In this document: piece after piece, positions 1 through 64,000 of the stretch
Layout: every line of letters starts with the position of its first letter
Position numbering within the stretch: the first letter of the stretch is position 1
Source of the DNA: Anaerobacillus isosaccharinicus
GTDB lineage: Bacteria; Bacillota; Bacilli; Bacillales; Anaerobacillaceae
Assembly (NCBI RefSeq): GCF_001866075.3
Contig: NZ_CP063356.1
Coordinates: 3,028,164-3,092,163, forward strand
Direction of reading: 5' to 3'
Length of the DNA stretch: 64,000 bases
The notes under the pieces: model-generated
Database searches by the model: none
Told to the model about the DNA's origin: nothing
The model's input: the letters and a program-made list of their open reading frames with translations, nothing else
Translations under genes and position numbers: made by a program

Positions 1-270
1 CCTTGATGAAATGTTGTATGTATGTTATTGAACTTAATAATTCGATATTATCACCATTAGGATACTCTAAGTTGCTGAGTGCTGAGTAAAATACGCCCGC
101 AACTACTTAGAGTTTGATGTGGCTCATTTTTTGGTAATTATGAAATTCACTCATGAAGAAAATCAATATGAAGTAAAAATTGGGTCTAATAATATTGAAA
201 AGTTCTAGATAAATGTTCTTACTCCTCAATTTTGGGGAATAGTAACAAATAATGAAAGGGGAAATAGATC

Positions 271-1092
271 TTGGAAACATTAAAAAATATGATAATATAT
301 ATATTTGGCTGTTTATTATTGGCCATATCATTAAACTTTTTTCTCATACCAGCAAATGTATTCGCCAGTGGTTTTACGGGTATTGCTCAGATTTTAGCTA
401 CCTTAACGCCTATTTCTACAGGGATTTCTTTATTTATTTTGAACATACCAGTTGCTATACTAGGTTGGTTAAAAATAGGGAAGAGATTTACTGTTTTTAG
501 TTTTATTAATGTAGCGATTTCTACTTTTTTTCTCGAAATCATTCCTATTGTTCAAATTTCTGAGGACATTTTATTAAATTCAGTTTTCGGTGGAGTAATT
601 ATGGCTATTGGAGCAGGGCTTATTCTGAAGTATGGTTCTTCCACTGGTGGTGTAGATATTATTGCTTTAGTATTAGCAAGATATAGCGAACGGCCACTTG
701 GTACATATTTCTTCTTAATAAATAGTGTAATCGTTTTAACAGCAGGATTTATTTTTGATTGGGAAAAGGCTTTGTATACACTCGTAACTTTATATGTTGG
801 CTCAAGAATTATCGATGCTATTCATACTCGTCATGTGAAATTAACTGCAATGATTGTGACAACGAAACCTGATGAATTGCAAGAGGCTATTCATGAACAG
901 CTGACAAGGGGGATTACAAGACTTCCCGCAAAGGGTGGCTATTCAAAACAAGACAAAGAGATGCTGATGATTGTTATTACGAGATATGAACTCTATAATT
1001 TAAAACAGATCATTGCAAAAGTTGATGACAAGGCATTTACAAATATCATTGAGACAGCTGGAATATACGGCTTGTTTCGGAAAGACAGTTAA
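271..1092 (+). CDS. yitT: YitT/DUF2179 family membrane protein
   Basis: This 273-residue protein has about five hydrophobic segments in its first ~165 residues, with the GxTGIAQIL and GSSTGGVDIIAL glycine-rich motifs typical of the YitT family. A soluble C-terminal DUF2179 domain (about residues 185-270) carries the GITRLPAKGGYS stretch. Family members sit in the cytoplasmic membrane; their substrate is not established. The start is TTG at 271, preceded by AAAGGGGA at about 255-262; an ATG in another frame at 252 lies inside that ribosome site and is not used. The neighbour is a BsuPI-domain gene, as I recall for yitT-ipi in B. subtilis, which favours this orthologue over other YitT paralogues. 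Confidence 0.85.
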   Translation: METLKNMIIYIFGCLLLAISLNFFLIPANVFASGFTGIAQILATLTPISTGISLFILNIPVAILGWLKIGKRFTVFSFINVAISTFFLEIIPIVQISEDILLNSVFGGVIMAIGAGLILKYGSSTGGVDIIALVLARYSERPLGTYFFLINSVIVLTAGFIFDWEKALYTLVTLYVGSRIIDAIHTRHVKLTAMIVTTKPDELQEAIHEQLTRGITRLPAKGGYSKQDKEMLMIVITRYELYNLKQIIAKVDDKAFTNIIETAGIYGLFRKDS

Positions 1093-1172
1093 TAGTCAAG
1101 AGTTGTAGTTATGTGACCTTTTTCGATGGGCTTTTAACCATAAAAAATCGATCCTGACGAGGTGAGAGAGTT

Positions 1173-1640
1173 TTGTTAAAGCTAGTCTCAATAATATGTG
1201 CGTTAATTATTTTCATTACTGGTTGTGGAACGAACATTGAAAGCATAGATTATTTTTATGGTGATGATACAACGACAAATTTTAGAGCTACTTTTAGCGT
1301 TAGGGAAGTGGGGGATGATATGCAATTTGAACTTTCATTAACGAATGAAGGAAACGAAAAAGCACTCATACAATTTCCATCGGGTCAACAGTTTGAGATT
1401 ATCGTTAAAGATGAAGAGAATCAGGTTGTCTACCGCTTTAGTGAAGGAAGAATGTTTACGATGGCAATTGTAATGAAAGAAATTGAGCCTGGGGAAACAT
1501 TAGTATGGGTTGATGAGTGGAAAGAAGCAAAGCAAGGAATGTATACCGTTATAGGTGAACTTCAAATTATGTCAATTAACAATGAAACTGTTGATCGTAA
1601 CCAATTTCGAATAGATAAAAAGGTCAGTTATGAAAAATAG
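1173..1640 (+). CDS. BsuPI-domain lipoprotein (intracellular proteinase inhibitor-like)
   Basis: The 155-residue product begins with a short lipoprotein signal (IFITGC, lipid-modified Cys about residue 18) followed by a beta-rich domain resembling BsuPI, the B. subtilis intracellular proteinase inhibitor. The run from FELSLTNEGNEKALIQFPSG through WVDEW is the family core. Unlike classical Ipi, which is cytoplasmic, this copy carries an export signal and probably faces outward on the membrane. Start TTG at 1173 follows GAGGTGAGAG at 1160-1169. It lies 80 bases after yitT on the same strand and ends inside a terminator hairpin. A role as a protease inhibitor here is inference; the fold assignment is reasonably firm. 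Confidence 0.75.
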   Translation: MLKLVSIICALIIFITGCGTNIESIDYFYGDDTTTNFRATFSVREVGDDMQFELSLTNEGNEKALIQFPSGQQFEIIVKDEENQVVYRFSEGRMFTMAIVMKEIEPGETLVWVDEWKEAKQGMYTVIGELQIMSINNETVDRNQFRIDKKVSYEK

Positions 1641-1665
1641 GTGGGAGCAATTCCCACCTATTTTT
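1633..1665. terminator. Bidirectional terminator between convergent genes
   Basis: A near-perfect inverted repeat, with GGTGGGA and TCCCACC arms extended by A and T runs, overlaps the stop codons of the BsuPI lipoprotein gene and the small minus-strand gene at 1658. It has T-rich tails on both strands. Confidence 0.8.
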
Positions 1666-1828
1666 CATCTTCTAAATCCTTATTCACCCGAGTGCTTATA
1701 GCTTCTAAAAATGAAATCCATTCCTTACTTAAATTCGTTTTTTCTAAAGTAGGAGTTTTCATCTTTGGAAGCTCTTTTTCCATTTGCCAATAATGATTAA
1801 AAGGTTCAGGTAATTGTTCTTCAGCCAT
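1658..1828 (-). CDS. Small 56-residue protein, third gene of the SNF2/SWIM operon
   Basis: An open frame begins at ATG 1828 and ends in TAG at 1658-1660. The product is acidic and hydrophilic with no membrane segment: it starts MAEEQLPEPF, contains HYWQMEKELP, and ends KDLEDEK. A ribosome site GGAAGGGG precedes the start by about six bases. It begins 23 bases after the SNF2 helicase stop and ends in the shared terminator, so it is probably the last gene of that operon. I do not recognise a family. Its position suggests a partner or accessory of the YwqA/YwqB pair, which is inference. Confidence 0.6.
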   Translation of the reverse strand: MAEEQLPEPFNHYWQMEKELPKMKTPTLEKTNLSKEWISFLEAISTRVNKDLEDEK

Positions 1829-1851
1829 AAGGGTACCCCTTCCATCTTTAG

Positions 1852-4800
1852 CTAAGACAAACTTGAAATTCTTAATTTTAAGAATTGTTCTAGCTCATTA
1901 GTCGTAAGTTCGGAAAGTTTATTTTCATTTGCATTTAGAATTTGATCGGAAAGAGCCTGTTTTTTTTCAAGCATTTGGTGGATTTTTTCCTCTAATGTTC
2001 CTTTTGTTAAAAGTTTATGGACTGTAACATCTTCTGTTTGACCAATACGATAGGCTCTGTCAGTCGCTTGGTTTTCAACCGCAGGATTCCACCAACGATC
2101 GTAATGAATTACATGAGTAGCTGCAGTTAAATTTAACCCAACGCCACCAGCTTTTAAAGAAAGAATAAAAAATGGAGCATCTTCATTCATGAATTTCCAA
2201 ATGAGTTCTTCCCGTTTTTGACGTTGTAAGCTACCATGTAAAAATGGCATTTCACTGTTGAAAATTTCTTCTAAACCGTTTTGAATAATTGATCCCATTT
2301 CTTTATATTGAGTAAAAATGAGCGCTTTTTCTTTGTTAGAAGCAATGGTTTCACATAACAGCATGAGTTCTTCCCACTTTTCTGAACGGTTTTGAAGCAT
2401 GCCACCGTCTTTTAAATAGTGAACAGGGTGGTTACAGATTTGCTTTAACTTCGTTAAGCTACTTAAAATTAACGCTCTTCGTTGCATTTCTGAAACAGAA
2501 TCTACTTTATCAAAAAGGTCGTTAATAACTGCTTGATAAAGACTCGCTTGTTCAACAGTTAAGCCAACGCGATGGATGATTTCTTTTTTATTAGGTAGTT
2601 GTAGGTGAATATGCTTATCCTGCTTAGTACGTCGAAGTAAAAATGGCGATATCATAGATCGCAATTCATTAAGTTTCTCATTATTTTGCTCAGCACCTTC
2701 AATTTCTTTAATAAAAACTTTAGAGAATTGTTGGTAAGAGCCAAGAAAATGGTCATTTAACATATCAATGATTGACCATAGTTCTTTCAATCTGTTTTCA
2801 ATAGGAGTACCAGTTAAGGCAATTCGATGAGTAGCAACGATCTCTTTAATACTTCTTCTTTGTTTTGTTTCGATGTTTTTGACGTGTTGTGCCTCATCCA
2901 AAATCAGTCCTTCCCACGCCCTAGAAGTCCAAATTTTTTCGTCACGTACTGCTAATGCGTAGGAAGTGATGACGATATCAACATTTGCTAATGACAACTC
3001 TAGTTCTTCCTCAATAGACCTCTGCTGACCGTGGTGGACATACACTTTTAAAGTTGGTGCAAAAAGACTTAATTCGTGCTCCCAATTTCCTATTAGTGAA
3101 GTGGGACAAATTAGTAAAAAAGGTTGCTTTAGTTTATTACGAGTAGCTTCTTTAACAGCCAATAAATATGATATCGTTTGAATCGTTTTCCCCAAACCCA
3201 TGTCATCGGCAAGGCAAGCTCCAAAACCTATTTTTCGCATATTTAACAACCATGAGAAGCCATCGTGTTGATATGGTCTTAATGATCCATTAAGTTCATT
3301 TGGAACAGTTGCTTTTTCCCAGGAATGAATCGAAAGCTCATTTAGTAATTTGCTAATTTTTTTGTTCCAAAGGGCTTTAAAGCGTATATTCTGCTCTTCG
3401 CCTTCTTGATGTTCGAGCTGGAATGCTTCCATGTATGTAAGCTTTTTCTTATCTTTATATGCTTTTATTTTTGATTGTATTTTCTCTGCGGTTGTTACAT
3501 CCCAGAAAACCCATTTCCCTCTTAGTTTTACAATTGGACGTTTGTGATTGACGAGCTCATGAAACTCTTGTTCAGTCACGGTTATGCCACCAACTGAAAT
3601 AGAATAATCAAAATCCGCAATTGCTTGCCAGTTTAACAAAGGTTCTGCAGCACCTCTAGTTTCTGTTAGCTCTTTTTGCTTCAAGGTTACAGAAAAATCA
3701 TCTTCTTTTTTATGCCACCAACTTGGAACTAAAATGGTCATTCCTAACTCTTGAAATGCTAGATCATTTCTTGTTAATAATTCGTAGGCTTCGTCAATAG
3801 TTACATCAATTGCTGGATTTGTTAGAGAAAACTTTTGAAATTCCTTAACTTTGTTTTGTCCCTTAAGTAATGCTTCTTTAAAAAAGGTGATGGGATTTTC
3901 TCTCCAAGGGTGGTTTCCGATTAAAAGGTCAGCGACATCTATCATCAACGTGTGGTCAGTTCGATCTTGAATAAATAACGTTAGTTGCCAATTGTCTGCC
4001 CCTTTTTCTTCCTCAACCCTAAGGCCTAGTTTGAAAGGAGCTACTTCGATAGCCCCGATATTTTCTAAAAACTGTTGGTGCGCATTTGATGATTGAAATG
4101 GTTGATCATCTTTGGCTAGATTACCTAACAGCTTCTTGACAGCTGGTGCCTGGCTTTCTTGTAGCTGTTTAAAAGCTTCTATTACATTTTCGTCGAACTT
4201 TAAGATATTTGTGACATAGCCATTCACTAACTCATCTATAAATTCTTTTATTGATGTTTTTTCAACTTTTTTATCTATAAAAGAGTGATTAGTAGGAAGT
4301 AATGACACTAGTGATGTTGGGGCACTTTCTTCCCAACCTAGAACAGGGAAATTTGGGATTTCCCAGCCGCCTTGTTGATTAGGAATTAGTTGTCCTGAGC
4401 GAATTTCATTTAAAATCGCAACTAACAGCTGCTGAATATATAAAAAGTCATCGGCAAGTGTCCATTCGGTTGTGTTCATTAAGTTGATGAGCGTATTGAT
4501 ATAGATATGAATATCGCTAAGAGCAATTTCAAGTCCTTTAATTGGAAAAAGGTGTTTTTCGTAGCTAGCAGGAATGTGATAGACGGGCACATTTCCAGCT
4601 AAACTATAAAATAAGCGATTATTTAAAGGAACTTGAATATGACATTCTTGCGTATCTAAAAACGTGCCATAAAAGGACGCTTCATGAGAACGAAATAACG
4701 CTAACTTTAACTCAAAAGGAGAATAAAGAAATGGATATTTGAAAGGCTCGATATCAACATATTTTTTATGCTTTTTTTGCTCTCCCCAAATAAACAAGCT

Positions 4801-4869
4801 ATAACCGTTTTTTCCTTTTAAGATCCCACCGTGAACGATAATTGGGTTTGGATTGTAACTATTTATCAA
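1852..4869 (-). CDS. ywqA: SNF2/RapA-family DEAD-like helicase (YwqA-like)
   Basis: This 1005-residue protein has a large N-terminal half of SNF2-associated bacterial type, then a complete Swi2/Snf2 ATPase. Walker A is LADDMGLGKTIQT, motif II is LILDEAQHVKN, motif III is ALTGTPIENRL, and the second RecA lobe shows LKAGGVGLNLTAA and RAYRIGQ (motif VI). It should be an ATP-driven DNA translocase acting on nucleoid or transcription complexes. The TTG start at 4869 follows AGGAG and overlaps the upstream SWIM-protein gene by 11 bases, indicating translational coupling. The pairing matches ywqA-ywqB of B. subtilis. The biochemical role is not established. Confidence 0.88.
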   Translation of the reverse strand: MINSYNPNPIIVHGGILKGKNGYSLFIWGEQKKHKKYVDIEPFKYPFLYSPFELKLALFRSHEASFYGTFLDTQECHIQVPLNNRLFYSLAGNVPVYHIPASYEKHLFPIKGLEIALSDIHIYINTLINLMNTTEWTLADDFLYIQQLLVAILNEIRSGQLIPNQQGGWEIPNFPVLGWEESAPTSLVSLLPTNHSFIDKKVEKTSIKEFIDELVNGYVTNILKFDENVIEAFKQLQESQAPAVKKLLGNLAKDDQPFQSSNAHQQFLENIGAIEVAPFKLGLRVEEEKGADNWQLTLFIQDRTDHTLMIDVADLLIGNHPWRENPITFFKEALLKGQNKVKEFQKFSLTNPAIDVTIDEAYELLTRNDLAFQELGMTILVPSWWHKKEDDFSVTLKQKELTETRGAAEPLLNWQAIADFDYSISVGGITVTEQEFHELVNHKRPIVKLRGKWVFWDVTTAEKIQSKIKAYKDKKKLTYMEAFQLEHQEGEEQNIRFKALWNKKISKLLNELSIHSWEKATVPNELNGSLRPYQHDGFSWLLNMRKIGFGACLADDMGLGKTIQTISYLLAVKEATRNKLKQPFLLICPTSLIGNWEHELSLFAPTLKVYVHHGQQRSIEEELELSLANVDIVITSYALAVRDEKIWTSRAWEGLILDEAQHVKNIETKQRRSIKEIVATHRIALTGTPIENRLKELWSIIDMLNDHFLGSYQQFSKVFIKEIEGAEQNNEKLNELRSMISPFLLRRTKQDKHIHLQLPNKKEIIHRVGLTVEQASLYQAVINDLFDKVDSVSEMQRRALILSSLTKLKQICNHPVHYLKDGGMLQNRSEKWEELMLLCETIASNKEKALIFTQYKEMGSIIQNGLEEIFNSEMPFLHGSLQRQKREELIWKFMNEDAPFFILSLKAGGVGLNLTAATHVIHYDRWWNPAVENQATDRAYRIGQTEDVTVHKLLTKGTLEEKIHQMLEKKQALSDQILNANENKLSELTTNELEQFLKLRISSLS

Positions 4870-6445
4870 TTCTTTTCAGCTCCTGAATAAAGGCACGATA
4901 AGTTTTAAATCTTTGTTTTAAACCGAGTACATATGTATTGAATGTTTGTTCTTTATTTAGTTTCACGTAAATGGTCTTCAACTGTCTAATGTACTGGGCG
5001 GCCTCTTCATAATGAACTCTCGATTTTTTTTGAACTAATCTTTCAACGAGTTGATGATAAAAAGGAAGGAGTAGTTCTGGTTTCTTACTCATAACAGTTT
5101 TAAACAACTTTTGAATTTCAGGTGTGATGATATTCGCTTCCTTTTTGTTCGTGAGCAGCGATGTAAAAGCTAGTTCAAAGAGACTTTCTTCTCTAGCGAT
5201 TTGATAAAAGATCGCTTCTGTTTGAGGCCGATATAAATCAGCTTGTAATTTTGGAATGATATATTCGAGTATCTGTTCTTTTTCTTTTTCATCACATTTA
5301 GTAATTCTATTTTTATAAGTTAAAAATGAAGGCTGATTAAGCCAGTTTTTCCAAACAATCGTTAGTTTCTCCTCATTTGTACCAGTTTCAACTAACATAT
5401 CTTCATATAGTTTTCCAAGCACTGAGCCTTGTTTTGGCTTTTCAGCCGGAAAAAACAATTCAAACCAATGCTTCATCATCACAAAATCATTTTTCTGTTC
5501 CATAAGGAGGAAATGGTCAATTAAATCACTATGGTGTAGCTTTGCTTTAAGGTCTTTTAACAATGCGATCGAACGGGCGCCATCATTCGCTTGTAAAAAT
5601 AAAAGGCTAGTAAGTTTTGTTAGAAATAAGTTCTTATCTTTATATTCTTTTAAAAGCTTATTTGCGTGGTTTAGTAAGAGCGCTTCTCTTTCTTCACAGA
5701 GAAGCCAAGTTGCTATCAGTTTTTCATATGGAGAACCAGCATCTTTTTGATTTAGCTGCTTAAAAAGAAACTCAGTATACCACTTACTAAAGAAGGTATC
5801 GTTGATTACCTCGTTTTTCATTGTTGGATATCCATAGTGAAATAATTCATTAAAAAAGGCTAAAAAACGATTTTGCCTAAAACTGTATGTCTCATACTCA
5901 TTTGCCTTTTTATATAATTCATCCATCATAACTGTCATTGCAAGTATTTGGAGTTGGTTAACTTCCACCACTTCTTTTTGCTGAAGTTCATCGAAAAATT
6001 GTTTAATTACTAAGCTAGATTGATCATTACTGAAATGGCCACTCTTTGAGAGCAGATGATAAACCTCATTAACATAAGCCTCTAAGTCGCTTGCTAATCT
6101 CTCCATGACATATTCCGGTTTATTAAATGGGTACTCAGAAGTACCTACTAATGATAATGCTGGTGAATCATCTAGCAATTTTTTAAACTCTAAAAGAACT
6201 GCAACAAGGTGTTTGCACTTACTTTCATAGGGGCAGTTACAATGACTTAAAGTCAAATTTTCTAAATTAACCTCAACTTCATAAGATGTTGTCCCTGTTA
6301 CTATCGCTGAGATTTTGTCGTTAGCTAGTTCTAGTTTTGTAACGTTGTCGTTGTAAAAATAATGAAGACCACGTTCGATGATGCGACTTTGAAAATAGTG
6401 CTCTAAAAAATAGTCGATATTAATCCGTAATTGCTTCTTATTCAT
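4859..6445 (-). CDS. ywqB: SWIM zinc-finger protein (YwqB-like)
   Basis: The 528-residue product has a SWIM zinc finger near residues 70-87: a CNCPYESKCKHLVAVLL stretch supplies the CxCxnCxH ligands. The remainder is a long helical region rich in charged and aromatic residues with no other recognised motif. SWIM domains bind DNA or protein, and in bacteria they are often encoded beside SNF2 helicases, as here: the stop codon overlaps the helicase start. It is the first gene of the three-gene minus-strand operon. Start ATG at 6445 is the natural one (MNKKQLRINIDYF). Function as a helicase partner is inferred from coupling. Confidence 0.8.
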   Translation of the reverse strand: MNKKQLRINIDYFLEHYFQSRIIERGLHYFYNDNVTKLELANDKISAIVTGTTSYEVEVNLENLTLSHCNCPYESKCKHLVAVLLEFKKLLDDSPALSLVGTSEYPFNKPEYVMERLASDLEAYVNEVYHLLSKSGHFSNDQSSLVIKQFFDELQQKEVVEVNQLQILAMTVMMDELYKKANEYETYSFRQNRFLAFFNELFHYGYPTMKNEVINDTFFSKWYTEFLFKQLNQKDAGSPYEKLIATWLLCEEREALLLNHANKLLKEYKDKNLFLTKLTSLLFLQANDGARSIALLKDLKAKLHHSDLIDHFLLMEQKNDFVMMKHWFELFFPAEKPKQGSVLGKLYEDMLVETGTNEEKLTIVWKNWLNQPSFLTYKNRITKCDEKEKEQILEYIIPKLQADLYRPQTEAIFYQIAREESLFELAFTSLLTNKKEANIITPEIQKLFKTVMSKKPELLLPFYHQLVERLVQKKSRVHYEEAAQYIRQLKTIYVKLNKEQTFNTYVLGLKQRFKTYRAFIQELKRIDK

Positions 6446-6596
6446 AAGTCACCACTTACTAACAAGTATTTTCTTATTTTCATCTCTCTATTGTAATACG
6501 AATTGATGCTGTAAAACAAATGGACAAATCATTATCGTTTTGTTTTTATGTAAAAGAGTGAATTTCATAAGTACCAAAAACGCATACCAAACTACA

Positions 6597-6626
6597 TGTA
6601 GTTACGATCGTACTTACGTAACTACA
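6597..6626. repeat. Perfect 10-bp stem hairpin in the azlD-ywqB gap
   Basis: Arms TGTAGTTACG (6597-6606) and CGTAACTACA (6617-6626) surround a 10-base loop, and the left arm also sits in a second palindrome, ACTACATGTAGT. It lies in the 225-base gap downstream of azlD and upstream of the SWIM gene. It has no T-run and so is not a typical terminator. It may be a protein-binding site or processing element; the role is unknown. Confidence 0.5.
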
Positions 6627-6671
6627 TATAGTATCTTAATGGCGGGCAATAATACGGAATTATGAAATTCA

Positions 6672-6983
6672 TCAAAATAAAAAGGAATAGATACTCAAAA
6701 CAGCAATTGCACTAATGACGATTAAAATTATATTAGAAGTTAGTAAGGCAACGAGTAAAGCGGCTATTCCACCAATAATCCCAAACCAAATGTCTTCTTG
6801 AATAAATAAAATTCCTGGGAAAATGAGGGCGCCTAATGCTGCATAAGGAACATTTTGTAATATAGCTTTTACTTTTGGTGGCATTTCTTTACCGTTCATT
6901 GTGACAAGCGGCAACACTCTTGGAATATAAGTGACAATTGCCATTCCTAATATGATCATTAACATCGTGTTCGACATGATCAT
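6672..6983 (-). CDS. azlD: AzlD-family branched-chain amino acid exporter subunit
   Basis: This ~103-residue, very hydrophobic protein has three to four membrane helices and the AzlD signatures YIPRVLPL and NVPYAALGALIFPG. Together with AzlC it forms a small exporter for branched-chain amino acids or related compounds; the B. subtilis pair was found through azaleucine resistance. I place the start at ATG 6983, which overlaps the azlC stop in an ATGA arrangement and sits five bases after AAGGAG. A GTG two codons upstream is open but has poor spacing. Confidence 0.88.
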   Translation of the reverse strand: MIMSNTMLMIILGMAIVTYIPRVLPLVTMNGKEMPPKVKAILQNVPYAALGALIFPGILFIQEDIWFGIIGGIAALLVALLTSNIILIVISAIAVLSIYSFLF

Positions 6984-7717
6984 CCACACTCCTTATCATC
7001 AGTTCTTTGTACTTCCTCAAGATACGTATTTTTTTTGCTATAAATGAATTCAATGAGTACTGCAGAAGCTAAAGTAGCAATAATAATTGACCAACCACTG
7101 GGAATGACCATTGATAGGAATGAATTGAGAACTCCAGCAAATAAGGCTAGGTATACAATTTTTCGATGTTTTTTCAATGAAGGAACTAATAGAGCTATAA
7201 ACAAAGCATATAAGGCAATGGACATGCTTTTTTGTAGCATTTCAGGTAAGGAGGTACCAATGATATAACCAATTCCTGAATTTACTACCCAGCTTGAATA
7301 AGCAATTAAAGCTACACCGAGAATGTAAGAACTCGTTAATCTTCCTTCTTTTGTGGAAGTAACAGCAAATACCTCGTCCGTCATCCCAAAGGCATACAAT
7401 CCTTTAATGATTGGATGATCTTTTTCTGCTTTTTCGTTAATGGCAGTACTCATTAATAAGTGGCGTATATTAATAATGAATGTAGTAAAAATAATTTCAA
7501 TGGCGCCAGTACCAATAGCAAGCAAACTTAATGACATATATTGGGCTGCACCGGCATATACAAAGGCACTCATCCCAATCGTTTCAATTAATGTTAAACC
7601 AGTTGTTTCTGCAATAAAGCCAAAAGTTAATGCAACAGGTAAATATCCAAGTGCTATACTTATTCCGGCGATAACCCCTTTTTGAAACTCTGATTTTTGT
7701 TTAGTTAGGGCAAACAT
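6980..7717 (-). CDS. azlC: AzlC-family branched-chain amino acid exporter subunit
   Basis: The 245-residue membrane protein shows the AzlC motifs FGFIAETTGLTLIETIGMSA, AGAAQYMSLSL and NIRHLLMSTA in its first 90 residues, then further hydrophobic segments. It is the large subunit of the AzlCD exporter and is the first gene of the pair, overlapping azlD by four bases. The ribosome site GGAGACGGAGCT precedes ATG 7717. No AzlB-type regulator gene is adjacent, unlike the B. subtilis azlBCD operon, so control is probably different. Confidence 0.9.
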   Translation of the reverse strand: MFALTKQKSEFQKGVIAGISIALGYLPVALTFGFIAETTGLTLIETIGMSAFVYAGAAQYMSLSLLAIGTGAIEIIFTTFIINIRHLLMSTAINEKAEKDHPIIKGLYAFGMTDEVFAVTSTKEGRLTSSYILGVALIAYSSWVVNSGIGYIIGTSLPEMLQKSMSIALYALFIALLVPSLKKHRKIVYLALFAGVLNSFLSMVIPSGWSIIIATLASAVLIEFIYSKKNTYLEEVQRTDDKECG

Positions 7718-7839
7718 AGCTCCGTCTCCTTCTCAAAAGCATAATAGCACTATTTTACTCCTGTCAGTATGTATCTGTAAATGAAATAAGTAAAACTAAA
7801 AGTTGTCGTAAAAGAAGCATCTTAGCTTTACTTTCAATA

Positions 7840-7870
7840 ATTCTACATTCTACATTCTACATTTTACATT
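7840..7870 (+). repeat. ATTCTACATT dispersed repeat, copy A
   Basis: Three tandem TTCTACA heptamers are followed by one TTTTACA variant, immediately before the ribosome site of the gene at 7889. Other copies lie near 20.9, 26.6, 45.57, 52.6 and 61.17 kb. Upstream, an imperfect AAGCATCTTAGCTT motif resembles the GCTTCGAAGC-like centres next to the other copies. Confidence 0.7.
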
Positions 7871-7888
7871 AAAAAAGAGGTGATTTAT

Positions 7889-8140
7889 TTGAAAATGATT
7901 GATGACGTATACGAGATGTATAAAGGTCACTTTACTGGTGATGAAGAGGATATTTTAATTATTATTTATGGGGTTTTAGATGGGGTTAACAATGATGATT
8001 TGGTCAAGTTATTTAAAGACTTAAAGCCCGAGGAAAAATTTGAGATGACGGTTTTATATTTGTATGAAAAGCTTCGACAAAAGATGGCTCAAGAAGGTGT
8101 AGGTTACATCGGTAATGAAGATGACCAAATAGTCCATTGA
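7889..8140 (+). CDS. Small acidic protein, DUF6154-like
   Basis: An 83-residue, highly acidic and soluble protein with the pattern DDVYEMYKGHFTGDEED, followed by two predicted helices and ending in a KMAQEG-containing tail. It resembles the Bacillus-family DUF6154 proteins of similar length as I remember them; this is a tentative match. I choose TTG 7889 rather than GTG 7880, because 7880 lies inside the AAAGAGGTGA ribosome site. It is monocistronic, followed by a shared terminator with the hemerythrin gene. Function unknown. Confidence 0.6.
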   Translation: MKMIDDVYEMYKGHFTGDEEDILIIIYGVLDGVNNDDLVKLFKDLKPEEKFEMTVLYLYEKLRQKMAQEGVGYIGNEDDQIVH

Positions 8141-8168
8141 TAAGAAGAGCAGGGTGCACTCGATGCAT

Positions 8169-8212
8169 AACAAAAAGAGGAGACTGGCTTTTGCCAATCT
8201 CCTCTTTTTGTT
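8169..8212. terminator. Bidirectional terminator
   Basis: A long hairpin has arms AAAAAGAGGAGA and TCTCCTCTTTTT around an inner TGGC/GCCA stem. It lies between the convergent genes at 7889 and 8211, with A/T tracts on each side allowing use in both directions. Confidence 0.85.
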
Positions 8213-8768
8213 ATGCCATTTGTGAAAATTGATCAGCCAAATCTTGTTTTTCTGCATCAGATAACATTTGTTCAGCCATTGGGAAGAGGATGTTTTCTTC
8301 TTTCATGAAATGGTCTGTTAATGTTAAATAGACGATTTTTAAATGACGGTAAACGTCTAGCGCTTCAGCTCTAGATAATGTTTTATTGTCTTCTTTAATG
8401 GCAGTAGCCTTTTCCATAAATTCCTTTAAGTTTAACTTCGCAGTATTATGTTCGTACTCCATAACTGCAATAGGTCCACCTTCTCGACCAAGGTACTTCA
8501 CCATCATTTCAAATAAAACATCTTCTTCACGATTAGAATGTGGCTCAAGTTCAGCAATGAAAGCGGATATTTTTTCATGGAGTTGGTTAATTGTATCATT
8601 CCAATCCTCAATTTCCTCGCTTGTTTCAAAAGCTTGTACCATTTGATTAAATTCAGCCATCTTTGCTAAAAGGGATGGATGTTCATCAATTAATTGTTTT
8701 AATGGAGCACAATAGTTTATAGATTTTGGATCGCCAAAGCCAGCAGAACAAGGTGAGTTTTGATTCAT
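8211..8768 (-). CDS. Hemerythrin-domain (HHE) protein
   Basis: The ~185-residue protein has an HHE cation-binding four-helix bundle. The likely di-iron ligands are spread through H(E)HPSLLAKM, PHSNREEDVLFEMM, EYEHNTAKLNL and TDHFMKEENILFPM. Such proteins bind oxygen or nitric oxide, or repair iron-sulfur centres under nitrosative stress. The N-terminus CSAGFGDPKSINYC carries two cysteines. The start is ATG 8768, since AAGGAGG lies immediately upstream and inside a longer open frame starting at 8792. An Fnr-like box centred 77 bases upstream suggests anaerobic induction, fitting a role beside nitrate/NO metabolism. Confidence 0.85.
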   Translation of the reverse strand: MNQNSPCSAGFGDPKSINYCAPLKQLIDEHPSLLAKMAEFNQMVQAFETSEEIEDWNDTINQLHEKISAFIAELEPHSNREEDVLFEMMVKYLGREGGPIAVMEYEHNTAKLNLKEFMEKATAIKEDNKTLSRAEALDVYRHLKIVYLTLTDHFMKEENILFPMAEQMLSDAEKQDLADQFSQMA

Positions 8769-8810
8769 TACGTTTTCCTCCTTGGATAACAAGAATTATT
8801 TTATAATCTT

Positions 8811-8853
8811 AGTGTAGCTAAGTTTCTACTTTCGTGGGGTGATAAACGTCACA
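8811..8853 (-). promoter_or_regulatory. Fnr-like box upstream of the hemerythrin gene
   Basis: GGTGA-N6-TCACA at 8838-8853 differs from TGTGA-N6-TCACA at one position. On the minus strand TACACT (8816-8811) lies one base off the -10 spacing expected for a site at -41.5. The box also lies 64 bases before the plus-strand gene at 8917, but the -10 candidate on that side (TGTATT) is poor. Confidence 0.55.
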
Positions 8854-8916
8854 AATGAAAAGAAAAATGTGCATGTATTTTTTCGCCTAGGGAATCTTAA
8901 TAGTGAGGTGATAAAA

Positions 8917-9114
8917 ATGAATGAAAATGAAAACTTACAAGAAATTTTGCAAACATCGTTAGACCATGAAGAAGAAATGATGCGCACCTATTTAATTGCT
9001 GCAGAACGGATTCATGAAAGTGAAGAGCTAAAGCTTCGCTTAAGGGAATTTGCTGAAGGAAATGCAAAACGTTCAAGACAATTAATTGATGAATTAAAAA
9101 GATTAATCCATTAA
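8917..9114 (+). CDS. Small helical protein, ferritin-like hairpin
   Basis: A 65-residue protein, strongly predicted to be two amphipathic helices: SLDHEEEMMRTYLIAAERI followed by a helix containing LREFAEGNAKRSRQLIDELK. Glu/His spacing in the first helix looks ferritin- or rubrerythrin-like, but a full four-helix site is absent, so it would have to dimerise. ATG 8917 follows GTGAGGTGATAAAA; the open frame extends upstream to 8839 but without a ribosome site. It diverges from the hemerythrin gene across the Fnr-like box and ends in a four-base convergent overlap with the DUF1360 gene. Function unknown. Confidence 0.6.
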   Translation: MNENENLQEILQTSLDHEEEMMRTYLIAAERIHESEELKLRLREFAEGNAKRSRQLIDELKRLIH

Positions 9115-9482
9115 TGTTCACTCTCTTTACTTAACGCATGAATTGCCTTCGTCCCAACTCCTACAAACGTTTCAATGATCGTTTGCCCACCAGCAATAGC
9201 AAAGATGAAAATTGCCGGAATGAAGATCATTGGATAGAGTATGTAGCCAAGACCGAAAATAATAGCACTCCAAACACCAGCACACCAATAGCAATTCAAT
9301 AAATAACCGAGCTTTGAGTCTGGTAATTTTTTTGTTTTTTCACGCCCATTTTCGGTAATTGTTGTCGTTTTTAAAAATGGTTTTCGGATAAATTCAGTTA
9401 TTTTGTCAAAGACAATTAAATGAGTAAAACGATAACTTGCTAAGATAATCATAATAAACATCATCGGGCTCAAATTTTCCAA
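9111..9482 (-). CDS. DUF1360 family membrane protein (YjcA/YngL-like)
   Basis: The 123-residue protein has an N-terminal hydrophobic helix with ASYRFTHLIVFD, a charged linker, then the DUF1360 hallmark LLNCYWCAGVWSA followed by two membrane helices ending in GGQTIIETFVG. Family members in Bacillus include sporulation-associated proteins; the molecular role is unknown. Its stop overlaps the convergent small gene by four bases. The start ATG 9482 is preceded by TAGGAGGC. Confidence 0.78.
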   Translation of the reverse strand: MENLSPMMFIMIILASYRFTHLIVFDKITEFIRKPFLKTTTITENGREKTKKLPDSKLGYLLNCYWCAGVWSAIIFGLGYILYPMIFIPAIFIFAIAGGQTIIETFVGVGTKAIHALSKESEH

Positions 9483-9875
9483 AATAAATGCCTCCTAAAC
9501 GAGTTTCTTTAGATGGTATGTGCTAAAATAGCCAATTTAATACAGTGAACTTAAGGGGGGAGTAATTCTCTCCTTATATTTGTTTTTTTAAGACAATTCC
9601 TTAGGTGTTTTTCTATTTTTATTATTAAACAAAGAATATAAAAGTTAGAAGATGGTTCTGATAAGTCGGCAATTCTTGGAAAAGTAAGAAATGTAGTTTC
9701 ACAAGTATTACTTACTAATGCTATAAATAAATAGAAGAGCCTTGCTTATAAATTAAAAAAGTTAGCTGGTAAAATTACCTAGCTAACTTTTTTCTATTTT
9801 TATAGTATAATTAGAAATGGTTATTTCAATTTTTATCTTGAGATTTATTCAGATCCTTGAATAAGTCTCTTTTTT
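9483..9875. other. Gene-free gap of about 390 bases
   Basis: I see no credible coding frame here. The only clear structures are the hairpin terminator at 9755-9795 and T-rich stretches flanking it. The upstream part (9483-9750) presumably holds the promoter of the DUF1360 gene, but no confident -35/-10 pair stands out. Confidence 0.5.
9755..9795 (-). terminator. Terminator downstream of the cytochrome c peroxidase gene
   Basis: An inverted repeat with arms AAAAAAGTTAGCT and AGCTAACTTTTTT encloses a short GGTAAAATTACC inner stem. It has A/T runs on both sides and lies about 80 bases beyond the peroxidase stop codon. Confidence 0.75.
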
Positions 9876-10988
9876 TTAGTTCATACTTGGTAATTCAGGT
9901 TTCGCAAAGAGTGGTACTTCCCCGCCTAAAGCCTTTAAGAATGCTACTAGATCAGCTTGTTCTTCAGCACTTAAGTTTAATGGGTTGATTAATCCACTTT
10001 TATTCGGATGAAGATCTCCACCACGATTATAATACTCAACAACTTCCTCAACAGTTGCGATAGATCCGTCACTCATAAATGGAGCGGTATGTGTTAATCC
10101 GTATAATCCAGGTGTACGAATAGCCCCTAGGTCAGCGTCGTTACCTGTTACAGCTTTACGACCTTCACTATCTCTTACAATACCAATGTTATGGAATTGG
10201 TTATCTGATAAATTTTCACCTTGGTGACAAGTAATACAAGAAGCTTTACCTGCAAATAAATCTAAACCACGAATTTCTTGCTCATTTAAAGCGTCTAGCT
10301 CACCTTGTAGGAAACGATCATATGGAGTATCTCTAACAACTACTAAGCGTTCAAAAGCAGCAATTGCTTTTCCGATTCTTTCAGCAGTAATCTCTGGGTC
10401 CCCAAATGCAGCTTCGAATAATTCTGGATAGCCCTCAATACCAGTTAATTTTACAAGCAACTCATCTAAAGGTTGGTTCATTTCACCAGGATCTTGAATA
10501 GGTCCTAATGCTTGTTCTTCTAATGATGCAGCACGTCCATCCCAGAAGTTTGATGTGTAATAACCAGAGTTGATTACTGTTGGTGAGTTTCTTGGACCAT
10601 CTGAACCATCGAACTTCTCAAATGTTGCTCGTGCATCACCATATCCCAACTCAGGTACGTGGCAAGTCATACAACTTCTCTCGTTATTCCCAGATAAACG
10701 TGGGTCAAAATATAAAATTTGCCCTAACTCAATAACTTTATCAATCATTGGGTTATCCTCTGGTACTGGAATATCTCCTAGTGGAACTAGTAAGTTATTG
10801 CTTAACAATCTTTCAATAACAACTTCAAGCTGCCCAACTTCGGCTGTTGGTTCTTCCTTTGAGGCTTCTTCTGTTGGTGCTTCTGGGTCCTTAGCTGGCT
10901 CAGATGCTGTTGTGTTATCGCTTGAACAAGCGATTAGCCCGATACTTACTAAGAAAACTAAAAGTAAACTAAGTAAAGATTTTTTCAT
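9876..10988 (-). CDS. Di-heme cytochrome c peroxidase-family lipoprotein (CcpA/MauG)
   Basis: The 370-residue product has a lipoprotein signal (lipobox ending GLIAC, Cys21), an acidic Thr/Pro-rich linker to about residue 50, then two cytochrome c domains with heme sites CMTCH (106-110) and CITCH (251-255). The di-heme peroxidase motifs NSPTVINSGY and FWDGRAASLEEQALGPIQ are present. It should reduce hydrogen peroxide at the outer membrane face using electrons from c-type cytochromes, or act as a MauG-like oxidase. A lipid anchor replaces the periplasmic location of Gram-negative homologues. A partial Fnr-type box lies about 150 bases upstream. Confidence 0.9.
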   Translation of the reverse strand: MKKSLLSLLLVFLVSIGLIACSSDNTTASEPAKDPEAPTEEASKEEPTAEVGQLEVVIERLLSNNLLVPLGDIPVPEDNPMIDKVIELGQILYFDPRLSGNNERSCMTCHVPELGYGDARATFEKFDGSDGPRNSPTVINSGYYTSNFWDGRAASLEEQALGPIQDPGEMNQPLDELLVKLTGIEGYPELFEAAFGDPEITAERIGKAIAAFERLVVVRDTPYDRFLQGELDALNEQEIRGLDLFAGKASCITCHQGENLSDNQFHNIGIVRDSEGRKAVTGNDADLGAIRTPGLYGLTHTAPFMSDGSIATVEEVVEYYNRGGDLHPNKSGLINPLNLSAEEQADLVAFLKALGGEVPLFAKPELPSMN

Positions 10989-11139
10989 AATTTTGAGTTC
11001 CCCTCCAAATTTCCTTTTTAGAAGTAGTGACTAATAATAATTACTAGATGATTAATCATACTTCTTAATTATTATTATAATTTAAGTTTTATTAAAAAAG
11101 GGAATGGAAATGTGAACGATTTTTGAAATTGTGGGAAAA

Positions 11140-11155
11140 TGTGAGAAATGACACA
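11140..11155. promoter_or_regulatory. Partial Fnr/Crp-like palindrome upstream of cytochrome c peroxidase
   Basis: TGTGA-N6-ACACA matches the Fnr palindrome with one mismatch. No -10 hexamer is found at the -41.5 spacing toward the peroxidase gene, although a TATAAT on the minus strand lies at 11079-11074. This site is weaker evidence than the others in the window. Confidence 0.3.
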
Positions 11156-11196
11156 GCGCTGTACATCGATACTATGGATTAAAAATTGAGCGTCAA

Positions 11197-11222
11197 AAAC
11201 CCAAAGCAATTGCTTTGGGTTT
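11197..11222 (-). terminator. Palindromic terminator after the gene at 11267
   Basis: A perfect 26-base palindrome has arms AAACCCAAAGCAA and TTGCTTTGGGTTT. On the minus strand it runs on into T residues, fitting a terminator for the 200-residue protein gene. Confidence 0.7.
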
Positions 11223-11266
11223 AGACACTAGTTCACAATAAACTCTTTCATTTTTTTCTTTCGCCA

Positions 11267-11869
11267 CTACTGTAGCAGTTGCTCAATCTCTTTTTTTCGT
11301 TTTAATAAACGTCGTAGTTTTTGTTTCTGTTCCTTAATTAATTTCTTATCTAATAATTGTATTGACTCGTATAACTCCATTAGTGTGTAGTCGATTTCTA
11401 AGTTTATTATGTTAATGATTGTTTCTGGATCAAGGTTATGGTCAAAGTCTTGGTACTCAACAATAGCACCATATTGATTCATAACGAGTTTCTCACCTCC
11501 ATTAATTTCTGTAATGGATTGAATTATCCCATCTTTAAAGGACGTAATATACTGAGGACCTTCAGTATATGTTTTAATAAAACCGCTACCTTGAAATTCA
11601 GTTAATACTAACTCTAAAGCTTTCGCTACCAACTCTTCACTCACCTTTAGGCAATCAACGTCAATTGTAAGTTTGGAACCATTTTTTTTGAAAGGTATTT
11701 CGTGGATTGATTGGTTTGTATCTATAATTAAATAAATGATATCGTCGTTATATCGCCAATAAAGGGAGCACTTGTATTCCATCATTTTATTAATAAATTG
11801 TTGAAGTGATTGTTTTGACAATTCTACATGTAAATCGTGGAATTCTGCCTCAAAAAAATGTGGAACCAT
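11267..11869 (-). CDS. Hypothetical 200-residue protein with a basic coiled-coil tail
   Basis: I do not recognise a family. Residues 1-130 look like a mixed alpha/beta soluble domain with repeated beta strands (IIYLIIDTN, KLTIDVDCLKV, QYITSFKDGIIQSI). The last ~35 residues form a highly basic helix (KLIKEQKQKLRRLLKRKKEIEQLL) that could be a coiled coil or a nucleic-acid-binding tail. There is no signal peptide or membrane segment. Start ATG 11869 follows GGAGGGTTTAG. It stands alone between two minus-strand genes with its own terminator. Function cannot be proposed. Confidence 0.6.
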   Translation of the reverse strand: MVPHFFEAEFHDLHVELSKQSLQQFINKMMEYKCSLYWRYNDDIIYLIIDTNQSIHEIPFKKNGSKLTIDVDCLKVSEELVAKALELVLTEFQGSGFIKTYTEGPQYITSFKDGIIQSITEINGGEKLVMNQYGAIVEYQDFDHNLDPETIINIINLEIDYTLMELYESIQLLDKKLIKEQKQKLRRLLKRKKEIEQLLQ

Positions 11870-12054
11870 CTAAACCCTCCTTACTTCAGAAAGTCAAAAG
11901 CTTTTTTTATATCGTATGAAGGGGACAGTTTGAAAAGAAGTAAAAATGACTAAATTAGGCTTAAAAATAGTAAGAGTATCATTAAAACGGTAATGAATTT
12001 AGTTCCAAACGGTTTGGACTTATAAGAGTAAATGCTAGTGCCGCTAATTTAAAA

Positions 12055-12121
12055 TAAAAAAATGCTGAACAAAAGTATCTGTCAACCACTATGTTTAGTG
12101 GATACGTTTGTTCAGCATCTT
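12055..12121 (-). terminator. Large hairpin terminator after the GNAT gene
   Basis: ATGCTGAACAAA arms near 12061 and 12115 enclose a further CCACT/AGTGG stem. The minus strand ends in a run of seven Ts, so it serves the acetyltransferase gene just upstream on that strand. Confidence 0.7.
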
Positions 12122-12130
12122 ATGAATGTT

Positions 12131-12586
12131 TTAGTTTATGTCTAGTCCGTAGCGATTAGAGACAATGTCGTGAAAGCCAAAGGAGTTGTATAGACGTTTT
12201 GTTGCAACATTATTCACTCCAGTTTCCAGTTCAATTCCTTTTAAATTGTTTTGCTCAGCCCAAAACATCGTATGTAACAAAAGCTTTTTAGCGATTCCTT
12301 TTTGACGAAAGTCTTTATGCACATATAGATCATTTAACCAAATATAATTACCGCCCTTATCTAAACTAATTCCGATATTGAAAAAAGCAAGACCGATAAT
12401 TTGATCATTTTCTTCGACGGCAAACATTTTAGCAGGTGATCCTTCCCCTAATGCTAAATCAATTGCAGTAATAAGGGTAGAATAAGAATTGCTATCACCG
12501 ATGGCTTCCATTTGTCCCATCATCAATTGTGCAATTTTCTCCCTTAATATTTGATCGGCATTATTTTCCACTAAAAAAATCTCCAC
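12131..12586 (-). CDS. GNAT-family N-acetyltransferase
   Basis: The 151-residue protein fits a single GNAT domain. The beta4 strand IWLNDLYVHKDFRQKGIAKKLL carries the acetyl-CoA-binding Q/RxxGxA/G signature (RQKGIA), followed by the helix MFWAEQNNLKGIELETGVNN and the terminal ATKRLYNSFGF motif common to the family. It should transfer an acetyl group from acetyl-CoA to an amine; the substrate is unknown. ATG 12586 follows AGGAGGGCACTTACGTGG. It stands as a single gene with its own terminator. Confidence 0.85.
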   Translation of the reverse strand: MEIFLVENNADQILREKIAQLMMGQMEAIGDSNSYSTLITAIDLALGEGSPAKMFAVEENDQIIGLAFFNIGISLDKGGNYIWLNDLYVHKDFRQKGIAKKLLLHTMFWAEQNNLKGIELETGVNNVATKRLYNSFGFHDIVSNRYGLDIN

Positions 12587-12806
12587 GTAAGTGCCCTCCT
12601 AAAATCTAAGCTTGATTTATAATTAATTATACATGCTAAGCTTCAATAATAGCAGAAGATCTAGAAAACATACATAGATTTATGGTGGAGGGATAAATTT
12701 TTAAAATTAAGAGAGGTGACTAAATTGTAGTCACCTCATTACTTTTTTAGAATCAGAACGGTTATCTATTACTGTACACTGTAACAAGGATTAGCTCCTA
12801 TTTTTC

Positions 12807-13037
12807 TTAATGAAATTCAGGAAGATCTCCGTCTAATTGATCAATTTGTTCTTGTAGTTGTGAAAGTTGTCTTTTTTCTGCTGTCGTTGAATTTGCAAAA
12901 GCAGATGAAAGATCATTTTTTGCTTTCAATATTTCTTCTGAAGCGTTAGCTAATTGTTCAGGGGTTATAGCGCCTTTTACCATCATTTCTGCTTGCTCCA
13001 CGCGGGACCTAGCTTGTTGAAATAATCGATTTCCCAT
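12807..13037 (-). CDS. DUF3813 family small protein
   Basis: A 76-residue hydrophilic helical protein starting MGNRLFQQARSRVEQAE, with the conserved NDLSSAFANSTTAEKRQL segment that I associate with the Bacillus DUF3813 family. It begins four bases after the stop of a smaller upstream gene and is preceded by AGGTGG inside that gene, so the two are translationally coupled. DUF3813 genes commonly lie beside a Cof-type HAD phosphatase gene, as here. The function is not known. Confidence 0.75.
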   Translation of the reverse strand: MGNRLFQQARSRVEQAEMMVKGAITPEQLANASEEILKAKNDLSSAFANSTTAEKRQLSQLQEQIDQLDGDLPEFH

Positions 13038-13040
13038 TGT

Positions 13041-13175
13041 TTAGCAACCACCTTTATTAGCATTTTTATTTTCTGCTTCATCCAATGTTGTTATATTACG
13101 CATTCGCTCATTAGCTGGTTGAACAGCGTCTTTTCCTTGTTGGGTTACACGTTTAGATTTTGATTTTTTGCTCAT
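13041..13175 (-). CDS. Small 44-residue basic protein, coupled to the DUF3813 gene
   Basis: An open frame from ATG 13175 to TAA 13041 encodes a protein starting MSKKSKSKRVTQQGKDAVQ and ending ANKGGC. It is strongly basic at the N-terminus, without a membrane segment. AAAGGAGAGAAAAATA supplies a good ribosome site, and the gene ends four bases before the DUF3813 start, which makes it likely real. I do not recognise the family; the lysine-rich start could bind nucleic acid. It would be the first gene of a two-gene transcript. Confidence 0.6.
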   Translation of the reverse strand: MSKKSKSKRVTQQGKDAVQPANERMRNITTLDEAENKNANKGGC

Positions 13176-13296
13176 TATTTTTCTCTCCTTTTTAGGTGAA
13201 TGAATTTCAATTTAGAAAATGAAACTCATAAAGTTAGGAAGATACGAGCTTATTTTTTGTAATTAACTTGAAATCTACTCAGGAGATATTTACAAG

Positions 13297-14109
13297 TTAG
13301 ATTTTGAAGTTTAAATAATCCTCAAGAAAAATTGCTATTCCATCATTTTCGTTTGTAGTTGTTACCTTGTTAGAAATGTTTTTTAATTCAGGGATAGCAT
13401 TTTCCATGGCAACTCCAATTCCAGCATATTCAATCATCTCAAGGTCATTATCCTCATCGCCAAAGGCGATAATTCGTTCTTTTGGAATTGAATAGTAATC
13501 AGAGATTTTCTTTAATCCAACGGCTTTATTTAAGCCTGCCTTGACGATTTCAATAACGTTCCAAGGAGCACCCCAGACGCGTTGATCAATGACTTCGGCA
13601 TGTGCTGATTTTAAAAGTTCTCTTAGTTGTTTGACATGGTCATCTTCAGGATGGATTAAAATGGAGGTAGGATGTTCATTTAAAATATGGTGGAGATTTC
13701 CAAATTTCACAGGAGATTCACCCATGCTAAATGTTTCAATTAATACTTCATCGTAGTATCGTAAGTAAAATTCATCAATTATTTCTACCATAATATTTTT
13801 TACTTGAAAGGCTTCACATGTTTCAATAATCGTTTTTGCTGTTTCTAGTTCTAATGGAGAATGATAATAACCAAAATCTTTATGCATCGGGTGGTGAACA
13901 AATGCCCCGTTAAAGTTTACAATGGGTGTATTTAAATTTAATTCCTGATAATACATTTGACTTGCCCGATAAGGTCTTCCAGTAGCTATACAAACAATGT
14001 GTCCCAGTTCTCGGGCTTTTTCAATGGCTAGTTTGTTTTTTTGTGAAATACTTTTATCGTCTGTTAATAAAGTTCCATCAAGGTCAATAGCGATTAGATG
14101 TTGTTTCAT
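13297..14109 (-). CDS. yitU: Cof-type HAD hydrolase (YitU-like)
   Basis: The 270-residue protein has the HAD motif I at its N-terminus (AIDLDGTLL, nucleophile Asp), motif II in CIATGRPY, the C2 cap domain in the middle, and motifs III/IV in AVGLKKI and AFGDEDNDLEMIEYAG. It should dephosphorylate small metabolites, possibly including flavin or sugar phosphates as other Cof-type enzymes do; the substrate is unknown. ATG 14109 follows a GGAGG-type site. By position between yitT/ipi and the arg operon it is the best yitU candidate. Confidence 0.85.
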   Translation of the reverse strand: MKQHLIAIDLDGTLLTDDKSISQKNKLAIEKARELGHIVCIATGRPYRASQMYYQELNLNTPIVNFNGAFVHHPMHKDFGYYHSPLELETAKTIIETCEAFQVKNIMVEIIDEFYLRYYDEVLIETFSMGESPVKFGNLHHILNEHPTSILIHPEDDHVKQLRELLKSAHAEVIDQRVWGAPWNVIEIVKAGLNKAVGLKKISDYYSIPKERIIAFGDEDNDLEMIEYAGIGVAMENAIPELKNISNKVTTTNENDGIAIFLEDYLNFKI

Positions 14110-14456
14110 AATACTTCCTCCTTACTACCAATCTTTAGCGAGTATATGTTATTTTAACTGTAATAGGAAAGTTTGTCTAAAAAAATGATGGAAAAAGCTG
14201 AGAAATAAATTTGCTTCCCCCACGTCGCTTCAGCTACAAAGAGAATTACCAAAACATAATAATACAATAAAAAAGCTATTCATGTTATAAATAATATAGG
14301 TAAAATTAAAAAACTCCGTTCATTTCAATAAAGGAGCATTCCTGTTAGAAGTATTTTCGGGGACTTGAACAAAAAAGAGCCTTCTTGGTATGATACGGGG
14401 TGTCAAATCGTCTGCCGAGATGACCCCTAACTTAGTTAACCAAGGAGGACTCCATA

Positions 14457-15734
14457 ATGAATTTTAAACAAAACGAAAAAATAAATCAAGTCACTGAAAA
14501 GACACTCGTTGTTGGAATGGACATTGCGAAACGAACTCATTTCGCTTGTTTTACCGATGATCGTGGACGCGTGCTCCAAAAATCATTTCCTGTTTCTCAA
14601 TCACATGATGGCTTTGAACAATTTTATCAGAAAATTTTAGCGGCACTAAGAGAACATGATAAATCGGAAGTCATCGTCGGTATTGAGCCTACAGGGCATT
14701 ATTGGCTTAATCTAGCCTACTTTCTAGAGGATCTTGGTATTTCTCTTGTCATGACCAATCCGATGCATGTGAAACGATCAAAAGAGTTGGATGACAACCT
14801 TCCAACAAAGCATGATCGTAAAGATGCGTTAGTGATTGCCCGCTTGGTCAAAGATGGCCGTTTCAGCTACCCAAGAATATTAAAAGATATGGAAGCTGAG
14901 CTTCGTGCAGGTTCGACTTTTAGAAGTAAATTGACAGAGGAGTTGGGTGCTGTCAAAAATATGATGATTCGCTGGTTAGATCGTTATTTTCCTGAGTTTA
15001 CACAAGTGTTTCCCTCGTTTGGGAAAATGGCGTTAGCAGTACTGGAATGTACACCATTTCCAAGTGATCTTCATGAGAGACAACTTGAAGAGGTAATGAC
15101 TCTTTATCGAGAGGTTGATGGGATAAAATCTCCTCAGAAACCGAAAGCTATGCGCCTAATTGAAGTCGCTGCAAATTCAATTGGAATAACTGAAGGACGT
15201 CAGATGGCCCGTTATGAAATCACCACACTCGTTCAACGTTATCACCAATTAGAAAAAAAAATCGATGACATCACACAACAATTAGTAGAACTCGTACAAA
15301 CTTCTGTAGAATACGAATCGCTCAAGACGGTTCCGGGTCTTGGAGACTCGACAATCGTTGACCTTCTAGCTGAAATCGGTAGCTTTTCACACTATGAAGA
15401 TCCACGCCAACTTATCAAACTAGCGGGACTTACATTACGTGAAAATTCATCGGGGCAGCACAAAGGCCAAAAACGTATTTCTAAACGAGGAAGAAGGAAG
15501 TTACGAGCACTCCTATTTCGTGTCATGATGCCGATGCTCCGTCACAATGAAGCATTTCGTAAACTACATGAATATTACACGAATCGCTCGATCAATCCGT
15601 TACGTAAGAAGCAGTCAATTGTGGTCCTTTGCGGAAAACTACTAAAAGTTTTACATGGAATTAGTACAAAGCACAAAGCATTCGATGCACAGCGAATGAT
15701 GAGGGATATCCCTAGTCTCGTAGAGGCTGTATAA
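14457..15734 (+). CDS. IS110-family transposase (DEDD, Transposase_20)
   Basis: The 425-residue protein has an N-terminal DEDD RuvC-like domain: VVGMDIAKRTHFA holds the first Asp, VGIEPTGHYW the Glu, and KHDRKDALVIARL the later acidic pair. A central coiled region follows. The C-terminal Transposase_20 domain shows TVPGLGDSTIVDLLAEIGSF, LIKLAGLTLRENSSG and KRISKRGRRKLRALLFR, including the serine thought to be catalytic in IS110 recombinases. Enzymes of this family cut and join DNA guided by a bridge RNA from the element's own non-coding end. The frame is intact, so the copy may be active. ATG at 14457 follows AAGGAGGACTCC. Confidence 0.95.
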   Translation: MNFKQNEKINQVTEKTLVVGMDIAKRTHFACFTDDRGRVLQKSFPVSQSHDGFEQFYQKILAALREHDKSEVIVGIEPTGHYWLNLAYFLEDLGISLVMTNPMHVKRSKELDDNLPTKHDRKDALVIARLVKDGRFSYPRILKDMEAELRAGSTFRSKLTEELGAVKNMMIRWLDRYFPEFTQVFPSFGKMALAVLECTPFPSDLHERQLEEVMTLYREVDGIKSPQKPKAMRLIEVAANSIGITEGRQMARYEITTLVQRYHQLEKKIDDITQQLVELVQTSVEYESLKTVPGLGDSTIVDLLAEIGSFSHYEDPRQLIKLAGLTLRENSSGQHKGQKRISKRGRRKLRALLFRVMMPMLRHNEAFRKLHEYYTNRSINPLRKKQSIVVLCGKLLKVLHGISTKHKAFDAQRMMRDIPSLVEAV

Positions 15735-15990
15735 AACCCTACACCCTTTTAATAGACCTAGATAACAGGATGACACGGAGAAGCTGGCACTATTTTCACC
15801 ATTCGACCTAGAGTCCCTAAAGGAGCTTCGCTAGCCTCTGCCTTATGACTAGACCGAACGAAGGAATGTAGGCACATAGATGCCCAGAGACATGGGAGGG
15901 TACGTCATCATAAGCTACGCAGAGATCCATTGTGCATCATATAATTCTTAGCACTACTTACCATTAAAATCCAGTAGTGACCGCGTAGCG
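15735..15990 (+). ncRNA. Candidate IS110 bridge RNA region
   Basis: About 255 bases of non-coding, locally GC-richer DNA follow the transposase gene, with short stems such as GGCA/TGCC at about 15871-15884. IS110-family elements encode a structured bridge RNA in the left end (IS110 group) or right end (IS1111 group). The right side is the longer and more structured here, but a left-end RNA in 14390-14456 plus upstream sequence is not excluded. No loop has been matched to a target or donor site. Confidence 0.35.
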
Positions 15991-16120
15991 CACCCACCAA
16001 TTGGTATAGTTTCACATATTATAAAAATAATGTTAGTGGTCGTGTCGAAAAATATTTTTTTGGCACTTCAACGACGGCTCAAACCGTTGATATATCAATA
16101 TTTATAGAGGGAGGGAAATT

Positions 16121-17035
16121 ATGATTGAACAATTTTTTACTTCGTTTACATTTCGGACGATTTGGACTCCGGAGTTAATTTTCATCTTACTATTAATAAG
16201 TGGATTATATTTTGCTCTAACAGGACCGCTAAGACACCGATTTCAAGATAGCGAAGAAGTAGCAACGAGAAAAAAAGTCTATTTTCATTTAGGATTAGTT
16301 GCAGTATACTTTGGTTTTGGTGGGCCACTTTATGTGTTAGGTCATCTTATGATTAGTATGCATATGACATCAATGGCAATCGTTTATTTAATTGCACCAC
16401 CATTACTTTTATTAGGAATTCCCCATTGGTTTTTTCAAGCCATTGGTAAGTTTTCTTTAATAAAAGCCCCCTTTAAAATTTTAGGGACACCGTTAATAGG
16501 GTTAATATTATTTAATGCGATGTTTTCTTTTTATCATTTACCATTTACGTTTGATCGATTGATGACAAATAATGGACTTCATAATATATACCAAATTGGC
16601 ATGTTGTTTGCAGCATTTTTAATGTGGTGGCATATTACACCAGTTTTTCCTAAGATAGAAGGACAACTCTCTGAGTTAAAAAAAATAGGTTATATGTTTG
16701 CTAGTGGTGTTTTATTTACTCCTGCCTGTGTTTTGGTTATTTTTGCAGGTGGAGCTCTTTACGCGACATACACGGATGTTGGAACATGGGCAATTGCAAT
16801 GAGTTACTGTTTACCGGCTGGAGCAGAAATTCCTTATGAACTATTTTCAGGACAAAATGCATTTGCTTTATTAACGCCTTACCAAGACCAACAATTTGGT
16901 GGTGCAATTATGAAAGTAACACAGGAGCTAGTATACGGTGTAGCCATAGGTTATACGTTCAAGCAGTGGATGAAACGTGATCGAAAAAAAGTAGTTATTC
17001 CAAATTTTGATGTATTAAATCCAGAAATTAAATAA
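16121..17035 (+). CDS. ctaG: CtaG-type cytochrome c oxidase assembly factor
   Basis: The 304-residue membrane protein has about seven helices and the caa3_CtaG signatures RHRFQDSEEV, LGHLMISMHMTSM, FYHLPFTFD and MWWHITPVF. CtaG is needed for the CuB centre of caa3-type oxidase in B. subtilis. The cluster CtaG-SCO-FixH-like suggests a complete copper delivery module even though no oxidase genes are in this window. ATG 16121 follows GAGGGAGGG. The gap to the upstream IS110 element holds its promoter region. Confidence 0.88.
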   Translation: MIEQFFTSFTFRTIWTPELIFILLLISGLYFALTGPLRHRFQDSEEVATRKKVYFHLGLVAVYFGFGGPLYVLGHLMISMHMTSMAIVYLIAPPLLLLGIPHWFFQAIGKFSLIKAPFKILGTPLIGLILFNAMFSFYHLPFTFDRLMTNNGLHNIYQIGMLFAAFLMWWHITPVFPKIEGQLSELKKIGYMFASGVLFTPACVLVIFAGGALYATYTDVGTWAIAMSYCLPAGAEIPYELFSGQNAFALLTPYQDQQFGGAIMKVTQELVYGVAIGYTFKQWMKRDRKKVVIPNFDVLNPEIK

Positions 17036-17048
17036 GTTGGTGAAAAAA

Positions 17049-17657
17049 ATGAGATTAACAAAATTAATGATGTATTTGGGTCTTCTTCTAATTTTAACGA
17101 GCTGTGGTTTCTTATATGGCCAACCAGAAACTAAAACTAGAGCAGTGACCGATTTAACAGAAGCTGATTGGCAAGTGGCCGATTTTCAGTTTACCAATCA
17201 ATTTGGAGAGCCATTTGGATCAGAGGATTTAAAGGGACAATATTGGATAGCAAATATGATATTTGCTAGTTGTCCAACTGTTTGTCAAACAATGACTCCA
17301 AATATGATCACATTGCAAGAAGAAGCAAAAAAGGCTAAAATTGATGTTCAGTTTGTTTCCTTCACGGTTGATCCGGATTTTGATGATCCCCAAGGAATGA
17401 GGAAATATGGAGAAGCATATCATGCGGATTTTTCTAATTATCATTTTCTAACAGGATATTCGTTAGATGAGATTAAGGAATTTTCAAGAGAGTCATTTAA
17501 ATCCCTTATACAAGAAATCCCAGATTCAAATGACATTATGCATAGCGTTAACTTCTTCGTAGTAAATGGGGAAGGTAAAGTTCTTCGATTTTATAATGGT
17601 AATACTGATTTTGATGCAAAAGCTGTAATTAAAGATTTAAAAACTATTGTTCGCTAG
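17049..17657 (+). CDS. SCO1/SenC-family copper chaperone lipoprotein
   Basis: This thioredoxin-fold protein of about 202 residues begins with a lipoprotein signal (LLILTSCGF). The copper-binding motif is CPTVC, within FASCPTVCQTM, with the distal histidine in DIMHSVNFFVV. SCO proteins deliver copper to the CuA site of cytochrome oxidase or act as thiol reductants. I prefer ATG 17049 over TTG 17037, because GGTGA at 17039-17043 then serves as the ribosome site. The gene follows ctaG closely and precedes the FixH-like gene, forming one operon. Confidence 0.88.
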   Translation: MRLTKLMMYLGLLLILTSCGFLYGQPETKTRAVTDLTEADWQVADFQFTNQFGEPFGSEDLKGQYWIANMIFASCPTVCQTMTPNMITLQEEAKKAKIDVQFVSFTVDPDFDDPQGMRKYGEAYHADFSNYHFLTGYSLDEIKEFSRESFKSLIQEIPDSNDIMHSVNFFVVNGEGKVLRFYNGNTDFDAKAVIKDLKTIVR

Positions 17658-17666
17658 GAGTTAGCT

Positions 17667-18119
17667 ATGAAAAAATATTTGCTAATAAGTATGTTTTTTA
17701 TTTTATTACTTGCAGCCTGTGGGCAAAATGATGATCAGAAAGCAGAAGAAGTAAATTTTCTTGATCCAATCGAAGTCCAACTAACGAATCAAACTGAACT
17801 AATGGTAAATGAGGATATCGTTACACAAGCGTTTGTCTCTCAAAATAACACCCCTGTTTCAGACGCCGAAGAAGTGTTCTTTGAAATTTGGCAACATGGA
17901 AATCCTGATACGTATCGTTCGGTGGAAGCTTTGGCTAAAGGTGAAGGCCTTTATGAAGTTATTTGGAGTGCTAATGAGGACGGCGTTTATTATGTTTTTT
18001 ACCATGTAACAGCTAATGGAATGCACCGAATGGAAAAGCATCAATTTGTTATTGGTGATGTTGATGTTGAACGAATTTTAGCTACACCAGATGAAAAACC
18101 AAAAAAGCATATGCATTAA
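17667..18119 (+). CDS. FixH/YtkA-like lipoprotein
   Basis: The 150-residue product has a lipoprotein signal (LLLAACGQN) and a single beta-sandwich domain. EVFFEIWQHGNPDTYRSVEA and GLYEVIWSANEDGVYYVFYHVTANG match the FixH/YtkA-like fold often seen beside copper proteins. The His- and Met-bearing end (TANGMHRMEKHQF and the terminal KKHMH) could bind copper. It is the last gene of the ctaG-sco cluster, ten bases after the SCO gene, and is followed by a terminator. A role in copper handling is inferred from context. Confidence 0.72.
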   Translation: MKKYLLISMFFILLLAACGQNDDQKAEEVNFLDPIEVQLTNQTELMVNEDIVTQAFVSQNNTPVSDAEEVFFEIWQHGNPDTYRSVEALAKGEGLYEVIWSANEDGVYYVFYHVTANGMHRMEKHQFVIGDVDVERILATPDEKPKKHMH

Positions 18120-18123
18120 TTTA

Positions 18124-18155
18124 GAAAGTGGAGAATATAGTTCTTCACTTTTTTT
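18124..18155 (+). terminator. Terminator of the ctaG-SCO-FixH cluster
   Basis: AAAGTGGAGAA pairs imperfectly with TTCTTCACTTT across a TATAG loop, and the stem is followed by a T-run. Confidence 0.75.
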
Positions 18156-18260
18156 GTTGTTTAAGGAAAAAGTTTAAAGTGGATTACTTATGTATTGCTC
18201 TTTTTTTCAGATAATAATATTTGTAAATATTTTTAATGTAAATGTTAACAAATTAAGAAC

Positions 18261-18303
18261 TGTGAAAAAGTTCATAGTTACTTTCCTATTTATTTGTTAA
18301 AAT
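18261..18303 (+). promoter_or_regulatory. Fnr-type promoter of the moeA operon
   Basis: TGTGA-N6-TCATA at 18261-18276 (one mismatch to the Fnr palindrome) is followed by the -10 hexamer TAAAAT at 18298-18303. This is exactly the spacing of a site centred at -41.5. Transcription would start near 18310, 25 bases before the moeA start codon. Confidence 0.65.
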
Positions 18304-18334
18304 GAAACGAGAACTGTGAAAGGTGTGACTTCTT

Positions 18335-19603
18335 ATGTCCATAGATCGTAAACCAATTAAAGTCCATGAAGCTATTGAGGCAGTATTAAAATTTGCAAAA
18401 GATGGCGAAGTGGAATACATACCTATAAATGAAAGTGACAATCGATTTTTAAAGGCTGCAATTAAAGCTGATCATGATATTCCTCCTTTTGACCGTTCCC
18501 CATTAGATGGGTTTGCGATTCGTGCAGAAGATACGGTAACTGCCTCTCAAACTAATCCGATCGAACTTGAAGTTATTGAAACGGTTGGTGCTGGTGGTCT
18601 AGCTAAAAAAGTTCCCGAGAAGGGTCAAGTTATTCGAATTATGACTGGTGCGAAAATGCCAGAAGGAACTGATGCCATCGTTATGTTTGAATTAACGAAA
18701 GAAATTGAACGCGATGGCAAAACATTTATTGTGATAAAACGTGCATTTAAGTCTGGAAATGACATATCGTATCGTGCTGAAGAAACACGGACAGGAGATG
18801 TTCTTGTAGAAGCTGGACGTCAAGTAGAACCTGGTGTGAAAGCGCTTTTAGCTACTTTTGGTTATAGTAAAGTACCAGTCGCCAAAAAACCAATTGTGGG
18901 AGTATATGCTACAGGAACAGAACTTCTTGATGTTCATGAACCACTTGAACCAGGGAAAATTCGTAATAGTAATTCGTATATGATCACTTCCCAAATAGAA
19001 AAAGCAGGAGCAACAGCAAAGTATTATGGTAAATTAGTTGATGAATTTGACCGTTGTTATGAAGCGGTAGCCAGTGCCCTTGAAGAGGTAGATGTGTTAA
19101 TTACTACTGGAGGAGTTTCGGTAGGCGATTTCGATTACTTACCTGCAATCTATGAAAAATTAGGGGCAAATGTCTTATTTAATAAGATTGGAATGAGACC
19201 CGGAAGCGTAACGACAGTTGCAGAATATAAAGGGAAATTGTTATTTGGATTATCTGGTAATCCATCTGCATGTTATGTAGGTTTTGAATTGCTAACTCGT
19301 CCTTGGATACAAACTTATTTAGGGTCGAAAAAGCCACATCTACAATTAGTTCAAGGTATTTTAAAAGCTGATTTTCCAAAGCCTAATCCGTTTGTCCGCT
19401 TTATTAGAAGCAAGGTAACGATTGAAGCAGGTAAGATTTATGCTGAACCTGTAGGCCTAGATAAATCCGGAGTAGTAACATCTTTAGCAAATTCAGATGC
19501 ACTAGTGGTTTTACCAGGAGGAACTCGTGGCTTTAAAAAAGGCGATGAAGTTGACATCTTGTTACTCAATGGTGAAGGAAGTACGGAGATTCTAAAGAAA
19601 TAG
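18335..19603 (+). CDS. moeA: MoeA molybdopterin molybdotransferase
   Basis: The 422-residue enzyme inserts molybdate into adenylylated molybdopterin, the last general step of molybdenum cofactor synthesis. Family motifs are HDIPPFDRSPLDGFAIRA, RIMTGAKMPEGTDAIV, GVYATGTELLDV, SYMITSQIEKAGA, ITTGGVSVGDFDYL and FGLSGNPSACYVGFELL. It is full length and cytoplasmic. It leads a four-gene operon (moeA-mobB-moaE-moaD) behind an Fnr-type promoter, which ties cofactor supply to the nitrate reductase 18 kb downstream. The early genes moaA, moaB and moaC are not in the window. Confidence 0.95.
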   Translation: MSIDRKPIKVHEAIEAVLKFAKDGEVEYIPINESDNRFLKAAIKADHDIPPFDRSPLDGFAIRAEDTVTASQTNPIELEVIETVGAGGLAKKVPEKGQVIRIMTGAKMPEGTDAIVMFELTKEIERDGKTFIVIKRAFKSGNDISYRAEETRTGDVLVEAGRQVEPGVKALLATFGYSKVPVAKKPIVGVYATGTELLDVHEPLEPGKIRNSNSYMITSQIEKAGATAKYYGKLVDEFDRCYEAVASALEEVDVLITTGGVSVGDFDYLPAIYEKLGANVLFNKIGMRPGSVTTVAEYKGKLLFGLSGNPSACYVGFELLTRPWIQTYLGSKKPHLQLVQGILKADFPKPNPFVRFIRSKVTIEAGKIYAEPVGLDKSGVVTSLANSDALVVLPGGTRGFKKGDEVDILLLNGEGSTEILKK

Positions 19604-19615
19604 AGGAGCATTCAT

Positions 19616-20143
19616 ATGTCCACAAATATTATTCAAGTGGCAGGCTTTAGTAATAGCGGCAAAACAACCTTAGTAGAAAAACTTGTTCATGCTGCTACGA
19701 AAAACGCTTTTCGGGTTGGAACGATCAAGCATCATGGTCATGGTGGTGAACTTATTTCTTTAGATGAAGGAAAAGACTCTTGGAAACATCGGCAAGCCGG
19801 AGCCATAGTTTCAGCTGCTGTTAGTCGAGGTATGCTTCAACTAAATGTTGCTAGAGAGAACTCATGGGAGCCAGAAGAACTTCTTGCCCTTTATGAATAC
19901 TTCCCTATCGATGTTGTTATAATAGAAGGCTTTAAAGCCTCTCCATTTCCCAAAGTAGTGATTATTAAGGATCCGACAGAGATAGGACTATTAACAAAAC
20001 TAGATAATATCTTTTGTGTTATCAGTTGGTTTCCTTTAACATCAGAGATGAAGAATGCTAAGATCCCTCATTTTCAATTGGAAGATGACGGGAACTATCT
20101 CGATTTCCTATTACAAAAGTTGAAAGGACAGGACAATGACTGA
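19616..20143 (+). CDS. mobB: MobB molybdopterin-guanine dinucleotide synthesis GTPase
   Basis: The 175-residue P-loop protein has Walker A GFSNSGKTTLVEKL and the MobB motifs GTIKHHGH and DVVIIEGFKASPFPKVVI. MobB binds GTP and assists MobA in making molybdopterin guanine dinucleotide, the form used by DMSO-reductase-family enzymes such as the nitrate reductase encoded in this window. ATG 19616 lies 12 bases after moeA, and the gene overlaps moaE by eight bases. mobA itself is not seen here. Confidence 0.92.
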   Translation: MSTNIIQVAGFSNSGKTTLVEKLVHAATKNAFRVGTIKHHGHGGELISLDEGKDSWKHRQAGAIVSAAVSRGMLQLNVARENSWEPEELLALYEYFPIDVVIIEGFKASPFPKVVIIKDPTEIGLLTKLDNIFCVISWFPLTSEMKNAKIPHFQLEDDGNYLDFLLQKLKGQDND

Positions 20144-20603
20144 AAAATTATTTTTAATTACAAACGAAGTTATCTCTATACAAGAAGTTGTTGATAAAGT
20201 TGTACATCCAAATGCTGGTGCTATAAATACTTTTATTGGAACTGTACGTGAACTAACAAAAGGAAAGAAAACGATTTATTTAAAGTATGATGCCTATGCA
20301 AGCATGGCAGAAAAGAAATTAGCCCAAATCGGTGATGAAATCCAGGAACGTTGGCCAAACACGTTAGTAGCGATTACACATCGAATTGGCCGATTAGATA
20401 TTACTGACATCGCAGTTGTTATTGCGGTATCAACTCCACATCGAGCTGATTCTTATGATGCTAGCAGATATGCCATTGAAAGAATTAAAGAAATTGTCCC
20501 AATTTGGAAAAAAGAACATTGGGAAGACGGAGAAGAGTGGATAGGTGACCAACTTGAAAAAACTCCTTATCCAACAGGGAAGCCAGAGGAGGAGCACTTA
20601 TAA
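20136..20603 (+). CDS. moaE: MoaE molybdopterin synthase catalytic subunit
   Basis: The 155-residue MoaE protein shows NAGAINTFIGTVRELTKG, YDAYASMAEKKL, HRIGRLDITDIAVVIAVSTPHR and PIWKKEHWEDGEEW; lysines in the last segment bind precursor and carry out the reaction. With MoaD it adds two sulfurs to cyclic pyranopterin monophosphate. Its start overlaps mobB, and its stop TAA shares a base with the moaD start at 20603, so the operon is tightly coupled. Confidence 0.95.
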   Translation: MTEKLFLITNEVISIQEVVDKVVHPNAGAINTFIGTVRELTKGKKTIYLKYDAYASMAEKKLAQIGDEIQERWPNTLVAITHRIGRLDITDIAVVIAVSTPHRADSYDASRYAIERIKEIVPIWKKEHWEDGEEWIGDQLEKTPYPTGKPEEEHL

Positions 20604-20836
20604 TGATAAAAGTATTATTTTTTGCGGAGTTAGAAGAAATTGTCGGCTCCCGTGAGCTAACAATTGAAAAAGAAGAGATGACTGTTCCAAAGCTAAAAGA
20701 GTTTTTAAAAGAACAGTTTCCAACCTTGCCAGTAGATAGAGCTATGATGGCAATTAACGAAGAATACGTCGAAGAAACAGACATAGTAAAAGCGAATGAC
20801 ATTGTTGCCTTTATTCCTCCAGTAAGCGGCGGATAA
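20603..20836 (+). CDS. moaD: MoaD molybdopterin synthase sulfur carrier
   Basis: This 77-residue ubiquitin-like protein ends in the obligatory Gly-Gly (PPVSGG), which is thiocarboxylated to donate sulfur to MoaE. It has the expected length and the conserved start IKVLFFAELEEIVGSRE. It is the last gene of the moeA operon and is followed five bases later by a strong terminator. Confidence 0.95.
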   Translation: MIKVLFFAELEEIVGSRELTIEKEEMTVPKLKEFLKEQFPTLPVDRAMMAINEEYVEETDIVKANDIVAFIPPVSGG

Positions 20837-20840
20837 GAAA

Positions 20841-20869
20841 AAGAAGCTACCAGCTGGTAGCTTTTTTTT
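20841..20869 (+). terminator. Terminator of the moeA-mobB-moaE-moaD operon
   Basis: The palindromic stem AAGCTACCAGCTGGTAGCTT is followed by eight Ts. Confidence 0.85.
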
Positions 20870-20877
20870 CTTACCCA

Positions 20878-20947
20878 ATGTAGAATTACTGTAAACTTTG
20901 CTTCAAATCGTTACTTACACCATTCTACATTCTACATTGTACATTTT
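20878..20947. repeat. ATTCTACATT dispersed repeat, copy B
   Basis: AATGTAGAATT at 20878-20888 and two TTCTACATT units at 20923-20939 lie in inverted orientation about a TTTGCTTCAAA-containing centre. It occupies the gap between moaD and the DUF59 gene. The layout matches copy E at 52.6 kb. Confidence 0.65.
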
Positions 20948-20953
20948 AAATTA

Positions 20954-21259
20954 TTACATAAACATATCTCTTATCTTCGGGCTCATTTTCTCTGGAGTCC
21001 ATTCAGGTTCCCAGACTAAATCGACTTCTACTTTTTTTACTGTAGGTAAAGATTGAACTGCTGTTTTAACGCCATTGATTAACGTATCATGAAGGGGGCA
21101 ACCAGGTGTTGTTAATGTCATCTTAATATAAACACTATGATCCTCGTTAACTAGGGCATCGTAAATTAAGCCGAGATTAACAACGTCAACACCAAGTTCA
21201 GGGTCTAGTACCTTTTCTAGTGCTTTATAAACTTCTTCTTTAGTTAATAGATATTCCAT
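20954..21259 (-). CDS. DUF59/MIP18 family iron-sulfur assembly protein (PaaD/YitW-like)
   Basis: The ~101-residue protein is a single MIP18/DUF59 domain: DPELGVDVVNLGLIYDA, TLTTPGCPLHDTL with its conserved Cys, and VDLVWEPEWTPEKMS at the end. Such proteins help assemble or deliver iron-sulfur clusters. I set the start at ATG 21259 after GAGGAGTG; an in-frame GTG at 21268 lies in the ribosome site. It is the last gene of a three-gene operon with the heme-copper-like membrane protein and the DUF2249 protein, suggesting maturation or repair of metal sites in anaerobic metabolism. Confidence 0.85.
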   Translation of the reverse strand: MEYLLTKEEVYKALEKVLDPELGVDVVNLGLIYDALVNEDHSVYIKMTLTTPGCPLHDTLINGVKTAVQSLPTVKKVEVDLVWEPEWTPEKMSPKIRDMFM

Positions 21260-21277
21260 CTTTATCACTCCTCATTT

Positions 21278-22561
21278 TTATGAAAAAGTAAATACGGCTA
21301 AAATGTGTATGAAATAATAGACGATAAAAATTCCAAGACTTATTTGTGCAACAAGTGTAAGCAGTGCAAATTGTAAGACGATACCTATTCCTAATACGAC
21401 AATTGCTAGACAAACGAATAATAGCCGGTAAAATACTTTGTTTTCATCAATCATATTGTGCAAAGAAGGTACTTCTTCTTTGCCGACGCGATCCCCAAAG
21501 CAAAATGTCCACCAAAGAAATGGAACGATTTTTGATAAATAGCCTAAGATGGTCACTCCAATCCACCCAAATAGATAAACAACACTTACAGCTGTTAAAA
21601 AGTGTAACGATTGAAATAGTTTTGGATCTAATACTAAGGCAATAATCGATAAGATGACGACTACAATAAAACCATCAACAGCATAAACTGTTACCGTTAT
21701 ACCTTTTCCAGGATTTCGTTTAAATTTTTTCTGCTGGATTTGATAGATGTGATAACGATATAGACCTAAACCTAATAAAAAGATCAAAAGTCCAACGATT
21801 GTAACAAAAAAACTTAGTTGTAAGAAAAAATTCATTGAAATTAAGATTAAACTTAGGTGGAACGTAATTAAAATCCATTTTTGTAAGTTAATTGGTTGGC
21901 CATGGGCTAAATAAAACATTGGGAGCATTTTGAAACTATAACCTACGATTAGAAATAAAAACCAACCAACAAATCCAAACCAAATATGCGCTGCTAATAT
22001 AGCTGAATGTAACGAAGGGATGATTTGAAATGAAAAGTTAATCGCCATTAGTAGACCAGAAATGACTGTCAGTAATAAGTAAACAAAAGAACTGACTGTA
22101 GCAAATAAGATGCTATTGAATGCTTTCGTTTTAGAAATGGTCATGAATATATTTACAATAAAAATAATGACACCAGTAACTGTAATTAATGAAGAACCGA
22201 TTAAGACACTTTTATTATATTGGAAAAAGCCAATTAAGAGACCGATAGACCCAGTCGTAAATAAAAAGTAGTGAATGATCCCTAAACGTATACTATAAAG
22301 TTTTTCATTAATAACAACTGGCACCAGTTGATAAACTGCTCCCATGGCTAACATTGTTGTAAATCCAAGAATAAATAGGTGCATCGCACCAATTCCTAAC
22401 GTAGTGCGAATATTGACGCCGGAAAAAAGAGAACCACCAACTATGAGCACGATAGAAAAAATAAACAATGACAAAAATGCAGTGATCATAAATGAAAATG
22501 GGAGGTAAAAGCTTGCCCTCGTTTGATCTTTTGCGATTAGGCTTCCTGTAGGAATATTCAT
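21278..22561 (-). CDS. Heme-copper oxidase subunit I/NnrS-like polytopic membrane protein
   Basis: The 427-residue protein has about twelve membrane helices and several helix-embedded histidines: TLGIGAMHLFILGFTTMLAMG, PSLHSAILAAHIWFGFVGW, SLHFLTAVSVVYLFG. The layout resembles cbb3/NorB-type subunit I or NnrS proteins rather than a sugar or ion transporter. Such proteins handle nitric oxide or heme-copper chemistry. I cannot trace the complete heme and CuB ligand set by eye, so catalytic activity is uncertain. It starts four bases after the DUF2249 gene, and the operon has an Fnr-type promoter, consistent with a nitric oxide function. Confidence 0.6.
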   Translation of the reverse strand: MNIPTGSLIAKDQTRASFYLPFSFMITAFLSLFIFSIVLIVGGSLFSGVNIRTTLGIGAMHLFILGFTTMLAMGAVYQLVPVVINEKLYSIRLGIIHYFLFTTGSIGLLIGFFQYNKSVLIGSSLITVTGVIIFIVNIFMTISKTKAFNSILFATVSSFVYLLLTVISGLLMAINFSFQIIPSLHSAILAAHIWFGFVGWFLFLIVGYSFKMLPMFYLAHGQPINLQKWILITFHLSLILISMNFFLQLSFFVTIVGLLIFLLGLGLYRYHIYQIQQKKFKRNPGKGITVTVYAVDGFIVVVILSIIALVLDPKLFQSLHFLTAVSVVYLFGWIGVTILGYLSKIVPFLWWTFCFGDRVGKEEVPSLHNMIDENKVFYRLLFVCLAIVVLGIGIVLQFALLTLVAQISLGIFIVYYFIHILAVFTFS

Positions 22562-22564
22562 CGC

Positions 22565-23101
22565 TTACCCTTCTTTCTTAACAATTGTGACTTCAACAGA
22601 ACCATCTTCCATTTCTTTTGGTGTATATTCATAGCCTAGTTGATTTAATTCCTCAATTAAAAATGCAGGAAGGCGGTCATTACGAATTGTTAACACTTCA
22701 CCATTTTTCATTGAACTTAAACGGGCTAATGTACGCATCATTGGTTGAGGTGGCTCTAATCCCCGGTTATCTAGATAAAATATAGTTTCATCAAGTGCAA
22801 TTGGGCTATCTTGTTGTGGGCAAGGAGGACGCTCATCAGCAACATCTTTTTTCCAAAATAATAAACTACGCTTCTTCTTTTTAAAAGTCGTGACGAAATG
22901 ATCGTCAGCTTTTTTCTCAACCTCGTTAGCGTATCCTTTTGTCTTCATAATTGTTAGTAAAGGTGTAGGTTTTATTGTAGAGTGTAGGACAAAAACATCT
23001 CCTTTATCTAAACTTTTAACAGCACTCATTATTTTTTGAAAGGGTTCAAGCTTATTTTTTAAGTCTTCTCTAACATCTAATTCAACAATTTTCCCTGACA
23101 T
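22565..23101 (-). CDS. DUF2249 protein with two TusA-like domains
   Basis: The ~178-residue soluble protein carries two copies of the DUF2249 (TusA-like) fold: ELDVREDLKNKLEPFQKIMSAVKSLDKGDVFVL near the start, and YLDNRGLEPPQPMMRTLARL through LNQLGYEYTPKE at the end. DUF2249 proteins often accompany hemerythrin and denitrification genes. I choose ATG 23101 (MSGKIVELD); the in-frame ATG at 23110 abuts the AAGGAG ribosome site directly. It is the first gene of the operon, 36 bases downstream of a -10 element. Confidence 0.8.
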   Translation of the reverse strand: MSGKIVELDVREDLKNKLEPFQKIMSAVKSLDKGDVFVLHSTIKPTPLLTIMKTKGYANEVEKKADDHFVTTFKKKKRSLLFWKKDVADERPPCPQQDSPIALDETIFYLDNRGLEPPQPMMRTLARLSSMKNGEVLTIRNDRLPAFLIEELNQLGYEYTPKEMEDGSVEVTIVKKEG

Positions 23102-23136
23102 GAATTCCATCTCCTTGTCTGTTTCATTCTTCCTTC

Positions 23137-23179
23137 ATTATAAATTGCCTTTACAAATTAGGATGTGACAGTTGTCACA
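23137..23179 (-). promoter_or_regulatory. Fnr-type promoter of the DUF2249 operon
   Basis: A perfect TGTGA-N6-TCACA lies at 23164-23179. Reading the minus strand, TATAAT occupies 23142-23137, within one base of the spacing for a site centred at -41.5. This is one of three exact consensus matches in the window. Confidence 0.8.
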
Positions 23180-23303
23180 AATGATAATCATTATCAATAT
23201 TTATTTATGATGCTTGTATAAAAATTAATTGAGAACAATTGAAGTAAATGCGAAAAATTATACTGATAAAATAATGAAAGAGTGCTATTTTAAAAATTGA
23301 AAA

Positions 23304-23349
23304 AATAAATAAAAATACAGTTGATTTTATTTTTATTCAGTCATATAAT
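23304..23349 (+). promoter_or_regulatory. argC promoter with candidate ArgR (AhrC) boxes
   Basis: TTGATT (23321-23326), a 17-base spacer and TATAAT (23344-23349) form a good sigma-A promoter about 56 bases before argC. Two ARG-box-like sequences overlap it in opposite orientation: one containing ATAAATAAAAATACA at about 23305-23319, and the inverse of TGAATAAAAATAAAAT at about 23325-23340. Arginine-dependent repression is expected. Confidence 0.6.
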
Positions 23350-23405
23350 TAAAAACACGCTAATGTAATCATTAAAAATTGAATGTAAAGAAATGAGGGA
23401 GAAAT

Positions 23406-24443
23406 ATGAGAGTAGCGATAATTGGAGCTACAGGCTACGGTGGAGCAGAATTAGTTCGTATTCTCCATCAGCATACCGCTATCAGTGAATATACACTTTA
23501 TTCATCTTCGCAGGCCGAAGTTGCGATAAGTGATAGTTATCCACATTTAACTACCATATCAAATCAAAAATTACAATCTATTAATATAGAGGAAATGTCT
23601 AAGAATTCAGATGTTGTTTTCATGGCAACACCTTCAGGGATTTCTGGTGAGTTAACACCAAGCTTCCTTGAAAACGGTGTAAAAGTTATTGATTTATCTG
23701 GTGATTTTCGCTTTAACGATCCAGACGTATATGAAACATGGTATAAGAAAGCAAGTGCACCAAGAGAGGTATTAGAAAAAGCTGTTTACGGATTAACAGA
23801 ATTAAATCGGGAGCAAATAAAAAATGCTAGATTAATCGCTAACCCTGGTTGTTATCCAACAGCAACTGTTCTAGGTTTATTTCCATTATTGAAAAATGTA
23901 GCTGTCGATTTAGATACAATTATTATCGATGCAAAGTCAGGTGTGTCAGGAGCTGGAAGGAAAGCAAATATCGGAACAAGTTATTGTGAGATTAACGAGA
24001 ATTTTCGTATTTACAAAGTCAATGAACACCAACATATTCCTGAAATTGAGCAAACACTTAAACTAGCAAACAGTAATTTGGGACCAATCAAATTCAATAC
24101 ACATCTTGTTCCAATGACTAGGGGAATTATGGCAACAATTTATTGTAAGCCTCTTTGCAAAATTTCAGAAAAAACACTGAGAGAATTATACCAACATCAA
24201 TATGATAACGATCGGTTTGTTCGTGTGCGGAAGATGGGCGAATATCCAGCGACTAAAGAGGTGTATGGATCAAACTACTGTGATATTGGGATTACGTTTG
24301 ATGAGCGTACAGGATGGATTACGATTGTTTCAGTCATTGATAATTTAATCAAAGGTGCTGCTGGTCAGGCAGTTCAAAATTTAAACGTGATGCTAGGAAT
24401 TGATGAAGGAACAGGTCTTTATGGACCACCGGTCTTTCCGTAA
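23406..24443 (+). CDS. argC: N-acetyl-gamma-glutamyl-phosphate reductase
   Basis: This 345-residue NADPH-dependent enzyme performs the third step of arginine synthesis. The N-terminal Rossmann motif is IIGATGYGGAELVRIL, the catalytic cysteine is in ANPGCYPTATVLG, and the C-terminal half shows EHQHIPEIEQ and PMTRGIMATIY. It is full length. It is the first gene of a seven-gene arginine cluster; ATG 23406 follows GAGGGAGAAAT. Confidence 0.97.
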   Translation: MRVAIIGATGYGGAELVRILHQHTAISEYTLYSSSQAEVAISDSYPHLTTISNQKLQSINIEEMSKNSDVVFMATPSGISGELTPSFLENGVKVIDLSGDFRFNDPDVYETWYKKASAPREVLEKAVYGLTELNREQIKNARLIANPGCYPTATVLGLFPLLKNVAVDLDTIIIDAKSGVSGAGRKANIGTSYCEINENFRIYKVNEHQHIPEIEQTLKLANSNLGPIKFNTHLVPMTRGIMATIYCKPLCKISEKTLRELYQHQYDNDRFVRVRKMGEYPATKEVYGSNYCDIGITFDERTGWITIVSVIDNLIKGAAGQAVQNLNVMLGIDEGTGLYGPPVFP

Positions 24444-24471
24444 GCTGATAATAATGAAGAGGTGAAGAAAG

Positions 24472-25710
24472 TTGGATACAGAGATGAAAAGTTTTTCAAT
24501 TACCCCGGTAGAAGCAGGAAGTTTAGTTACTCCAAAGGGCTTTAGTGCAGCAGGAATACACACAGGTGTAAAGCGCTATCGTCTAGACTTAGGAGTAATC
24601 TATTGTGAAGTCCCTGCAAGTAGTGCGGCGGTTTATACATTAAATAAAGTGCAAGCAGCACCTATAAAAATTACGAAAGATAGTATTGCTCAAGAAGGAA
24701 AGCTCCAAGCAGTTATTGTTAATAGCGGAAATGCAAATGCATGTACTGGTAAAAGGGGAATTGAAGATGCTTACACAATGCGAAAAGAAACAGCAGAGAT
24801 CTTTGAAATTCCAGAGCATTATGTAGCAGTTTCATCGACGGGAGTCATTGGAGAGTTTCTTCAAATTGATAAGATAATAAACGGAATAAAGAAAATAAAG
24901 GCGTTAACACAGGTGAAATTTGATGCTGCCGAGCGCTTTAATGAAGCTATCTTAACAACTGATACAATTAATAAAAGAGCATGTTTTCAAACAACAATCG
25001 ATGGAAAAACAATTACATTTGGCGGAGCGGCTAAAGGGTCAGGAATGATTCACCCAAATATGGCGACAATGTTGGCATTTTTAACAACAGATGCAAACAT
25101 TGAACCAGAATGGCTTCAAAAAGCATTAAATCAGGTAATTGATGTAACCTTTAACCGAATAACAGTCGATGGAGATACGTCTACTAATGACACTGTTGTA
25201 GTCATGGCTAGTGGTCTAGCAAATAACGTAACCTTAACAGATGCCCACCCTGAGTGGGACCGATTTATAGTAGCGTTAAAAACGACATGTGAACAGCTTG
25301 CAAAAAAAATCGCCCGTGATGGTGAGGGAGCAACTAAACTAATTGAAGTACAAGTAAAAGGTGCGTTGAATGACGAAGATGCTGGAAAAGTAGCAAAATC
25401 AATTGTTGGTTCAGATCTTGTAAAATCGGCTATTTATGGAACTGATGCGAACTGGGGAAGAATTATTTGTGCAACTGGATATAGCGGAGCTAACATTAAT
25501 CCTGATACCATTGATATTTCAATTGGTGGAATTCAAACATTAAAGGATGGGATGCCGATCCCTTTCTCTGAAGAAGAAGCAACCCAATATTTAGCTACGG
25601 AAAATATTATGATTTATGTTGATTTACATTTAGGTGATGGGTTTGGAAAGGCTTGGGGCTGTGACCTAACTTATGATTATGTGAGAATAAATGCAGGTTA
25701 TCGAACTTAA
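24472..25710 (+). CDS. argJ: Ornithine acetyltransferase/N-acetylglutamate synthase
   Basis: The 412-residue protein is synthesised as a proenzyme that cleaves itself at the conserved HPNMATMLAFLTT site, where the Thr becomes the nucleophile. It recycles the acetyl group from N-acetylornithine to glutamate. Other family motifs are VNSGNANACTG and VSSTGVIGEFL near the start, and GTDANWGRIICATGYSG late in the protein. The start is TTG 24472 after GAGGTGAAGAAAG. It follows argC by 28 bases. Confidence 0.96.
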   Translation: MDTEMKSFSITPVEAGSLVTPKGFSAAGIHTGVKRYRLDLGVIYCEVPASSAAVYTLNKVQAAPIKITKDSIAQEGKLQAVIVNSGNANACTGKRGIEDAYTMRKETAEIFEIPEHYVAVSSTGVIGEFLQIDKIINGIKKIKALTQVKFDAAERFNEAILTTDTINKRACFQTTIDGKTITFGGAAKGSGMIHPNMATMLAFLTTDANIEPEWLQKALNQVIDVTFNRITVDGDTSTNDTVVVMASGLANNVTLTDAHPEWDRFIVALKTTCEQLAKKIARDGEGATKLIEVQVKGALNDEDAGKVAKSIVGSDLVKSAIYGTDANWGRIICATGYSGANINPDTIDISIGGIQTLKDGMPIPFSEEEATQYLATENIMIYVDLHLGDGFGKAWGCDLTYDYVRINAGYRT

Positions 25711-25728
25711 CAAGGAGGAGAAAATCAG

Positions 25729-26526
25729 GTGGCTGAATCAATTGTTGTTAAGTGTGGGGGAAGTACATTAAAAGAGCTATCAGATTCATTTTTTTTAAGT
25801 ATGAAACTCCTAAAAGATATCAATATAACTCCAATCATCGTTCATGGTGGTGGTCCAGAAATAAATGCTCTATTAAATAAATTAGAAGTTTCAAGTGAGT
25901 TTGTTAACGGTCTACGTAAAACAACATTAGAAGTTCTAGAAGTAGCTGAAATGGTGTTAACAGGAAAGGTTAATAAAGCAATCGTTACGAAACTTCAAAA
26001 AGCTGGACTTACTAGCATCGGAATTTCAGGCTGTGACGCCTCATTACTTAAAGCATTGCCAATAAATAAAGCTCAACTCGGCTTTGTAGGGCAAGTAACA
26101 GATGTAAACAGTGAATTTCTCCAACAATTAATTTCACTGAATATTGTCCCAGTTATTGCCCCAATCGGTATTGATGATGAAGGTAATCATTATAACATCA
26201 ATGCTGATACAGCGGCTGGAGCAGTTGCCGAAAGCATTCATGCAAAAAAGATGATTTTTGTTACGGATGTCCCAGGAATTTTGAAAAATAACGAGTTGCA
26301 AAAAGTTGTGACTGTTACGGAAATTAATGAAATGATTAATGATGGTACAATTTACGGCGGAATGATCCCAAAAGTAAAAGCTGCAATTAAATGCCTCCAA
26401 GGAAATATTGAAGAAGTCTATATTATCAATGGCAAAGGTGGCAACCTTATGGCAGGCGGAGAATTAGTCGGGACCAAGATCGTTAAAGTAAAAGAACTAG
26501 TGACAGCTGAGAGTGTAAAGTCATAA
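25729..26526 (+). CDS. argB: Acetylglutamate kinase
   Basis: This 265-residue amino acid kinase phosphorylates N-acetylglutamate. VVKCGGSTLKEL holds the ATP-site lysine, IIVHGGGPEINALLNKL the substrate loop, and YNINADTAAGAVAESIHAKK the second nucleotide motif. The start is GTG 25729 after AAGGAGGAG. It lies 18 bases after argJ. The N-terminus lacks the extra helix typical of arginine-inhibited hexameric kinases, so feedback control is probably exerted elsewhere; that is inference from length only. Confidence 0.95.
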   Translation: MAESIVVKCGGSTLKELSDSFFLSMKLLKDINITPIIVHGGGPEINALLNKLEVSSEFVNGLRKTTLEVLEVAEMVLTGKVNKAIVTKLQKAGLTSIGISGCDASLLKALPINKAQLGFVGQVTDVNSEFLQQLISLNIVPVIAPIGIDDEGNHYNINADTAAGAVAESIHAKKMIFVTDVPGILKNNELQKVVTVTEINEMINDGTIYGGMIPKVKAAIKCLQGNIEEVYIINGKGGNLMAGGELVGTKIVKVKELVTAESVKS

Positions 26527-26571
26527 GAATAATGAATTATGTTTAGTGAAGCTTCGAAGCAACGCTTAAAA

Positions 26572-26632
26572 CATTCTACATTCTACATTTTACATTTTAC
26601 ATTTTACATTTTACATTCTACATTCTACATTT
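26572..26632 (+). repeat. ATTCTACATT dispersed repeat, copy C, inside the arg operon
   Basis: About eight tandem heptamers (TTCTACA or TTTTACA) fill the argB-argD gap, and the ribosome site of argD follows immediately. Upstream at 26550-26559 is GCTTCGAAGC, the same kind of centre as in copy E. This is the longest array in the window. Confidence 0.8.
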
Positions 26633-26647
26633 AAAGAGGGTGTTTCT

Positions 26648-27802
26648 ATGAGTAATTTATTTCCTACGTATAATAAATGGCCGATTACAGTGAAAGAAGC
26701 AAATGGTACCACACTTATAGATGATAACGGAAAGCGGTATTTAGATTTTGTTGCTGGAATCGCAGTATGTAATCTTGGGCATTGTCATCCTCACGTCAAT
26801 CAGGCAATTAAAAACCAATTAGATAAAGTCCTTCATGTTTCTAATTTGTTTCATATTGAGGGGCAAGATGATGTTGCCAATCAGTTAGTTTCCAACTCTA
26901 GTGGTGATTTAGTATTCTTTTGCAACAGTGGCACCGAAGCAAATGAAGCTGCGATTAAACTAGTAAGAAAAGCGACAAATAAGAAAAAAATAATTACATT
27001 TTACCAATCGTTTCATGGACGAACAATGGGAAGTTTATCAGCTACTGGACAAGATAAAATTCATCAAGGGTTTGGACCATTACTTGAGGGGTTCACATAT
27101 GTTCCATTTAACGACTGCGATGCTTTAAAAGCGGTAGTAGATCACGAAGCTGCAGCAATCATTCTTGAAGTCATTCAAGGTGAAGGTGGCGTTCATGAAG
27201 TTACTAGTGAATTTATTGAGACAATAAATATGTTAAAAGAAAAACACAAGCTATTAGTTGTCGTTGATGAAGTACAAACAGGAATTGGCAGAACTGGTAA
27301 GGCATTTGGCTATCAGCACTACAACTTATCTCCAGATATTATTACAGTAGCTAAAGGTTTAGGAAATGGTTTTCCTGTCGGAGGATTAATTGGAAAACAA
27401 CATTTGATCGAAGCATTTGGACCAGGAAGTCATGGGTCAACCTTTGGTGGAAATCCTCTAGCTATGGCAGCAGCAACAGCTACGACAGAGACAATTTTTA
27501 CTGAAGAATTCTTAAATGAGGTCTTGGATAAAGGAAATTATATCTTCTCAAAGTTAAAAAATGCGATTCAATCATCAATTGTTAAACAAGTTCGTGGTAA
27601 AGGCTTAATGATTGGTATTGAGTGTCACCAAGACGTAAGTTCCTTCATATCATCATTAAGAGATGATGGTTTATTAGTATTAAATGCAGGGCCAAACGTC
27701 ATAAGACTCTTACCACCACTTACTGTTTCATATAAGGAAATAGATCAAGCAGTTGAATCAATTGCTTCTGTATTAAATAAAGTAACTGTAAATTCAAATT
27801 AA
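26648..27802 (+). CDS. argD: Acetylornithine aminotransferase
   Basis: The 384-residue class III PLP aminotransferase converts N-acetylglutamate semialdehyde to N-acetylornithine. Visible motifs are FVAGIAVCNLGHCHP, FFCNSGTEANEAAIKL, the cofactor region LLVVVDEVQTGIGRTGK, the PLP lysine in TVAKGLGNGFPVGG, and GSHGSTFGGNPLA. It is full length. The repeat-filled gap before it is the only large gap in the biosynthetic run and could weaken transcription or RNA stability; that is inference. Confidence 0.95.
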   Translation: MSNLFPTYNKWPITVKEANGTTLIDDNGKRYLDFVAGIAVCNLGHCHPHVNQAIKNQLDKVLHVSNLFHIEGQDDVANQLVSNSSGDLVFFCNSGTEANEAAIKLVRKATNKKKIITFYQSFHGRTMGSLSATGQDKIHQGFGPLLEGFTYVPFNDCDALKAVVDHEAAAIILEVIQGEGGVHEVTSEFIETINMLKEKHKLLVVVDEVQTGIGRTGKAFGYQHYNLSPDIITVAKGLGNGFPVGGLIGKQHLIEAFGPGSHGSTFGGNPLAMAAATATTETIFTEEFLNEVLDKGNYIFSKLKNAIQSSIVKQVRGKGLMIGIECHQDVSSFISSLRDDGLLVLNAGPNVIRLLPPLTVSYKEIDQAVESIASVLNKVTVNSN

Positions 27803-27879
27803 ATTTTTTTTAATTATGTTTGTATAAAAATCCAATGTGTGTAATTAATATTCACTCGTTAAATAGAGGGGGAAGGGCA

Positions 27880-28959
27880 GTGAAGGGCTATTTAGTTTTA
27901 TCAACAGGGGAAGTTTTCGAAGGAGAATTATTAGGTGAAAGCAAAGAAGTTTACGGAGAAGTTGTTTTTTTTACAGGGATGACTGGTTATGAAGAAGTAA
28001 TAACTGATCCATCCTTTAAAGGGCAAATGGTTGTATTTACGTATCCTTTAATCGGTAATTATGGAATAAATGGAGATGATCAAGAAAGTAAAGCGCCACA
28101 ACCATCTGCTTTAATAATGCAAAGTTGTCGAAGTCAGGGATATCACTATCAGTCTCATGAATCATTAGAAAAGTATGCTAATAAATACTCAATTCCTGTT
28201 TTAGTTGGGGTAGATACAAGAGCAGTTGTAAAAAGAATTCGCGAATTAGGAGATATGGGTGCAATTATAACGACAAATCCAGAGATGATTGACTTTAGTA
28301 CAAAACAGGTAATTGGAACAAGAAACCTAGTTGAAGAAGTATCTACGACGAAAATCGAAACGTTTGGTCAAGGTGATTTTCACGTTGTAATGATCGACTT
28401 TGGTTACAAGAAGTCAATTTTAACATCGCTAATTAAATTAGGGTGCAAGGTCACAGTTGTTCCTTTTGATACCGACGAAAAAACAATAAATAATCTAAAA
28501 CCAGATGGGATTTTCTTATCAAATGGACCAGGGAACCCCAAAAAATTGCTTCATTTGACTGAACAAATTAAACGATTAGCAACAACTTACCCTACAATGG
28601 GAATTTGTTTAGGACATCAATTATTAGCTCTTGCATTTGGGGGAGATACACAAAAGTTGAGGTTTGGACATCGTGGTGCTAATCAACCAGTTCAAGATAT
28701 ATTGACTAAAAAAGTTTATATTACGTCACAAAATCATAGCTATTTCGTAACGGATGAGAGCTTAAAGAAAACAGGGTTTACCCCTCGTTATATAAATATT
28801 AATGACAGATCAATTGAAGGAATGTCACATATTCTATATCCAATTACATCTGTACAATTTCACCCAGAGGCTCATCCTGGTCCAACAGATTCAGAAGAGA
28901 TTTTTCTACATTTTCTAACGGACATGAGTAGTAAGAGGAGAGAAAAAGTTTATGCCTAA
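27880..28959 (+). CDS. carA: Carbamoyl-phosphate synthase small subunit (arginine-linked)
   Basis: The ~359-residue glutaminase subunit supplies ammonia to CarB. The N-terminal CPSase_sm domain begins VKGYLVLSTGEVFEG, and the class I amidotransferase has its Cys nucleophile in MGICLGHQLLALAFGG with the His/Glu pair in QFHPEAHPGPTDSEE. I choose GTG 27880, preceded by GAGGGGGAAGGG, over an earlier in-frame ATG at 27820 whose extra 20 residues are not family-like. It overlaps carB by eight bases. Position in the arg operon marks it as the arginine-specific enzyme. Confidence 0.93.
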   Translation: MKGYLVLSTGEVFEGELLGESKEVYGEVVFFTGMTGYEEVITDPSFKGQMVVFTYPLIGNYGINGDDQESKAPQPSALIMQSCRSQGYHYQSHESLEKYANKYSIPVLVGVDTRAVVKRIRELGDMGAIITTNPEMIDFSTKQVIGTRNLVEEVSTTKIETFGQGDFHVVMIDFGYKKSILTSLIKLGCKVTVVPFDTDEKTINNLKPDGIFLSNGPGNPKKLLHLTEQIKRLATTYPTMGICLGHQLLALAFGGDTQKLRFGHRGANQPVQDILTKKVYITSQNHSYFVTDESLKKTGFTPRYININDRSIEGMSHILYPITSVQFHPEAHPGPTDSEEIFLHFLTDMSSKRREKVYA

Positions 28960-31900
28960 ACGTCAAGACATTAACAAAATTTTAGTAATTGGCTCTGGAC
29001 CCATAGTCATTGGGCAAGCTGCTGAATTTGATTATGCGGGAACACAGGCTTGTCTTGCATTAAAAGAAGAAGGGTGCAAAGTCATCCTAATTAATAACAA
29101 TCCTGCAACTGTTATGACGGATAATGCATGTGCTGATGTCGTATATTTTGAACCATTGACGGTAGAAAGTGTTGAAAAAATCATTAAAAAAGAACAACCA
29201 GATGGAATTCTAGCGACACTTGGGGGACAAACGGGCTTAAATCTAGCGTTATCCCTTCATAATGAAGGTGTCTTAGCCAAATACGGAGTACCACTTTTAG
29301 GAACGCCAATTGAGTCAATCATGAAGGGAGAAGATCGGGAAGAATTTCGTGCCCTTATGCATGAATTAGATGAGCCGGTTCCTGATAGTGAAATAGTTGA
29401 AACAGTTGAAGCTGCTCTAGCGTTTGCCAATCAAATTGGTTATCCTATTATCGTTCGCCCTGCCTATACGCTAGGTGGAGCAGGTGGTGGAATTGTAGAA
29501 GACGAAGTAACCTTAAAAAAGGTCGTAAAAGGCGGTCTTAATGCAAGTCCAATTAATCAATGCTTAATCGAAAAAAGTATTGCAGGTTTTAAAGAAATAG
29601 AATACGAGGTAATGAGAGATGCCAATGATACGTGCATCACTGTTTGTAACATGGAGAACATTGATCCTGTGGGCATCCATACCGGAGATTCGATTGTCGT
29701 GGCTCCGTCACAAACACTAACTGATGTTGAATACCAAATGCTCCGCTCAGTTTCAGTAAAAATAATTCGGGCACTGGGAATTGTTGGTGGATGCAATATT
29801 CAATTTGCCCTTGACCCATATAGCAAACAGTATTATTTAATCGAAGTAAATCCTCGTGTTAGCAGGTCAAGTGCGCTAGCGTCTAAGGCAACAGGCTATC
29901 CAATCGCGCGGATCGCAGCCAAACTAAGCCTAGGTTACCATTTACATGAATTATTAAACCCCGTAACTGGTCACACGTATGCAAGCTTTGAGCCAGCTCT
30001 AGACTATTGCGTAGTTAAGTTTCCACGGTGGCCATTTGATAAATTTCCTCATGCAAATCGTAAGTTAGGGACGCAAATGAAAGCAACTGGTGAAGTGATG
30101 GCTATTGAAAGAAATCTAGAGTCTGCATTTCAAAAAGCAGTTCGTTCTTTAGATATGAAGGGAATTTCAGGTCTAGAAATGTCCGCTGTTAAAAAATTAA
30201 CAGTTGAAAAGTTATGGAGCAGTGTGAAAGAAGCTGATGACCTTCGCTTTTTTGCAATCTTAGAGTTATTACGTCGCGGGGCAACAACAGAAGAGATCCA
30301 TCTTTCAACAAAAATTAATTATTTTTACTTAGATAGTTGGAAGTTTTTAATTGAACAGGAACAAGCAGCACAAGAACTTTCATTATTAACAGTTACAAAA
30401 GTACAATTACAACAATTAAAAATAAATGGCTTCTCAGATGAGTGGTTAGCCAAGGTTTGGAAAGTCTCAGAAGACGATCTCCGTAAAAAAAGGCATGACT
30501 ATAATATTCACCCATCCTACAAAATGGTTGATACTTGTGCAGGAGAATTTATAGCTAAAACTTCTTATTATTATTCTAGCTGGTCTGGCGAGCAAGATGT
30601 AGAGATAGAAACAAATAAGAAAAAAATCATCATTATCGGTTCTGGGCCTATTCGAATTGGTCAAGGAATTGAGTTCGATTATTGTTCAGTCCATGGAGTT
30701 TTAGCTCTAAAGCAACAAAATTATGAAGCAATTTTAATAAATAATAATCCAGAAACAGTCAGTACAGACTATGAAATTGCAGATCGACTTTATTTTGAGC
30801 CATTAACAACAGAAGATGTACTGAATATTATTGAACTTGAAAAAGCAGATGGTGTCATCGTTCAGTTAGGTGGTCAAACTGCCATTTCACTAGTGAAAAA
30901 ATTAGAAGCAGCCGGTGTACCACTTTTAGGAACTAATCATGACACGATTGATAAGTTAGAAGATCGTGACCTATTTTATCAATTTATGAAAAAAGTGAAT
31001 GTTCCACATATTCCTGGAGTAACAGCTTTTGATGAAGTTGACCTACTAAACAAAGGAAATGAAATAGGTTTTCCAGTTTTAATTCGTCCTTCTTATGTTA
31101 TCGGAGGGCAAGGGATGATGATTTTTTACTCTCGAGAGGAAATGGTTGATTATATTAACGATGAATTGACCTCGCTAGCGTTTCCTATATTACTAGATGC
31201 CTTCTTTCCTGGAATGGAAGTAGAGGTAGATGCTTTAACAGATGGAAAAGACATTGTTGTTCCAGGAATGTTTCAGCATATTGAAAGAGCTGGGGTTCAT
31301 TCAGGTGATAGTATCTCAGTCATACCGCCAATAAGCGTTACGCAAGCTCATAAAGACACAATCATTGATTATACAAAGCGAATTGCCACTGGAATGGATT
31401 TCAAAGGCATTTTTAATATTCAGTTTGTCATTTTTAGAGATGAGGTTTTTGTTCTAGAAGTAAATCCTAGGGCATCCAGAACGGTGCCTATCTTAAGTAA
31501 AATTACAGGAATAAACATGATTGCTCTTACCATCAATCTTCTGATGAACAAAAAGTTATCAAGCCTTGTAGATACTTTAGGTTATCAAGCTGAACCACCG
31601 TATTTTACAGTAAAAGCACCAGTATTTTCTTATTCGAAACTACCTGATGTCGATCCTAAGTTGGAAGCGGAAATGAAGTCGACAGGAGAGTTAATTTCTA
31701 TAAGTGAAACAATCGAAGAAGCGTTTCGAAAAGCATTTGTTTGGGGAGAACGTGACATACCACCAATGTTCAAGAAGAAAGGCAGCGTTTATTGTGAAAT
31801 TGGTGATAGTCAAAAAAATGACTTTGTCGCAATTAAAGAATTATTAGAAAAGCTCCAATATGAAGTAGTTGAAGAAACTAATCAGACATTTGAAGAATGG

Positions 31901-32128
31901 GTAGAAAATGACCAGAGTGTTTGCTATTTATCTGTTGAAACGAATGATTTACAGTCGAAACAGAGGCGAAAAGAAGCCTTAAAAAATCGTATAACAGTTG
32001 TCACGGAGTTATCAACATTTACGGTTATGGTCAGAAGTTTAAAGACGAATGATTACACTGTAAATCCGATCAATCATTGGCTAAAAAAATATGAGAACGT
32101 TAAGGAAACCTCAGTTAATACAATATAA
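28952..32128 (+). CDS. carB: Carbamoyl-phosphate synthase large subunit (arginine-linked)
   Basis: The 1058-residue protein has the two homologous halves of the large subunit, each with a pre-ATP-grasp GSGPIVIGQAAEFDYAGTQA-type motif (residues ~12 and ~560) and an ATP-grasp domain (RPAYTLGGAGGG; RPSYVIGGQGMM). The C-terminal allosteric MGS-like region (from about residue 930) looks short and diverged. It condenses bicarbonate, ammonia and ATP into carbamoyl phosphate for ArgF. ATG 28952 lies inside the end of carA, giving coupled translation. Confidence 0.95.
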   Translation: MPKRQDINKILVIGSGPIVIGQAAEFDYAGTQACLALKEEGCKVILINNNPATVMTDNACADVVYFEPLTVESVEKIIKKEQPDGILATLGGQTGLNLALSLHNEGVLAKYGVPLLGTPIESIMKGEDREEFRALMHELDEPVPDSEIVETVEAALAFANQIGYPIIVRPAYTLGGAGGGIVEDEVTLKKVVKGGLNASPINQCLIEKSIAGFKEIEYEVMRDANDTCITVCNMENIDPVGIHTGDSIVVAPSQTLTDVEYQMLRSVSVKIIRALGIVGGCNIQFALDPYSKQYYLIEVNPRVSRSSALASKATGYPIARIAAKLSLGYHLHELLNPVTGHTYASFEPALDYCVVKFPRWPFDKFPHANRKLGTQMKATGEVMAIERNLESAFQKAVRSLDMKGISGLEMSAVKKLTVEKLWSSVKEADDLRFFAILELLRRGATTEEIHLSTKINYFYLDSWKFLIEQEQAAQELSLLTVTKVQLQQLKINGFSDEWLAKVWKVSEDDLRKKRHDYNIHPSYKMVDTCAGEFIAKTSYYYSSWSGEQDVEIETNKKKIIIIGSGPIRIGQGIEFDYCSVHGVLALKQQNYEAILINNNPETVSTDYEIADRLYFEPLTTEDVLNIIELEKADGVIVQLGGQTAISLVKKLEAAGVPLLGTNHDTIDKLEDRDLFYQFMKKVNVPHIPGVTAFDEVDLLNKGNEIGFPVLIRPSYVIGGQGMMIFYSREEMVDYINDELTSLAFPILLDAFFPGMEVEVDALTDGKDIVVPGMFQHIERAGVHSGDSISVIPPISVTQAHKDTIIDYTKRIATGMDFKGIFNIQFVIFRDEVFVLEVNPRASRTVPILSKITGINMIALTINLLMNKKLSSLVDTLGYQAEPPYFTVKAPVFSYSKLPDVDPKLEAEMKSTGELISISETIEEAFRKAFVWGERDIPPMFKKKGSVYCEIGDSQKNDFVAIKELLEKLQYEVVEETNQTFEEWVENDQSVCYLSVETNDLQSKQRRKEALKNRITVVTELSTFTVMVRSLKTNDYTVNPINHWLKKYENVKETSVNTI

Positions 32129-32149
32129 AATTAAAAGGATGTGAATCGC

Positions 32150-33121
32150 TTGACTGTTTTGTCAGTACTAGAGTCAGGTATTAATATAAAAAAATTTAAA
32201 GGGAAACATTTTCTTACCTTACTTGATTTTTCTTCAGAGGAAATTAAAGAGCTAATTGATTTTTCCCTTTTGTTAAAAAAATACCAAAAAGAAGGGGTGC
32301 CACACCCATTCTTGTCAGGAAAAACATTGGCAATGATCTTTGAAAAATCTTCTACAAGAACAAGAGTGTCCTTTGAAGTAGGAATGACACAACTTGGGGG
32401 TTCTGCTCTATTTTTAAGTTCAAAAGACTCTCAGTTAGGGAGAGGGGAGCCTATTTCAGATACTGCTCAAGTTCTTTCTAGATATGTAGATGGGATCATG
32501 ATTCGAACACATGGTCACGAAATCATTACAAAGCTAGCAAACTATTCAACCGTTCCTGTAATTAATGCGTTGACAGATGATTTTCATCCCTGCCAAGCAA
32601 TGGCTGACATCATGACGATTTTAGAGGTGAAAGGGACCTTTAAGGGCCTAAAAACAGTTTACGTTGGTGATGGAAACAATGTAGCCCACTCGCTATTAAT
32701 TGCTTGTGCAAAAGTCGGGATCGATGTAACGATCGCAACACCAAAGGGTTATGAACCAAAAGAATGGATTGTTAAAGAAATTGAATCGATTTGTGAGGAA
32801 ACAGGTGCAAAATTCACTTTAACTAATGACCCTATTGAGGCTGTTTTGGGAGCAGATGTTATTTATACAGATGTCTGGACGAGTATGGGTTACGAAGAAG
32901 AAACTGCTAAAAGGCTTGAAGATTTTAAAGCATTCCAGGTAAATGAAGCGCTAATGAGTTATGCTAAGGAAGATTACATGTTCCTTCACTGCTTACCTGC
33001 TCACCGTGGTGAAGAGGTTACCGTTGAAGTAATTGATGGTGCAAACTCACATATATTCCATCAAGCAGAAAATCGCCTCCACGTCCAAAAGGCAATTTTA
33101 GTTGCGTTGATGAGTAACTAA
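32150..33121 (+). CDS. argF: Ornithine carbamoyltransferase
   Basis: The ~323-residue enzyme makes citrulline from ornithine and carbamoyl phosphate. The carbamoyl-phosphate site SSTRTRVSFE, ornithine-loop DVWTSMG and catalytic HCLPAHRGEE are all present, as is DDFHPCQAMAD. I choose TTG 32150 (MTVLSVLESG), seven bases after AAAGGATGTGA, rather than the in-frame GTG 32141 within that site. It closes the arginine cluster and is followed by a terminator. Confidence 0.95.
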   Translation: MTVLSVLESGINIKKFKGKHFLTLLDFSSEEIKELIDFSLLLKKYQKEGVPHPFLSGKTLAMIFEKSSTRTRVSFEVGMTQLGGSALFLSSKDSQLGRGEPISDTAQVLSRYVDGIMIRTHGHEIITKLANYSTVPVINALTDDFHPCQAMADIMTILEVKGTFKGLKTVYVGDGNNVAHSLLIACAKVGIDVTIATPKGYEPKEWIVKEIESICEETGAKFTLTNDPIEAVLGADVIYTDVWTSMGYEEETAKRLEDFKAFQVNEALMSYAKEDYMFLHCLPAHRGEEVTVEVIDGANSHIFHQAENRLHVQKAILVALMSN

Positions 33122-33137
33122 ATTATTTTATAAAAGC

Positions 33138-33176
33138 AAAAGAAGACAAAAGCGCCAAACTTTTGTCTTCTTTTTT
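33138..33176 (+). terminator. Terminator of the arginine operon
   Basis: AAAAGAAGACAAAAG and CTTTTGTCTTCTTTTTT form a 15-bp stem around CGCCAAA, ending in six Ts. Confidence 0.88.
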
Positions 33177-33214
33177 AGTATTCACAAAATATTCACATAC
33201 AGATAATGTCGATT

Positions 33215-33257
33215 TGTGATGATTGTCACAGATTATCAATTTAAGTATGAGTAGAAT
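33215..33257 (+). promoter_or_regulatory. Fnr-type promoter upstream of a gene-free region
   Basis: A perfect TGTGA-N6-TCACA lies at 33215-33230. TAGAAT at 33252-33257 is exactly at the -10 position for a site centred at -41.5, giving a start near 33264. No protein-coding gene follows on this strand before the terminator at 33497-33528. Confidence 0.75.
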
Positions 33258-33263
33258 AAAAAA

Positions 33264-33528
33264 TGTAAGCAGCACGAGGTTTATCTAGCAAAAACGCTCT
33301 ATTATTTATTTAATGATCGCCCAAAATCTTTAAGTAAATATAGTTTTTGTTACTTAGATCATTTAGCTAAGCTAATTTGTGGATAGACAAAGTATAACAT
33401 CTACTAAAGTGTTGCCAAATAACAACGTTAATAATATGTAAATGCATGAAATAATTCTTTTTTGTTCATTTGACCCCCAATCTTTTGAACATTGGAAATG
33501 ACGAGTCCCAAGTCGTCATTTTTTTTTT
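33264..33528 (+). ncRNA. Candidate Fnr-dependent small RNA
   Basis: The interval between an Fnr-type promoter and a strong terminator (AATGACGA/TCGTCATT stem plus eight more Ts) contains no open frame with a ribosome site. Just before the terminator, GTTCA (33464-33468) and TGAAC (33486-33490) form a stem whose 17-base loop contains CCCCC (33474-33478). C-rich loops are the seed regions of Bacillus/Staphylococcus regulatory RNAs such as RoxS/RsaE and FsrA. A second possible -10, TATAAC at 33393-33398, would give a ~125-base RNA. Whether it is a RoxS homologue or a new RNA cannot be decided by eye. Confidence 0.5.
33497..33528 (+). terminator. Terminator of the candidate small RNA
   Basis: AATGACGA (33497-33504) pairs with TCGTCATT (33513-33520), followed by TTTTTTTT. 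Confidence 0.85.
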
Positions 33529-33570
33529 GTCTATTAGTTATAGTAAACTTTGCAATTGTCTATTCATAAG

Positions 33571-33613
33571 AAAAACTAAGGCAGAAAGTCAACGAACTTT
33601 TGCCTTAGTTTTT
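33571..33613 (-). terminator. Terminator of the Crp/Fnr gene at 33612
   Basis: AAAAACTAAGGCA and TGCCTTAGTTTTT arms with an inner AAAGT/ACTTT stem lie just beyond the stop codon. A/T runs on both sides would let it work from either strand. Confidence 0.85.
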
Positions 33614-34298
33614 AATTTATATAATTTTGTAATAAATCCATATTATGAATGACTAAATAGCCGTCCTTTTTTGTAACAATATTTTGTTGTTTCAATTGAT
33701 TCATAAGACGGGTAACGCTCTCTCTTGTGGCCCCAAAAAAGCTACCGAGGTCCTCGTGCGTAAGTTTTAACTTAATTGTGATACCATCATTATTTACAAC
33801 ACCATATTCTTCAGATAAACGAACTAGCGTTGCTGCTAGTGCACCAAACTTCCCATAAAGAGCAACGTCTCTCAAAGTTGTTTGAGAAATACGCAATCTT
33901 TCAGAGACAAAGCGAAACATCGAAATTGCAAGTTGTGGATGTTGAAGTAAGAAAGATTCAAGTTCATCATTTTTTATAAAAGAGACAAATCCACCTTCAA
34001 TACAGGCGGCTGTAGCAGGATAAGTATTTCCACCTTTTGAAAATAAAGCTACTTCAGCAAACATATCCCCAGGCTGCCTGATACTTAATGTAATTTCTTT
34101 TCCATCAGGAGTACTTTTACTAATCCGAACTTTTCCTTCATTTATAAAAAAGATTGCTTCTGCTGGGTCATATTCATGAAAAAGAACTTCACCTTTAGTC
34201 ATTTTTTTTGTTTGGATAATTTCAGATATTTGTCCTCTTTGATCTGCTGGAAGTGCAGAAAAAATTGGAATATTATCAATAAAACAGGTACTAGACAT
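33612..34298 (-). CDS. Crp/Fnr-family regulator without an iron-sulfur cysteine cluster
   Basis: The 228-residue protein has an N-terminal cyclic-nucleotide-binding-like domain (GEVLFHEYDPAEAIFFINEGKVRI, GDMFAEVALF), a long dimer helix, and a Crp-type helix-turn-helix (LTHEDLGSFFGATRESVTRLMNQLKQQ). The recognition helix RESVTR should read TGTGA half-sites. Unlike the two other Crp/Fnr proteins in this window it lacks the C-terminal CxxCx4C motif; it holds only isolated cysteines. It may sense another signal, such as nitric oxide via heme or a ligand. It borders the anaerobic block and has palindromes upstream. ATG 34298 follows AAAGGGGCTGG. Confidence 0.85.
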   Translation of the reverse strand: MSSTCFIDNIPIFSALPADQRGQISEIIQTKKMTKGEVLFHEYDPAEAIFFINEGKVRISKSTPDGKEITLSIRQPGDMFAEVALFSKGGNTYPATAACIEGGFVSFIKNDELESFLLQHPQLAISMFRFVSERLRISQTTLRDVALYGKFGALAATLVRLSEEYGVVNNDGITIKLKLTHEDLGSFFGATRESVTRLMNQLKQQNIVTKKDGYLVIHNMDLLQNYIN

Positions 34299-34332
34299 GA
34301 TTCCAGCCCCTTTTTATAAAATAAAATTACAT

Positions 34333-34348
34333 TGTAACATTGATCACA
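34333..34348. promoter_or_regulatory. Fnr/Crp-like box near the crp/fnr start
   Basis: TGTAA-N6-TCACA, one mismatch to consensus, lies 35-50 bases before the start codon at 34298. A minus-strand TATAAA lies at 34318-34313. The position would overlap the core promoter and suggests autorepression. Confidence 0.4.
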
Positions 34349-34442
34349 TTTTTCCTCTAAATAATTTAGTAAGCTTATTATAGGAATACTATGTGAAAAA
34401 AGATATTTCTATACATAATAACGATACCATAAATTTCTTAAA

Positions 34443-34468
34443 ACAGGTATGAAAATCATCACACCTGT
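34443..34468. promoter_or_regulatory. Extended Crp/Fnr-like palindrome in the divergent intergenic region
   Basis: ACAGGTATGA and TCACACCTGT form a 10-bp inverted repeat (nine of ten paired) about a 6-base centre; the inner part is TATGA-N6-TCACA. Its outer ACAGGT arms extend beyond the usual Fnr core. It lies between the crp/fnr gene and the LpdD-like gene. Confidence 0.45.
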
Positions 34469-34539
34469 ATTAAGTCTTGAATGAATGTTTCTTATTTCGA
34501 CACATATCGCTAAGTTAATTTTAAGTTAAAAATCCCTAC

Positions 34540-34582
34540 TGTGATTTGCTTCACATTAATTCTAATTTGAATTTGGTAAGAT
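34540..34582 (+). promoter_or_regulatory. Fnr-type promoter of the LpdD-like gene
   Basis: A perfect TGTGA-N6-TCACA at 34540-34555 is followed by TAAGAT at 34577-34582, exactly the -10 spacing for a site at -41.5. The gene starts 34 bases downstream. Confidence 0.8.
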
Positions 34583-34615
34583 AGGTTCAAATCCACTGAT
34601 GTAGGGGGAGCAGAT

Positions 34616-34948
34616 ATGATCAGTTGTGAGTTAAACCGGATAGGTACAGACAATCTTGTAGTTGTATCAGGTGGAACAGCACCACATATTGGTGCAGTTG
34701 TTATTGCCGATTATGAAAATAGTGAAGTGAAAATTGTCAGTTACGGTTTTCCACATCATAAAGAAGAAGATTTATTTATTGAATTGGCTAAAGTTTGGTG
34801 CAATACGTACCAACAGAAAGTTGTTATCACAGGTGGAATTCATATTGATAATGCCACTAAAGAGCAAATAGAAGGTCTTGTGGATGAAACTTGGGATAAA
34901 TTTTTTCATTTAATGGCAGACCAAAAATCTTGTAAAGCATATAAATAA
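34616..34948 (+). CDS. LpdD-like protein (prenylated-flavin chaperone/decarboxylase-associated domain)
   Basis: The 110-residue soluble protein has a conserved VVVSGGTAPHIGAVVIA motif near residues 16-32, SYGFPHHKEEDL in the middle and VVITGGIHIDNATKEQI late. This GGxxPHIGA pattern recalls LpdD, a chaperone/subunit of UbiD-type decarboxylases, but no decarboxylase is encoded nearby, so the function here is open. An exact Fnr promoter precedes it, and a terminator follows, making a stand-alone Fnr-controlled gene. ATG 34616 follows AGGGGGAGCAGAT. Confidence 0.55.
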   Translation: MISCELNRIGTDNLVVVSGGTAPHIGAVVIADYENSEVKIVSYGFPHHKEEDLFIELAKVWCNTYQQKVVITGGIHIDNATKEQIEGLVDETWDKFFHLMADQKSCKAYK

Positions 34949-34955
34949 ATATATT

Positions 34956-34989
34956 AGGTGAGGACTATAACAGTGCCTCATCTTTTTTT
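34956..34989 (+). terminator. Terminator after the LpdD-like gene
   Basis: AGGTGAGG pairs with CCTCATCT (one G-U pair) across a 12-base loop, followed by six Ts. Confidence 0.75.
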
Positions 34990-35124
34990 ATGCATAATTT
35001 CATTAACAACCTTAACTGAAGTAAATTCTAGTGTGAATAAACGTGTAAAATTAATGTTAGTAAAGAAAGATAATTGTATAAAATGTGTCTTTTATTTGTT
35101 ATCTTCTCCCTTTACGCTTTCTCC

Positions 35125-35167
35125 TGTGATTTATCTCACTGTCGCAACCGTCTAACTACCTTATGAT
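35125..35167 (+). promoter_or_regulatory. Fnr-type promoter of the radical SAM gene
   Basis: TGTGA-N6-TCACT at 35125-35140 (one mismatch) is followed by TATGAT at 35162-35167, the exact -10 spacing for a site at -41.5. Confidence 0.7.
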
Positions 35168-35209
35168 AAGAGCAAGAAGTAATTAACTTGATAGAACGGA
35201 GGAATAACT

Positions 35210-36304
35210 ATGGATTTATCTTTCTTATCAATGAAACCAAAAAATTATGATGAAAATCCGTTCATCGTTATTTGGGAAGTAACTAGAGCATGTGCTTTAA
35301 AATGTTTACACTGTAGAGCAGAAGCACAATATCAAGCGGATCCAAGACAGCTTTCTTTTGAGGAAGGTAAAAAATTAATAGATGAAATTGCAACGATGGA
35401 TAACCCCTTATTTGTTTTTACTGGTGGCGACCCACTTATGAGACCAGATCTTTATGAATTGGCAAAATACGCAATTGAAGAAAAGAAGTTGCCAGTATCT
35501 ATGACACCGAGCGCTACGCCAAAAGTAACGAAAAAGGCGATTGATCAAGCAAAAGAAGTTGGACTCTCTAGATGGGCGTTTAGTTTAGATGGCTCAACAG
35601 CTGAAATTCATGACCACTTTCGAGGTACAAAAGGTTCGTATGATTTAACAATGAAAGGTATTGATTACCTACAAGAACTTAACATTCCAATTCAAATTAA
35701 CACAACAGTTTCTAGATATAACTTAGACGATCTACCTTTAATGGCTGAAAAAGTAAAAGAAATGGGTGCAGTGCTGTGGAGTTTATTTTTCCTAATCCCA
35801 ACGGGTAGAGGGATGGAAAAAGATATGATTACTGCTGATGAGCATGAAGAAGTCATGAAGTGGTTATTTACTATCCAACAAGAAATGCCATATGGCGTCA
35901 AAGCAACCGAGGCTCCTCACTATCGCCGTGTTGCCTTGCAAGAAAAGAAACGAATGAAGCTGGGTGAAAAACAAGGGAACAAACGGCTAGATACGCTCGG
36001 ACGAGCACCAAAAGGTGTTAATGATGGTGATGGGTTTATCTTTATTAGTCATATTGGTGATGTGTATCCTAGTGGTTTCTTACCAGTAAAGTGCGGTAAC
36101 GTAAGAGAAACTCCACTTCCGGAAATATACCGTCAAAGTCCTATTCTTAGAGAACTAAGAGATAAGTCATTAATTAAAGGTAAATGTGGTGCTTGTGAAT
36201 ACAAAGAAATTTGTGGTGGATCACGTGCAAGAGCATATGCAGTAACAGGAGATTATCTAGAGAGTGACCCATATTGTGCTTATGTTCCAAAAGCTTTTCA
36301 ATAA
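35210..36304 (+). CDS. Radical SAM/SPASM enzyme, TIGR04053 (BA_1875)-like
   Basis: The 364-residue protein has the radical SAM cluster motif CALKCLHC (CxxxCxxC) at about residues 24-31, with GGDPLMRPD as the SAM-binding glycine motif. A C-terminal SPASM-type site for extra clusters contains CGACEYKEICGG and a later DPYC. It is related to the NirJ/AhbD heme-modifying and peptide-modifying enzymes, and best fits the TIGR04053 family of Bacillus. Its substrate is unknown; no small precursor peptide is obvious beside it. Fnr control and position next to the reductase operon suggest a role in anaerobic cofactor or protein maturation. ATG 35210 follows ACGGAGGAATAACT. Confidence 0.75.
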   Translation: MDLSFLSMKPKNYDENPFIVIWEVTRACALKCLHCRAEAQYQADPRQLSFEEGKKLIDEIATMDNPLFVFTGGDPLMRPDLYELAKYAIEEKKLPVSMTPSATPKVTKKAIDQAKEVGLSRWAFSLDGSTAEIHDHFRGTKGSYDLTMKGIDYLQELNIPIQINTTVSRYNLDDLPLMAEKVKEMGAVLWSLFFLIPTGRGMEKDMITADEHEEVMKWLFTIQQEMPYGVKATEAPHYRRVALQEKKRMKLGEKQGNKRLDTLGRAPKGVNDGDGFIFISHIGDVYPSGFLPVKCGNVRETPLPEIYRQSPILRELRDKSLIKGKCGACEYKEICGGSRARAYAVTGDYLESDPYCAYVPKAFQ

Positions 36305-36313
36305 TTTCACTAT

Positions 36314-36345
36314 AAAATGTTGGCTAAATGAAGCCAACATTTTTT
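36314..36345 (+). terminator. Terminator of the radical SAM gene
   Basis: AAAATGTTGGCT and AGCCAACATTTTTT form a 12-bp stem with an AAATGA loop and a T-run. Confidence 0.88.
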
Positions 36346-36528
36346 CTGTTCTATTAAATTTATCTCCTCTATCAGATCTTAATTTTTAGATATTAAGGAG
36401 TCTACCAATTACTTGATAATCTATGACGTTTTTGTGAACTAATAATTCTTTAATAAAGTAAAGTGTAGTTGTTATATCAACGTTTGTTAACTGTTTTAAC
36501 ATAGTGTTTATGGTAGAAAAGAAAAATC

Positions 36529-36594
36529 TGTGAGAAAATGCACAGGACCAGTGTGATTATTTATACAGTTGCGGGGTGTCGACTCTTCTACAAT
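36529..36594 (+). promoter_or_regulatory. Tandem Fnr-like boxes and promoter of the nitrate reductase operon
   Basis: TGTGA-N6-GCACA at 36529-36544 (one mismatch) and TGTGA-N6-ATACA at 36552-36567 (two mismatches) lie 23 bases apart. TACAAT at 36589-36594 has exactly the -41.5 spacing to the second box. The remaining 380-base gap (36305-36683) otherwise shows only a T-rich sequence and an ~80-base leader. Confidence 0.6.
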
Positions 36595-36683
36595 AAGGGT
36601 AAGAAAACAGTGAAGCACTTCTAGCAGCTAAAAGGCCTATAGTTGAACAAACGTGCAATTACCTCTAAAGGAGTGATATACAG

Positions 36684-37889
36684 ATGAACAACCTTGAAAG
36701 AAATTATTCTACAGCCAACAATGAAAGTGCCAATCCAAAATTAAACTTGAAAAGTCTTGAGAGATCGTTTTATTCAAAAACTAGTATGTATTCATTTTTT
36801 GTAGTCTCCTTCTTATTTCTGACAATGTGGATAGGAACAGGACAATTTGTGAAAATTGACTTAATGCTCGCAGGATATATGGTTGCATCATTTATTTTTG
36901 CCATTGGCATAACAGTTAGGATGGCAGCATGGTTAATTCGACCAGCTACCAATCAAATGATCAAACGTAGTATTCAAAATATGCTAAGTACAAAACGTAC
37001 GAAGCGGAATGTAATGTCAATTGTCAAAACCATTGTTGATAATATTATTCTTCAAAAATTTATCTTTAAACGAGGGCTATACAGGGGGATCCAGCATTGG
37101 TTGATCGCTTGGGGCTGTATCGGTTCATTTGCGATTACATTCGGACTAACATTTGGTTGGATGCACTTTAGATTAATCGATGCGACAACTTATCAAATGA
37201 TGGTGTTTAATATCCCGACGATTACGATGCAAGCTAACGGATTATTTGCAGAAATGATTTATAACGGATTAAATATTACTGCGTTAATGGTTTTAGTTGG
37301 GGTCATTATGGCTCTTGTAAGAAGAATTCATAACCATGATCTGAAGGTAACTGAGCGAGCAGAGTTTGATTTATTACCTCTTTATATACTATTAGCGGTA
37401 ACGGTGACTGGATTATTATTAACGGTTTCATACAAGTTTTTAGGTGGTCTAATTCACCCTCAACTAGCACTAATTCATCAAATAACAGTTGTTCTATTCT
37501 TAATTTACTTCCCATTCGGTAAGCTGTTCCATTTACCAATTCGTCCTTTGGCTACAGCAGTCCCTATGAACTACCAGGAGGAAATTATGGTTGATACTAG
37601 ATCATGTAAAAAATGTGGCACGAAATATAGTAGTGACGATCAAATTGCTGATGTAAAGTCAATCTTACACTCACAACAATTCGATTTAAAATTAGAAGAT
37701 GGCTCATATTTGGCCGATTATTGCCCAAATTGTCGTAGAAGAATTCGAGTAATGACTCAATTAAACTTAGGCTCCGTAAAAGGTAATCCATATGGACCTG
37801 TTCAAACGAACAATGGAATTCATGTTCCTGGTTTCGGTAGAAAAAGATCAGATGAGTTTTATAACCAGTCTGCAGAGGAGGAAAAATAA
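36684..37889 (+). CDS. Cytochrome b-like membrane subunit with C-terminal CxxC...CxxC domain
   Basis: The 401-residue protein has about six membrane helices (near 35-57, 60-84, 136-162, 195-213, 230-253, 260-283). In-membrane or edge histidines at 138, 161, 258, 265 and 283 could ligate b-type hemes, as in NarI/HdrE/DsrM-type quinol oxidising subunits. After residue 300 there is a soluble tail with Cys pairs 308/311 and 347/350 that resembles a zinc ribbon or rubredoxin-like site. It likely anchors the reductase and takes electrons from menaquinol. It is the first gene of the operon, and its stop overlaps the start of the catalytic gene by one base. Heme binding is inferred. Confidence 0.65.
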   Translation: MNNLERNYSTANNESANPKLNLKSLERSFYSKTSMYSFFVVSFLFLTMWIGTGQFVKIDLMLAGYMVASFIFAIGITVRMAAWLIRPATNQMIKRSIQNMLSTKRTKRNVMSIVKTIVDNIILQKFIFKRGLYRGIQHWLIAWGCIGSFAITFGLTFGWMHFRLIDATTYQMMVFNIPTITMQANGLFAEMIYNGLNITALMVLVGVIMALVRRIHNHDLKVTERAEFDLLPLYILLAVTVTGLLLTVSYKFLGGLIHPQLALIHQITVVLFLIYFPFGKLFHLPIRPLATAVPMNYQEEIMVDTRSCKKCGTKYSSDDQIADVKSILHSQQFDLKLEDGSYLADYCPNCRRRIRVMTQLNLGSVKGNPYGPVQTNNGIHVPGFGRKRSDEFYNQSAEEEK

Positions 37890-40012
37890 TGACTCAATTT
37901 TTAGCTAAAGAAGGCGTGAAAAATCTCCACCGTGAAGGTGAAAAGTTAATTACAACCCATTGCTGTTATTGCGGGATGCAGTGTGGAATGCATATAAGAT
38001 TAAATGAAAAAACAGGTAAGGTTGTTGGGGTAGAACCTCGTTACGATTGGCCGGTAACACTTGGTAAAATGTGCCCAAAAGGTGTTACAGCTTATCAAAC
38101 TGTTGATCATGATGAAAGAATTACTACACCTTTAATTAAGAAAAATGGTCAGTTCGTTAGAGCAACATGGGATGAAGCATTAGATTTAATTGAGAAGAAC
38201 TTTAAAGATCTTCAAAGTAAACACGGGAAAGATGCACTATCTGTTTATGGTGGCGTATCTATGACAAATGAAAAGTGTTACCTAGTAGGAAAGTATGCTC
38301 GTGTCGGATTAGGAACACGTTTTGTTGACTATAACGGTCGTTTTTGTATGAGTTCTGCAGCTGGTGGTTTTATGAAGACGCTTGGAACCGACCGTGGCTC
38401 AACATTCCCTTGGACTGAGTTAGAGCATACAGATTGCTTCTTTATCTCAGGATGGAATGCAGCAGAATGTCACCCTACTTCAATTCAGTGGTTATGGAAA
38501 GCGAGAGATAAAGGCGCAAAAATGATTGTAGCAGATCCTCGTGAAACTCAAATTGCTCGTCTTGCTGATGTTCACTTAGATTTAAAATCTGGAACAGACT
38601 CAGCACTAGCAAACGGAATGCTCCACATTATCGTTCGTGATGGTTATGTTGACGAAGCTTATGTTAATGAACGTTGTAACAATTATGAAGAAATGAAAGA
38701 AAAAGTGAAACTATTCACTCCAGAATATACATCTGAAATTACAGGGGTATCGGTAGAAAAAATCGAGAAGGCTGCAAGGATTTACGGTAAGTCACCTCGT
38801 TCAGTAGTAATGTTTTGTCGTGGTATTGAGCAACAAACAAAGGGTGTAGACAATGTTTGTATCTACACTTCAATGGCGTTACTAAGAGGTCAAATTGGAA
38901 AGTTTGCTTCTGGTGTAGCGACAGTAACAGGTCAAGGAAACGGTCAAGGTGGACGTGAGCACGGTCAAAAAGCAGACGCGCTTCCTGGCTACAGAAAAAT
39001 TGCTGATCCTGAGCATGTTAAATATATTGCAGGTGTTTGGGGCATTCAACCTGAAGAAATGCCAAAAGCAGGGGTTTCTGCTTATGAGATGTTTGATGAA
39101 ATTCAAAAAGGAAACATTCGTGCAATGCACGTGATGTGTAGTAACCCGGCAGTATCAGCACCTAATACTGAATACGTTTGGGATAGCTTTAGAAAATTAG
39201 ACTTCTTAGTTGTAAGTGATTTCTTCTTATCAGAAACGGCTGAGTTTGCGGATGTTGTTCTTCCTGCGACAACGTGGGCAGAAGACGAAGGAACTACAAC
39301 AAACCTTGAAGGTCGTGTAATTCGTATTCGTAAAGTAAAAGATCCAGTTGGAGAGTCTAAAACTGACTGGCAAATTATGCAGGCAATTGCAGAACGTATG
39401 GACAAAGGTAAATACTTCCCTTATGAAAACGTTCCGCAAATTTATGAAGAATTTCGCTTAGCAACAAAAGGTGGAAAAGCAGATTATTACGGAATTACGT
39501 ATGATCGTATCGATAAAGAAGATGGTGTCTTCTGGCCTTGTCCTTCTGAAGATCACCCTGGAACACCGACTATGTTCAAAGAAAAATTTGATACTCCAAA
39601 CGGAAAAGCTAATTTAGCAGTTGTTGATTGGCAAGAACCAAATGAAATTCCGACAGCTAAGTTCCCACACACGTTAACAACTGGCCGTGTCGTATTCCAT
39701 TACCTTTCAGGTACACAAACGAGAAGAGTAAAATTCTTGATGGAACAATGTCCACTACCATATGCAGAAATGCATCCAGAACTTGCTAGTCAATATAACT
39801 TAGCAAATGGAGATAAAGTAAAATTATCAACACCGCGTTCAACAATGGTGGTCGATGTCCGCTTAACAAAGGCAATCAGAAATGATCATGTATTCGTACC
39901 TTACCACTGGGGTAAAGAGCTATCCATTAATCAGTTAACAAATCCAGCTCTTGATCCTACTTCAAGAATGCCAGAATTTAAAGTTTGTGCCGTTAAAATA
40001 GAGAAAGCGTAA
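37889..40012 (+). CDS. Molybdopterin oxidoreductase, assimilatory (NasA/NarB)-type nitrate reductase catalytic subunit
   Basis: The 707-residue protein belongs to the DMSO-reductase family. The N-terminal [4Fe-4S] site is C25-x2-C28-x3-C32-x29-C62. The likely molybdenum ligand is Cys153 in NGRFCMSSAAGG, the pattern of Nas/Nap nitrate reductases rather than the Asp of NarG. The C-terminal dinucleotide-binding domain follows (LTTGRVVFHYLSGTQTRR). No Tat signal is present, so it is cytoplasmic. Two NarK-type transporters and Fnr nearby support nitrate as substrate, and the membrane and Rieske partners suggest a respiratory role. Other oxyanions cannot be excluded. Confidence 0.85.
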   Translation: MTQFLAKEGVKNLHREGEKLITTHCCYCGMQCGMHIRLNEKTGKVVGVEPRYDWPVTLGKMCPKGVTAYQTVDHDERITTPLIKKNGQFVRATWDEALDLIEKNFKDLQSKHGKDALSVYGGVSMTNEKCYLVGKYARVGLGTRFVDYNGRFCMSSAAGGFMKTLGTDRGSTFPWTELEHTDCFFISGWNAAECHPTSIQWLWKARDKGAKMIVADPRETQIARLADVHLDLKSGTDSALANGMLHIIVRDGYVDEAYVNERCNNYEEMKEKVKLFTPEYTSEITGVSVEKIEKAARIYGKSPRSVVMFCRGIEQQTKGVDNVCIYTSMALLRGQIGKFASGVATVTGQGNGQGGREHGQKADALPGYRKIADPEHVKYIAGVWGIQPEEMPKAGVSAYEMFDEIQKGNIRAMHVMCSNPAVSAPNTEYVWDSFRKLDFLVVSDFFLSETAEFADVVLPATTWAEDEGTTTNLEGRVIRIRKVKDPVGESKTDWQIMQAIAERMDKGKYFPYENVPQIYEEFRLATKGGKADYYGITYDRIDKEDGVFWPCPSEDHPGTPTMFKEKFDTPNGKANLAVVDWQEPNEIPTAKFPHTLTTGRVVFHYLSGTQTRRVKFLMEQCPLPYAEMHPELASQYNLANGDKVKLSTPRSTMVVDVRLTKAIRNDHVFVPYHWGKELSINQLTNPALDPTSRMPEFKVCAVKIEKA

Positions 40013-40034
40013 AACGATAGGAGGAGAAACGACC

Positions 40035-40577
40035 ATGAATAAAATTATGTATCTTGAATTCGAACGTTGTATCGGTTGTAGATCTTGTCAAGCCGCTTGT
40101 CGTGAGTGTGGTGGACATGATGCAAAAGAACGAAATTATGTTGAATACGTCGATTTTATGGAAAGCCGTCAAACATTTCCAATGCTTTGTATGCAATGTA
40201 AGGATCCTGCCTGTGCTCGTGTATGTCCGGCAAATGCAATTCAAATAACAGAAGAAGGTGTAGTACTTTCTGCAATGGAAGAAAAATGTATTGGCTGTAG
40301 AAATTGTACTTTTGGATGTCCATTTGGTATTCCAAAGTTCGATTTTGAAGAGAATAAGATGTACAAGTGTGATATGTGCTATGACAGAACACAACATGGC
40401 ATTTCCCCAATGTGTGCGTCTGTTTGTCCAAGTGATGCAATTCGTTTTATTGACTTTGATGAAATGCAAGCGTTACGCAGACGTAGAACACAAATGAATT
40501 TAATCGAAGGTAAAAAGCCAACAGAACAAGATAAATGGCAATATGTACCTGAGTTTTTCGGAGTATACAGTGATTAA
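40035..40577 (+). CDS. Four-cluster ferredoxin subunit (DmsB/NrfC-like)
   Basis: The 180-residue protein carries sixteen cluster cysteines in four groups: 12/15/18/22, 52/55/60/64, 85/88/91/95 and 112/115/127/131. These should hold four [4Fe-4S] clusters, as in the electron-transfer subunits of DMSO-reductase-family enzymes. It would wire the catalytic subunit to the membrane or to the Rieske protein. No export signal is present. ATG 40035 follows AGGAGGAGAAACGACC, 23 bases after the catalytic gene. Confidence 0.93.
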   Translation: MNKIMYLEFERCIGCRSCQAACRECGGHDAKERNYVEYVDFMESRQTFPMLCMQCKDPACARVCPANAIQITEEGVVLSAMEEKCIGCRNCTFGCPFGIPKFDFEENKMYKCDMCYDRTQHGISPMCASVCPSDAIRFIDFDEMQALRRRRTQMNLIEGKKPTEQDKWQYVPEFFGVYSD

Positions 40578-40582
40578 TAAAT

Positions 40583-40630
40583 GAGGAAAGCCCTTCCTCA
40601 CTTAAAGCGAGGGTAACACCTCGCTTTAAG
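40583..40630 (+). promoter_or_regulatory. Two tandem hairpins inside the reductase operon
   Basis: GAGGAA/TTCCTC (40583-40588 with 40594-40599) is followed at once by a perfect 12-bp stem, CTTAAAGCGAGG/CCTCGCTTTAAG (40601-40612 with 40619-40630). Neither has a T-run, so they more likely control RNA processing or the ratio of ferredoxin to Rieske protein than termination. Confidence 0.65.
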
Positions 40631-40658
40631 TTACAAATTTATGAACGGAGGGTAAATC

Positions 40659-41192
40659 ATGACAGATAAAAAGAAATTAGGCCGTAACCAAAAAGATACA
40701 GAAGATGACATGATTAATTTAGTTGATAATTTAAATCGTGAAGATGATTTGAAATATAATCGTCGTGCATTTCTAAAAACAGCTGTAGGGACATCGGTTG
40801 CTCTTAGTGTTGCAACAATCCCTTTTACAGTAAGAGCTATGTTAGGAATTGCCGAGGAAGACCATGAAAGGGTTGAAATTGCTAAACTAGCAGATCTTCC
40901 AGAAGGTGAATCGGTTACGTTTTATTATCCTACTGAAAAAGATCCTGCACTATTGATTCATACTGTAAATGGTGATTTAAAAGCCTACAATAGTGCTTGT
41001 ACACACCTTATGTGTCCGGTTTTTTATGAAAAAACACAAGACGTACTTTTATGTCCTTGTCACGCAGGATATTTTGACGTGAATAATGGGCAACCTAAAG
41101 CTGGCCCGCCTCAACGAGAACTTCCTTTAATTGAGATTGAAGTAGACAATGGTATTGTTTATGCGGTTGGGAGGCAGTATCGTCATGGGTAA
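40659..41192 (+). CDS. Tat-exported Rieske [2Fe-2S] protein
   Basis: The 177-residue product has a twin-arginine signal (NRRAFLKTAVGTSVALSVA, about residues 35-53) serving as a membrane anchor. The Rieske cluster motifs are C114-T-H116 and C132-P-C-H135, with Cys119 and Cys134 placed for the usual disulfide. It should sit on the outer face and accept electrons from quinol or the cytochrome b. A Rieske subunit is unexpected beside a Nas-type reductase and suggests a bc-like electron path. ATG 40659 follows GGAGGGTAAATC. Confidence 0.92.
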   Translation: MTDKKKLGRNQKDTEDDMINLVDNLNREDDLKYNRRAFLKTAVGTSVALSVATIPFTVRAMLGIAEEDHERVEIAKLADLPEGESVTFYYPTEKDPALLIHTVNGDLKAYNSACTHLMCPVFYEKTQDVLLCPCHAGYFDVNNGQPKAGPPQRELPLIEIEVDNGIVYAVGRQYRHG

Positions 41193-41379
41193 AAAAACAT
41201 GTTGGTCAATTATAATCTGCACCATCATTGTAAACGTTGTAATGCTTCAATGGACTGTTGAAGCTCATTACGGTAGAGAGTATGGGAGTATTCTGCTTTT
41301 TAGTGGGATAAGTATCGTTTCTGCATTTATTGCTTTATTAACATATTTACAATGGCGAAAAATCGAATACAAAAAGTAA
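41185..41379 (+). CDS. Small two-helix membrane protein of the reductase operon
   Basis: The 64-residue protein begins MGKKTCWSIIICTII, has two hydrophobic helices separated by EAHYGREYGS, and ends in a basic tail (WRKIEYKK). It starts inside the last codons of the Rieske gene (8-base overlap) with GGGAGG ten bases upstream, so it is almost certainly translated with it. It could be a membrane subunit stabilising the Rieske protein or cytochrome b; the single histidine leaves heme binding doubtful. No family recognised. Confidence 0.6.
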   Translation: MGKKTCWSIIICTIIVNVVMLQWTVEAHYGREYGSILLFSGISIVSAFIALLTYLQWRKIEYKK

Positions 41380-41505
41380 TTTTAAAGAGGTCTATGAACA
41401 AAGCAAATAGGCCTCTTCAAACCACTTTTTAAATATATTCTTTTTAAAACTATAATTAAATAATTTATTTTACAAATTTGAACAATTCATGAACATCAAC
41501 ATAGT

Positions 41506-41549
41506 AGTGAGATTTTTCACATCACAATGATAGTCCCATCAACTATCAT
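41506..41549 (+). promoter_or_regulatory. Fnr-type promoter of the first narK gene
   Basis: AGTGA-N6-TCACA at 41506-41521 (one mismatch) and TATCAT at 41544-41549 lie within one base of the -41.5 spacing. A short ATGATAG/CTATCAT stem surrounds the -10, and a second candidate, TATAAT, lies at 41571-41576. Confidence 0.55.
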
Positions 41550-41612
41550 GAAGTTAGCTCTTAAGGCAAATATAATCAAGTATGAAGAAAGATAACAATA
41601 GGAGGAATTACT

Positions 41613-42908
41613 ATGGCAAGGATTACTAGATGGGAGCCTGAAAATGAACAGTTTTGGGAAGCAGAAGGGAAAAAACATGCAAACCGAAATTTATGGATCT
41701 CAATTCCTGCTTTATTATTAGCATTTGCCGTTTGGCAAATTTGGTCAGTAACAGCTGCAAGCTTAAACGACATTGGTTTTAATTTTACAAAATCAGAATT
41801 ATTTACTCTAGCGGCGCTTCCAGGTCTTACTGGAGCGACATTTCGAATTTTCTACACATTTGTCGTTCCGATTTTCGGTGGACGTAATTGGACGATCATA
41901 AGTACCGCATCGTTACTAATTCCATCCATAGGAATTGGTCTAGCAGTTCAAAACCCTGAAACATCATTTATGACTATGGCTATTTTAGCAGCACTTTGTG
42001 GTCTTGGAGGAGGAAATTTTGCTTCTTCAATGGCAAATATTAGTTTCTTCTATCCTAAGAAAGCAAAAGGAACTGCCCTTGGCTTAAATGCTGGAATCGG
42101 AAACTTAGGGGTTAGCACAGTTCAATTCGTAGCTCCTTTAGTTGTAACAATGGGTATTTTCGGAGCTGTAGCTGGTAATCCTCAAATTTTAGCAGATGGC
42201 ACGCAAGTTTGGGTTCAAAATGCAGCTTTCGTTTGGGTCATTCCAATTATTTTAACAGTGATTGCAGCAATTTTCGGAATGGATAATTTACCAGGAACAA
42301 AGGCATCTATTAAAGAGCAGGCAGTTATTTTTAAAAACAAACATACATGGATTATGACATTCCTTTACGTTATGTGTTTTGGTTCATTTATTGGTTATTC
42401 AGCAGCATTTCCACTATTAATTAGAACAGAATTTCCAGAAGTGAATGCACTGCAGTTTGCGTTCCTTGGTCCACTTGTCGGTGCTCTTATTCGTCCAGTT
42501 GGGGGTTGGGTATCAGATAAGGTTGGAGGAGCGATTGTAACATTTATTGATATTATTGTGATGATATTCGCCACATTAGGTGTTATTTATTTCTATAATC
42601 AAGGGAACTTTACAGGGTTCTTAATCATGTTCCTAGTTCTTTTTGTTACAACAGGTATTGCTAACGGTTCTACATTCAGAATGATTCCTTACATTTTCTC
42701 AAACCAAAAAGAAGCTGCAGCTGTTTTAGGATGGACGTCAGCAATTGGAGCGTATGGTGCTTTCTTAATTCCAAAAATCTTTGGTTGGTCAATTGACACA
42801 ACAGGTTTGGCAAATACGGCACTTTATATCTTTATCGCTTATTATGTTTTAAGTTTAGTCATCACTTGGTACTACTATTCAAGGAAAGATGCAGAAGTAA
42901 AGTGCTAA
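41613..42908 (+). CDS. narK: NarK-type nitrate/nitrite MFS transporter
   Basis: The 431-residue protein has twelve predicted membrane helices and the nitrate-porter pattern. FTLAALPGLTGATFRIFYTFVVPIFGGRN carries the conserved arginine, and two glycine-rich nitrate signatures follow (AALCGLGGGNFASSMANISFF; later GIANGSTFRMIPYIF). It should import nitrate, or exchange it for nitrite, for the cytoplasmic reductase encoded upstream. ATG 41613 follows AGGAGGAATTACT. It has its own Fnr-like promoter, so it can be expressed apart from the reductase operon. Confidence 0.92.
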   Translation: MARITRWEPENEQFWEAEGKKHANRNLWISIPALLLAFAVWQIWSVTAASLNDIGFNFTKSELFTLAALPGLTGATFRIFYTFVVPIFGGRNWTIISTASLLIPSIGIGLAVQNPETSFMTMAILAALCGLGGGNFASSMANISFFYPKKAKGTALGLNAGIGNLGVSTVQFVAPLVVTMGIFGAVAGNPQILADGTQVWVQNAAFVWVIPIILTVIAAIFGMDNLPGTKASIKEQAVIFKNKHTWIMTFLYVMCFGSFIGYSAAFPLLIRTEFPEVNALQFAFLGPLVGALIRPVGGWVSDKVGGAIVTFIDIIVMIFATLGVIYFYNQGNFTGFLIMFLVLFVTTGIANGSTFRMIPYIFSNQKEAAAVLGWTSAIGAYGAFLIPKIFGWSIDTTGLANTALYIFIAYYVLSLVITWYYYSRKDAEVKC

Positions 42909-42919
42909 TTTTTTAACAA

Positions 42920-43025
42920 TGAGGTGTCTCAAATTCTAGTTTCAGTCAACGTAGGATAATTACCCAAGAGTTTATAAAAAGACTCTACAAACCTTTTGAC
43001 TGTTGCTACTTTTGGGATTACCTCA
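42920..43025 (+). promoter_or_regulatory. Structured leader between the two narK genes
   Basis: Three nested stems can form: TGAGGT/ACCTCA (42920-42925 with 43020-43025), CAGTCAA/TTGACTG (42943-42949 with 42996-43002) and AGAGT/ACTCT (42967-42971 with 42982-42986). CCC at 42963 and GGG at 43014 could add a pseudoknot. No terminator T-run and no Fnr box are visible, so this may be a cis-acting RNA controlling the second transporter. Confidence 0.45.
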
Positions 43026-43071
43026 CTTTATACATATACATAGTTAATCCTTTTGATGGGGGATATAGTTG

Positions 43072-44574
43072 ATGTCTAGTAAAGAATTGTTTCATTTTAA
43101 AAACCCACGTATGAAAGTGTTACATTTAACATGGATTGCATTTTTTGTCTCATTTTTTGCTTGGTTCAATATGGCACCGCTTGCAGGAACAATGATTGAA
43201 TCTGTAGGTTGGCTAACAAAAGACCACATGGCCGCATTAGCAATTATCAACGTTGCATTGACAATTCCAGCTCGTATTGTAATTGGAATGTTACTCGATC
43301 AATATGGCCCTAGAAGAGTTTTTTCGATATTACTTGTTGTGATGGCAATCCCCACATTTTTCTTTGCATTTGGCACAACTTGGATGCAATTATTTATTTC
43401 CCGCTTATTAATTAGTTCAATTGGTGCCAGTTTTGTAGTTGGGATCCGAATGGTTTCTGAGTGGTTTCCTCCAAAAAGTGTTGGCTTTGCTGAAGGGTTT
43501 TATGCTGGCTGGGGTAACTTTGGTTCTGCAGCTGCCGCAATCGTTCTTCCTTGGGTTGCAATTACAATGTTTGGCGGTGACGAAGGTTGGCGCTATGCGA
43601 TTGCGTTTAGTGGCGTTGCCTGCTTTATATACGGAATTATTTATTGGTTCGTTGTGAGTGATACACCTGAAGGAAAAGTGTATCAAAAACCAAGAAAAAC
43701 AGCGGCAATGGAAGTCAGTTCCTATCGTGATATGATCCTATTAATTTTGTGGACAGTTCCTTTAGTTGGTGCATTAGGATTATTGTCGTGGCGTTTAAAA
43801 AACTTACAGTTCATTTCAGAACAAGCATTATCCATTATTTATGTTATTTTATTTTTGGTCTTAGCTTTTCAAATCTTTCAAATTTTACGAGTGAATTTAC
43901 CGATCCTAAGAGAAGGTGTCCCTGAGGATGATAAGTATAAATTTAAAAATGTAGCCGCTTTAAATACGACGTATTTTGCAAACTTTGGGGCAGAACTAGC
44001 GATTGTTTCAATGCTACCACTATTCTTTTTAACTACATTTGGCCTAACAGCAACAGCAGCTGGTTTAATCGCCTCATCATTTGCATTCGTTAATTTGTTT
44101 GCAAGACCTTTTGGTGGTTGGCTATCTGATCGAATGACAAGCCGAAAAACAGTAATGCTGCTATATATGTTTGGAATAAGCTTGGGCCTTGTTGCAATGG
44201 GGATGATTAACTCAGAGTGGCCGTTACTACTAGCAGTTATGGTTACGGTATTAACGTCAATGTTCATTCAAGGTGCAGAAGGTGCAACATTTGCTGTAAT
44301 TCCACTTATTAAGAAGCGAATAACTGGTCAAATCTCTGGGATGGCTGGAGCTTATGGGAATGTTGGCGCAGTTGTCTACTTAACCTTGTTTACGTTAGTA
44401 ACACCACAAACGTTCTTCTTTATTTTAGCAGGTGGGGCATTTCTAAGTTTTATATTCTGTTTACTATTTTTAGACGAACCAAAAGGCTCACATAGTGAGG
44501 AATATCAGCTTTCTAGCGTTGACTTAGCCCAACAGGAAGAACAAATGATAGAAAAGCGAGTAAAAGGTGCTTAA
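43072..44574 (+). CDS. narK: NarK-type nitrate/nitrite MFS transporter, second copy
   Basis: The ~500-residue protein is a second nitrate/nitrite porter with the N-terminal FFVSFFAWFNMAPLAG helix, ARIVIGMLLDQYGPRR loop and GWGNFGSAAAA/GGWLSDRM motifs. It has a longer loop between helices 6 and 7 than the first copy (about residues 205-300, with two extra hydrophobic stretches) and a charged tail. Paired unlike NarK proteins often separate nitrate/proton import from nitrate/nitrite exchange. I choose ATG 43072 over TTG 43069 on spacing to TGGGGGAT. The next gene is fnr, as in the B. subtilis narK-fnr arrangement. Confidence 0.88.
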   Translation: MSSKELFHFKNPRMKVLHLTWIAFFVSFFAWFNMAPLAGTMIESVGWLTKDHMAALAIINVALTIPARIVIGMLLDQYGPRRVFSILLVVMAIPTFFFAFGTTWMQLFISRLLISSIGASFVVGIRMVSEWFPPKSVGFAEGFYAGWGNFGSAAAAIVLPWVAITMFGGDEGWRYAIAFSGVACFIYGIIYWFVVSDTPEGKVYQKPRKTAAMEVSSYRDMILLILWTVPLVGALGLLSWRLKNLQFISEQALSIIYVILFLVLAFQIFQILRVNLPILREGVPEDDKYKFKNVAALNTTYFANFGAELAIVSMLPLFFLTTFGLTATAAGLIASSFAFVNLFARPFGGWLSDRMTSRKTVMLLYMFGISLGLVAMGMINSEWPLLLAVMVTVLTSMFIQGAEGATFAVIPLIKKRITGQISGMAGAYGNVGAVVYLTLFTLVTPQTFFFILAGGAFLSFIFCLLFLDEPKGSHSEEYQLSSVDLAQQEEQMIEKRVKGA

Positions 44575-44589
44575 CTAGCGCCTTTTTTC
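44563..44589 (+). terminator. Terminator of the second narK gene
   Basis: AAAAGGTGC and GCGCCTTTTTT form a stem (one G-U pair) overlapping the stop codon, with a T-run. It separates narK from fnr, so fnr has its own promoter. Confidence 0.7.
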
Positions 44590-44789
44590 TATTTTTCAGT
44601 TTTACTTATTAGTAGCTTTCATGTTACAATCTTTTAGGTAGAATATTGTCGTCCACAATATAGACATAATCGTATTTGTCATATTAATAAGATAATTTTC
44701 TTTTATTAACATATAGATAGTGTTAATATAATATATAATACATTGTTTTTTATTCATGTGAAAAATTTTTAGGAAAAGAGGTTTTCTTA

Positions 44790-45500
44790 ATGGAAAAGAA
44801 AGAGCTGGAAATGAAGCGTTTCTTTAATGAATTATCAAAAGAAAACCAAGACTTGTTACTATCAATCGGCTTGGAAATAACGGCAAAGAGTGGAACGTTT
44901 TTATTTTATGAGGGAGACTTTCCTGAAAACGTTTATTTAATTCGTGAAGGAAAGGTTCGCTTAAGTAAAATGACTGCTGATGGAAAAGAGTTCAGTGTTC
45001 ATTTAAAGCAAAAAGATGAACTTGTAGGTGAGGTTGGTTTGTTTAACGACATGTCTATTAGTGTTACTGCTGAAGTAATTGACGACGCTATTTTAGTCAA
45101 GTTTGAAAGACCAGCTCTTGAAGCAATCTTTAGAGAGAATGGTGAGATTGCAGTTGCCTTTATGAAATGGTTTGCTAGACATACACAGTCGACCCAAGCG
45201 AAGTTCCGCGATTTAATTCTTTGTGGGAAAACTGGTGCTTTTTATTCAACATTAATTCGTTTTAGTAATTCTTACGGAGTAAAGTCAGATAACGGAATTC
45301 TAATAAACGTACAATTAACAAATCAGGATATTGCCAACTATATTGGCACAACAAGAGAAAGTATTAATCGCATGCTTAATGATTTGAAAAAAGATAAAAT
45401 TATTACTATGGACAAAGGTTTTATTACAATTAAGGATATTGAATTCTTAAAAGACTATTTACATTGTGGCGACTGCCCAGTAGAGATCTGTACGATATAA
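44790..45500 (+). CDS. fnr: Fnr-type oxygen-responsive regulator with [4Fe-4S] cysteine motif
   Basis: The 236-residue protein has a cyclic-nucleotide-like sensor domain (GTFLFYEGDFPENVYLIREGKVRLS), a dimerisation helix, a Crp-type helix-turn-helix (TNQDIANYIGTTRESINRMLNDLKKD) and a C-terminal C226-x2-C229-x4-C234 motif. B. subtilis Fnr binds its [4Fe-4S] cluster through C-terminal cysteines of this spacing plus an aspartate; FRDLILCG here offers the matching Asp. It should bind TGTGA-N6-TCACA sites under anoxia, of which many lie in this window. ATG 44790 follows AAAAGAGG. Confidence 0.92.
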   Translation: MEKKELEMKRFFNELSKENQDLLLSIGLEITAKSGTFLFYEGDFPENVYLIREGKVRLSKMTADGKEFSVHLKQKDELVGEVGLFNDMSISVTAEVIDDAILVKFERPALEAIFRENGEIAVAFMKWFARHTQSTQAKFRDLILCGKTGAFYSTLIRFSNSYGVKSDNGILINVQLTNQDIANYIGTTRESINRMLNDLKKDKIITMDKGFITIKDIEFLKDYLHCGDCPVEICTI

Positions 45501-45503
45501 GAG

Positions 45504-45533
45504 AAAGACATGATAAAGTCATGTCTTTTTTTA
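45504..45533 (+). terminator. Terminator of fnr
   Basis: AAAGACATGA and TCATGTCTTTTTTT form a 10-bp stem around TAAAG, with a T-run. Confidence 0.88.
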
Positions 45534-45561
45534 TGCACAAAATTAAATCTTTTCATTTTTT

Positions 45562-45580
45562 CATTCTAAATTCTACATTT
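45562..45580 (+). repeat. ATTCTACATT dispersed repeat, short copy D
   Basis: A degenerate pair, ATTCTAAA then TTCTACATT, lies between the fnr terminator and the convergent gene at 45582. Confidence 0.4.
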
Positions 45581-45581
45581 A

Positions 45582-46130
45582 TTAAAACTCCCCTGTTGGA
45601 ACGATCTTTAAGTTAGTCCCTGAAAGAACTTTTTCACCTGTTTTCGTAACAAGTGTACATTGAATAATACGAAAGTCTTCTTTCACTGTCTCGTCTTTAA
45701 TAACATCAATTAAGATCCCTTCACCAATCACTTGGTTGTTACTAATAACAAGTACCTTTTGCCCTTCCATCGATACATGCTTTGCTCCCTCTAAAAATAC
45801 CATCCACTTACTCCAACTATTAAAGATATACGCTTCTTTCCCATCCGCCAAATACCCCATTAAAGCTAAATGATCATCAACAGAAGCTTCAATTTGATCT
45901 GCGAGCGCTTTTATGACTTTATGAAGGGATTTATATTGTTCAAAAGATAACTCCTTGGAGAAAGTTAAAATAAGCCTTTTACTTGAAGCATCATGAATTA
46001 TTTTAGCAGTATAATCTAATTCATTTAGAATGTAAGTGTTATTTTCGTATTTAAAATGTAAATTCCGTAATGTTTCAAAAATTGGTTGTTCGCCTTCATA
46101 GTTGAATGTTACTTGTAACAAACGTATCAA
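45582..46130 (-). CDS. Hypothetical 182-residue protein
   Basis: I do not recognise a family. The product is soluble, with beta-rich ends (IRLLQVTFNYEGEQPIFETL; a final strand-rich region with VLVISNNQVIGEGILIDVI) and a helical centre (SFEQYKSLHKVIKALADQIEA). No metal motif, signal or membrane segment is visible. It sits convergently with fnr and divergently from the YwiC-like gene, inside the anaerobic block, so a related role is possible but unsupported. ATG 46130 has no strong ribosome site (AGGGGTTGATACGTTTG lies a little upstream). Confidence 0.6.
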   Translation of the reverse strand: MIRLLQVTFNYEGEQPIFETLRNLHFKYENNTYILNELDYTAKIIHDASSKRLILTFSKELSFEQYKSLHKVIKALADQIEASVDDHLALMGYLADGKEAYIFNSWSKWMVFLEGAKHVSMEGQKVLVISNNQVIGEGILIDVIKDETVKEDFRIIQCTLVTKTGEKVLSGTNLKIVPTGEF

Positions 46131-46214
46131 CCCCTAAAATAGTATATAATTGATAGTAACAAGAAAACGCTATTACCACCGTGTAAAATATCACAATAAT
46201 GTGAAAGGATATTA

Positions 46215-46260
46215 CAAAGTGATAATAATCACTTTGTATCACTTGTTAATTGTTTAAAAT
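46215..46260 (+). promoter_or_regulatory. Fnr-type promoter of the YwiC-like gene
   Basis: A perfect 24-base palindrome, ACAAAGTGAT/ATCACTTTGT about AATA, lies at 46215-46238; its core is AGTGA-N6-TCACT, two symmetrical mismatches from Fnr consensus. TAAAAT at 46255-46260 has exactly the -41.5 spacing. Confidence 0.65.
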
Positions 46261-46411
46261 AAAACTATAAGATATTGATGTTTAGCGAAGAGAGTTAGCT
46301 GCTTAGATCAGTTTCAACGGGAATTATTATAACTTATTCCTGCAAGAACATTTGTTGATCATTGAAAGGCAGACGCTCTTAGTCTTTTCTATTAAGAAAT
46401 GAGGGAGTACA

Positions 46412-47131
46412 ATGAATTGGTTTATTCCAAGAGAGCACGGAGCATGGGCAATGTTGATCGTCCCCTATATTCTAGGAATGTTAGTAAGTTCAGCGTCTTG
46501 GTTGCATTTGATTTTTTTTATTGGTGTTTTAGCATTTTACTTTGCCTCAGGTCCATTGTTGGCGTATATTAGAAAACCAAAGTTGAAAAAAGAAGTAATA
46601 CCATCTTTATGTATATATATTTCTTGTGGCTTATTATTTACTTTACCTATCCTTTATTTATTCCCAAGAATAATCTTTATCGGATTTTTAATCATTCCAT
46701 TTTTCTTACTTAATCTATTTTTTGCAAAGTTAAAGAAAGAACGACTGTTTATTAATGATTTAGTCGCTATCATCGCTTTATCTTTTCTTGTTTTAATCTC
46801 CTATTACATTGGAGTTGGAACTGTTGACGCCAAGTCTTTGTTAATTATGGTGATTAATATTATCTTCTTCACTGCTAGTGTGTTTCATGTGAAAACATTA
46901 ATTCGTGAAAGAGGAAATGTTAAATTTCTATGGAGTTCACATTTATTTCATGGAGTAACGGTTGCTTTATTTTTCTTATTAAGTTTGCCAGTAGTAGCTG
47001 TCGCTTTCCTTGTAGGCATGTTAAAAGCTTGGTTCATGCCCAAAGCGAAGCGCTATAAGCCAATTGAAATAGGCTTAATAGAAATTGCCAATAGCATTGT
47101 ATTTGTTGTTATTATTGGAGTGTTTCTCTAG
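46412..47131 (+). CDS. ywiC: YwiC-like membrane protein
   Basis: The 239-residue protein has about seven to eight hydrophobic helices and the YwiC-family start WFIPREHGAWAMLIVPYILG, plus SGPLLAYIRKPK and the conserved WSSHLFHG and AKRYKPIEIGLIE segments. In B. subtilis ywiC lies next to the narK-fnr and narGHJI genes and is Fnr-controlled as I recall; the same linkage is kept here with an Fnr-type promoter. The biochemical function is unknown; a UbiA-like fold has been suggested for relatives, which I cannot verify. ATG 46412 follows GAGGGAGTAC. Confidence 0.82.
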   Translation: MNWFIPREHGAWAMLIVPYILGMLVSSASWLHLIFFIGVLAFYFASGPLLAYIRKPKLKKEVIPSLCIYISCGLLFTLPILYLFPRIIFIGFLIIPFFLLNLFFAKLKKERLFINDLVAIIALSFLVLISYYIGVGTVDAKSLLIMVINIIFFTASVFHVKTLIRERGNVKFLWSSHLFHGVTVALFFLLSLPVVAVAFLVGMLKAWFMPKAKRYKPIEIGLIEIANSIVFVVIIGVFL

Positions 47132-47216
47132 TTTAGTTTAAATTTTCCTTAATAATCCCTATAAAAAGATCCATATTAATAAGAGAAATAAATTCACTAG
47201 TTAGGAGTGATTTAAT

Positions 47217-47402
47217 ATGGGACAAAGTCGACAATTTACTCATGGTCAAAAAGCACCGAATAACGGTATTTATGTGGAAATTGGTGAGACAGGGGACAAT
47301 GTACAAAATCCGAAAAGTGTAAAACTTGAGGCAGGAGACACTTTTCCAGAAACAAGTAACCAAAATCGTAAATGGACATATAAGAGTAAATTTGGTAGAT
47401 AA
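47217..47402 (+). CDS. yjzC: YjzC family small protein
   Basis: The 61-residue soluble protein begins MGQSRQFTHGQKAPNNGIYV, continues EIGETGDNVQNP and ends WTYKSKFG, closely matching B. subtilis YjzC from memory. Its function is unknown. It restores the B. subtilis order after the inserted anaerobic block (argF ... yjzC). ATG 47217 follows TAGGAGTGATTTAAT. A long imperfect hairpin ending in five Ts (about 47419-47545) may terminate it. Confidence 0.88.
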   Translation: MGQSRQFTHGQKAPNNGIYVEIGETGDNVQNPKSVKLEAGDTFPETSNQNRKWTYKSKFGR

Positions 47403-47670
47403 AAGTTGAATCTTACTAAGAGGGTGACTTAAACGTAAGTGTCAATGACTTCAAGTCCTTTATCTAGAATGAGAAAGTCTTTCTCATCTGGTAAATAGTA
47501 TTAACTTGATGTTCAGACGCTTATGAGTCAACCTCTTTTTCTTCTTTAAATGAATATCATACTAAAGGGGATTTGAGAATATTATGGGGGAAAATAGGCA
47601 TTGTCCTATACAAACTAAGAATATCCTTGCATACATTAGTAAAGAAGTAACATTATGTGAGGGATCTGAT

Positions 47671-48414
47671 ATGAAGATAAAAGAGAGATTTTTTAAAGTT
47701 GGGGAAGAGTGGAATGTCATTCATTTACCAAGTAAACCAAATGGTTTTGCTATTTTTATCATAGGTGACATAAACCATTTTGTTCAAGGAAACACAAGTT
47801 CATGGCAGCAACGTCCCGATCAAGCAAAGTTTATTGAGGAGTTGAAAAACGCAGGCTATACAGTTGTTTATTCGAATTTATACGGTAGAAATTGGGGAAG
47901 CGATGATGCCTGTAGATTACTTAAAAGACTTTGTGATGAAGTGATGAAGAAGGAAATATTAAATAAAAAAGTTCATCTTATAGCTGAGGGTATGGGTGCG
48001 TTAGTCGCTGCAAAATTAGTTCCAAAGTTTGAAGCTTCTTTTCGTTCAGTTGTAATGATTAATCCTTGTTTAAGTTTAAAGGAATATTATAATCGAGAAA
48101 AGAAGAATAAGTTATTTTATAAACGTTTTTTGAAAGAGCTAAAGAAAGCTTATTGTTTAGAAGAAGCAGAGCTTGAAAAAACGATCTCTGACATGGATAT
48201 TTATAATTATCAGGTGATGCCAGTACCATCGAGAATTTTTTATTGTATGCATGCAACACCTTATTCACTACAAAGTCATGTTCGGCCATACGAACAAATG
48301 TGCAATCAACAAAGTAATCGTGTAGAAGTATCAATATTTTTAAAGTCAAAACCATTTGAAGAATTAGCAAAGCATACAATAGAGTTCTTAAAAAAACATG
48401 AACAATTACTATAA
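47671..48414 (+). CDS. Alpha/beta-hydrolase-like protein (YjaU position)
   Basis: The ~247-residue protein looks like an alpha/beta-hydrolase: an early beta strand and loop (KPNGFAIFIIGDINHF), a GYTVVYSNLYGRNWG segment, and the elbow-like HLIAEGMGALVAAKLV, where the nucleophile position reads GxGxG-like E-G rather than a clear Ser. It may therefore be catalytically altered. I choose ATG 47671 with GAGGGATCTGAT upstream; an earlier in-frame ATG at 47584 would add 29 unfamiliar residues. Between yjzC and an epimerase gene it occupies the place of yjaU. Function unknown. Confidence 0.62.
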   Translation: MKIKERFFKVGEEWNVIHLPSKPNGFAIFIIGDINHFVQGNTSSWQQRPDQAKFIEELKNAGYTVVYSNLYGRNWGSDDACRLLKRLCDEVMKKEILNKKVHLIAEGMGALVAAKLVPKFEASFRSVVMINPCLSLKEYYNREKKNKLFYKRFLKELKKAYCLEEAELEKTISDMDIYNYQVMPVPSRIFYCMHATPYSLQSHVRPYEQMCNQQSNRVEVSIFLKSKPFEELAKHTIEFLKKHEQLL

Positions 48415-48457
48415 GCACCATTCCTTATGAAAAATAAAGGAATGGTGCTTTTGTTTT
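48413..48457 (+). terminator. Terminator after the hydrolase gene
   Basis: AAGCACCATTCCTT pairs perfectly with AAGGAATGGTGCTT across a 10-base loop, followed by a T-rich tail. Confidence 0.88.
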
Positions 48458-48550
48458 ACTTTTACTTTGATCTATAAAGCTTGTCAAGGTACTATTGATA
48501 TTCATTTTCTCATATAAATAATAAATGAAATCATATGGGGGAATTTATTT

Positions 48551-49471
48551 ATGAAAAAGGTAGTTATTACGGGCGCCCTAGGTTTTATTGGTTTTTCCTT
48601 ATGCCAACGGTTCTTAGAAAGAGGATACGAAGTAATTGGTATTGATGGAATGGTAGATGAACAATTGAAAGATTTATATGAAGAGAAGCTTCTTTGGATC
48701 GGAAGAAACTCTTCATTTACGTTTATTAATAAAAAAATATCGGAACTAAATTTAAAAACTATATTTAAAGATGTAGATGGGGTTTATCATCTTGCTGCAG
48801 CAACGAGTAGAGATCGTAATTGGAACGATCTTCGTTCTACAATTGAAGACAATGTAGAAGTAACTAATGAAATTATCTCAGCTTGCCCAAAGAAAGCAAA
48901 GCTCATTTACACTTCCTCAACACAAGTTTACGGTGATAGGACAGGGATAATTACAGAAAAAACACCTTTAAACCCAATTACTCCTTACAGCTTAACGAAA
49001 ATGGCAGCTGAATCGTTAATTAAAGCTCAATGCAAAAAATTAGAGGTACCATATGTTATTTTTAGATTACCTACCATCTATGGTCCATGGCAAAGAGGTG
49101 ACATGACCTATAGTCAGTTATTGATAAATCAATTACAATCCACCGAAAAGGAAATTGATAGTGATCGTGTAACAGAAGATGTTTTGTATATTCATGATAT
49201 TCTTGATACACTTATTGAAGCAGTATTAAATGAAAATTGTAAAAATGAAATCTTTAATATCGCATCAGGAAAAATAAATGAGTGGTACAGAGGCAAAGCA
49301 TTAATTTGTAATGACTTTCGATTAATGCCAAAGGATGAACGGCTCAAGGTTTCAATTAGCAATGAGAAAGTCCTCACAAAACTAGGGTTTAAAGCGATCA
49401 CCACCCTTGAGGAAGGAATCTTTGCACAGAAAGAACATATAAAAAAGTATTTGCATTTGTACGTTAAGTAG
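48551..49471 (+). CDS. NAD-dependent epimerase/dehydratase (YjaV position)
   Basis: The 306-residue extended short-chain dehydrogenase has the Rossmann motif VVITGALGFIGFSLCQRFLERGYEV, split here as GALGFIGF, followed by GVYHLAAATS, catalytic Tyr/Lys in PYSLTKMAAE (YxxxK), and RLPTIYGPWQRGDM. It probably acts on a nucleotide sugar or related NAD(P)-bound substrate; the substrate is not apparent. It follows the hydrolase gene after a terminator and precedes a small membrane-protein gene by 15 bases. ATG 48551 follows TGGGGGAATTT. Confidence 0.82.
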   Translation: MKKVVITGALGFIGFSLCQRFLERGYEVIGIDGMVDEQLKDLYEEKLLWIGRNSSFTFINKKISELNLKTIFKDVDGVYHLAAATSRDRNWNDLRSTIEDNVEVTNEIISACPKKAKLIYTSSTQVYGDRTGIITEKTPLNPITPYSLTKMAAESLIKAQCKKLEVPYVIFRLPTIYGPWQRGDMTYSQLLINQLQSTEKEIDSDRVTEDVLYIHDILDTLIEAVLNENCKNEIFNIASGKINEWYRGKALICNDFRLMPKDERLKVSISNEKVLTKLGFKAITTLEEGIFAQKEHIKKYLHLYVK

Positions 49472-49486
49472 TTTAGGAGAGAAGCA

Positions 49487-49660
49487 ATGGGAGTAAATCA
49501 GATAGTAATCGGGTTAGCAATATTTATTGTAGTCATAGTTGTCGTATTTTTGATGTTCAGCCAATTATTCCAATTGAATGAAGTAATTAGTGTCATAATT
49601 GCTTTTGCCAGCGGCCTTGGCGCAGAAATATTATATCGGAAAAAAGCTAGGTCATCATGA
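49487..49660 (+). CDS. Small 57-residue membrane protein
   Basis: An open frame from ATG 49487 to TGA 49660 encodes MGVNQIVIGLAIFIVVIVVV, a second hydrophobic helix around VISVIIAFASGLGAEILY, and a basic end (RKKARSS). TAGGAGAGAAGC is a good ribosome site, and it lies just after the epimerase gene, so it is likely cotranscribed. Its stop sits in the shared terminator with prfC. I do not recognise the family; it holds the place of yjzD in B. subtilis but the sequence does not look like DUF2929. Confidence 0.6.
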   Translation: MGVNQIVIGLAIFIVVIVVVFLMFSQLFQLNEVISVIIAFASGLGAEILYRKKARSS

Positions 49661-49669
49661 CCTAGCTTT
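49643..49669. terminator. Bidirectional terminator between convergent genes
   Basis: AAAGCTAGGTCA and TGACCTAGCTTT form a perfect 12-bp stem with a TCA loop, overlapping the stops of the small membrane protein and of prfC. Confidence 0.8.
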
Positions 49670-51257
49670 GCTTTATGAATGAATTCTCAAAGAACTTAAT
49701 CTTTGGGTATTTGTCTTGGGCAGTTCGCATTTGGTAATCATTTTCAAAAAGAACAACAAGGCGATCATCACGATCCTTTACTAAATTACGCTGAGTACGA
49801 GTAAAGGCCTCAAGATCTTTTTTATCGCCACTAACCCATCTAGCGTAAGAAAAAGGAAGTCGCTCAAGTCGTACATCTACCTTATATTCTGCTTTTAACC
49901 GATGTTCTAGCACCTCAAATTGGAGGACACCAACAACACCAACAATTTGCTGCTCAACAACCTTTTGATACGTCTTGAAAAGTTGAATTGCACCTTCTTC
50001 AGTTAATTGATGAATACCCTTTTCAAATGATTTATGCTTTAAGGCATCTTTTACAGCAATTGCGCAAAAGTGTTCTGGCGAGAAATGTGGCATTTCGTCA
50101 AATTCAAATGAACCGTTTTCTACTAATGTATCACCAATCCGGAAAGTTCCTGGATCAAATAAACCAATAATGTCACCAGCGTAAGCTTCTTCAACATTAT
50201 TTCTACTTTGTGCTAGAAATTGTGTCGGTTGTGCTAAACGTAATGGCTTACCTAATCTAACATGATTGACATTCATTCCTTTTTTAAAAATACCAGATGT
50301 AATTCGTAAAAAGGCAATGCGGTCACGGTGGGCTGGGTTCATGTTGGCTTGAATTTTGAAAACAAAGCCAGAAAAATTACTATCTAATGGATTTACTATA
50401 CCTTCGTTACTGTTTCTTGGTACTGGCGACGGGGCCATTTCTAGAAAATGGTTTAAAAACGTTTGAACACCAAAATTTGAAATAGCACTACCAAAGAAAG
50501 CAGGTGTTAATTGACCACTGTTAATAAGGTCTAAGTCGAATTGATCACCAGCTACATCTAAAAGCTCAATTTCTTCGCGGAATTGCTTTACTAAGCTATC
50601 ATCGTTAATTGTTTCATCAATTACAGGATCTAGGGGGCCGTTAACTTGAATAATATCGACTTTACTTGGATTTTTATGGTTATACAATTCTAATCGTTTG
50701 TTATGGCGATCGTAAACAGCTTTAAAATTTAGACCCATCCCGATAGGCCAATTCATAGGGTACGAGCGAATTCCCAAAACAGCCTCTAATTCTTCCATAA
50801 GTTCGAAAGGCTCTTTTCCTTGGCGATCTAACTTGTTAATAAAAGTAAAAATAGGAATACCACGCATTCGACAAACCTTAAATAATTTAATCGTTTGTGC
50901 TTCGACCCCTTTAGCTACATCAATAAGCATTGTTGCAGAATCAGCGGCAGTCAATGTGCGGTAAGTATCTTCACTAAAATCTTCATGTCCAGGAGTATCT
51001 AAAATATTTACATGATAATCCTTATATTGAAATTCCATTACAGAACTCGTGACAGATATTCCCCGTTGCTTTTCAATTTCCATCCAGTCACTTAAAGCGT
51101 GCTTCGAATTTTTTCTACCTTTTACTGTTCCTGCTTCTCGAATTGCACCACCGAAATAAAGCAATTTTTCCGTTAATGTTGTTTTCCCAGCATCAGGGTG
51201 AGAGATAATTGCAAAGGTTTTCCTTGATTTAACCTCTTTTTCAAAACTAATCGTCAT
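49662..51257 (-). CDS. prfC: Peptide chain release factor 3
   Basis: The ~531-residue translational GTPase shows G1 SHPDAGKTTLTEKLL, the effector region ISVTSSVMEFQY, G3 DTPGHEDFSEDTYRTL and G4 FINKLDRQ, then RF3-specific domains 2 and 3. RF3 releases RF1/RF2 from ribosomes after termination. ATG 51257 follows AAAGAGGTCC. The frame is open for 49 more codons upstream, but those residues are not family-like. The 405-base region to med (51258-51663) shows a possible med promoter, TATAAT near 51512, and nothing else clear. Confidence 0.95.
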   Translation of the reverse strand: MTISFEKEVKSRKTFAIISHPDAGKTTLTEKLLYFGGAIREAGTVKGRKNSKHALSDWMEIEKQRGISVTSSVMEFQYKDYHVNILDTPGHEDFSEDTYRTLTAADSATMLIDVAKGVEAQTIKLFKVCRMRGIPIFTFINKLDRQGKEPFELMEELEAVLGIRSYPMNWPIGMGLNFKAVYDRHNKRLELYNHKNPSKVDIIQVNGPLDPVIDETINDDSLVKQFREEIELLDVAGDQFDLDLINSGQLTPAFFGSAISNFGVQTFLNHFLEMAPSPVPRNSNEGIVNPLDSNFSGFVFKIQANMNPAHRDRIAFLRITSGIFKKGMNVNHVRLGKPLRLAQPTQFLAQSRNNVEEAYAGDIIGLFDPGTFRIGDTLVENGSFEFDEMPHFSPEHFCAIAVKDALKHKSFEKGIHQLTEEGAIQLFKTYQKVVEQQIVGVVGVLQFEVLEHRLKAEYKVDVRLERLPFSYARWVSGDKKDLEAFTRTQRNLVKDRDDRLVVLFENDYQMRTAQDKYPKIKFFENSFIKQS

Positions 51258-51663
51258 ATATTTGGACCTCTTTCCGATGAAAATAACAAATTGAGTTATT
51301 TTTTTCCTTAGTAAATCATTTATAATAGTAGTAGAGTGGCTACCTTCATGTATTTTATCATTTTGCTGTGAGGATGTAAGATTGCCATCTCTTGATTTTA
51401 TCACAATTAGTATAACGAAAAAAGGGGACGAACAAATAACAATACACGATTGCTATTTTTATTATATAATGTAAGAAAGCGTTTTTTTGGTTTACTACTG
51501 TTAGAGGCATGTATAATTAAATTTAAGTAAAGTTAACTTGCGCATCATGAATGTTTTCATAGTTTTACTAAGAACTATTTGAAACTATAAACCTCTTGGT
51601 GATAGTAAAAGAAAAACAGCATTTATACGTTTTTCTATTCTTAAGGGAGAGTGCTTATTACTT

Positions 51664-52620
51664 ATGAATGTCATTCGCATCAGTTTTTCAGTATTCTTAT
51701 TTGTTTTTATGGTAGGATGTTCAACGGTTACTGAAACAGGCAACCTAACAAAGGTTGGTCTATTACTACCCCATAATATTGATGATCAAGGTTGGAACAG
51801 CAAAGGTTATGAAGGTTTATTGAAAATTCATTCAAGCTTAAATGTAGATGTTTTTTATAAGGAAGAAATTAATTCAAGGGAAAAAGCTGAATTAGCTATA
51901 GCTGAATTTGTTGATTCTGGTGTAAATCTAATTTTTGGACATAGTCAAATATTTGCGACATATTTTATGGAATTAAAGGATGAATACCCAAATATTCATT
52001 TTATAACCTTTAATGCGGATGTAGATGGCGATAACATTACGAGCTTACATTTTGAAGGTTATTCAATGGGTTTTTTTGCTGGGATGTTAGCAAGTGAGAT
52101 GTCAGAAACGAATACAGTTGGAGTATTAGCGGCGTTTCCTTGGCAGCCAGAAGTTGAAGGGTTTATCGAAGGGGTACTTTTTCAAAACAGCAACGTTGAC
52201 GTAAAAGTAGAGTTTGTATCTAGTTGGGTTGATATTGAAAAGGCGCTAGACTTATATAAACAAATGGTTGGAGAAGGTGTAGATGTTTTTTATCCTGCAG
52301 GTGATGGGTATCACGTAGCAATTATAGAAGAAGTTAAGAAGCATGGTTTATATGTTATTGGTTTTGTAGGGGATCATTCTGATCTAGGACAATCTACTGT
52401 ACTTACAAGTACGATTCAACACGTCGATTTTCTTTATGAGTTAGTTGTTGATAAATTTATTAAAGGGGAACTCGACTCTGGCAATAAATACTATGACTTT
52501 GCAGAGGGAGTTATAACGTTAGGTAACTACAGCCCAGAAGTTCCTGAAGAAATTCAGGAAAAGATTAATAATGCGATAAATACATACATTGAAACTGGTA
52601 AACTTCCAAATCAATTTTAA
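51664..52620 (+). CDS. med: Med-like BMP-family lipoprotein
   Basis: The 318-residue product has a lipoprotein signal (FVFMVGCSTV) and a Bmp/PnrA periplasmic-binding-like domain: KVGLLLPHNIDDQGWNSKGYEG, IFGHSQIFATYF, FHFEGYSMGFFAGMLA-like LHFEGYSMGFFAGM, and PAGDGYHVAIIEE. In B. subtilis Med positively affects competence regulator ComK and is followed by comZ. Here no comZ-like frame follows in the 300-base gap, which is filled by a dispersed repeat. ATG 51664 follows AGGGAGAGTGC. Confidence 0.85.
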   Translation: MNVIRISFSVFLFVFMVGCSTVTETGNLTKVGLLLPHNIDDQGWNSKGYEGLLKIHSSLNVDVFYKEEINSREKAELAIAEFVDSGVNLIFGHSQIFATYFMELKDEYPNIHFITFNADVDGDNITSLHFEGYSMGFFAGMLASEMSETNTVGVLAAFPWQPEVEGFIEGVLFQNSNVDVKVEFVSSWVDIEKALDLYKQMVGEGVDVFYPAGDGYHVAIIEEVKKHGLYVIGFVGDHSDLGQSTVLTSTIQHVDFLYELVVDKFIKGELDSGNKYYDFAEGVITLGNYSPEVPEEIQEKINNAINTYIETGKLPNQF

Positions 52621-52624
52621 ATTA

Positions 52625-52701
52625 AATGTAGAATGTAGAAAAAAAATTTAGACTAAAAGCTATGCTTCAAAGCTTATTCTAAAAATTCTACTTTCTACAT
52701 T
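52625..52701. repeat. ATTCTACATT dispersed repeat, copy E (inverted pair)
   Basis: AATGTAGAATGTAGA at 52625-52639 and ATTCTACTTTCTACATT at 52685-52701 face each other about a GCTTCAAAGC centre. The gap 52621-52921 otherwise shows an AGGGCA/TGCCCT mini-hairpin near 52749 and no gene. Confidence 0.75.
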
Positions 52702-52921
52702 TTTTTCTTTGATAAGAAAGTTATACTTTCTTACCTTTAGATAAAAAGGGCACTTGCCCTCCTTTAAATGCCCTATGGACATACTCATTACTGGACATAT
52801 ACACATAGGATGATACAGAGCTAGATTTAAAGCTACTTTAAACTAATAGGCTCATTTCTTAATTTGCCTTTAGTTAGTTTGGTTTCAGTTGTGCATGCAA
52901 GAAATTAAAGGAGGATCTATT

Positions 52922-53344
52922 ATGTACCCACATCATTATTATACAGTCATGAGAAATCATGGTCATCATGGGCACCCTCATCACCCTCATCATCACCATG
53001 GTGGCGGCGACAGTAATTCGCCTGTACTTCCACTTTTAGCCGGCTTAGCAGGTTTTGCTGGTGGTGGCTTATTAGCTAATGCTTTTTCAGGGCAACAGCC
53101 TTTTGGCCAAGGTTATCCACCACCAGGACAATACGGCCCAAATCCGTATGGTCCACCACCAGGACAATATGGCCCAAGTCCGTATGGTCCACCACCAGGA
53201 CAATATGGCCCAAATCCGTATGGTCCACCACCAGGACAATATGGCCCAAATCCGTATGGCCCACCACCAGGACAATACGGGCCAAATCCATATGGCCCAC
53301 CATCCGGACAATACGGTTCAAACCCATATGGATATTCTGAATAA
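52922..53344 (+). CDS. His/Gly/Pro/Tyr-rich repeat protein, probable spore coat or surface protein
   Basis: The ~140-residue protein has three parts: a His-rich start (MYPHHYYTVMRNHGHHGHPH, then more His-Pro-His), a short hydrophobic glycine-rich stretch (LPLLAGLAGFAGGGLLANAF), and six 12-residue PPPGQYGPNPYG repeats. Such low-complexity Tyr/Gly/Pro proteins are typical of spore coat and exosporium layers in Bacillus. The His cluster could bind metal. ATG 52922 follows AAAGGAGGATCTATT; an earlier in-frame ATG lies before that site. Its neighbour is a YppG-like protein, also coat-associated, supporting a coat role. Confidence 0.7.
   Translation: MYPHHYYTVMRNHGHHGHPHHPHHHHGGGDSNSPVLPLLAGLAGFAGGGLLANAFSGQQPFGQGYPPPGQYGPNPYGPPPGQYGPSPYGPPPGQYGPNPYGPPPGQYGPNPYGPPPGQYGPNPYGPPSGQYGSNPYGYSE
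53117..53332 (+). repeat. Six tandem 36-base repeats in the coat-like gene
   Basis: Six units of exactly 36 bases encode PPPGQYGPNPYG with few changes (PSP in unit 2; PPSGQYGSNPYG in unit 6). Near-identity at DNA level indicates recent slippage expansion. Frames in all directions stay open through it, producing false genes. Confidence 0.95.
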
Positions 53345-53355
53345 ACTAGTCTTTT

Positions 53356-53387
53356 GAGGATGACAAATCCAGAGTCATCCTCTTTTT
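53356..53387 (+). terminator. Terminator of the coat-like gene
   Basis: GAGGATGAC and GTCATCCTC form a 9-bp stem followed by TTTTT. Confidence 0.85.
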
Positions 53388-53403
53388 AATCTCCTAAAAA
53401 TAC

Positions 53404-53760
53404 TTATTTTTTATTGTTAAATCCTTTAAAAAGATCGAATAAAGGACCCATTTTTTTAAACGATGGTCCTAATTTATTTGCATAATCCATTAACGTATCA
53501 AACTGTTGCATCATCTGTACAAAGTCAACTTGTGGTTGTTCTTTAGGATTTACATTTTGATTTTCTTGAATAGGTTGTTTTGGCTGCTCCTTTTTTTGTG
53601 TCTCAATAGGGTCTTCTGCAACCTGTTGTGTATCAACAACAGGTTCATTTGTCGCTTTTTGGTCTTCTGTAGGTATAACAGGTCGACGCGGTGGTCCAAA
53701 CATTAAGCTATCAAAATAACTTCTTCCACGGTACGGTTCATGCTGCTTGTTCTCTTCCAT
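53404..53760 (-). CDS. YppG-like protein
   Basis: The 118-residue protein has a charged start with SYFDSLMFGPPRRP, a long Gln/Glu/Pro-rich disordered centre, and an ordered C-terminal helix region FVQMMQQFDTLMDYANKLGP followed by FKKMGPLFDLFKGF. The last part fits the YppG-like family of Bacillus as I remember it, associated with spore coats. ATG 53760 follows AAAGGAGGAGTAGAGAT. It converges on the coat-like gene. Identity is moderate; the molecular role is structural by inference. Confidence 0.65.
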   Translation of the reverse strand: MEENKQHEPYRGRSYFDSLMFGPPRRPVIPTEDQKATNEPVVDTQQVAEDPIETQKKEQPKQPIQENQNVNPKEQPQVDFVQMMQQFDTLMDYANKLGPSFKKMGPLFDLFKGFNNKK

Positions 53761-53999
53761 ATCTCTACTCCTCCTTTAAAAAGATTTGTACAATATAAAA
53801 CTATGTTAAATCTCTAAGTAGAGTGTCAGAGTCAAGCGCCCGAATTTAATGTTTTGAGACGCTCTATAGTAGACAAAGGCAATAAGATGAATTAAAATTA
53901 GTATCAGGTCATAATAATAAGTAGTAGGATAAAAACCAATTTTTTACTAGAAATCATTAGAATGGTTTATTATAAAGTTTGATAAGGAGGACACTAAAA

Positions 54000-54938
54000 A
54001 TGGTCAATGTAGGTATACTTGGAATGGGTTCCTATATAGCAGAAAACATTGTCACAAATGTTGATTTGGAAAAAAAGATGGATACATCAGATGAGTGGAT
54101 CAAAACGAGAACAGGCATCGAAGAGCGAAGATTTGCTCCAGAGCATCATAATACTTCACATATGTCTTACATCGCAGCCAAAGAAGCGTTAGAGCAAGCT
54201 AATATAAAACCTGAAGATATAGATTTGATTATTGTCGCGACAGTGACCCCAGATAGACCCTTTCCTTCGGTATCAGCGGTTATTCAACACCAATTAGGTG
54301 CTGTAAATGCTGCTGCTATGGATGTAAGTGCTGCATGTGCAGGTTTCATGTATGGAATTGTTACTGCAAAACAGTTTGTTCAAACTGGTGACTATAAATA
54401 TGTTTTAGTTGTTGGGGCTGAAAAGTTATCAAAGCTCATGAATTATGAAGATCGAAACACGGCAGTTTTATTTGGTGACGGTGCCGGAGCGGCCGTATTA
54501 GGACCTGTTTCAGAGGGAAAAGGAATTTTGGCGTTTGAATTAGGAGCCGATGGGTTAGGCTCTGAACATATTACTCAGGAAGGTCAATACCTTACAATGA
54601 ATGGTAGGGAAGTATTTAAATTTGCTGTTCGTCAAATGGGAGAATCCGCCCTAAGTGTGATTCAAAAGGCAGGATTGACCAAGGAAGATGTTGATTTCCT
54701 TGTCCCACATCAAGCGAATATTCGAATTATGGAAGCTTCTAGGCAAAGGCTTGAATTACCAATAGAAAAAATGGCTAAAACTGTTCATAAATATGGAAAC
54801 ACTTCATCTGCATCAATACCAATGGCTCTAGTTGATGAGTTGAAAAATGGTAAAATAAAAGATGGAGATATAGTCGTATTAGTAGGATTTGGTGCAGGAT
54901 TAGTCTGGGGCTCTATTGCTATGCGTTGGGGTAGGTAA
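54000..54938 (+). CDS. fabH: Beta-ketoacyl-ACP synthase III
   Basis: The ~312-residue FabH starts fatty acid synthesis by condensing acyl-CoA with malonyl-ACP. The catalytic triad is visible: Cys in [12 protein letters not shown], His in [14 protein letters not shown] and Asn in [29 protein letters not shown] near the start is also family-specific. ATG 54000 follows AAGGAGGACACTAAAA; an upstream in-frame start at 53979 precedes that site. It is followed by fabF 33 bases later, the usual Bacillus fabHA-fabF pair. No FapR-box could be recognised by eye. Confidence 0.96.
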
Positions 54939-54971
54939 TAAATCGTGAAAAGTAAAAAGGAGAGAATTGGA

Positions 54972-56213
54972 ATGAAGCGAAATCGAGTAGTTATTACGGG
55001 TTTAGGGGCTGTTACCCCTTTGGGCAATAGTGTTGCAACGACTTGGGAAAATGTAGTAGCTGGTAAATCTGGAGTTGGGAAGTTGACAAGAGTCGACGCA
55101 AGCCAATTTCCAACAGTTGTAGCTGCTGAGTTAAAAGATTTTGATCCTGGTCATTTTATGGATAAAAAAGAAGCGAGAAAAATGGACCGTTTCACTCAGT
55201 ATGCAGTTGCAAGTAGCTTAATGGCAGTAGAAGATGCAAAATTAGAAATTAACGAGAAAAACGCTGATAGAATTGGTGTTTGGATTGGATCAGGAATTGG
55301 TGGAATGGAGACATATGAACAACAATTTGCCATCTTTCAAGAAAAGGGTCATCGTCGTGTAAGTCCTTTCTTTGTGCCAATGCTTATCCCTGACATGGCA
55401 GCTGGACAAGTTTCTATTACATTGGGTGCAAAAGGGATGAATTCTTGTACAGTAACAGCATGCGCATCTGGAGCTAATTCAATTGGAGACGCATTTAAAG
55501 TAATTGAACGTGGTGATGCTGACGTGATGGTAACAGGTGGATGCGAAGCACCAATTACAAATATGGCTATGGCTGGGTTTAGCGCAGCAAAAGCGTTATC
55601 AACGAATCCAGATCCTGCTACAGCTAGTCGCCCATTTGACTTAAACCGTGATGGGTTTGTAATGGGTGAAGGTGGGGGCATTCTTATTCTAGAATCATTA
55701 GAACACGCCCAAATGCGTGGTGCAAAAATTTATGCTGAAATCGTTGGTTACGGTGCAACTGGAGATGCATACCACATCACCGCTCCAGCTCCTGAAGGAG
55801 AGGGTGGAGTTAGAGCAATGCGAATGGCCTTAAAGGATGCAGGACTTAGCCCAGAAGATATCGATTATATGAACGCCCATGGTACAAGTACTCACTATAA
55901 TGACAAATATGAAACCTTAGCTATTAAGCAAGTGTTTGGAGATCACGCTAAAAAACTTGCTGTCAGTTCAACAAAATCTATGACAGGTCACCTTCTAGGT
56001 GCTGCGGGTGCTGTTGAAGCGATTTTTTCTGTAAAAGCGATTGAGGATGGAATTATTCCTCCAACAATTAATTATGAAACACCAGATCCAGAATGTGATT
56101 TGGATTATGTACCAAATGAAGCAAGAAGACAAGAGGTTCGGGCTGTGCTGAGCAATTCATTAGGCTTTGGTGGGCATAACGCAACGTTAGTGTTTAAAAA
56201 GTTTAATGGCTAA
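54972..56213 (+). CDS. fabF: Beta-ketoacyl-ACP synthase II
   Basis: The ~413-residue elongating ketosynthase has catalytic Cys in [16 protein letters not shown] and the two His in [14 protein letters not shown] and [18 protein letters not shown]. The start [13 protein letters not shown] is typical. It extends acyl-ACP chains and influences unsaturated fatty acid content. ATG 54972 follows AAAGGAGAGAATTGG; an earlier frame start at 54945 would add nine residues before that site. It closes the fab operon. Confidence 0.96.
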
Positions 56214-56235
56214 TAAAAAATAATGATCAAATTAA

Positions 56236-56277
56236 AAACAAGAGTTTAGACTTTATAGTCTGACTCTTGCTTTTTTA
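56236..56277 (+). terminator. Terminator of fabH-fabF
   Basis: CAAGAGT and ACTCTTG arms with an inner AGACT/AGTCT stem are followed by TTTTTT. Confidence 0.85.
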
Positions 56278-56292
56278 TGTGTTAATAATCGA

Positions 56293-57285
56293 TTATTGAT
56301 TTTCTAATAAGTCTAGTTCCAAAAATTCATGAATTGCTTTTTTATTTTTCTCCATATCAAGTTCTAGTATTGCACCTGCATGACTATTTCTAGAATCTAC
56401 AAAAGAGCCTTCAATAGGAATAGTTAGTGTTTCAACAGTGTCAATGGGGTTTAAAAAGAAATTTCTTCCGTAATCTAACATTTGCTTGTTTTGAATATTC
56501 GTTGTAATATATGGCTCAATGGCACCTAGAAGTTTAGGAAGTCTTGTTACTCCTGAAATAGAGAGTAGATCGTCTTTTAAGATCGATAAAACTTCTTGTT
56601 GCCTACGAACGCGACCAAAGTCATTCTCACGGTCATTACGAAAGCGTACATAGTTTAATGCTTGCTTTCCATCTAAACGCTGAATCCCAGGTTGAAAATT
56701 GATATAAACATCACCAGCACCATCTTGGTAAAACATTCGTCGTTCAATATCAACTTCGATCCCTTTAGGTGAGATAATATCAACGACTCTTACAAAGCCA
56801 TTAAAATCAACGGAAGCAAAATAATGAATATCAATATCAAAATTTTCTTTAATCGTTTGTCTAAGTAGTTCAGGTCCACCTAAAAAGAAGGCAGTATTAA
56901 TTTTGTTATTACGATATCCAGGAATTGATACATAGCTATCTCGCATTAGAGAAATTAGTTTCACTTTGCCATTTTTCGGTTGGTATTGCGCAACCATCAT
57001 TGTATCTGTTCTGGCGGGTCCAGCGCCTTCATTATCAACACCAACTAATAATACATGAACATAATCAGTTAACTCATCATCACCATGAAATTCAATTTCA
57101 GCAGCGTCTTGTTTACCGTTACTTTCCTCAATTAAGCGTAATGATTCCTCTCTTGCTCTTTCATATTGAGTTGATGTATAGGCAAAAGCCGATAAAGCTA
57201 GTAATATAAGAATTAAGAATGTTAATATAATAACTTTTCGTTTAATAGTCGTTTTTTTCTCTCTCTTATTTCCTCTTTTAGTCAA
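56293..57285 (-). CDS. LytR-CpsA-Psr family cell-wall enzyme
   Basis: The 330-residue protein has a short basic cytoplasmic end, one membrane anchor (VIILTFLILILLALSAFAY), then an outward LCP domain: VHVLLVGVDNEGAGPARTDTMMVAQY, SLMRDSYVSIPGYRNNKIN, QPGIQRLDGKQALNYVRFRND and FGRVRRQQEVL. The conserved Arg/Asp residues bind lipid-linked polymer. LCP enzymes attach teichoic acids or other glycopolymers to peptidoglycan. It is a single gene; the start is TTG 57285 after AAAGGAGTGG. Confidence 0.92.
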   Translation of the reverse strand: MTKRGNKREKKTTIKRKVIILTFLILILLALSAFAYTSTQYERAREESLRLIEESNGKQDAAEIEFHGDDELTDYVHVLLVGVDNEGAGPARTDTMMVAQYQPKNGKVKLISLMRDSYVSIPGYRNNKINTAFFLGGPELLRQTIKENFDIDIHYFASVDFNGFVRVVDIISPKGIEVDIERRMFYQDGAGDVYINFQPGIQRLDGKQALNYVRFRNDRENDFGRVRRQQEVLSILKDDLLSISGVTRLPKLLGAIEPYITTNIQNKQMLDYGRNFFLNPIDTVETLTIPIEGSFVDSRNSHAGAILELDMEKNKKAIHEFLELDLLENQ

Positions 57286-57618
57286 TCTAGATCCACTCCT
57301 TTAAGCATACAAAGTAGATTATAGCAGAAAATAAGTTATTTTTGTAGGAATACGTAAATATTTGTAGAATTATACTTCAGTCTTAAGGCTGAGAAAAAAA
57401 CCAACCTATGACTGTTAATAGATCATCGTTTATGTTTTATGATTGAAATACGATCATAAAGAAGCCACAAAATAGATGATAAAGGTTAAAGTCTTAACAA
57501 TAAAAGTACACTATATTGAGTACAACACAATATACAGAGATGATAAAATACAAGTATTAGTAGTTTAACGTCTCCCAGATTACGCCTTGAAAAAACAAGA
57601 GAAAATGAGGGGAATTAT
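57286..57618. other. Divergent 333-base promoter region
   Basis: This gap separates the LCP gene from the liaF-like operon. It must hold both promoters, but I see no unambiguous -35/-10 pair, and no Fnr-type box. A GATAAAAT near 57541 could serve as -10 for the plus strand. Confidence 0.35.
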
Positions 57619-58440
57619 ATGACAAATAAAATAGTTGGAGCGCTCATATTAGTTACAGGATTGTTGTTCTTATTATCTAATATTGGAGTAGTAGAGATGA
57701 ATATTGGAACATTCATCTCAACGTTTTGGCCACTGCTCATTATTTACTTTGGAATTAGACAAGTTTTTCGCGGGTTAGTTTATTTTAGTAGGAAATTGAG
57801 TGACGGAAAGTGGAGAATCAATAAACTATTTTGGGGTCTGGTGATTACCGCTTTTGGAGTAACGTTACAAGGAAATCACCTAGGTTACTTTTACATTAGT
57901 TCAGGGCAATTTTGGAGTTGGATATGGCCTATTCTAATTATTTATTTTGGTTTATCGATTATTTTTAACCGTAAATCAGATTTAATTGTCATAGATTTAA
58001 GTAATAAATACGATGATGACGATGCTGATCGTGATACTTTTGGACATAGAAAATCCAAAAGAATTACTGGTATAAAAAGAAAACATTTAATTGGTGATAT
58101 TAAGCTCGGGAAGACGCCTTGGCAGATTGAGGACCTGCAAACTTGGGTTGGAATTGGTGATATCTCCATAGATTTATCTACAGCCATGTTAAAAGAAGGC
58201 GAGAATGTTATAGACTTGTCGGGTGGAATTGGTGATGTGAAAATATTAGTTCCAGATGCATTGCCTGTAAAAATAAATGTTGATGTAAAACTAGGTGAGG
58301 TAAAAATTTTCGAGAATAGACAATCTGGAACGAGTAGGTTTGTATCCTACGAGAGTGAAAATTACACTCTAGCAGATAAGAAAGTTGCTATTTATGTTCA
58401 GCTTTCAATTGGTGATGTTAAAGTAAAGCGAGTGGATTAA
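57619..58440 (+). CDS. liaF: LiaF-like membrane protein
   Basis: The 273-residue protein has four N-terminal membrane helices (GALILVTGLLFLLSNIGVV, FISTFWPLLIIYFGI, and a second similar pair) and a cytoplasmic beta-helical DUF2154-type tail with repeated GDI/GDV turns (HLIGDIKLGK, VGIGDISIDLSTA, GGIGDVKILVP, LSIGDVKVKRV). LiaF inhibits the LiaS kinase in the absence of cell-envelope stress. It is the first gene of a liaF-liaS-liaR-like operon, one base before the kinase gene. ATG 57619 follows GAGGGGAATTAT. Confidence 0.9.
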   Translation: MTNKIVGALILVTGLLFLLSNIGVVEMNIGTFISTFWPLLIIYFGIRQVFRGLVYFSRKLSDGKWRINKLFWGLVITAFGVTLQGNHLGYFYISSGQFWSWIWPILIIYFGLSIIFNRKSDLIVIDLSNKYDDDDADRDTFGHRKSKRITGIKRKHLIGDIKLGKTPWQIEDLQTWVGIGDISIDLSTAMLKEGENVIDLSGGIGDVKILVPDALPVKINVDVKLGEVKIFENRQSGTSRFVSYESENYTLADKKVAIYVQLSIGDVKVKRVD

Positions 58441-58441
58441 T

Positions 58442-59557
58442 GTGAGTAAAAGCGCTAAAAAGCCAATCCGAAAACTTTCGGGTGTTCAGTGGCAACTTCT
58501 AAAAAATCAATGGCAAATCGTCTGGGTTAGCTCACTCGTATTTAGTTTAGGGATCTTGATCGCAGCAACGATTATCCAATCTTCACCATATTTATTCGAG
58601 CACTATTCAACAATAACGGAAGTCCCTCTTTTTTCTAATGCATTTTTTCTGTATTTCCTTTTGGCTTCTTTCTATGTTTTACTTATCAATTTAAGTGTTT
58701 CATTTTTTTACAGCTATCCATTTGCTAAACATGTAAAAAACCAAGCAGAAAAGCTAATTGATGCTGCAACTTCATTTACAAGGGGAAAGCTGACATCTAG
58801 GGTGGAAATTCAAGGAGAAAATGAATTTTCTCAACTCTCAGAGCGTTTTAATGCAATGGCTCAACATTACGAGAAACAAGTTTTTTCACTACAGAAGCTA
58901 CTTAGTGAAAATTCATTATTAATTGAACAAGCAGAACAAGCGGCTTCATTAGAAGAAAGAAGGAAATTAGCTAGAGACTTACACGATGCAATTAGTCAGC
59001 AACTCTTTGCTATCTCTATGACTATGGCTGCCCTTCCTAAACTTATATCGAAAAATCAACAACAAGCAATTACAGTTTTAAATGATGTTGAGAAAATGGT
59101 CAATAATGCTCAACAAGAGCTTCGCGCTTTAATTATGCATTTAAGACCGGTTACATTAGACGGAAAGTCATTTGAAGAAGGAATACAAGCCCTATTTGAA
59201 GAACTAAAAGTAAAAAATAAACATTTAACACTTCACTTAGATTTTAAACAGCAAACCCAGTTGCCATCTAAAATAGAGGATCAATTATTTCGCACTATTC
59301 AAGAAGCTATTTCTAATATGCTTCGCCATTCAAAAGCGACAATCTTTGATATGAAATTATATGAGAAAGATGGCCGTCTATGTATTGCTCTTGAGGATAA
59401 CGGGGTTGGATTTATAGTAGAAGAAATGGAAAAAAAGGGCTCATATGGCTTAGCTACAATGAAGGAACGAATGATTGAGCTAGGTGGAAACTTAACAATC
59501 TTATCGTATCCTAAAAAGGGAACGAAGCTAGAATTAAGAGTTCCGTTAAGACTATAA
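58442..59557 (+). CDS. liaS: LiaS-like sensor histidine kinase
   Basis: The 371-residue kinase has two membrane helices with a short outer loop (about 28-50 and 72-92), a HAMP domain (TRGKLTSRVEIQGENEFSQL), a HisKA_3 dimerisation helix with phospho-His in LARDLHDAISQQLF, and a HATPase domain (IQEAISNMLRHSKA, LEDNGVGF, GSYGLATMKERM). This intramembrane-sensing layout is that of LiaS/VraS, which detect cell-wall antibiotic damage. It starts at GTG 58442 just after liaF. Confidence 0.92.
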   Translation: MSKSAKKPIRKLSGVQWQLLKNQWQIVWVSSLVFSLGILIAATIIQSSPYLFEHYSTITEVPLFSNAFFLYFLLASFYVLLINLSVSFFYSYPFAKHVKNQAEKLIDAATSFTRGKLTSRVEIQGENEFSQLSERFNAMAQHYEKQVFSLQKLLSENSLLIEQAEQAASLEERRKLARDLHDAISQQLFAISMTMAALPKLISKNQQQAITVLNDVEKMVNNAQQELRALIMHLRPVTLDGKSFEEGIQALFEELKVKNKHLTLHLDFKQQTQLPSKIEDQLFRTIQEAISNMLRHSKATIFDMKLYEKDGRLCIALEDNGVGFIVEEMEKKGSYGLATMKERMIELGGNLTILSYPKKGTKLELRVPLRL

Positions 59558-59580
59558 TAAAATAAATTGGGGGTTTTCAT

Positions 59581-60210
59581 GTGGGAGCTAAAATAAAGGT
59601 ACTAATTGTTGATGATCATGAAATGGTCAGAATGGGTCTAAAAACGTATTTAAGTTTAGAAGATCATATCGAAATTGTCGGTGAAGGGTGTAACGGTGAA
59701 GAAGCGATTAAACTAGCAAATGAACTTAATCCTGATGTGATTTTAATGGATTTAATGATGGAAAAAGTGAATGGTATTGAAGCAACAAAACAAATTACAA
59801 GTAGTAATCAAAATGTAAAAGTTATTGTTTTAACGAGCTTTATTGACGATGAAATGGTGTTTCCTGTTATCGAAGCAGGCGCATTTAGCTATATTTTAAA
59901 AACGACGTGCGCTAGTGAAATCGCTGCAACAATAGAAAAAGCAATGAAAGGTGAACCTACTATCGAAGGAAAAGTAGCTAGTTTAATGTTCAATCGAATG
60001 AAAGAAAAGCCTAAACACGAAGCGTTAACAAAACGAGAAAGCGAAGTGTTATCACTATTAGGCGAAGGAAAGAGTAATAAAGAAATTAGTGATGAGCTTC
60101 ACATTGGTATCAAAACAGTGAAAACTCATGTAAGTAATATTCTTTCAAAATTAGAACTTCCAGATCGAACGCAAGTAGCTATTTATGTGAATAAGCATAT
60201 TAGAAAATAA
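59581..60210 (+). CDS. liaR: LiaR-like NarL-family response regulator
   Basis: The 209-residue regulator has a receiver domain (LIVDDHEMVRMGL; phospho-Asp in VILMDLMMEKVNG; VIVLTSFIDD) and a LuxR-type helix-turn-helix (LTKRESEVLSLLGEGKSNKE and KTVKTHVSNILSKL). It is the partner of the adjacent kinase and should activate envelope-stress genes. The start is GTG 59581 with TTGGGGG upstream. The regulated liaIH genes are not in the window. Confidence 0.92.
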   Translation: MGAKIKVLIVDDHEMVRMGLKTYLSLEDHIEIVGEGCNGEEAIKLANELNPDVILMDLMMEKVNGIEATKQITSSNQNVKVIVLTSFIDDEMVFPVIEAGAFSYILKTTCASEIAATIEKAMKGEPTIEGKVASLMFNRMKEKPKHEALTKRESEVLSLLGEGKSNKEISDELHIGIKTVKTHVSNILSKLELPDRTQVAIYVNKHIRK

Positions 60211-60283
60211 TGAATGAGTAATAAAAAAGTAATTCTTTAGTCTCATTAATTAAGTAGATTCACCTTTTATTCAGTTCGGTTGA

Positions 60284-60991
60284 TTATATTGTGCAAATTT
60301 CAACTGGGCATTTCCCACAGCGTAAATGATTTTTCAAATAATCGATGTTTTTTATTAAGATGTTACCATTTAAAAAAGCAATGATTTTATCCTTTTTTAA
60401 ATCTTGAAGCATTCTATTTGTTGTTTCTCGTGACGTTCCGATGTAATTAGCAATATCTTGATTTGTTAGTTTAACAGTTAATAAAATATCGTTATGGTAG
60501 TTTACTCCGTAAGAATTACTAAATCGTATCAGGATCGAATAAAGCGCTCCCACTTTTCCGTAAAGGAGTAGATCTGAAAACTTTGCTTGTGTTGATTGTG
60601 TATTACGGGCAAAAAGCTTTATAAATGATACTGCAATTTCCCCATTTTGCAGAAATAATGCTTCTAAGTGATCCCGATTAAATTTGATTAGTTTTGAATC
60701 TTCAATAACTTCTGCCGTCATACTGACTGACATATCGTTAAACAAACTAAATTCACCTACAATTTCATGTTCCTGCTTAAGGTGAAGAAAAAACCTCTTA
60801 TGATCTATCGTCATTTTACTTAAACGTACTTTTCCGGATTTGATTAAGTAAATGCTTTTTGCTTCATCCCCTTCGTAAAATAAAGTTGTTCCTTCTCTAA
60901 CGAAAGTTTCTACACCATTCTGCAACAAAATATCTTGGTTTTCCTTTGATAGTTGTTTAAAAAAAGGTGTAATTTCAACTGTTTTAGTCAC
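60284..60991 (-). CDS. Second Fnr-type regulator with [4Fe-4S] cysteine motif
   Basis: The 235-residue protein is a close paralogue of the Fnr at 44790: the same sensor layout (TLFYEGDEAKSIYLIKSGKVRLS), helix-turn-helix (TNQDIANYIGTSRETTNRML) and a C-terminal C225-x2-C228-x4-C233 motif ending CPVEICTI as in Fnr. FSDLLLYG carries the candidate aspartate ligand. The recognition helix differs slightly (RETTNR against RESINR), so target preference may differ. It is a lone minus-strand gene with no nitrate genes beside it. ATG 60991 follows a GGGGTGACGGGGG region. Confidence 0.88.
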   Translation of the reverse strand: MTKTVEITPFFKQLSKENQDILLQNGVETFVREGTTLFYEGDEAKSIYLIKSGKVRLSKMTIDHKRFFLHLKQEHEIVGEFSLFNDMSVSMTAEVIEDSKLIKFNRDHLEALFLQNGEIAVSFIKLFARNTQSTQAKFSDLLLYGKVGALYSILIRFSNSYGVNYHNDILLTVKLTNQDIANYIGTSRETTNRMLQDLKKDKIIAFLNGNILIKNIDYLKNHLRCGKCPVEICTI

Positions 60992-61165
60992 TCCCCCGTC
61001 ACCCCTTATATGTCTCTAATAATCTAATCCCCATTTTTATCATTTTTATAATTTCATATATTTGACACATTTTAAGAATAACACAAAATTGTAAAAAGTA
61101 GAATGGACCAAAGTGAATTCTCTGCTAGGAAATAATCAAAAAATATAGAAAAGTCTTAAACAGAT

Positions 61166-61177
61166 GAATGTAGAATT
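61166..61177 (+). repeat. ATTCTACATT dispersed repeat, single inverted unit F
   Basis: A single GAATGTAGAATT lies upstream of the topB gene. On its own it is weak, but it matches the inverted unit of copies B and E. Confidence 0.35.
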
Positions 61178-61261
61178 TGAGTGTTACAAAATTCTCTTTT
61201 GCGAGATATTTAAAATACGCGTAATATAAATAAATGAACAAAAGAAGATAAGGAGATTAAT

Positions 61262-63412
61262 ATGAAACTACTTATTGCAGAAAAGCCAGATCAAGGAATT
61301 GCTTTAGTTTCCCAATTTAAAACTAAGAAACAAGATGGCTTTATTATTATTGAACCAAATAAATGGTTTCCAAATGGCGGCTATTGTACGTGGGCAGTGG
61401 GACATGTACTCCAATTAGTCCCACCTGAAAGCTATAATCCAGCGTGGAAAAAATGGATGATAGGTAATTTACCGATGATACCTGATAAATTTCAATATGA
61501 AGTTGTCAAAGCAAAAAACAAACAATATCAAATTATAAATAAATTATTGAAAAATAAAGATGTAACTGAAATTATTCATGGTGGTGATGCTGGTCGGGAA
61601 GGCGAACTAATCATTAGAAGTGTTATTCAAAAGAGCGGTGTAAAAAAACCAATGAAACGCCTGTGGATTTCGTCACTAACTCCAAAGGCTATTCTCGAAG
61701 GTTTTGATCAATTACTAGATGAAGAGAAAACGAGAAGTTTATATTATGAGGCGTATACAAGAGCTTGTGCAGATTGGTTAGTAGGTATGAATGCTTCTAG
61801 AGTTTATTCGATTTTATTAAAAGAAAAGGGGATTAGTGATGTTTTTTCAGCAGGAAGGGTACAAACTCCAACCTTAGCCCTCATAGTAAAGCGTGAGAAA
61901 GAGATCGAACAATTTGAGTCAAAAGCTTTTTGGGAAGTAATCGCATCATTTTCAATGGACGGTAAAGAGTATGAGGGCAAATGGGAGAATGAAAACAATT
62001 CTAGAATTGAACAAGAAGCGTTAGCAAAAAAAATTGCAGAATTTTGTACTGCCAAACCAGCAGAAGTCTTTCAAGCTGATAAAGACCGAAAGAAATTTGA
62101 ACCACCACTCTTATTTAACCTTTCAGCTCTTCAAGCAACTGCTAATAGTATTTATAAATTCTCACCCCAAAAAACATTAGACCTACTGCAACAGCTATAC
62201 CAAAAAGGAATTGTCTCTTATCCACGGTCAGACTCCAATTATGTAACAGAAGGAGAGGCTCAAACGTTTCCACTTATATTACAGAAGTTAAGTAACTTTA
62301 CACAATATGCAGAGTTTTTTCCAACACCAATAAATTCATTATTGAACAACAAGCGTTACGTAAATGAAAAAAAAGTAACAGATCACTATGCAATCATTCC
62401 TACTGAACAAGTAAAAGATCCAAGTAAACTTGCTGGTGATGAAGCAAAAATTTATGATTTAGTCGTTCGTCGTCTTATAGCAGCCCATTATCCAGCCGCT
62501 ATTTTTGATTATTCTACAATCATAACATTGGTTGATAAGCGTGCTAAGTTTACTTCAAAAGGTAAACAACAAATCACTGAAGGCTGGAGAAAAGTTTTAT
62601 TTAAACAAGATGACGATCAAGATGTTATTTTACCTGAGTTAAATGAGGGAGATCAGGGTGAAGTGAATTCTGTTCAAGTGAGAGAGGGAAAAACCCAACC
62701 ACCTAAAAGGTATACAGAAGGTCAATTAATTACATTAATGAAAACAGCAGGGAAATTTGTTGATAATGAAGAGCTAGAGAAAGTATTAAATAAAACGGAG
62801 GGTCTAGGTACAGAGGCAACTCGAGCAGGAATTATTACAATGCTTAAAGACCGAAATTATATTGAAGTAATTAAAAATAAAGTGTATGCAACAAAAAAAG
62901 CAAAAATTCTAATTAAGGCAGTTGGAGAAAATATTCTTGCTTCACCTGAAATGACGGCCAAGTGGGAGCAGCGCTTAGGAGAAATTGGACAAGGTAAAGC
63001 CTCACCAGCTACCTTTATGGAGCAAACGAAAAAATTATCAAAACAAATTATCGATAATGCCACAAGTAGAGCTAAAGAGTGGGATTTTCAAAACCTTGTA
63101 TATGAGGTTAAAAATAAGCCGTCATCAAAATTTACATTAGGGAAAAAGTTAGGAAAATGTAAGCTGTGCGACGGAGATGTAGTTGACAAAGGGAAGTTTT
63201 ATGGTTGTTCAAATTACAAAAAGACGTCGTGTAACTTTACGATTTCTAAAGCAATTCTAGGTAAAAAGATAACTGAAACTACCGTAACAAAAATACTTAC
63301 TGATGGTAAAACCAATGTACTAAAAGGATTTAAAAAAGGTGATAAAACCTTTAGTGCAGCCCTTATTTGGGATGAAAAAGAGAAGAAAGTTAGCTTTAGT
63401 TTTGAAGGATGA
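61262..63412 (+). CDS. topB: DNA topoisomerase III
   Basis: The 716-residue type IA topoisomerase has the TOPRIM domain at its start (LLIAEKPDQGIAL; GGDAGREGELI with the DxD-type acidic residues), the active-site tyrosine in GIVSYPRSDSNYVTE, and LGTEATRAGIITMLKDRNYIEV. The C-terminal tail carries a single zinc-ribbon-like CKLCDGDVVDKGKFYGCSNY. It relaxes negatively supercoiled DNA and unlinks replication intermediates. ATG 61262 follows AAGGAGATTAAT. It is a single gene. Confidence 0.94.
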   Translation: MKLLIAEKPDQGIALVSQFKTKKQDGFIIIEPNKWFPNGGYCTWAVGHVLQLVPPESYNPAWKKWMIGNLPMIPDKFQYEVVKAKNKQYQIINKLLKNKDVTEIIHGGDAGREGELIIRSVIQKSGVKKPMKRLWISSLTPKAILEGFDQLLDEEKTRSLYYEAYTRACADWLVGMNASRVYSILLKEKGISDVFSAGRVQTPTLALIVKREKEIEQFESKAFWEVIASFSMDGKEYEGKWENENNSRIEQEALAKKIAEFCTAKPAEVFQADKDRKKFEPPLLFNLSALQATANSIYKFSPQKTLDLLQQLYQKGIVSYPRSDSNYVTEGEAQTFPLILQKLSNFTQYAEFFPTPINSLLNNKRYVNEKKVTDHYAIIPTEQVKDPSKLAGDEAKIYDLVVRRLIAAHYPAAIFDYSTIITLVDKRAKFTSKGKQQITEGWRKVLFKQDDDQDVILPELNEGDQGEVNSVQVREGKTQPPKRYTEGQLITLMKTAGKFVDNEELEKVLNKTEGLGTEATRAGIITMLKDRNYIEVIKNKVYATKKAKILIKAVGENILASPEMTAKWEQRLGEIGQGKASPATFMEQTKKLSKQIIDNATSRAKEWDFQNLVYEVKNKPSSKFTLGKKLGKCKLCDGDVVDKGKFYGCSNYKKTSCNFTISKAILGKKITETTVTKILTDGKTNVLKGFKKGDKTFSAALIWDEKEKKVSFSFEG

Positions 63413-63521
63413 GCGTTGAGCTTTCCTTATCATCAACTAAAAAATTACAGCTAAACTAATAGTGACATCGACTCCAATCTTACATACCTATAAATAGTAG
63501 GGAAAGATGGAGGTGTAAAAC

Positions 63522-64000
63522 TTGAGTGTTTCAAAAACAAATAGATTGTTACGAGAATTTGTTAAGGAAAGAAAAGAAGTCTCTAAAGAGCATTATTTTC
63601 AACTACAGCGAGATCTTTTATGTGAGCCAATAGCAGAGTATTTTGAAGAATTTCATGCTACACAACTTCATAAATATTTTCTAGAAAATGGGATGTTTTA
63701 TCCAGATGCTAAAATATTTAGCGAAATAAAACAATTAGAAAAAAAGCAGGTATGGGAACTTTTACAGGGGCACTATGAAAAGTTACGTAAAGAATGGAAC
63801 GGAGAAGAAGCTGAGATCTTTATTTTTCCTGCTGAAAGAAGAAATGAAATTATCATGAAAGAATTAAAGGGGAAAATGGGGATAAGTTTTCATCATGTTG
63901 TCGTCTTATTTCTAACAAGGGAGCTTAGTACGAAAGAAATTAAGGCATTACTGACTCATGAATATAATCATGTTTGCCGCCTTTTCACTTTGCAAAAAGA
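63522..64000 (+). CDS. yjaZ: DUF2268 putative zinc protease, YjaZ-like (runs off the window)
   Basis: An open frame from TTG 63522 runs past the right edge, giving the first ~159 residues. It starts MSVSKTNRLLREFVKERKEV and reaches the metal-binding LLTHEYNHVCRLF, an HExxH zinc motif (HEYNH) characteristic of DUF2268. GGAGGTGTAAAAC precedes the TTG. In B. subtilis yjaZ lies next to fabHA-fabF, so its presence here fits the conserved backbone although topB and other genes intervene. The rest of the protein is outside the window. Confidence 0.78.
   Translation, partial: MSVSKTNRLLREFVKERKEVSKEHYFQLQRDLLCEPIAEYFEEFHATQLHKYFLENGMFYPDAKIFSEIKQLEKKQVWELLQGHYEKLRKEWNGEEAEIFIFPAERRNEIIMKELKGKMGISFHHVVVLFLTRELSTKEIKALLTHEYNHVCRLFTLQK

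Follow-up and report, generated by a model that had tools for sequence, protein, structure and literature searches.

A conserved Nas-type molybdoenzyme module of Bacillus relatives with features of a membrane-bound nitrate reductase

Can a molybdenum reductase of the assimilatory NasC lineage be part of a respiratory chain? This question is raised by a locus of Anaerobacillus isosaccharinicus, which we analyzed within a window of 64,000 nucleotides of genomic DNA. Positions 36684-41379 of the window hold five packed genes for a cytochrome b subunit, a Mo reductase, a DmsB-like iron-sulfur protein, a Tat-type Rieske protein and a small two-helix protein; all features described here lie on the plus strand. 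The gene content and extent proposed in a sequence-only reading of this DNA were borne out, and its end point at 41379 is explained by the gene of the 64-aa protein, which ends there.

The module is conserved and common to many Bacillus relatives. In a main set of 79 loci (65 of type A and 14 of type C), we detected the iron-sulfur gene at 77 loci and the Rieske gene at 75, and gene order was identical in all 75 loci where both were found. All four genes were likewise present and in order in each of 19 other relative loci, although at two of them (L046 and L060) the Mo reading frame is broken in two. A second, divergent copy of the module is present in the same Anaerobacillus genome.

The catalytic subunit (37889..40012, 707 aa), whose gene overlaps that of the cytochrome b subunit by 1 bp, is a Mo-bisMGD protein of the NasC lineage with a Cys ligand followed by Met in the motif YNGRFCMSSA. 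No RR motif was found in its first 40 residues and no hydrophobic segment was predicted, in agreement with the earlier claim of a Cys-ligated enzyme lacking a Tat signal. It scored 908.2 bits against the assimilatory NasC model NF047855, below the cut-off of 1100; its paralog from the second copy scored 934.3 bits, and 15 canonical NasC proteins scored 1137.7-1337.4 bits. Scores also stayed below the cut-offs of the NarG model TIGR01580 (84.4 bits, cut-off 1084.15) and of the NapA model (298.2 bits, cut-off 904), and the missing RR motif likewise speaks against NapA. The sequence-only reading had pointed to a phylogeny of this subunit as a check. In a tree of 25 of the 79 main loci, 7 further loci, 15 NasC proteins, 4 formate-dehydrogenase-like outgroup genes and the window, the module Mo subunits formed one clade (99/97) beside canonical NasC (100/100); a simple model was used, the root was set on the formate dehydrogenase rows, and a program warning about long branches that connect NasC with the outgroup bears on the root.

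The cytochrome b subunit (36684..37889, 401 aa) resembles NarI and EtfD. Its predicted model contains six long hydrophobic helices, and the protein ends in a CxxC...CxxC domain. Only three His residues (H138, H265 and H283) are invariant, in all 74 sequences compared (68 of the 77 listed for the main locus set, 5 from further loci and the window). The top Foldseek matches were EtfD (prob 1.00) and NarI (0.99), with non-significant E-values of 0.03 to 0.12 and low TM-scores; of two models, with pLDDT values of 69.6 and 79.9, neither gave a significant E-value. An hhalign comparison with 14 NarI sequences gave 94.8% and placed H265 and H283 on NarI haem-ligand positions, while the register of H138 relative to the first haem helix of NarI is ambiguous, the global alignment setting NarI's first His on A142 rather than H138. 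The alignments suggest that three of the four haem histidines of NarI are retained in the subunit, and therefore the Rieske protein may stand in for the NarI-type outer haem. No Pfam match was found for the subunit, and a profile search with it in PDB sequences returned 0 matches. A cytochrome b of the bc family was rejected, as there was no match to that family and both Foldseek and hhalign point to NarI/EtfD. Of the 'bc-like' route proposed earlier, only the Rieske protein thus stands, which shows the features known from cytochrome bc/b6f complexes, whereas the cytochrome does not.

The DmsB-like protein (40035..40577, 180 aa) carries a Cys pattern for four [4Fe-4S] clusters and no signal. 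It matches Pfam Fer4_11, its DmsB match being under cut-off, and the 16-Cys pattern recurs in 75 of 77 loci, the remaining two matches holding 5 Cys only. The Rieske [2Fe-2S] protein (40659..41192, 177 aa) matches PF00355 and combines the Tat motif NRRAFLK with a single N-terminal hydrophobic segment at residues 47-65 and the cluster motif CTHLMC...CPCH. The two pairs of cluster ligands, together with the disulfide Cys (CxHxxC...CxCH), are present in 75 of 75 proteins. By eye, RRxF[LIVM] was found in 69 of 72 clustered Rieske proteins, three being without it in the stretch inspected or as called; ten type C proteins read RRxFMK. The predictions are consistent with the claimed arrangement of an exported Rieske protein and a cytoplasmic catalytic subunit. 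The small protein (41185..41379, 64 aa) has two hydrophobic segments and no Pfam family; it was found at 56 of the 65 type A loci and at none of the 14 of type C.

We analyzed the regions upstream of the module for regulatory sites. The FNR consensus is TGTGA-N6-TCACA. An FNR-type box with one mismatch, TGTGAGAAAATGCACA (36529..36544), lies 155 nt upstream of the cytochrome b start in the window, and such boxes precede this gene in 61 of 79 loci without mismatch and in 71 of 79 with one mismatch allowed. Markov resampling gave means of 0.06 (type A, 65 loci) and 0 (type C, 14 loci) without mismatch, and of 1.37 and 0.11 with one. The box was found at 0 of 15 canonical nasC control regions, a set that may miss the promoter where another gene precedes nasC, and within two mismatches it was not found at the divergent second copy. 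A TnrA-type box occurs in 1 of 79 upstream regions, and a TnrA-like match is located 199 nt upstream of the window's cytochrome b gene. Control of the module by oxygen (FNR) rather than by nitrogen (TnrA) is what these sites apparently indicate.

The neighboring genes include two NarK-family nitrate/nitrite transporters (41613..42908 and 43069..44574, both above the TIGR00886 cut-off), the first preceded by an FNR-type box with one mismatch (41506..41521), and a Crp/Fnr regulator (44790..45500) with a C-terminal CxxCxxxxC, a cluster site of the kind described for B. subtilis Fnr in the part of the source consulted (PMC8139620). NarK-like neighbors were found in 36 of 79 loci (18 at >=50% identity, i.e., at least 50%) and Crp/Fnr neighbors in 40, of which 25 have the C-terminal Cys cluster. 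A radical SAM/SPASM protein (35210..36304, TIGR04053 above cut-off), with an FNR-type box ahead of its gene at 35125, is encoded next to the module at 22 of 79 loci.

Judging from sequence and predicted structure, we consider it probable that this gene set specifies a membrane-bound menaquinol:nitrate oxidoreductase induced under anaerobic conditions. Its best reading would be a Nar-like wiring on a Nas-type cytoplasmic catalytic subunit. NarK would import nitrate, which the Mo subunit would reduce to nitrite in the cytoplasm with electrons passing from menaquinol via the NarI/EtfD-like cytochrome b and the four-cluster iron-sulfur protein to its own [4Fe-4S] cluster. The Rieske protein, presumably anchored on the outer face by its N-terminal helix, is probably involved in oxidizing quinol on that side, and if the quinol site lies on the outer face, proton-motive force would be generated by a redox loop like that of NarGHI. 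The sequences show the gene set, cofactor motifs, predicted membrane sides, conserved order, NasC-separate clade and FNR-type boxes; nitrate as substrate, menaquinol as donor, the formation of a complex, the position of the quinol site and the Rieske role are what we infer. That Nar and Nap are joined here by a third class of nitrate-respiring reductase is possible but on balance doubtful; in such a Nas-lineage enzyme, the exported Rieske protein would replace the NarI-type outer haem as first menaquinol acceptor, and a single-haem cytochrome and Rieske protein would form a new quinol-oxidizing site feeding a cytoplasmic molybdoenzyme.

The module shares with NarGHI a cytoplasmic Mo subunit, a four-cluster iron-sulfur protein, a b-type membrane subunit whose C-terminal helices resemble those of NarI, and nearby NarK and Fnr. 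In NarG, however, the Mo ligand is Asp, whereas the module has a Cys-ligated subunit of NasC lineage that gave 84 bits against the 1084 required for NarG. Moreover, its iron-sulfur protein has only 180 aa, its cytochrome b is longer and without one NarI-type His, Rieske and small subunits are added, and no narJ was seen. A Rieske protein (narB) and a cytochrome b (narC) are also encoded with narGH in the haloarchaeal Nar operon, for which the consulted part of the source proposes a quinol route via the Rieske protein (PMC2483277); its catalytic subunit, however, is of NarG type and faces outside, whereas that of the module is Nas-type and lacks an export signal. EtfD of Mycobacterium smegmatis, the best Foldseek match, is described in the consulted text as having one b haem placed between FeS clusters on the cytosolic side and menaquinone (PMC13083937), but the protein is a single chain that includes CCG domains, and it passes electrons from ETF to menaquinone.

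How probable are other functions? The catalytic subunit shares family, length and Mo motif with NasC, and the enzyme could be an assimilatory or redox-dissipating nitrate reductase merely drawing on the quinol pool. Such a role was suggested in 2012 for an apparent relative in Bacillus bataviensis, whose NasC-iron-sulfur-Rieske genes BABA_16882-16872 were published as assimilatory with 'HCP', according to the part of Heylen and Keltjens (2012) consulted. Compared by description only, these genes match a type C module in their order and in the length of NasC (729 aa), and the consulted part mentions no cytochrome b partner; they are probably a module member, of which the authors would have seen a part. 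We regard this explanation as distinctly unlikely, since the relationship to NasC, at 908 bits with NF047855, is offset by the score below 1100, by boxes of FNR rather than TnrA type and by a separate canonical NasC above its cut-off in 10 of 19 module genomes (21 matches minus two fragment matches, G016 and G052, with E about 6e-4). An ordinary assimilatory NasC was rejected on account of the separate clade, the sub-threshold score and the FNR-type boxes; the membrane partners are a further difference. A formate dehydrogenase, or an enzyme running oxidatively, is very improbable. TIGR01591 is exceeded (673.8, cut-off 666.25) and the best PDB matches are formate dehydrogenases, but Met follows Cys, as in NasC, in each of the 48 sequences compared from modules and NasC, the window included, where the 4 outgroup genes all have X(TGA)-His. 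On this Cys-Met pair instead of Sec/Cys-His, the assignment was rejected; the module clade also adjoins NasC, with the formate dehydrogenase rows as outgroup, on which the root was set.

It is also quite improbable that another oxyanion (selenate, chlorate or arsenate) is the substrate and nitrate incidental. The genus respires selenate and arsenate according to the consulted part of PMC11944866, and NasC/NapA family sequence alone does not fix one substrate; the NarK-like neighbors, the Cys-Met motif as in nitrate reductases and an ArrA-like gene elsewhere in the genome (1109 bits, under the ArrA cut-off) argue against it. More weight, though still as an unlikely alternative, is due to a reductase formed by cytochrome b, Mo and iron-sulfur subunits alone, with the Rieske protein as a separate electron outlet, e.g., from quinol to a c-type cytochrome. 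The Rieske protein is predicted to be exported and the Mo subunit is not, and a c-type NapB (one matches Pfam NapB) and NrfA-family genes in the genome could accept the electrons. However, the Rieske gene is kept in the operon, in order, in 75 of 79 loci, and no c-type cytochrome was found among the classified window proteins beside the module.

Returning to the menaquinol:nitrate oxidoreductase, we examined the other reductases of the genome. A genome-wide search for narGHI, also suggested by the sequence-only reading, found no narG above cut-off, and the NarI model matched once, just above cut-off, on the paralogous cytochrome b. The claimed lack of Nap holds at the locus, where neither NapC nor a flavin donor (NasB) was among the classified neighbors, but fails genome-wide, as there are two nap clusters, the one NapA scored reaching 990 (cut-off 904); because of these clusters, the module should be dispensable for nitrate respiration in this Anaerobacillus genome. 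The earlier observation is thus partly confirmed. Its interpretation is partly supported: a membrane- and quinol-linked nitrate reductase on a Nas-type subunit, with a respiratory and not an assimilatory role, has FNR-type boxes, NarK and Crp/Fnr neighbors and the separate clade in its favor. A. alkalilacustris, which has the module, is nitrate-negative in a published table (PMC11944866) and is called nitrate-reducing in another paper (PMC8114274), both in the parts consulted. Alkalihalobacterium elongatum MEB199 has the module (L073) and no narG, the sole other reductase checked, and reduces nitrate to nitrite according to the available part of PMC8543038.

No description of the module as a unit was found in the open-licence library searched. 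In the parts consulted, a 2021 review attributes nitrate respiration to Nar and Nap only (PMC8139620), and a 2023 enzyme superfamily survey has NasC/NasA work only in assimilation (PMC10100899). The module looks like a so far overlooked third way for bacteria to breathe nitrate. If it does respire nitrate, surveys that rely on narG and napA miss part of the nitrate respiration of bacilli from soils and soda lakes, and the labels assimilatory NasC and formate dehydrogenase mislead; the module would also offer a test case for a Rieske protein serving a NarI-type cytochrome.

Among 397 sampled genomes of the order, the module cytochrome b was found in 88 and narG, at the threshold used, in 72. 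Avoidance of narG was weak (4/59 vs 68/338, p 0.016, with relatedness ignored), and it was reversed in non-A modules (11/29 vs 57/309).

Five consecutive genes on the plus strand (36684-41379) encode a cytochrome b (401 aa), a Mo subunit (707 aa), an FeS protein (180 aa), a Rieske protein (177 aa) and, ending at 41379, a small protein with two hydrophobic segments (64 aa). Upstream lies a gene for a radical SAM/SPASM protein of TIGR04053 (35210-36304) that resembles the heme-synthesis proteins AhbD/NirJ, while two NarK-family genes and then a Crp/Fnr gene (44790) follow on the 3' side. The genome of Anaerobacillus isosaccharinicus is a single contig of 5.23 Mb, in which the window occupies 3028164-3092163. 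The five-gene module is real, conserved and widespread, and we infer a function as a new variant of the membrane-bound nitrate reductases.

The four main genes were present and in the same order in 19 of 19 fetched loci of relatives, with the Mo gene split in two of them. Among the 79 named Bacillales loci (65 of type A and 14 of type C) that were kept from 264 confirmed stretches, the FeS gene was found in 77 and the Rieske gene in 75, with the order retained in all 75; loci L066, L099 and L118 end at contig ends, whereas L121 does not. The small gene was present in 56/65 type A and 0/14 type C loci. The module cytochrome b was detected in 88 of 397 sampled genomes of the order and in 2 of 398 sampled from the phylum, both belonging to the same order.

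The surroundings of the module also recur in the 79 loci. NarK-like transporters were found nearby in 36 (18 at ≥50% identity), the transporter family as defined by looser clustering in 44, and Crp/Fnr genes in 40, of which 25 have a C-terminal cluster. Adjacent genes include an ApbC-type FeS carrier (34/79), the family of the protein encoded at 45582-46130 on the minus strand (about 181-182 aa, no Pfam family; 37/79), TIGR04053 (22/79), Mo-cofactor genes labelled by eye, such as MoeA-like (15/79) and MoaA-like (10/79), and globin-like (7/79) and ScdA-like genes (6/79). Of these labels, ApbC and ScdA were subjected to an additional check.

The Mo subunit scored 908 bits with the NasC model, below the cut-off of 1100, and 673.8 with the Fdh-alpha model, slightly above the cut-off of 666.25. 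Cys-Met forms its ligand motif and is found in 48 of 48 module and NasC sequences examined, whereas four formate-dehydrogenase-like genes have a TGA stop codon followed by His at this position. Neither an RR motif nor a hydrophobic segment was found in the Mo subunit. Canonical NasC above the cut-off was represented by 15 proteins in 14 of 61 relatives, 10 of these 14 being among the 19 module genomes. The module sequences (n = 33) formed one clade (99/97) and the NasC sequences (n = 15) another (100/100), and no module partner genes were detected in the 1.5-kb flanks of the 15 canonical NasC loci. Given this separate clade, the score and the FNR-type boxes described below, an assignment of the module Mo subunit to ordinary assimilatory NasC was rejected.

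No Pfam family matched the cytochrome b, and the only NCBIfam hit was a weak one to QmoC (36 bits versus a cut-off of 300). In its predicted structure (74-sequence model, pLDDT 79.9), six long helices span the membrane and are accompanied by a C-terminal domain; for this model, Foldseek ranked EtfD (prob 1.00) and NarI (0.99) at the top with E values of 0.03 to 0.12. Alignment to 14 NarI sequences by hhalign (94.8%) placed H265 and H283 on the last two haem histidines of NarI, the register of the first haem helix being ambiguous. H138, H265 and H283 are invariant in 74/74 sequences, as are all four Cys residues that make up the C-terminal CxxC pairs, and position 148, ten residues after H138, is Ser in 73/74. 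The cytochrome b thus has three invariant histidines in contrast to the four haem histidines of NarI. Judging from these three residues, the Ser at 148 and the match of H265/H283 to NarI, one haem on the inner side appears complete, in contrast to the outer haem. EtfD is described as having a single b haem adjoining menaquinone (PMC13083937).

A Tat motif, a single N-terminal hydrophobic segment and the motif CxHxxC...CxCH are present in the Rieske protein, whose best matches in the PDB are Rieske proteins of quinol-cytochrome c reductases. The Ser and Tyr usual near the cluster of bc1 Rieske proteins are replaced in the module proteins by Gly and mostly Phe, which would fit a lower potential. 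The predicted exported position of the Rieske protein and the missing outer histidine of the cytochrome b would fit a possible role of the Rieske protein as outer electron acceptor. In the most likely mechanism, the cytochrome b and the Rieske protein together oxidize menaquinol, the electrons cross to the Mo site and the four-cluster FeS protein, and nitrate reduction takes place on the cytoplasmic side. By analogy to NarGHI, a quinol site located outside would make this reaction electrogenic.

FNR-type boxes (TGTGA-N6-TCACA, at most one mismatch) occurred 13 times in the window versus 2.3 expected. Within 400 nt 5' of the cytochrome b gene, a perfect box was present in 51/65 type A and 10/14 type C loci, and one with a mismatch allowed in 60/65 and 11/14, compared to means of 0.06 and 0 (perfect) and 1.37 and 0.11 (one mismatch) loci in resampled sequence. 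TnrA-type boxes were at chance level (one type A and no type C locus). The regions upstream of canonical nasC, which need not be promoters, contained FNR-type boxes in 0/15 and TnrA-type boxes in 1/15 cases. The promoter of the window's own module carries one FNR-type box with a single mismatch and one with two, as well as a TnrA-like match. The Crp/Fnr protein encoded at 44790 has a C-terminal Cys cluster (CxxCxxxxC), similar to B. subtilis Fnr, which carries its cluster at the C-terminus and whose gene is reported to be co-transcribed with narK (PMC8139620). The same terminal cluster is found in a further Crp/Fnr gene product of the window (60284-60991, minus strand).

A second, divergent four-gene copy is located elsewhere in the genome (L029:5154-9485, minus strand), its Mo subunit being 55% and its cytochrome b 39% identical to those of the window. 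It has no adjoining NarK and no FNR-type box within two mismatches in its promoter, and its substrate may differ from that of the window copy.

No narG over the cut-off was found in the A. isosaccharinicus genome. Two adjacent nap clusters are present in locus L031 (4822000-4836000), with napG, napD, napB and napA repeated in addition to napH and another napG; the NapA N-terminus has a Tat motif and a Cys resembling a lipobox. Three NrfA-family (cytochrome c552) genes are located at 475535, 1491288 and 1493870. Among the 397 genomes of the order, narG was found in 4/59 with type A, 11/29 with other types only and 57/309 without the module, and it was present in 5/50 named module genomes. A. 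isosaccharinicus is listed as positive and A. alkalilacustris as negative for nitrate (PMC11944866), the latter being described as nitrate-reducing in another paper (PMC8114274). Alkalihalobacterium elongatum MEB199, reported to convert nitrate to nitrite (PMC8543038), has the module and gave no narG in a search directed at that gene alone.

In B. bataviensis, nasC (BABA_16882, 729 aa), a 'hybrid iron sulfur protein' (BABA_16877) and a Rieske protein (BABA_16872) are presented as an alternative assimilatory system (PMC3475470). As their gene order and the NasC length match the type C module, part of the module was probably already seen in 2012, apparently without the cytochrome. No description of the whole module as a unit was found in the open-licence literature searched.

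Other Mo enzymes are also encoded in the A. isosaccharinicus genome. Three genes with an in-frame TGA, at 1837963 (L034), 2604704 (L033) and 4811687 (L030), are probably selenocysteine formate dehydrogenases. An ArrA-like Mo protein (L032:4639-7200, 853 aa) with an FeS partner scored 1109 bits, below the ArrA cut-off of 1600. Copies of an IS110-like transposase, labelled by eye, at window 14457-15734 and L030:294-1571 are seemingly identical over the stretches compared.
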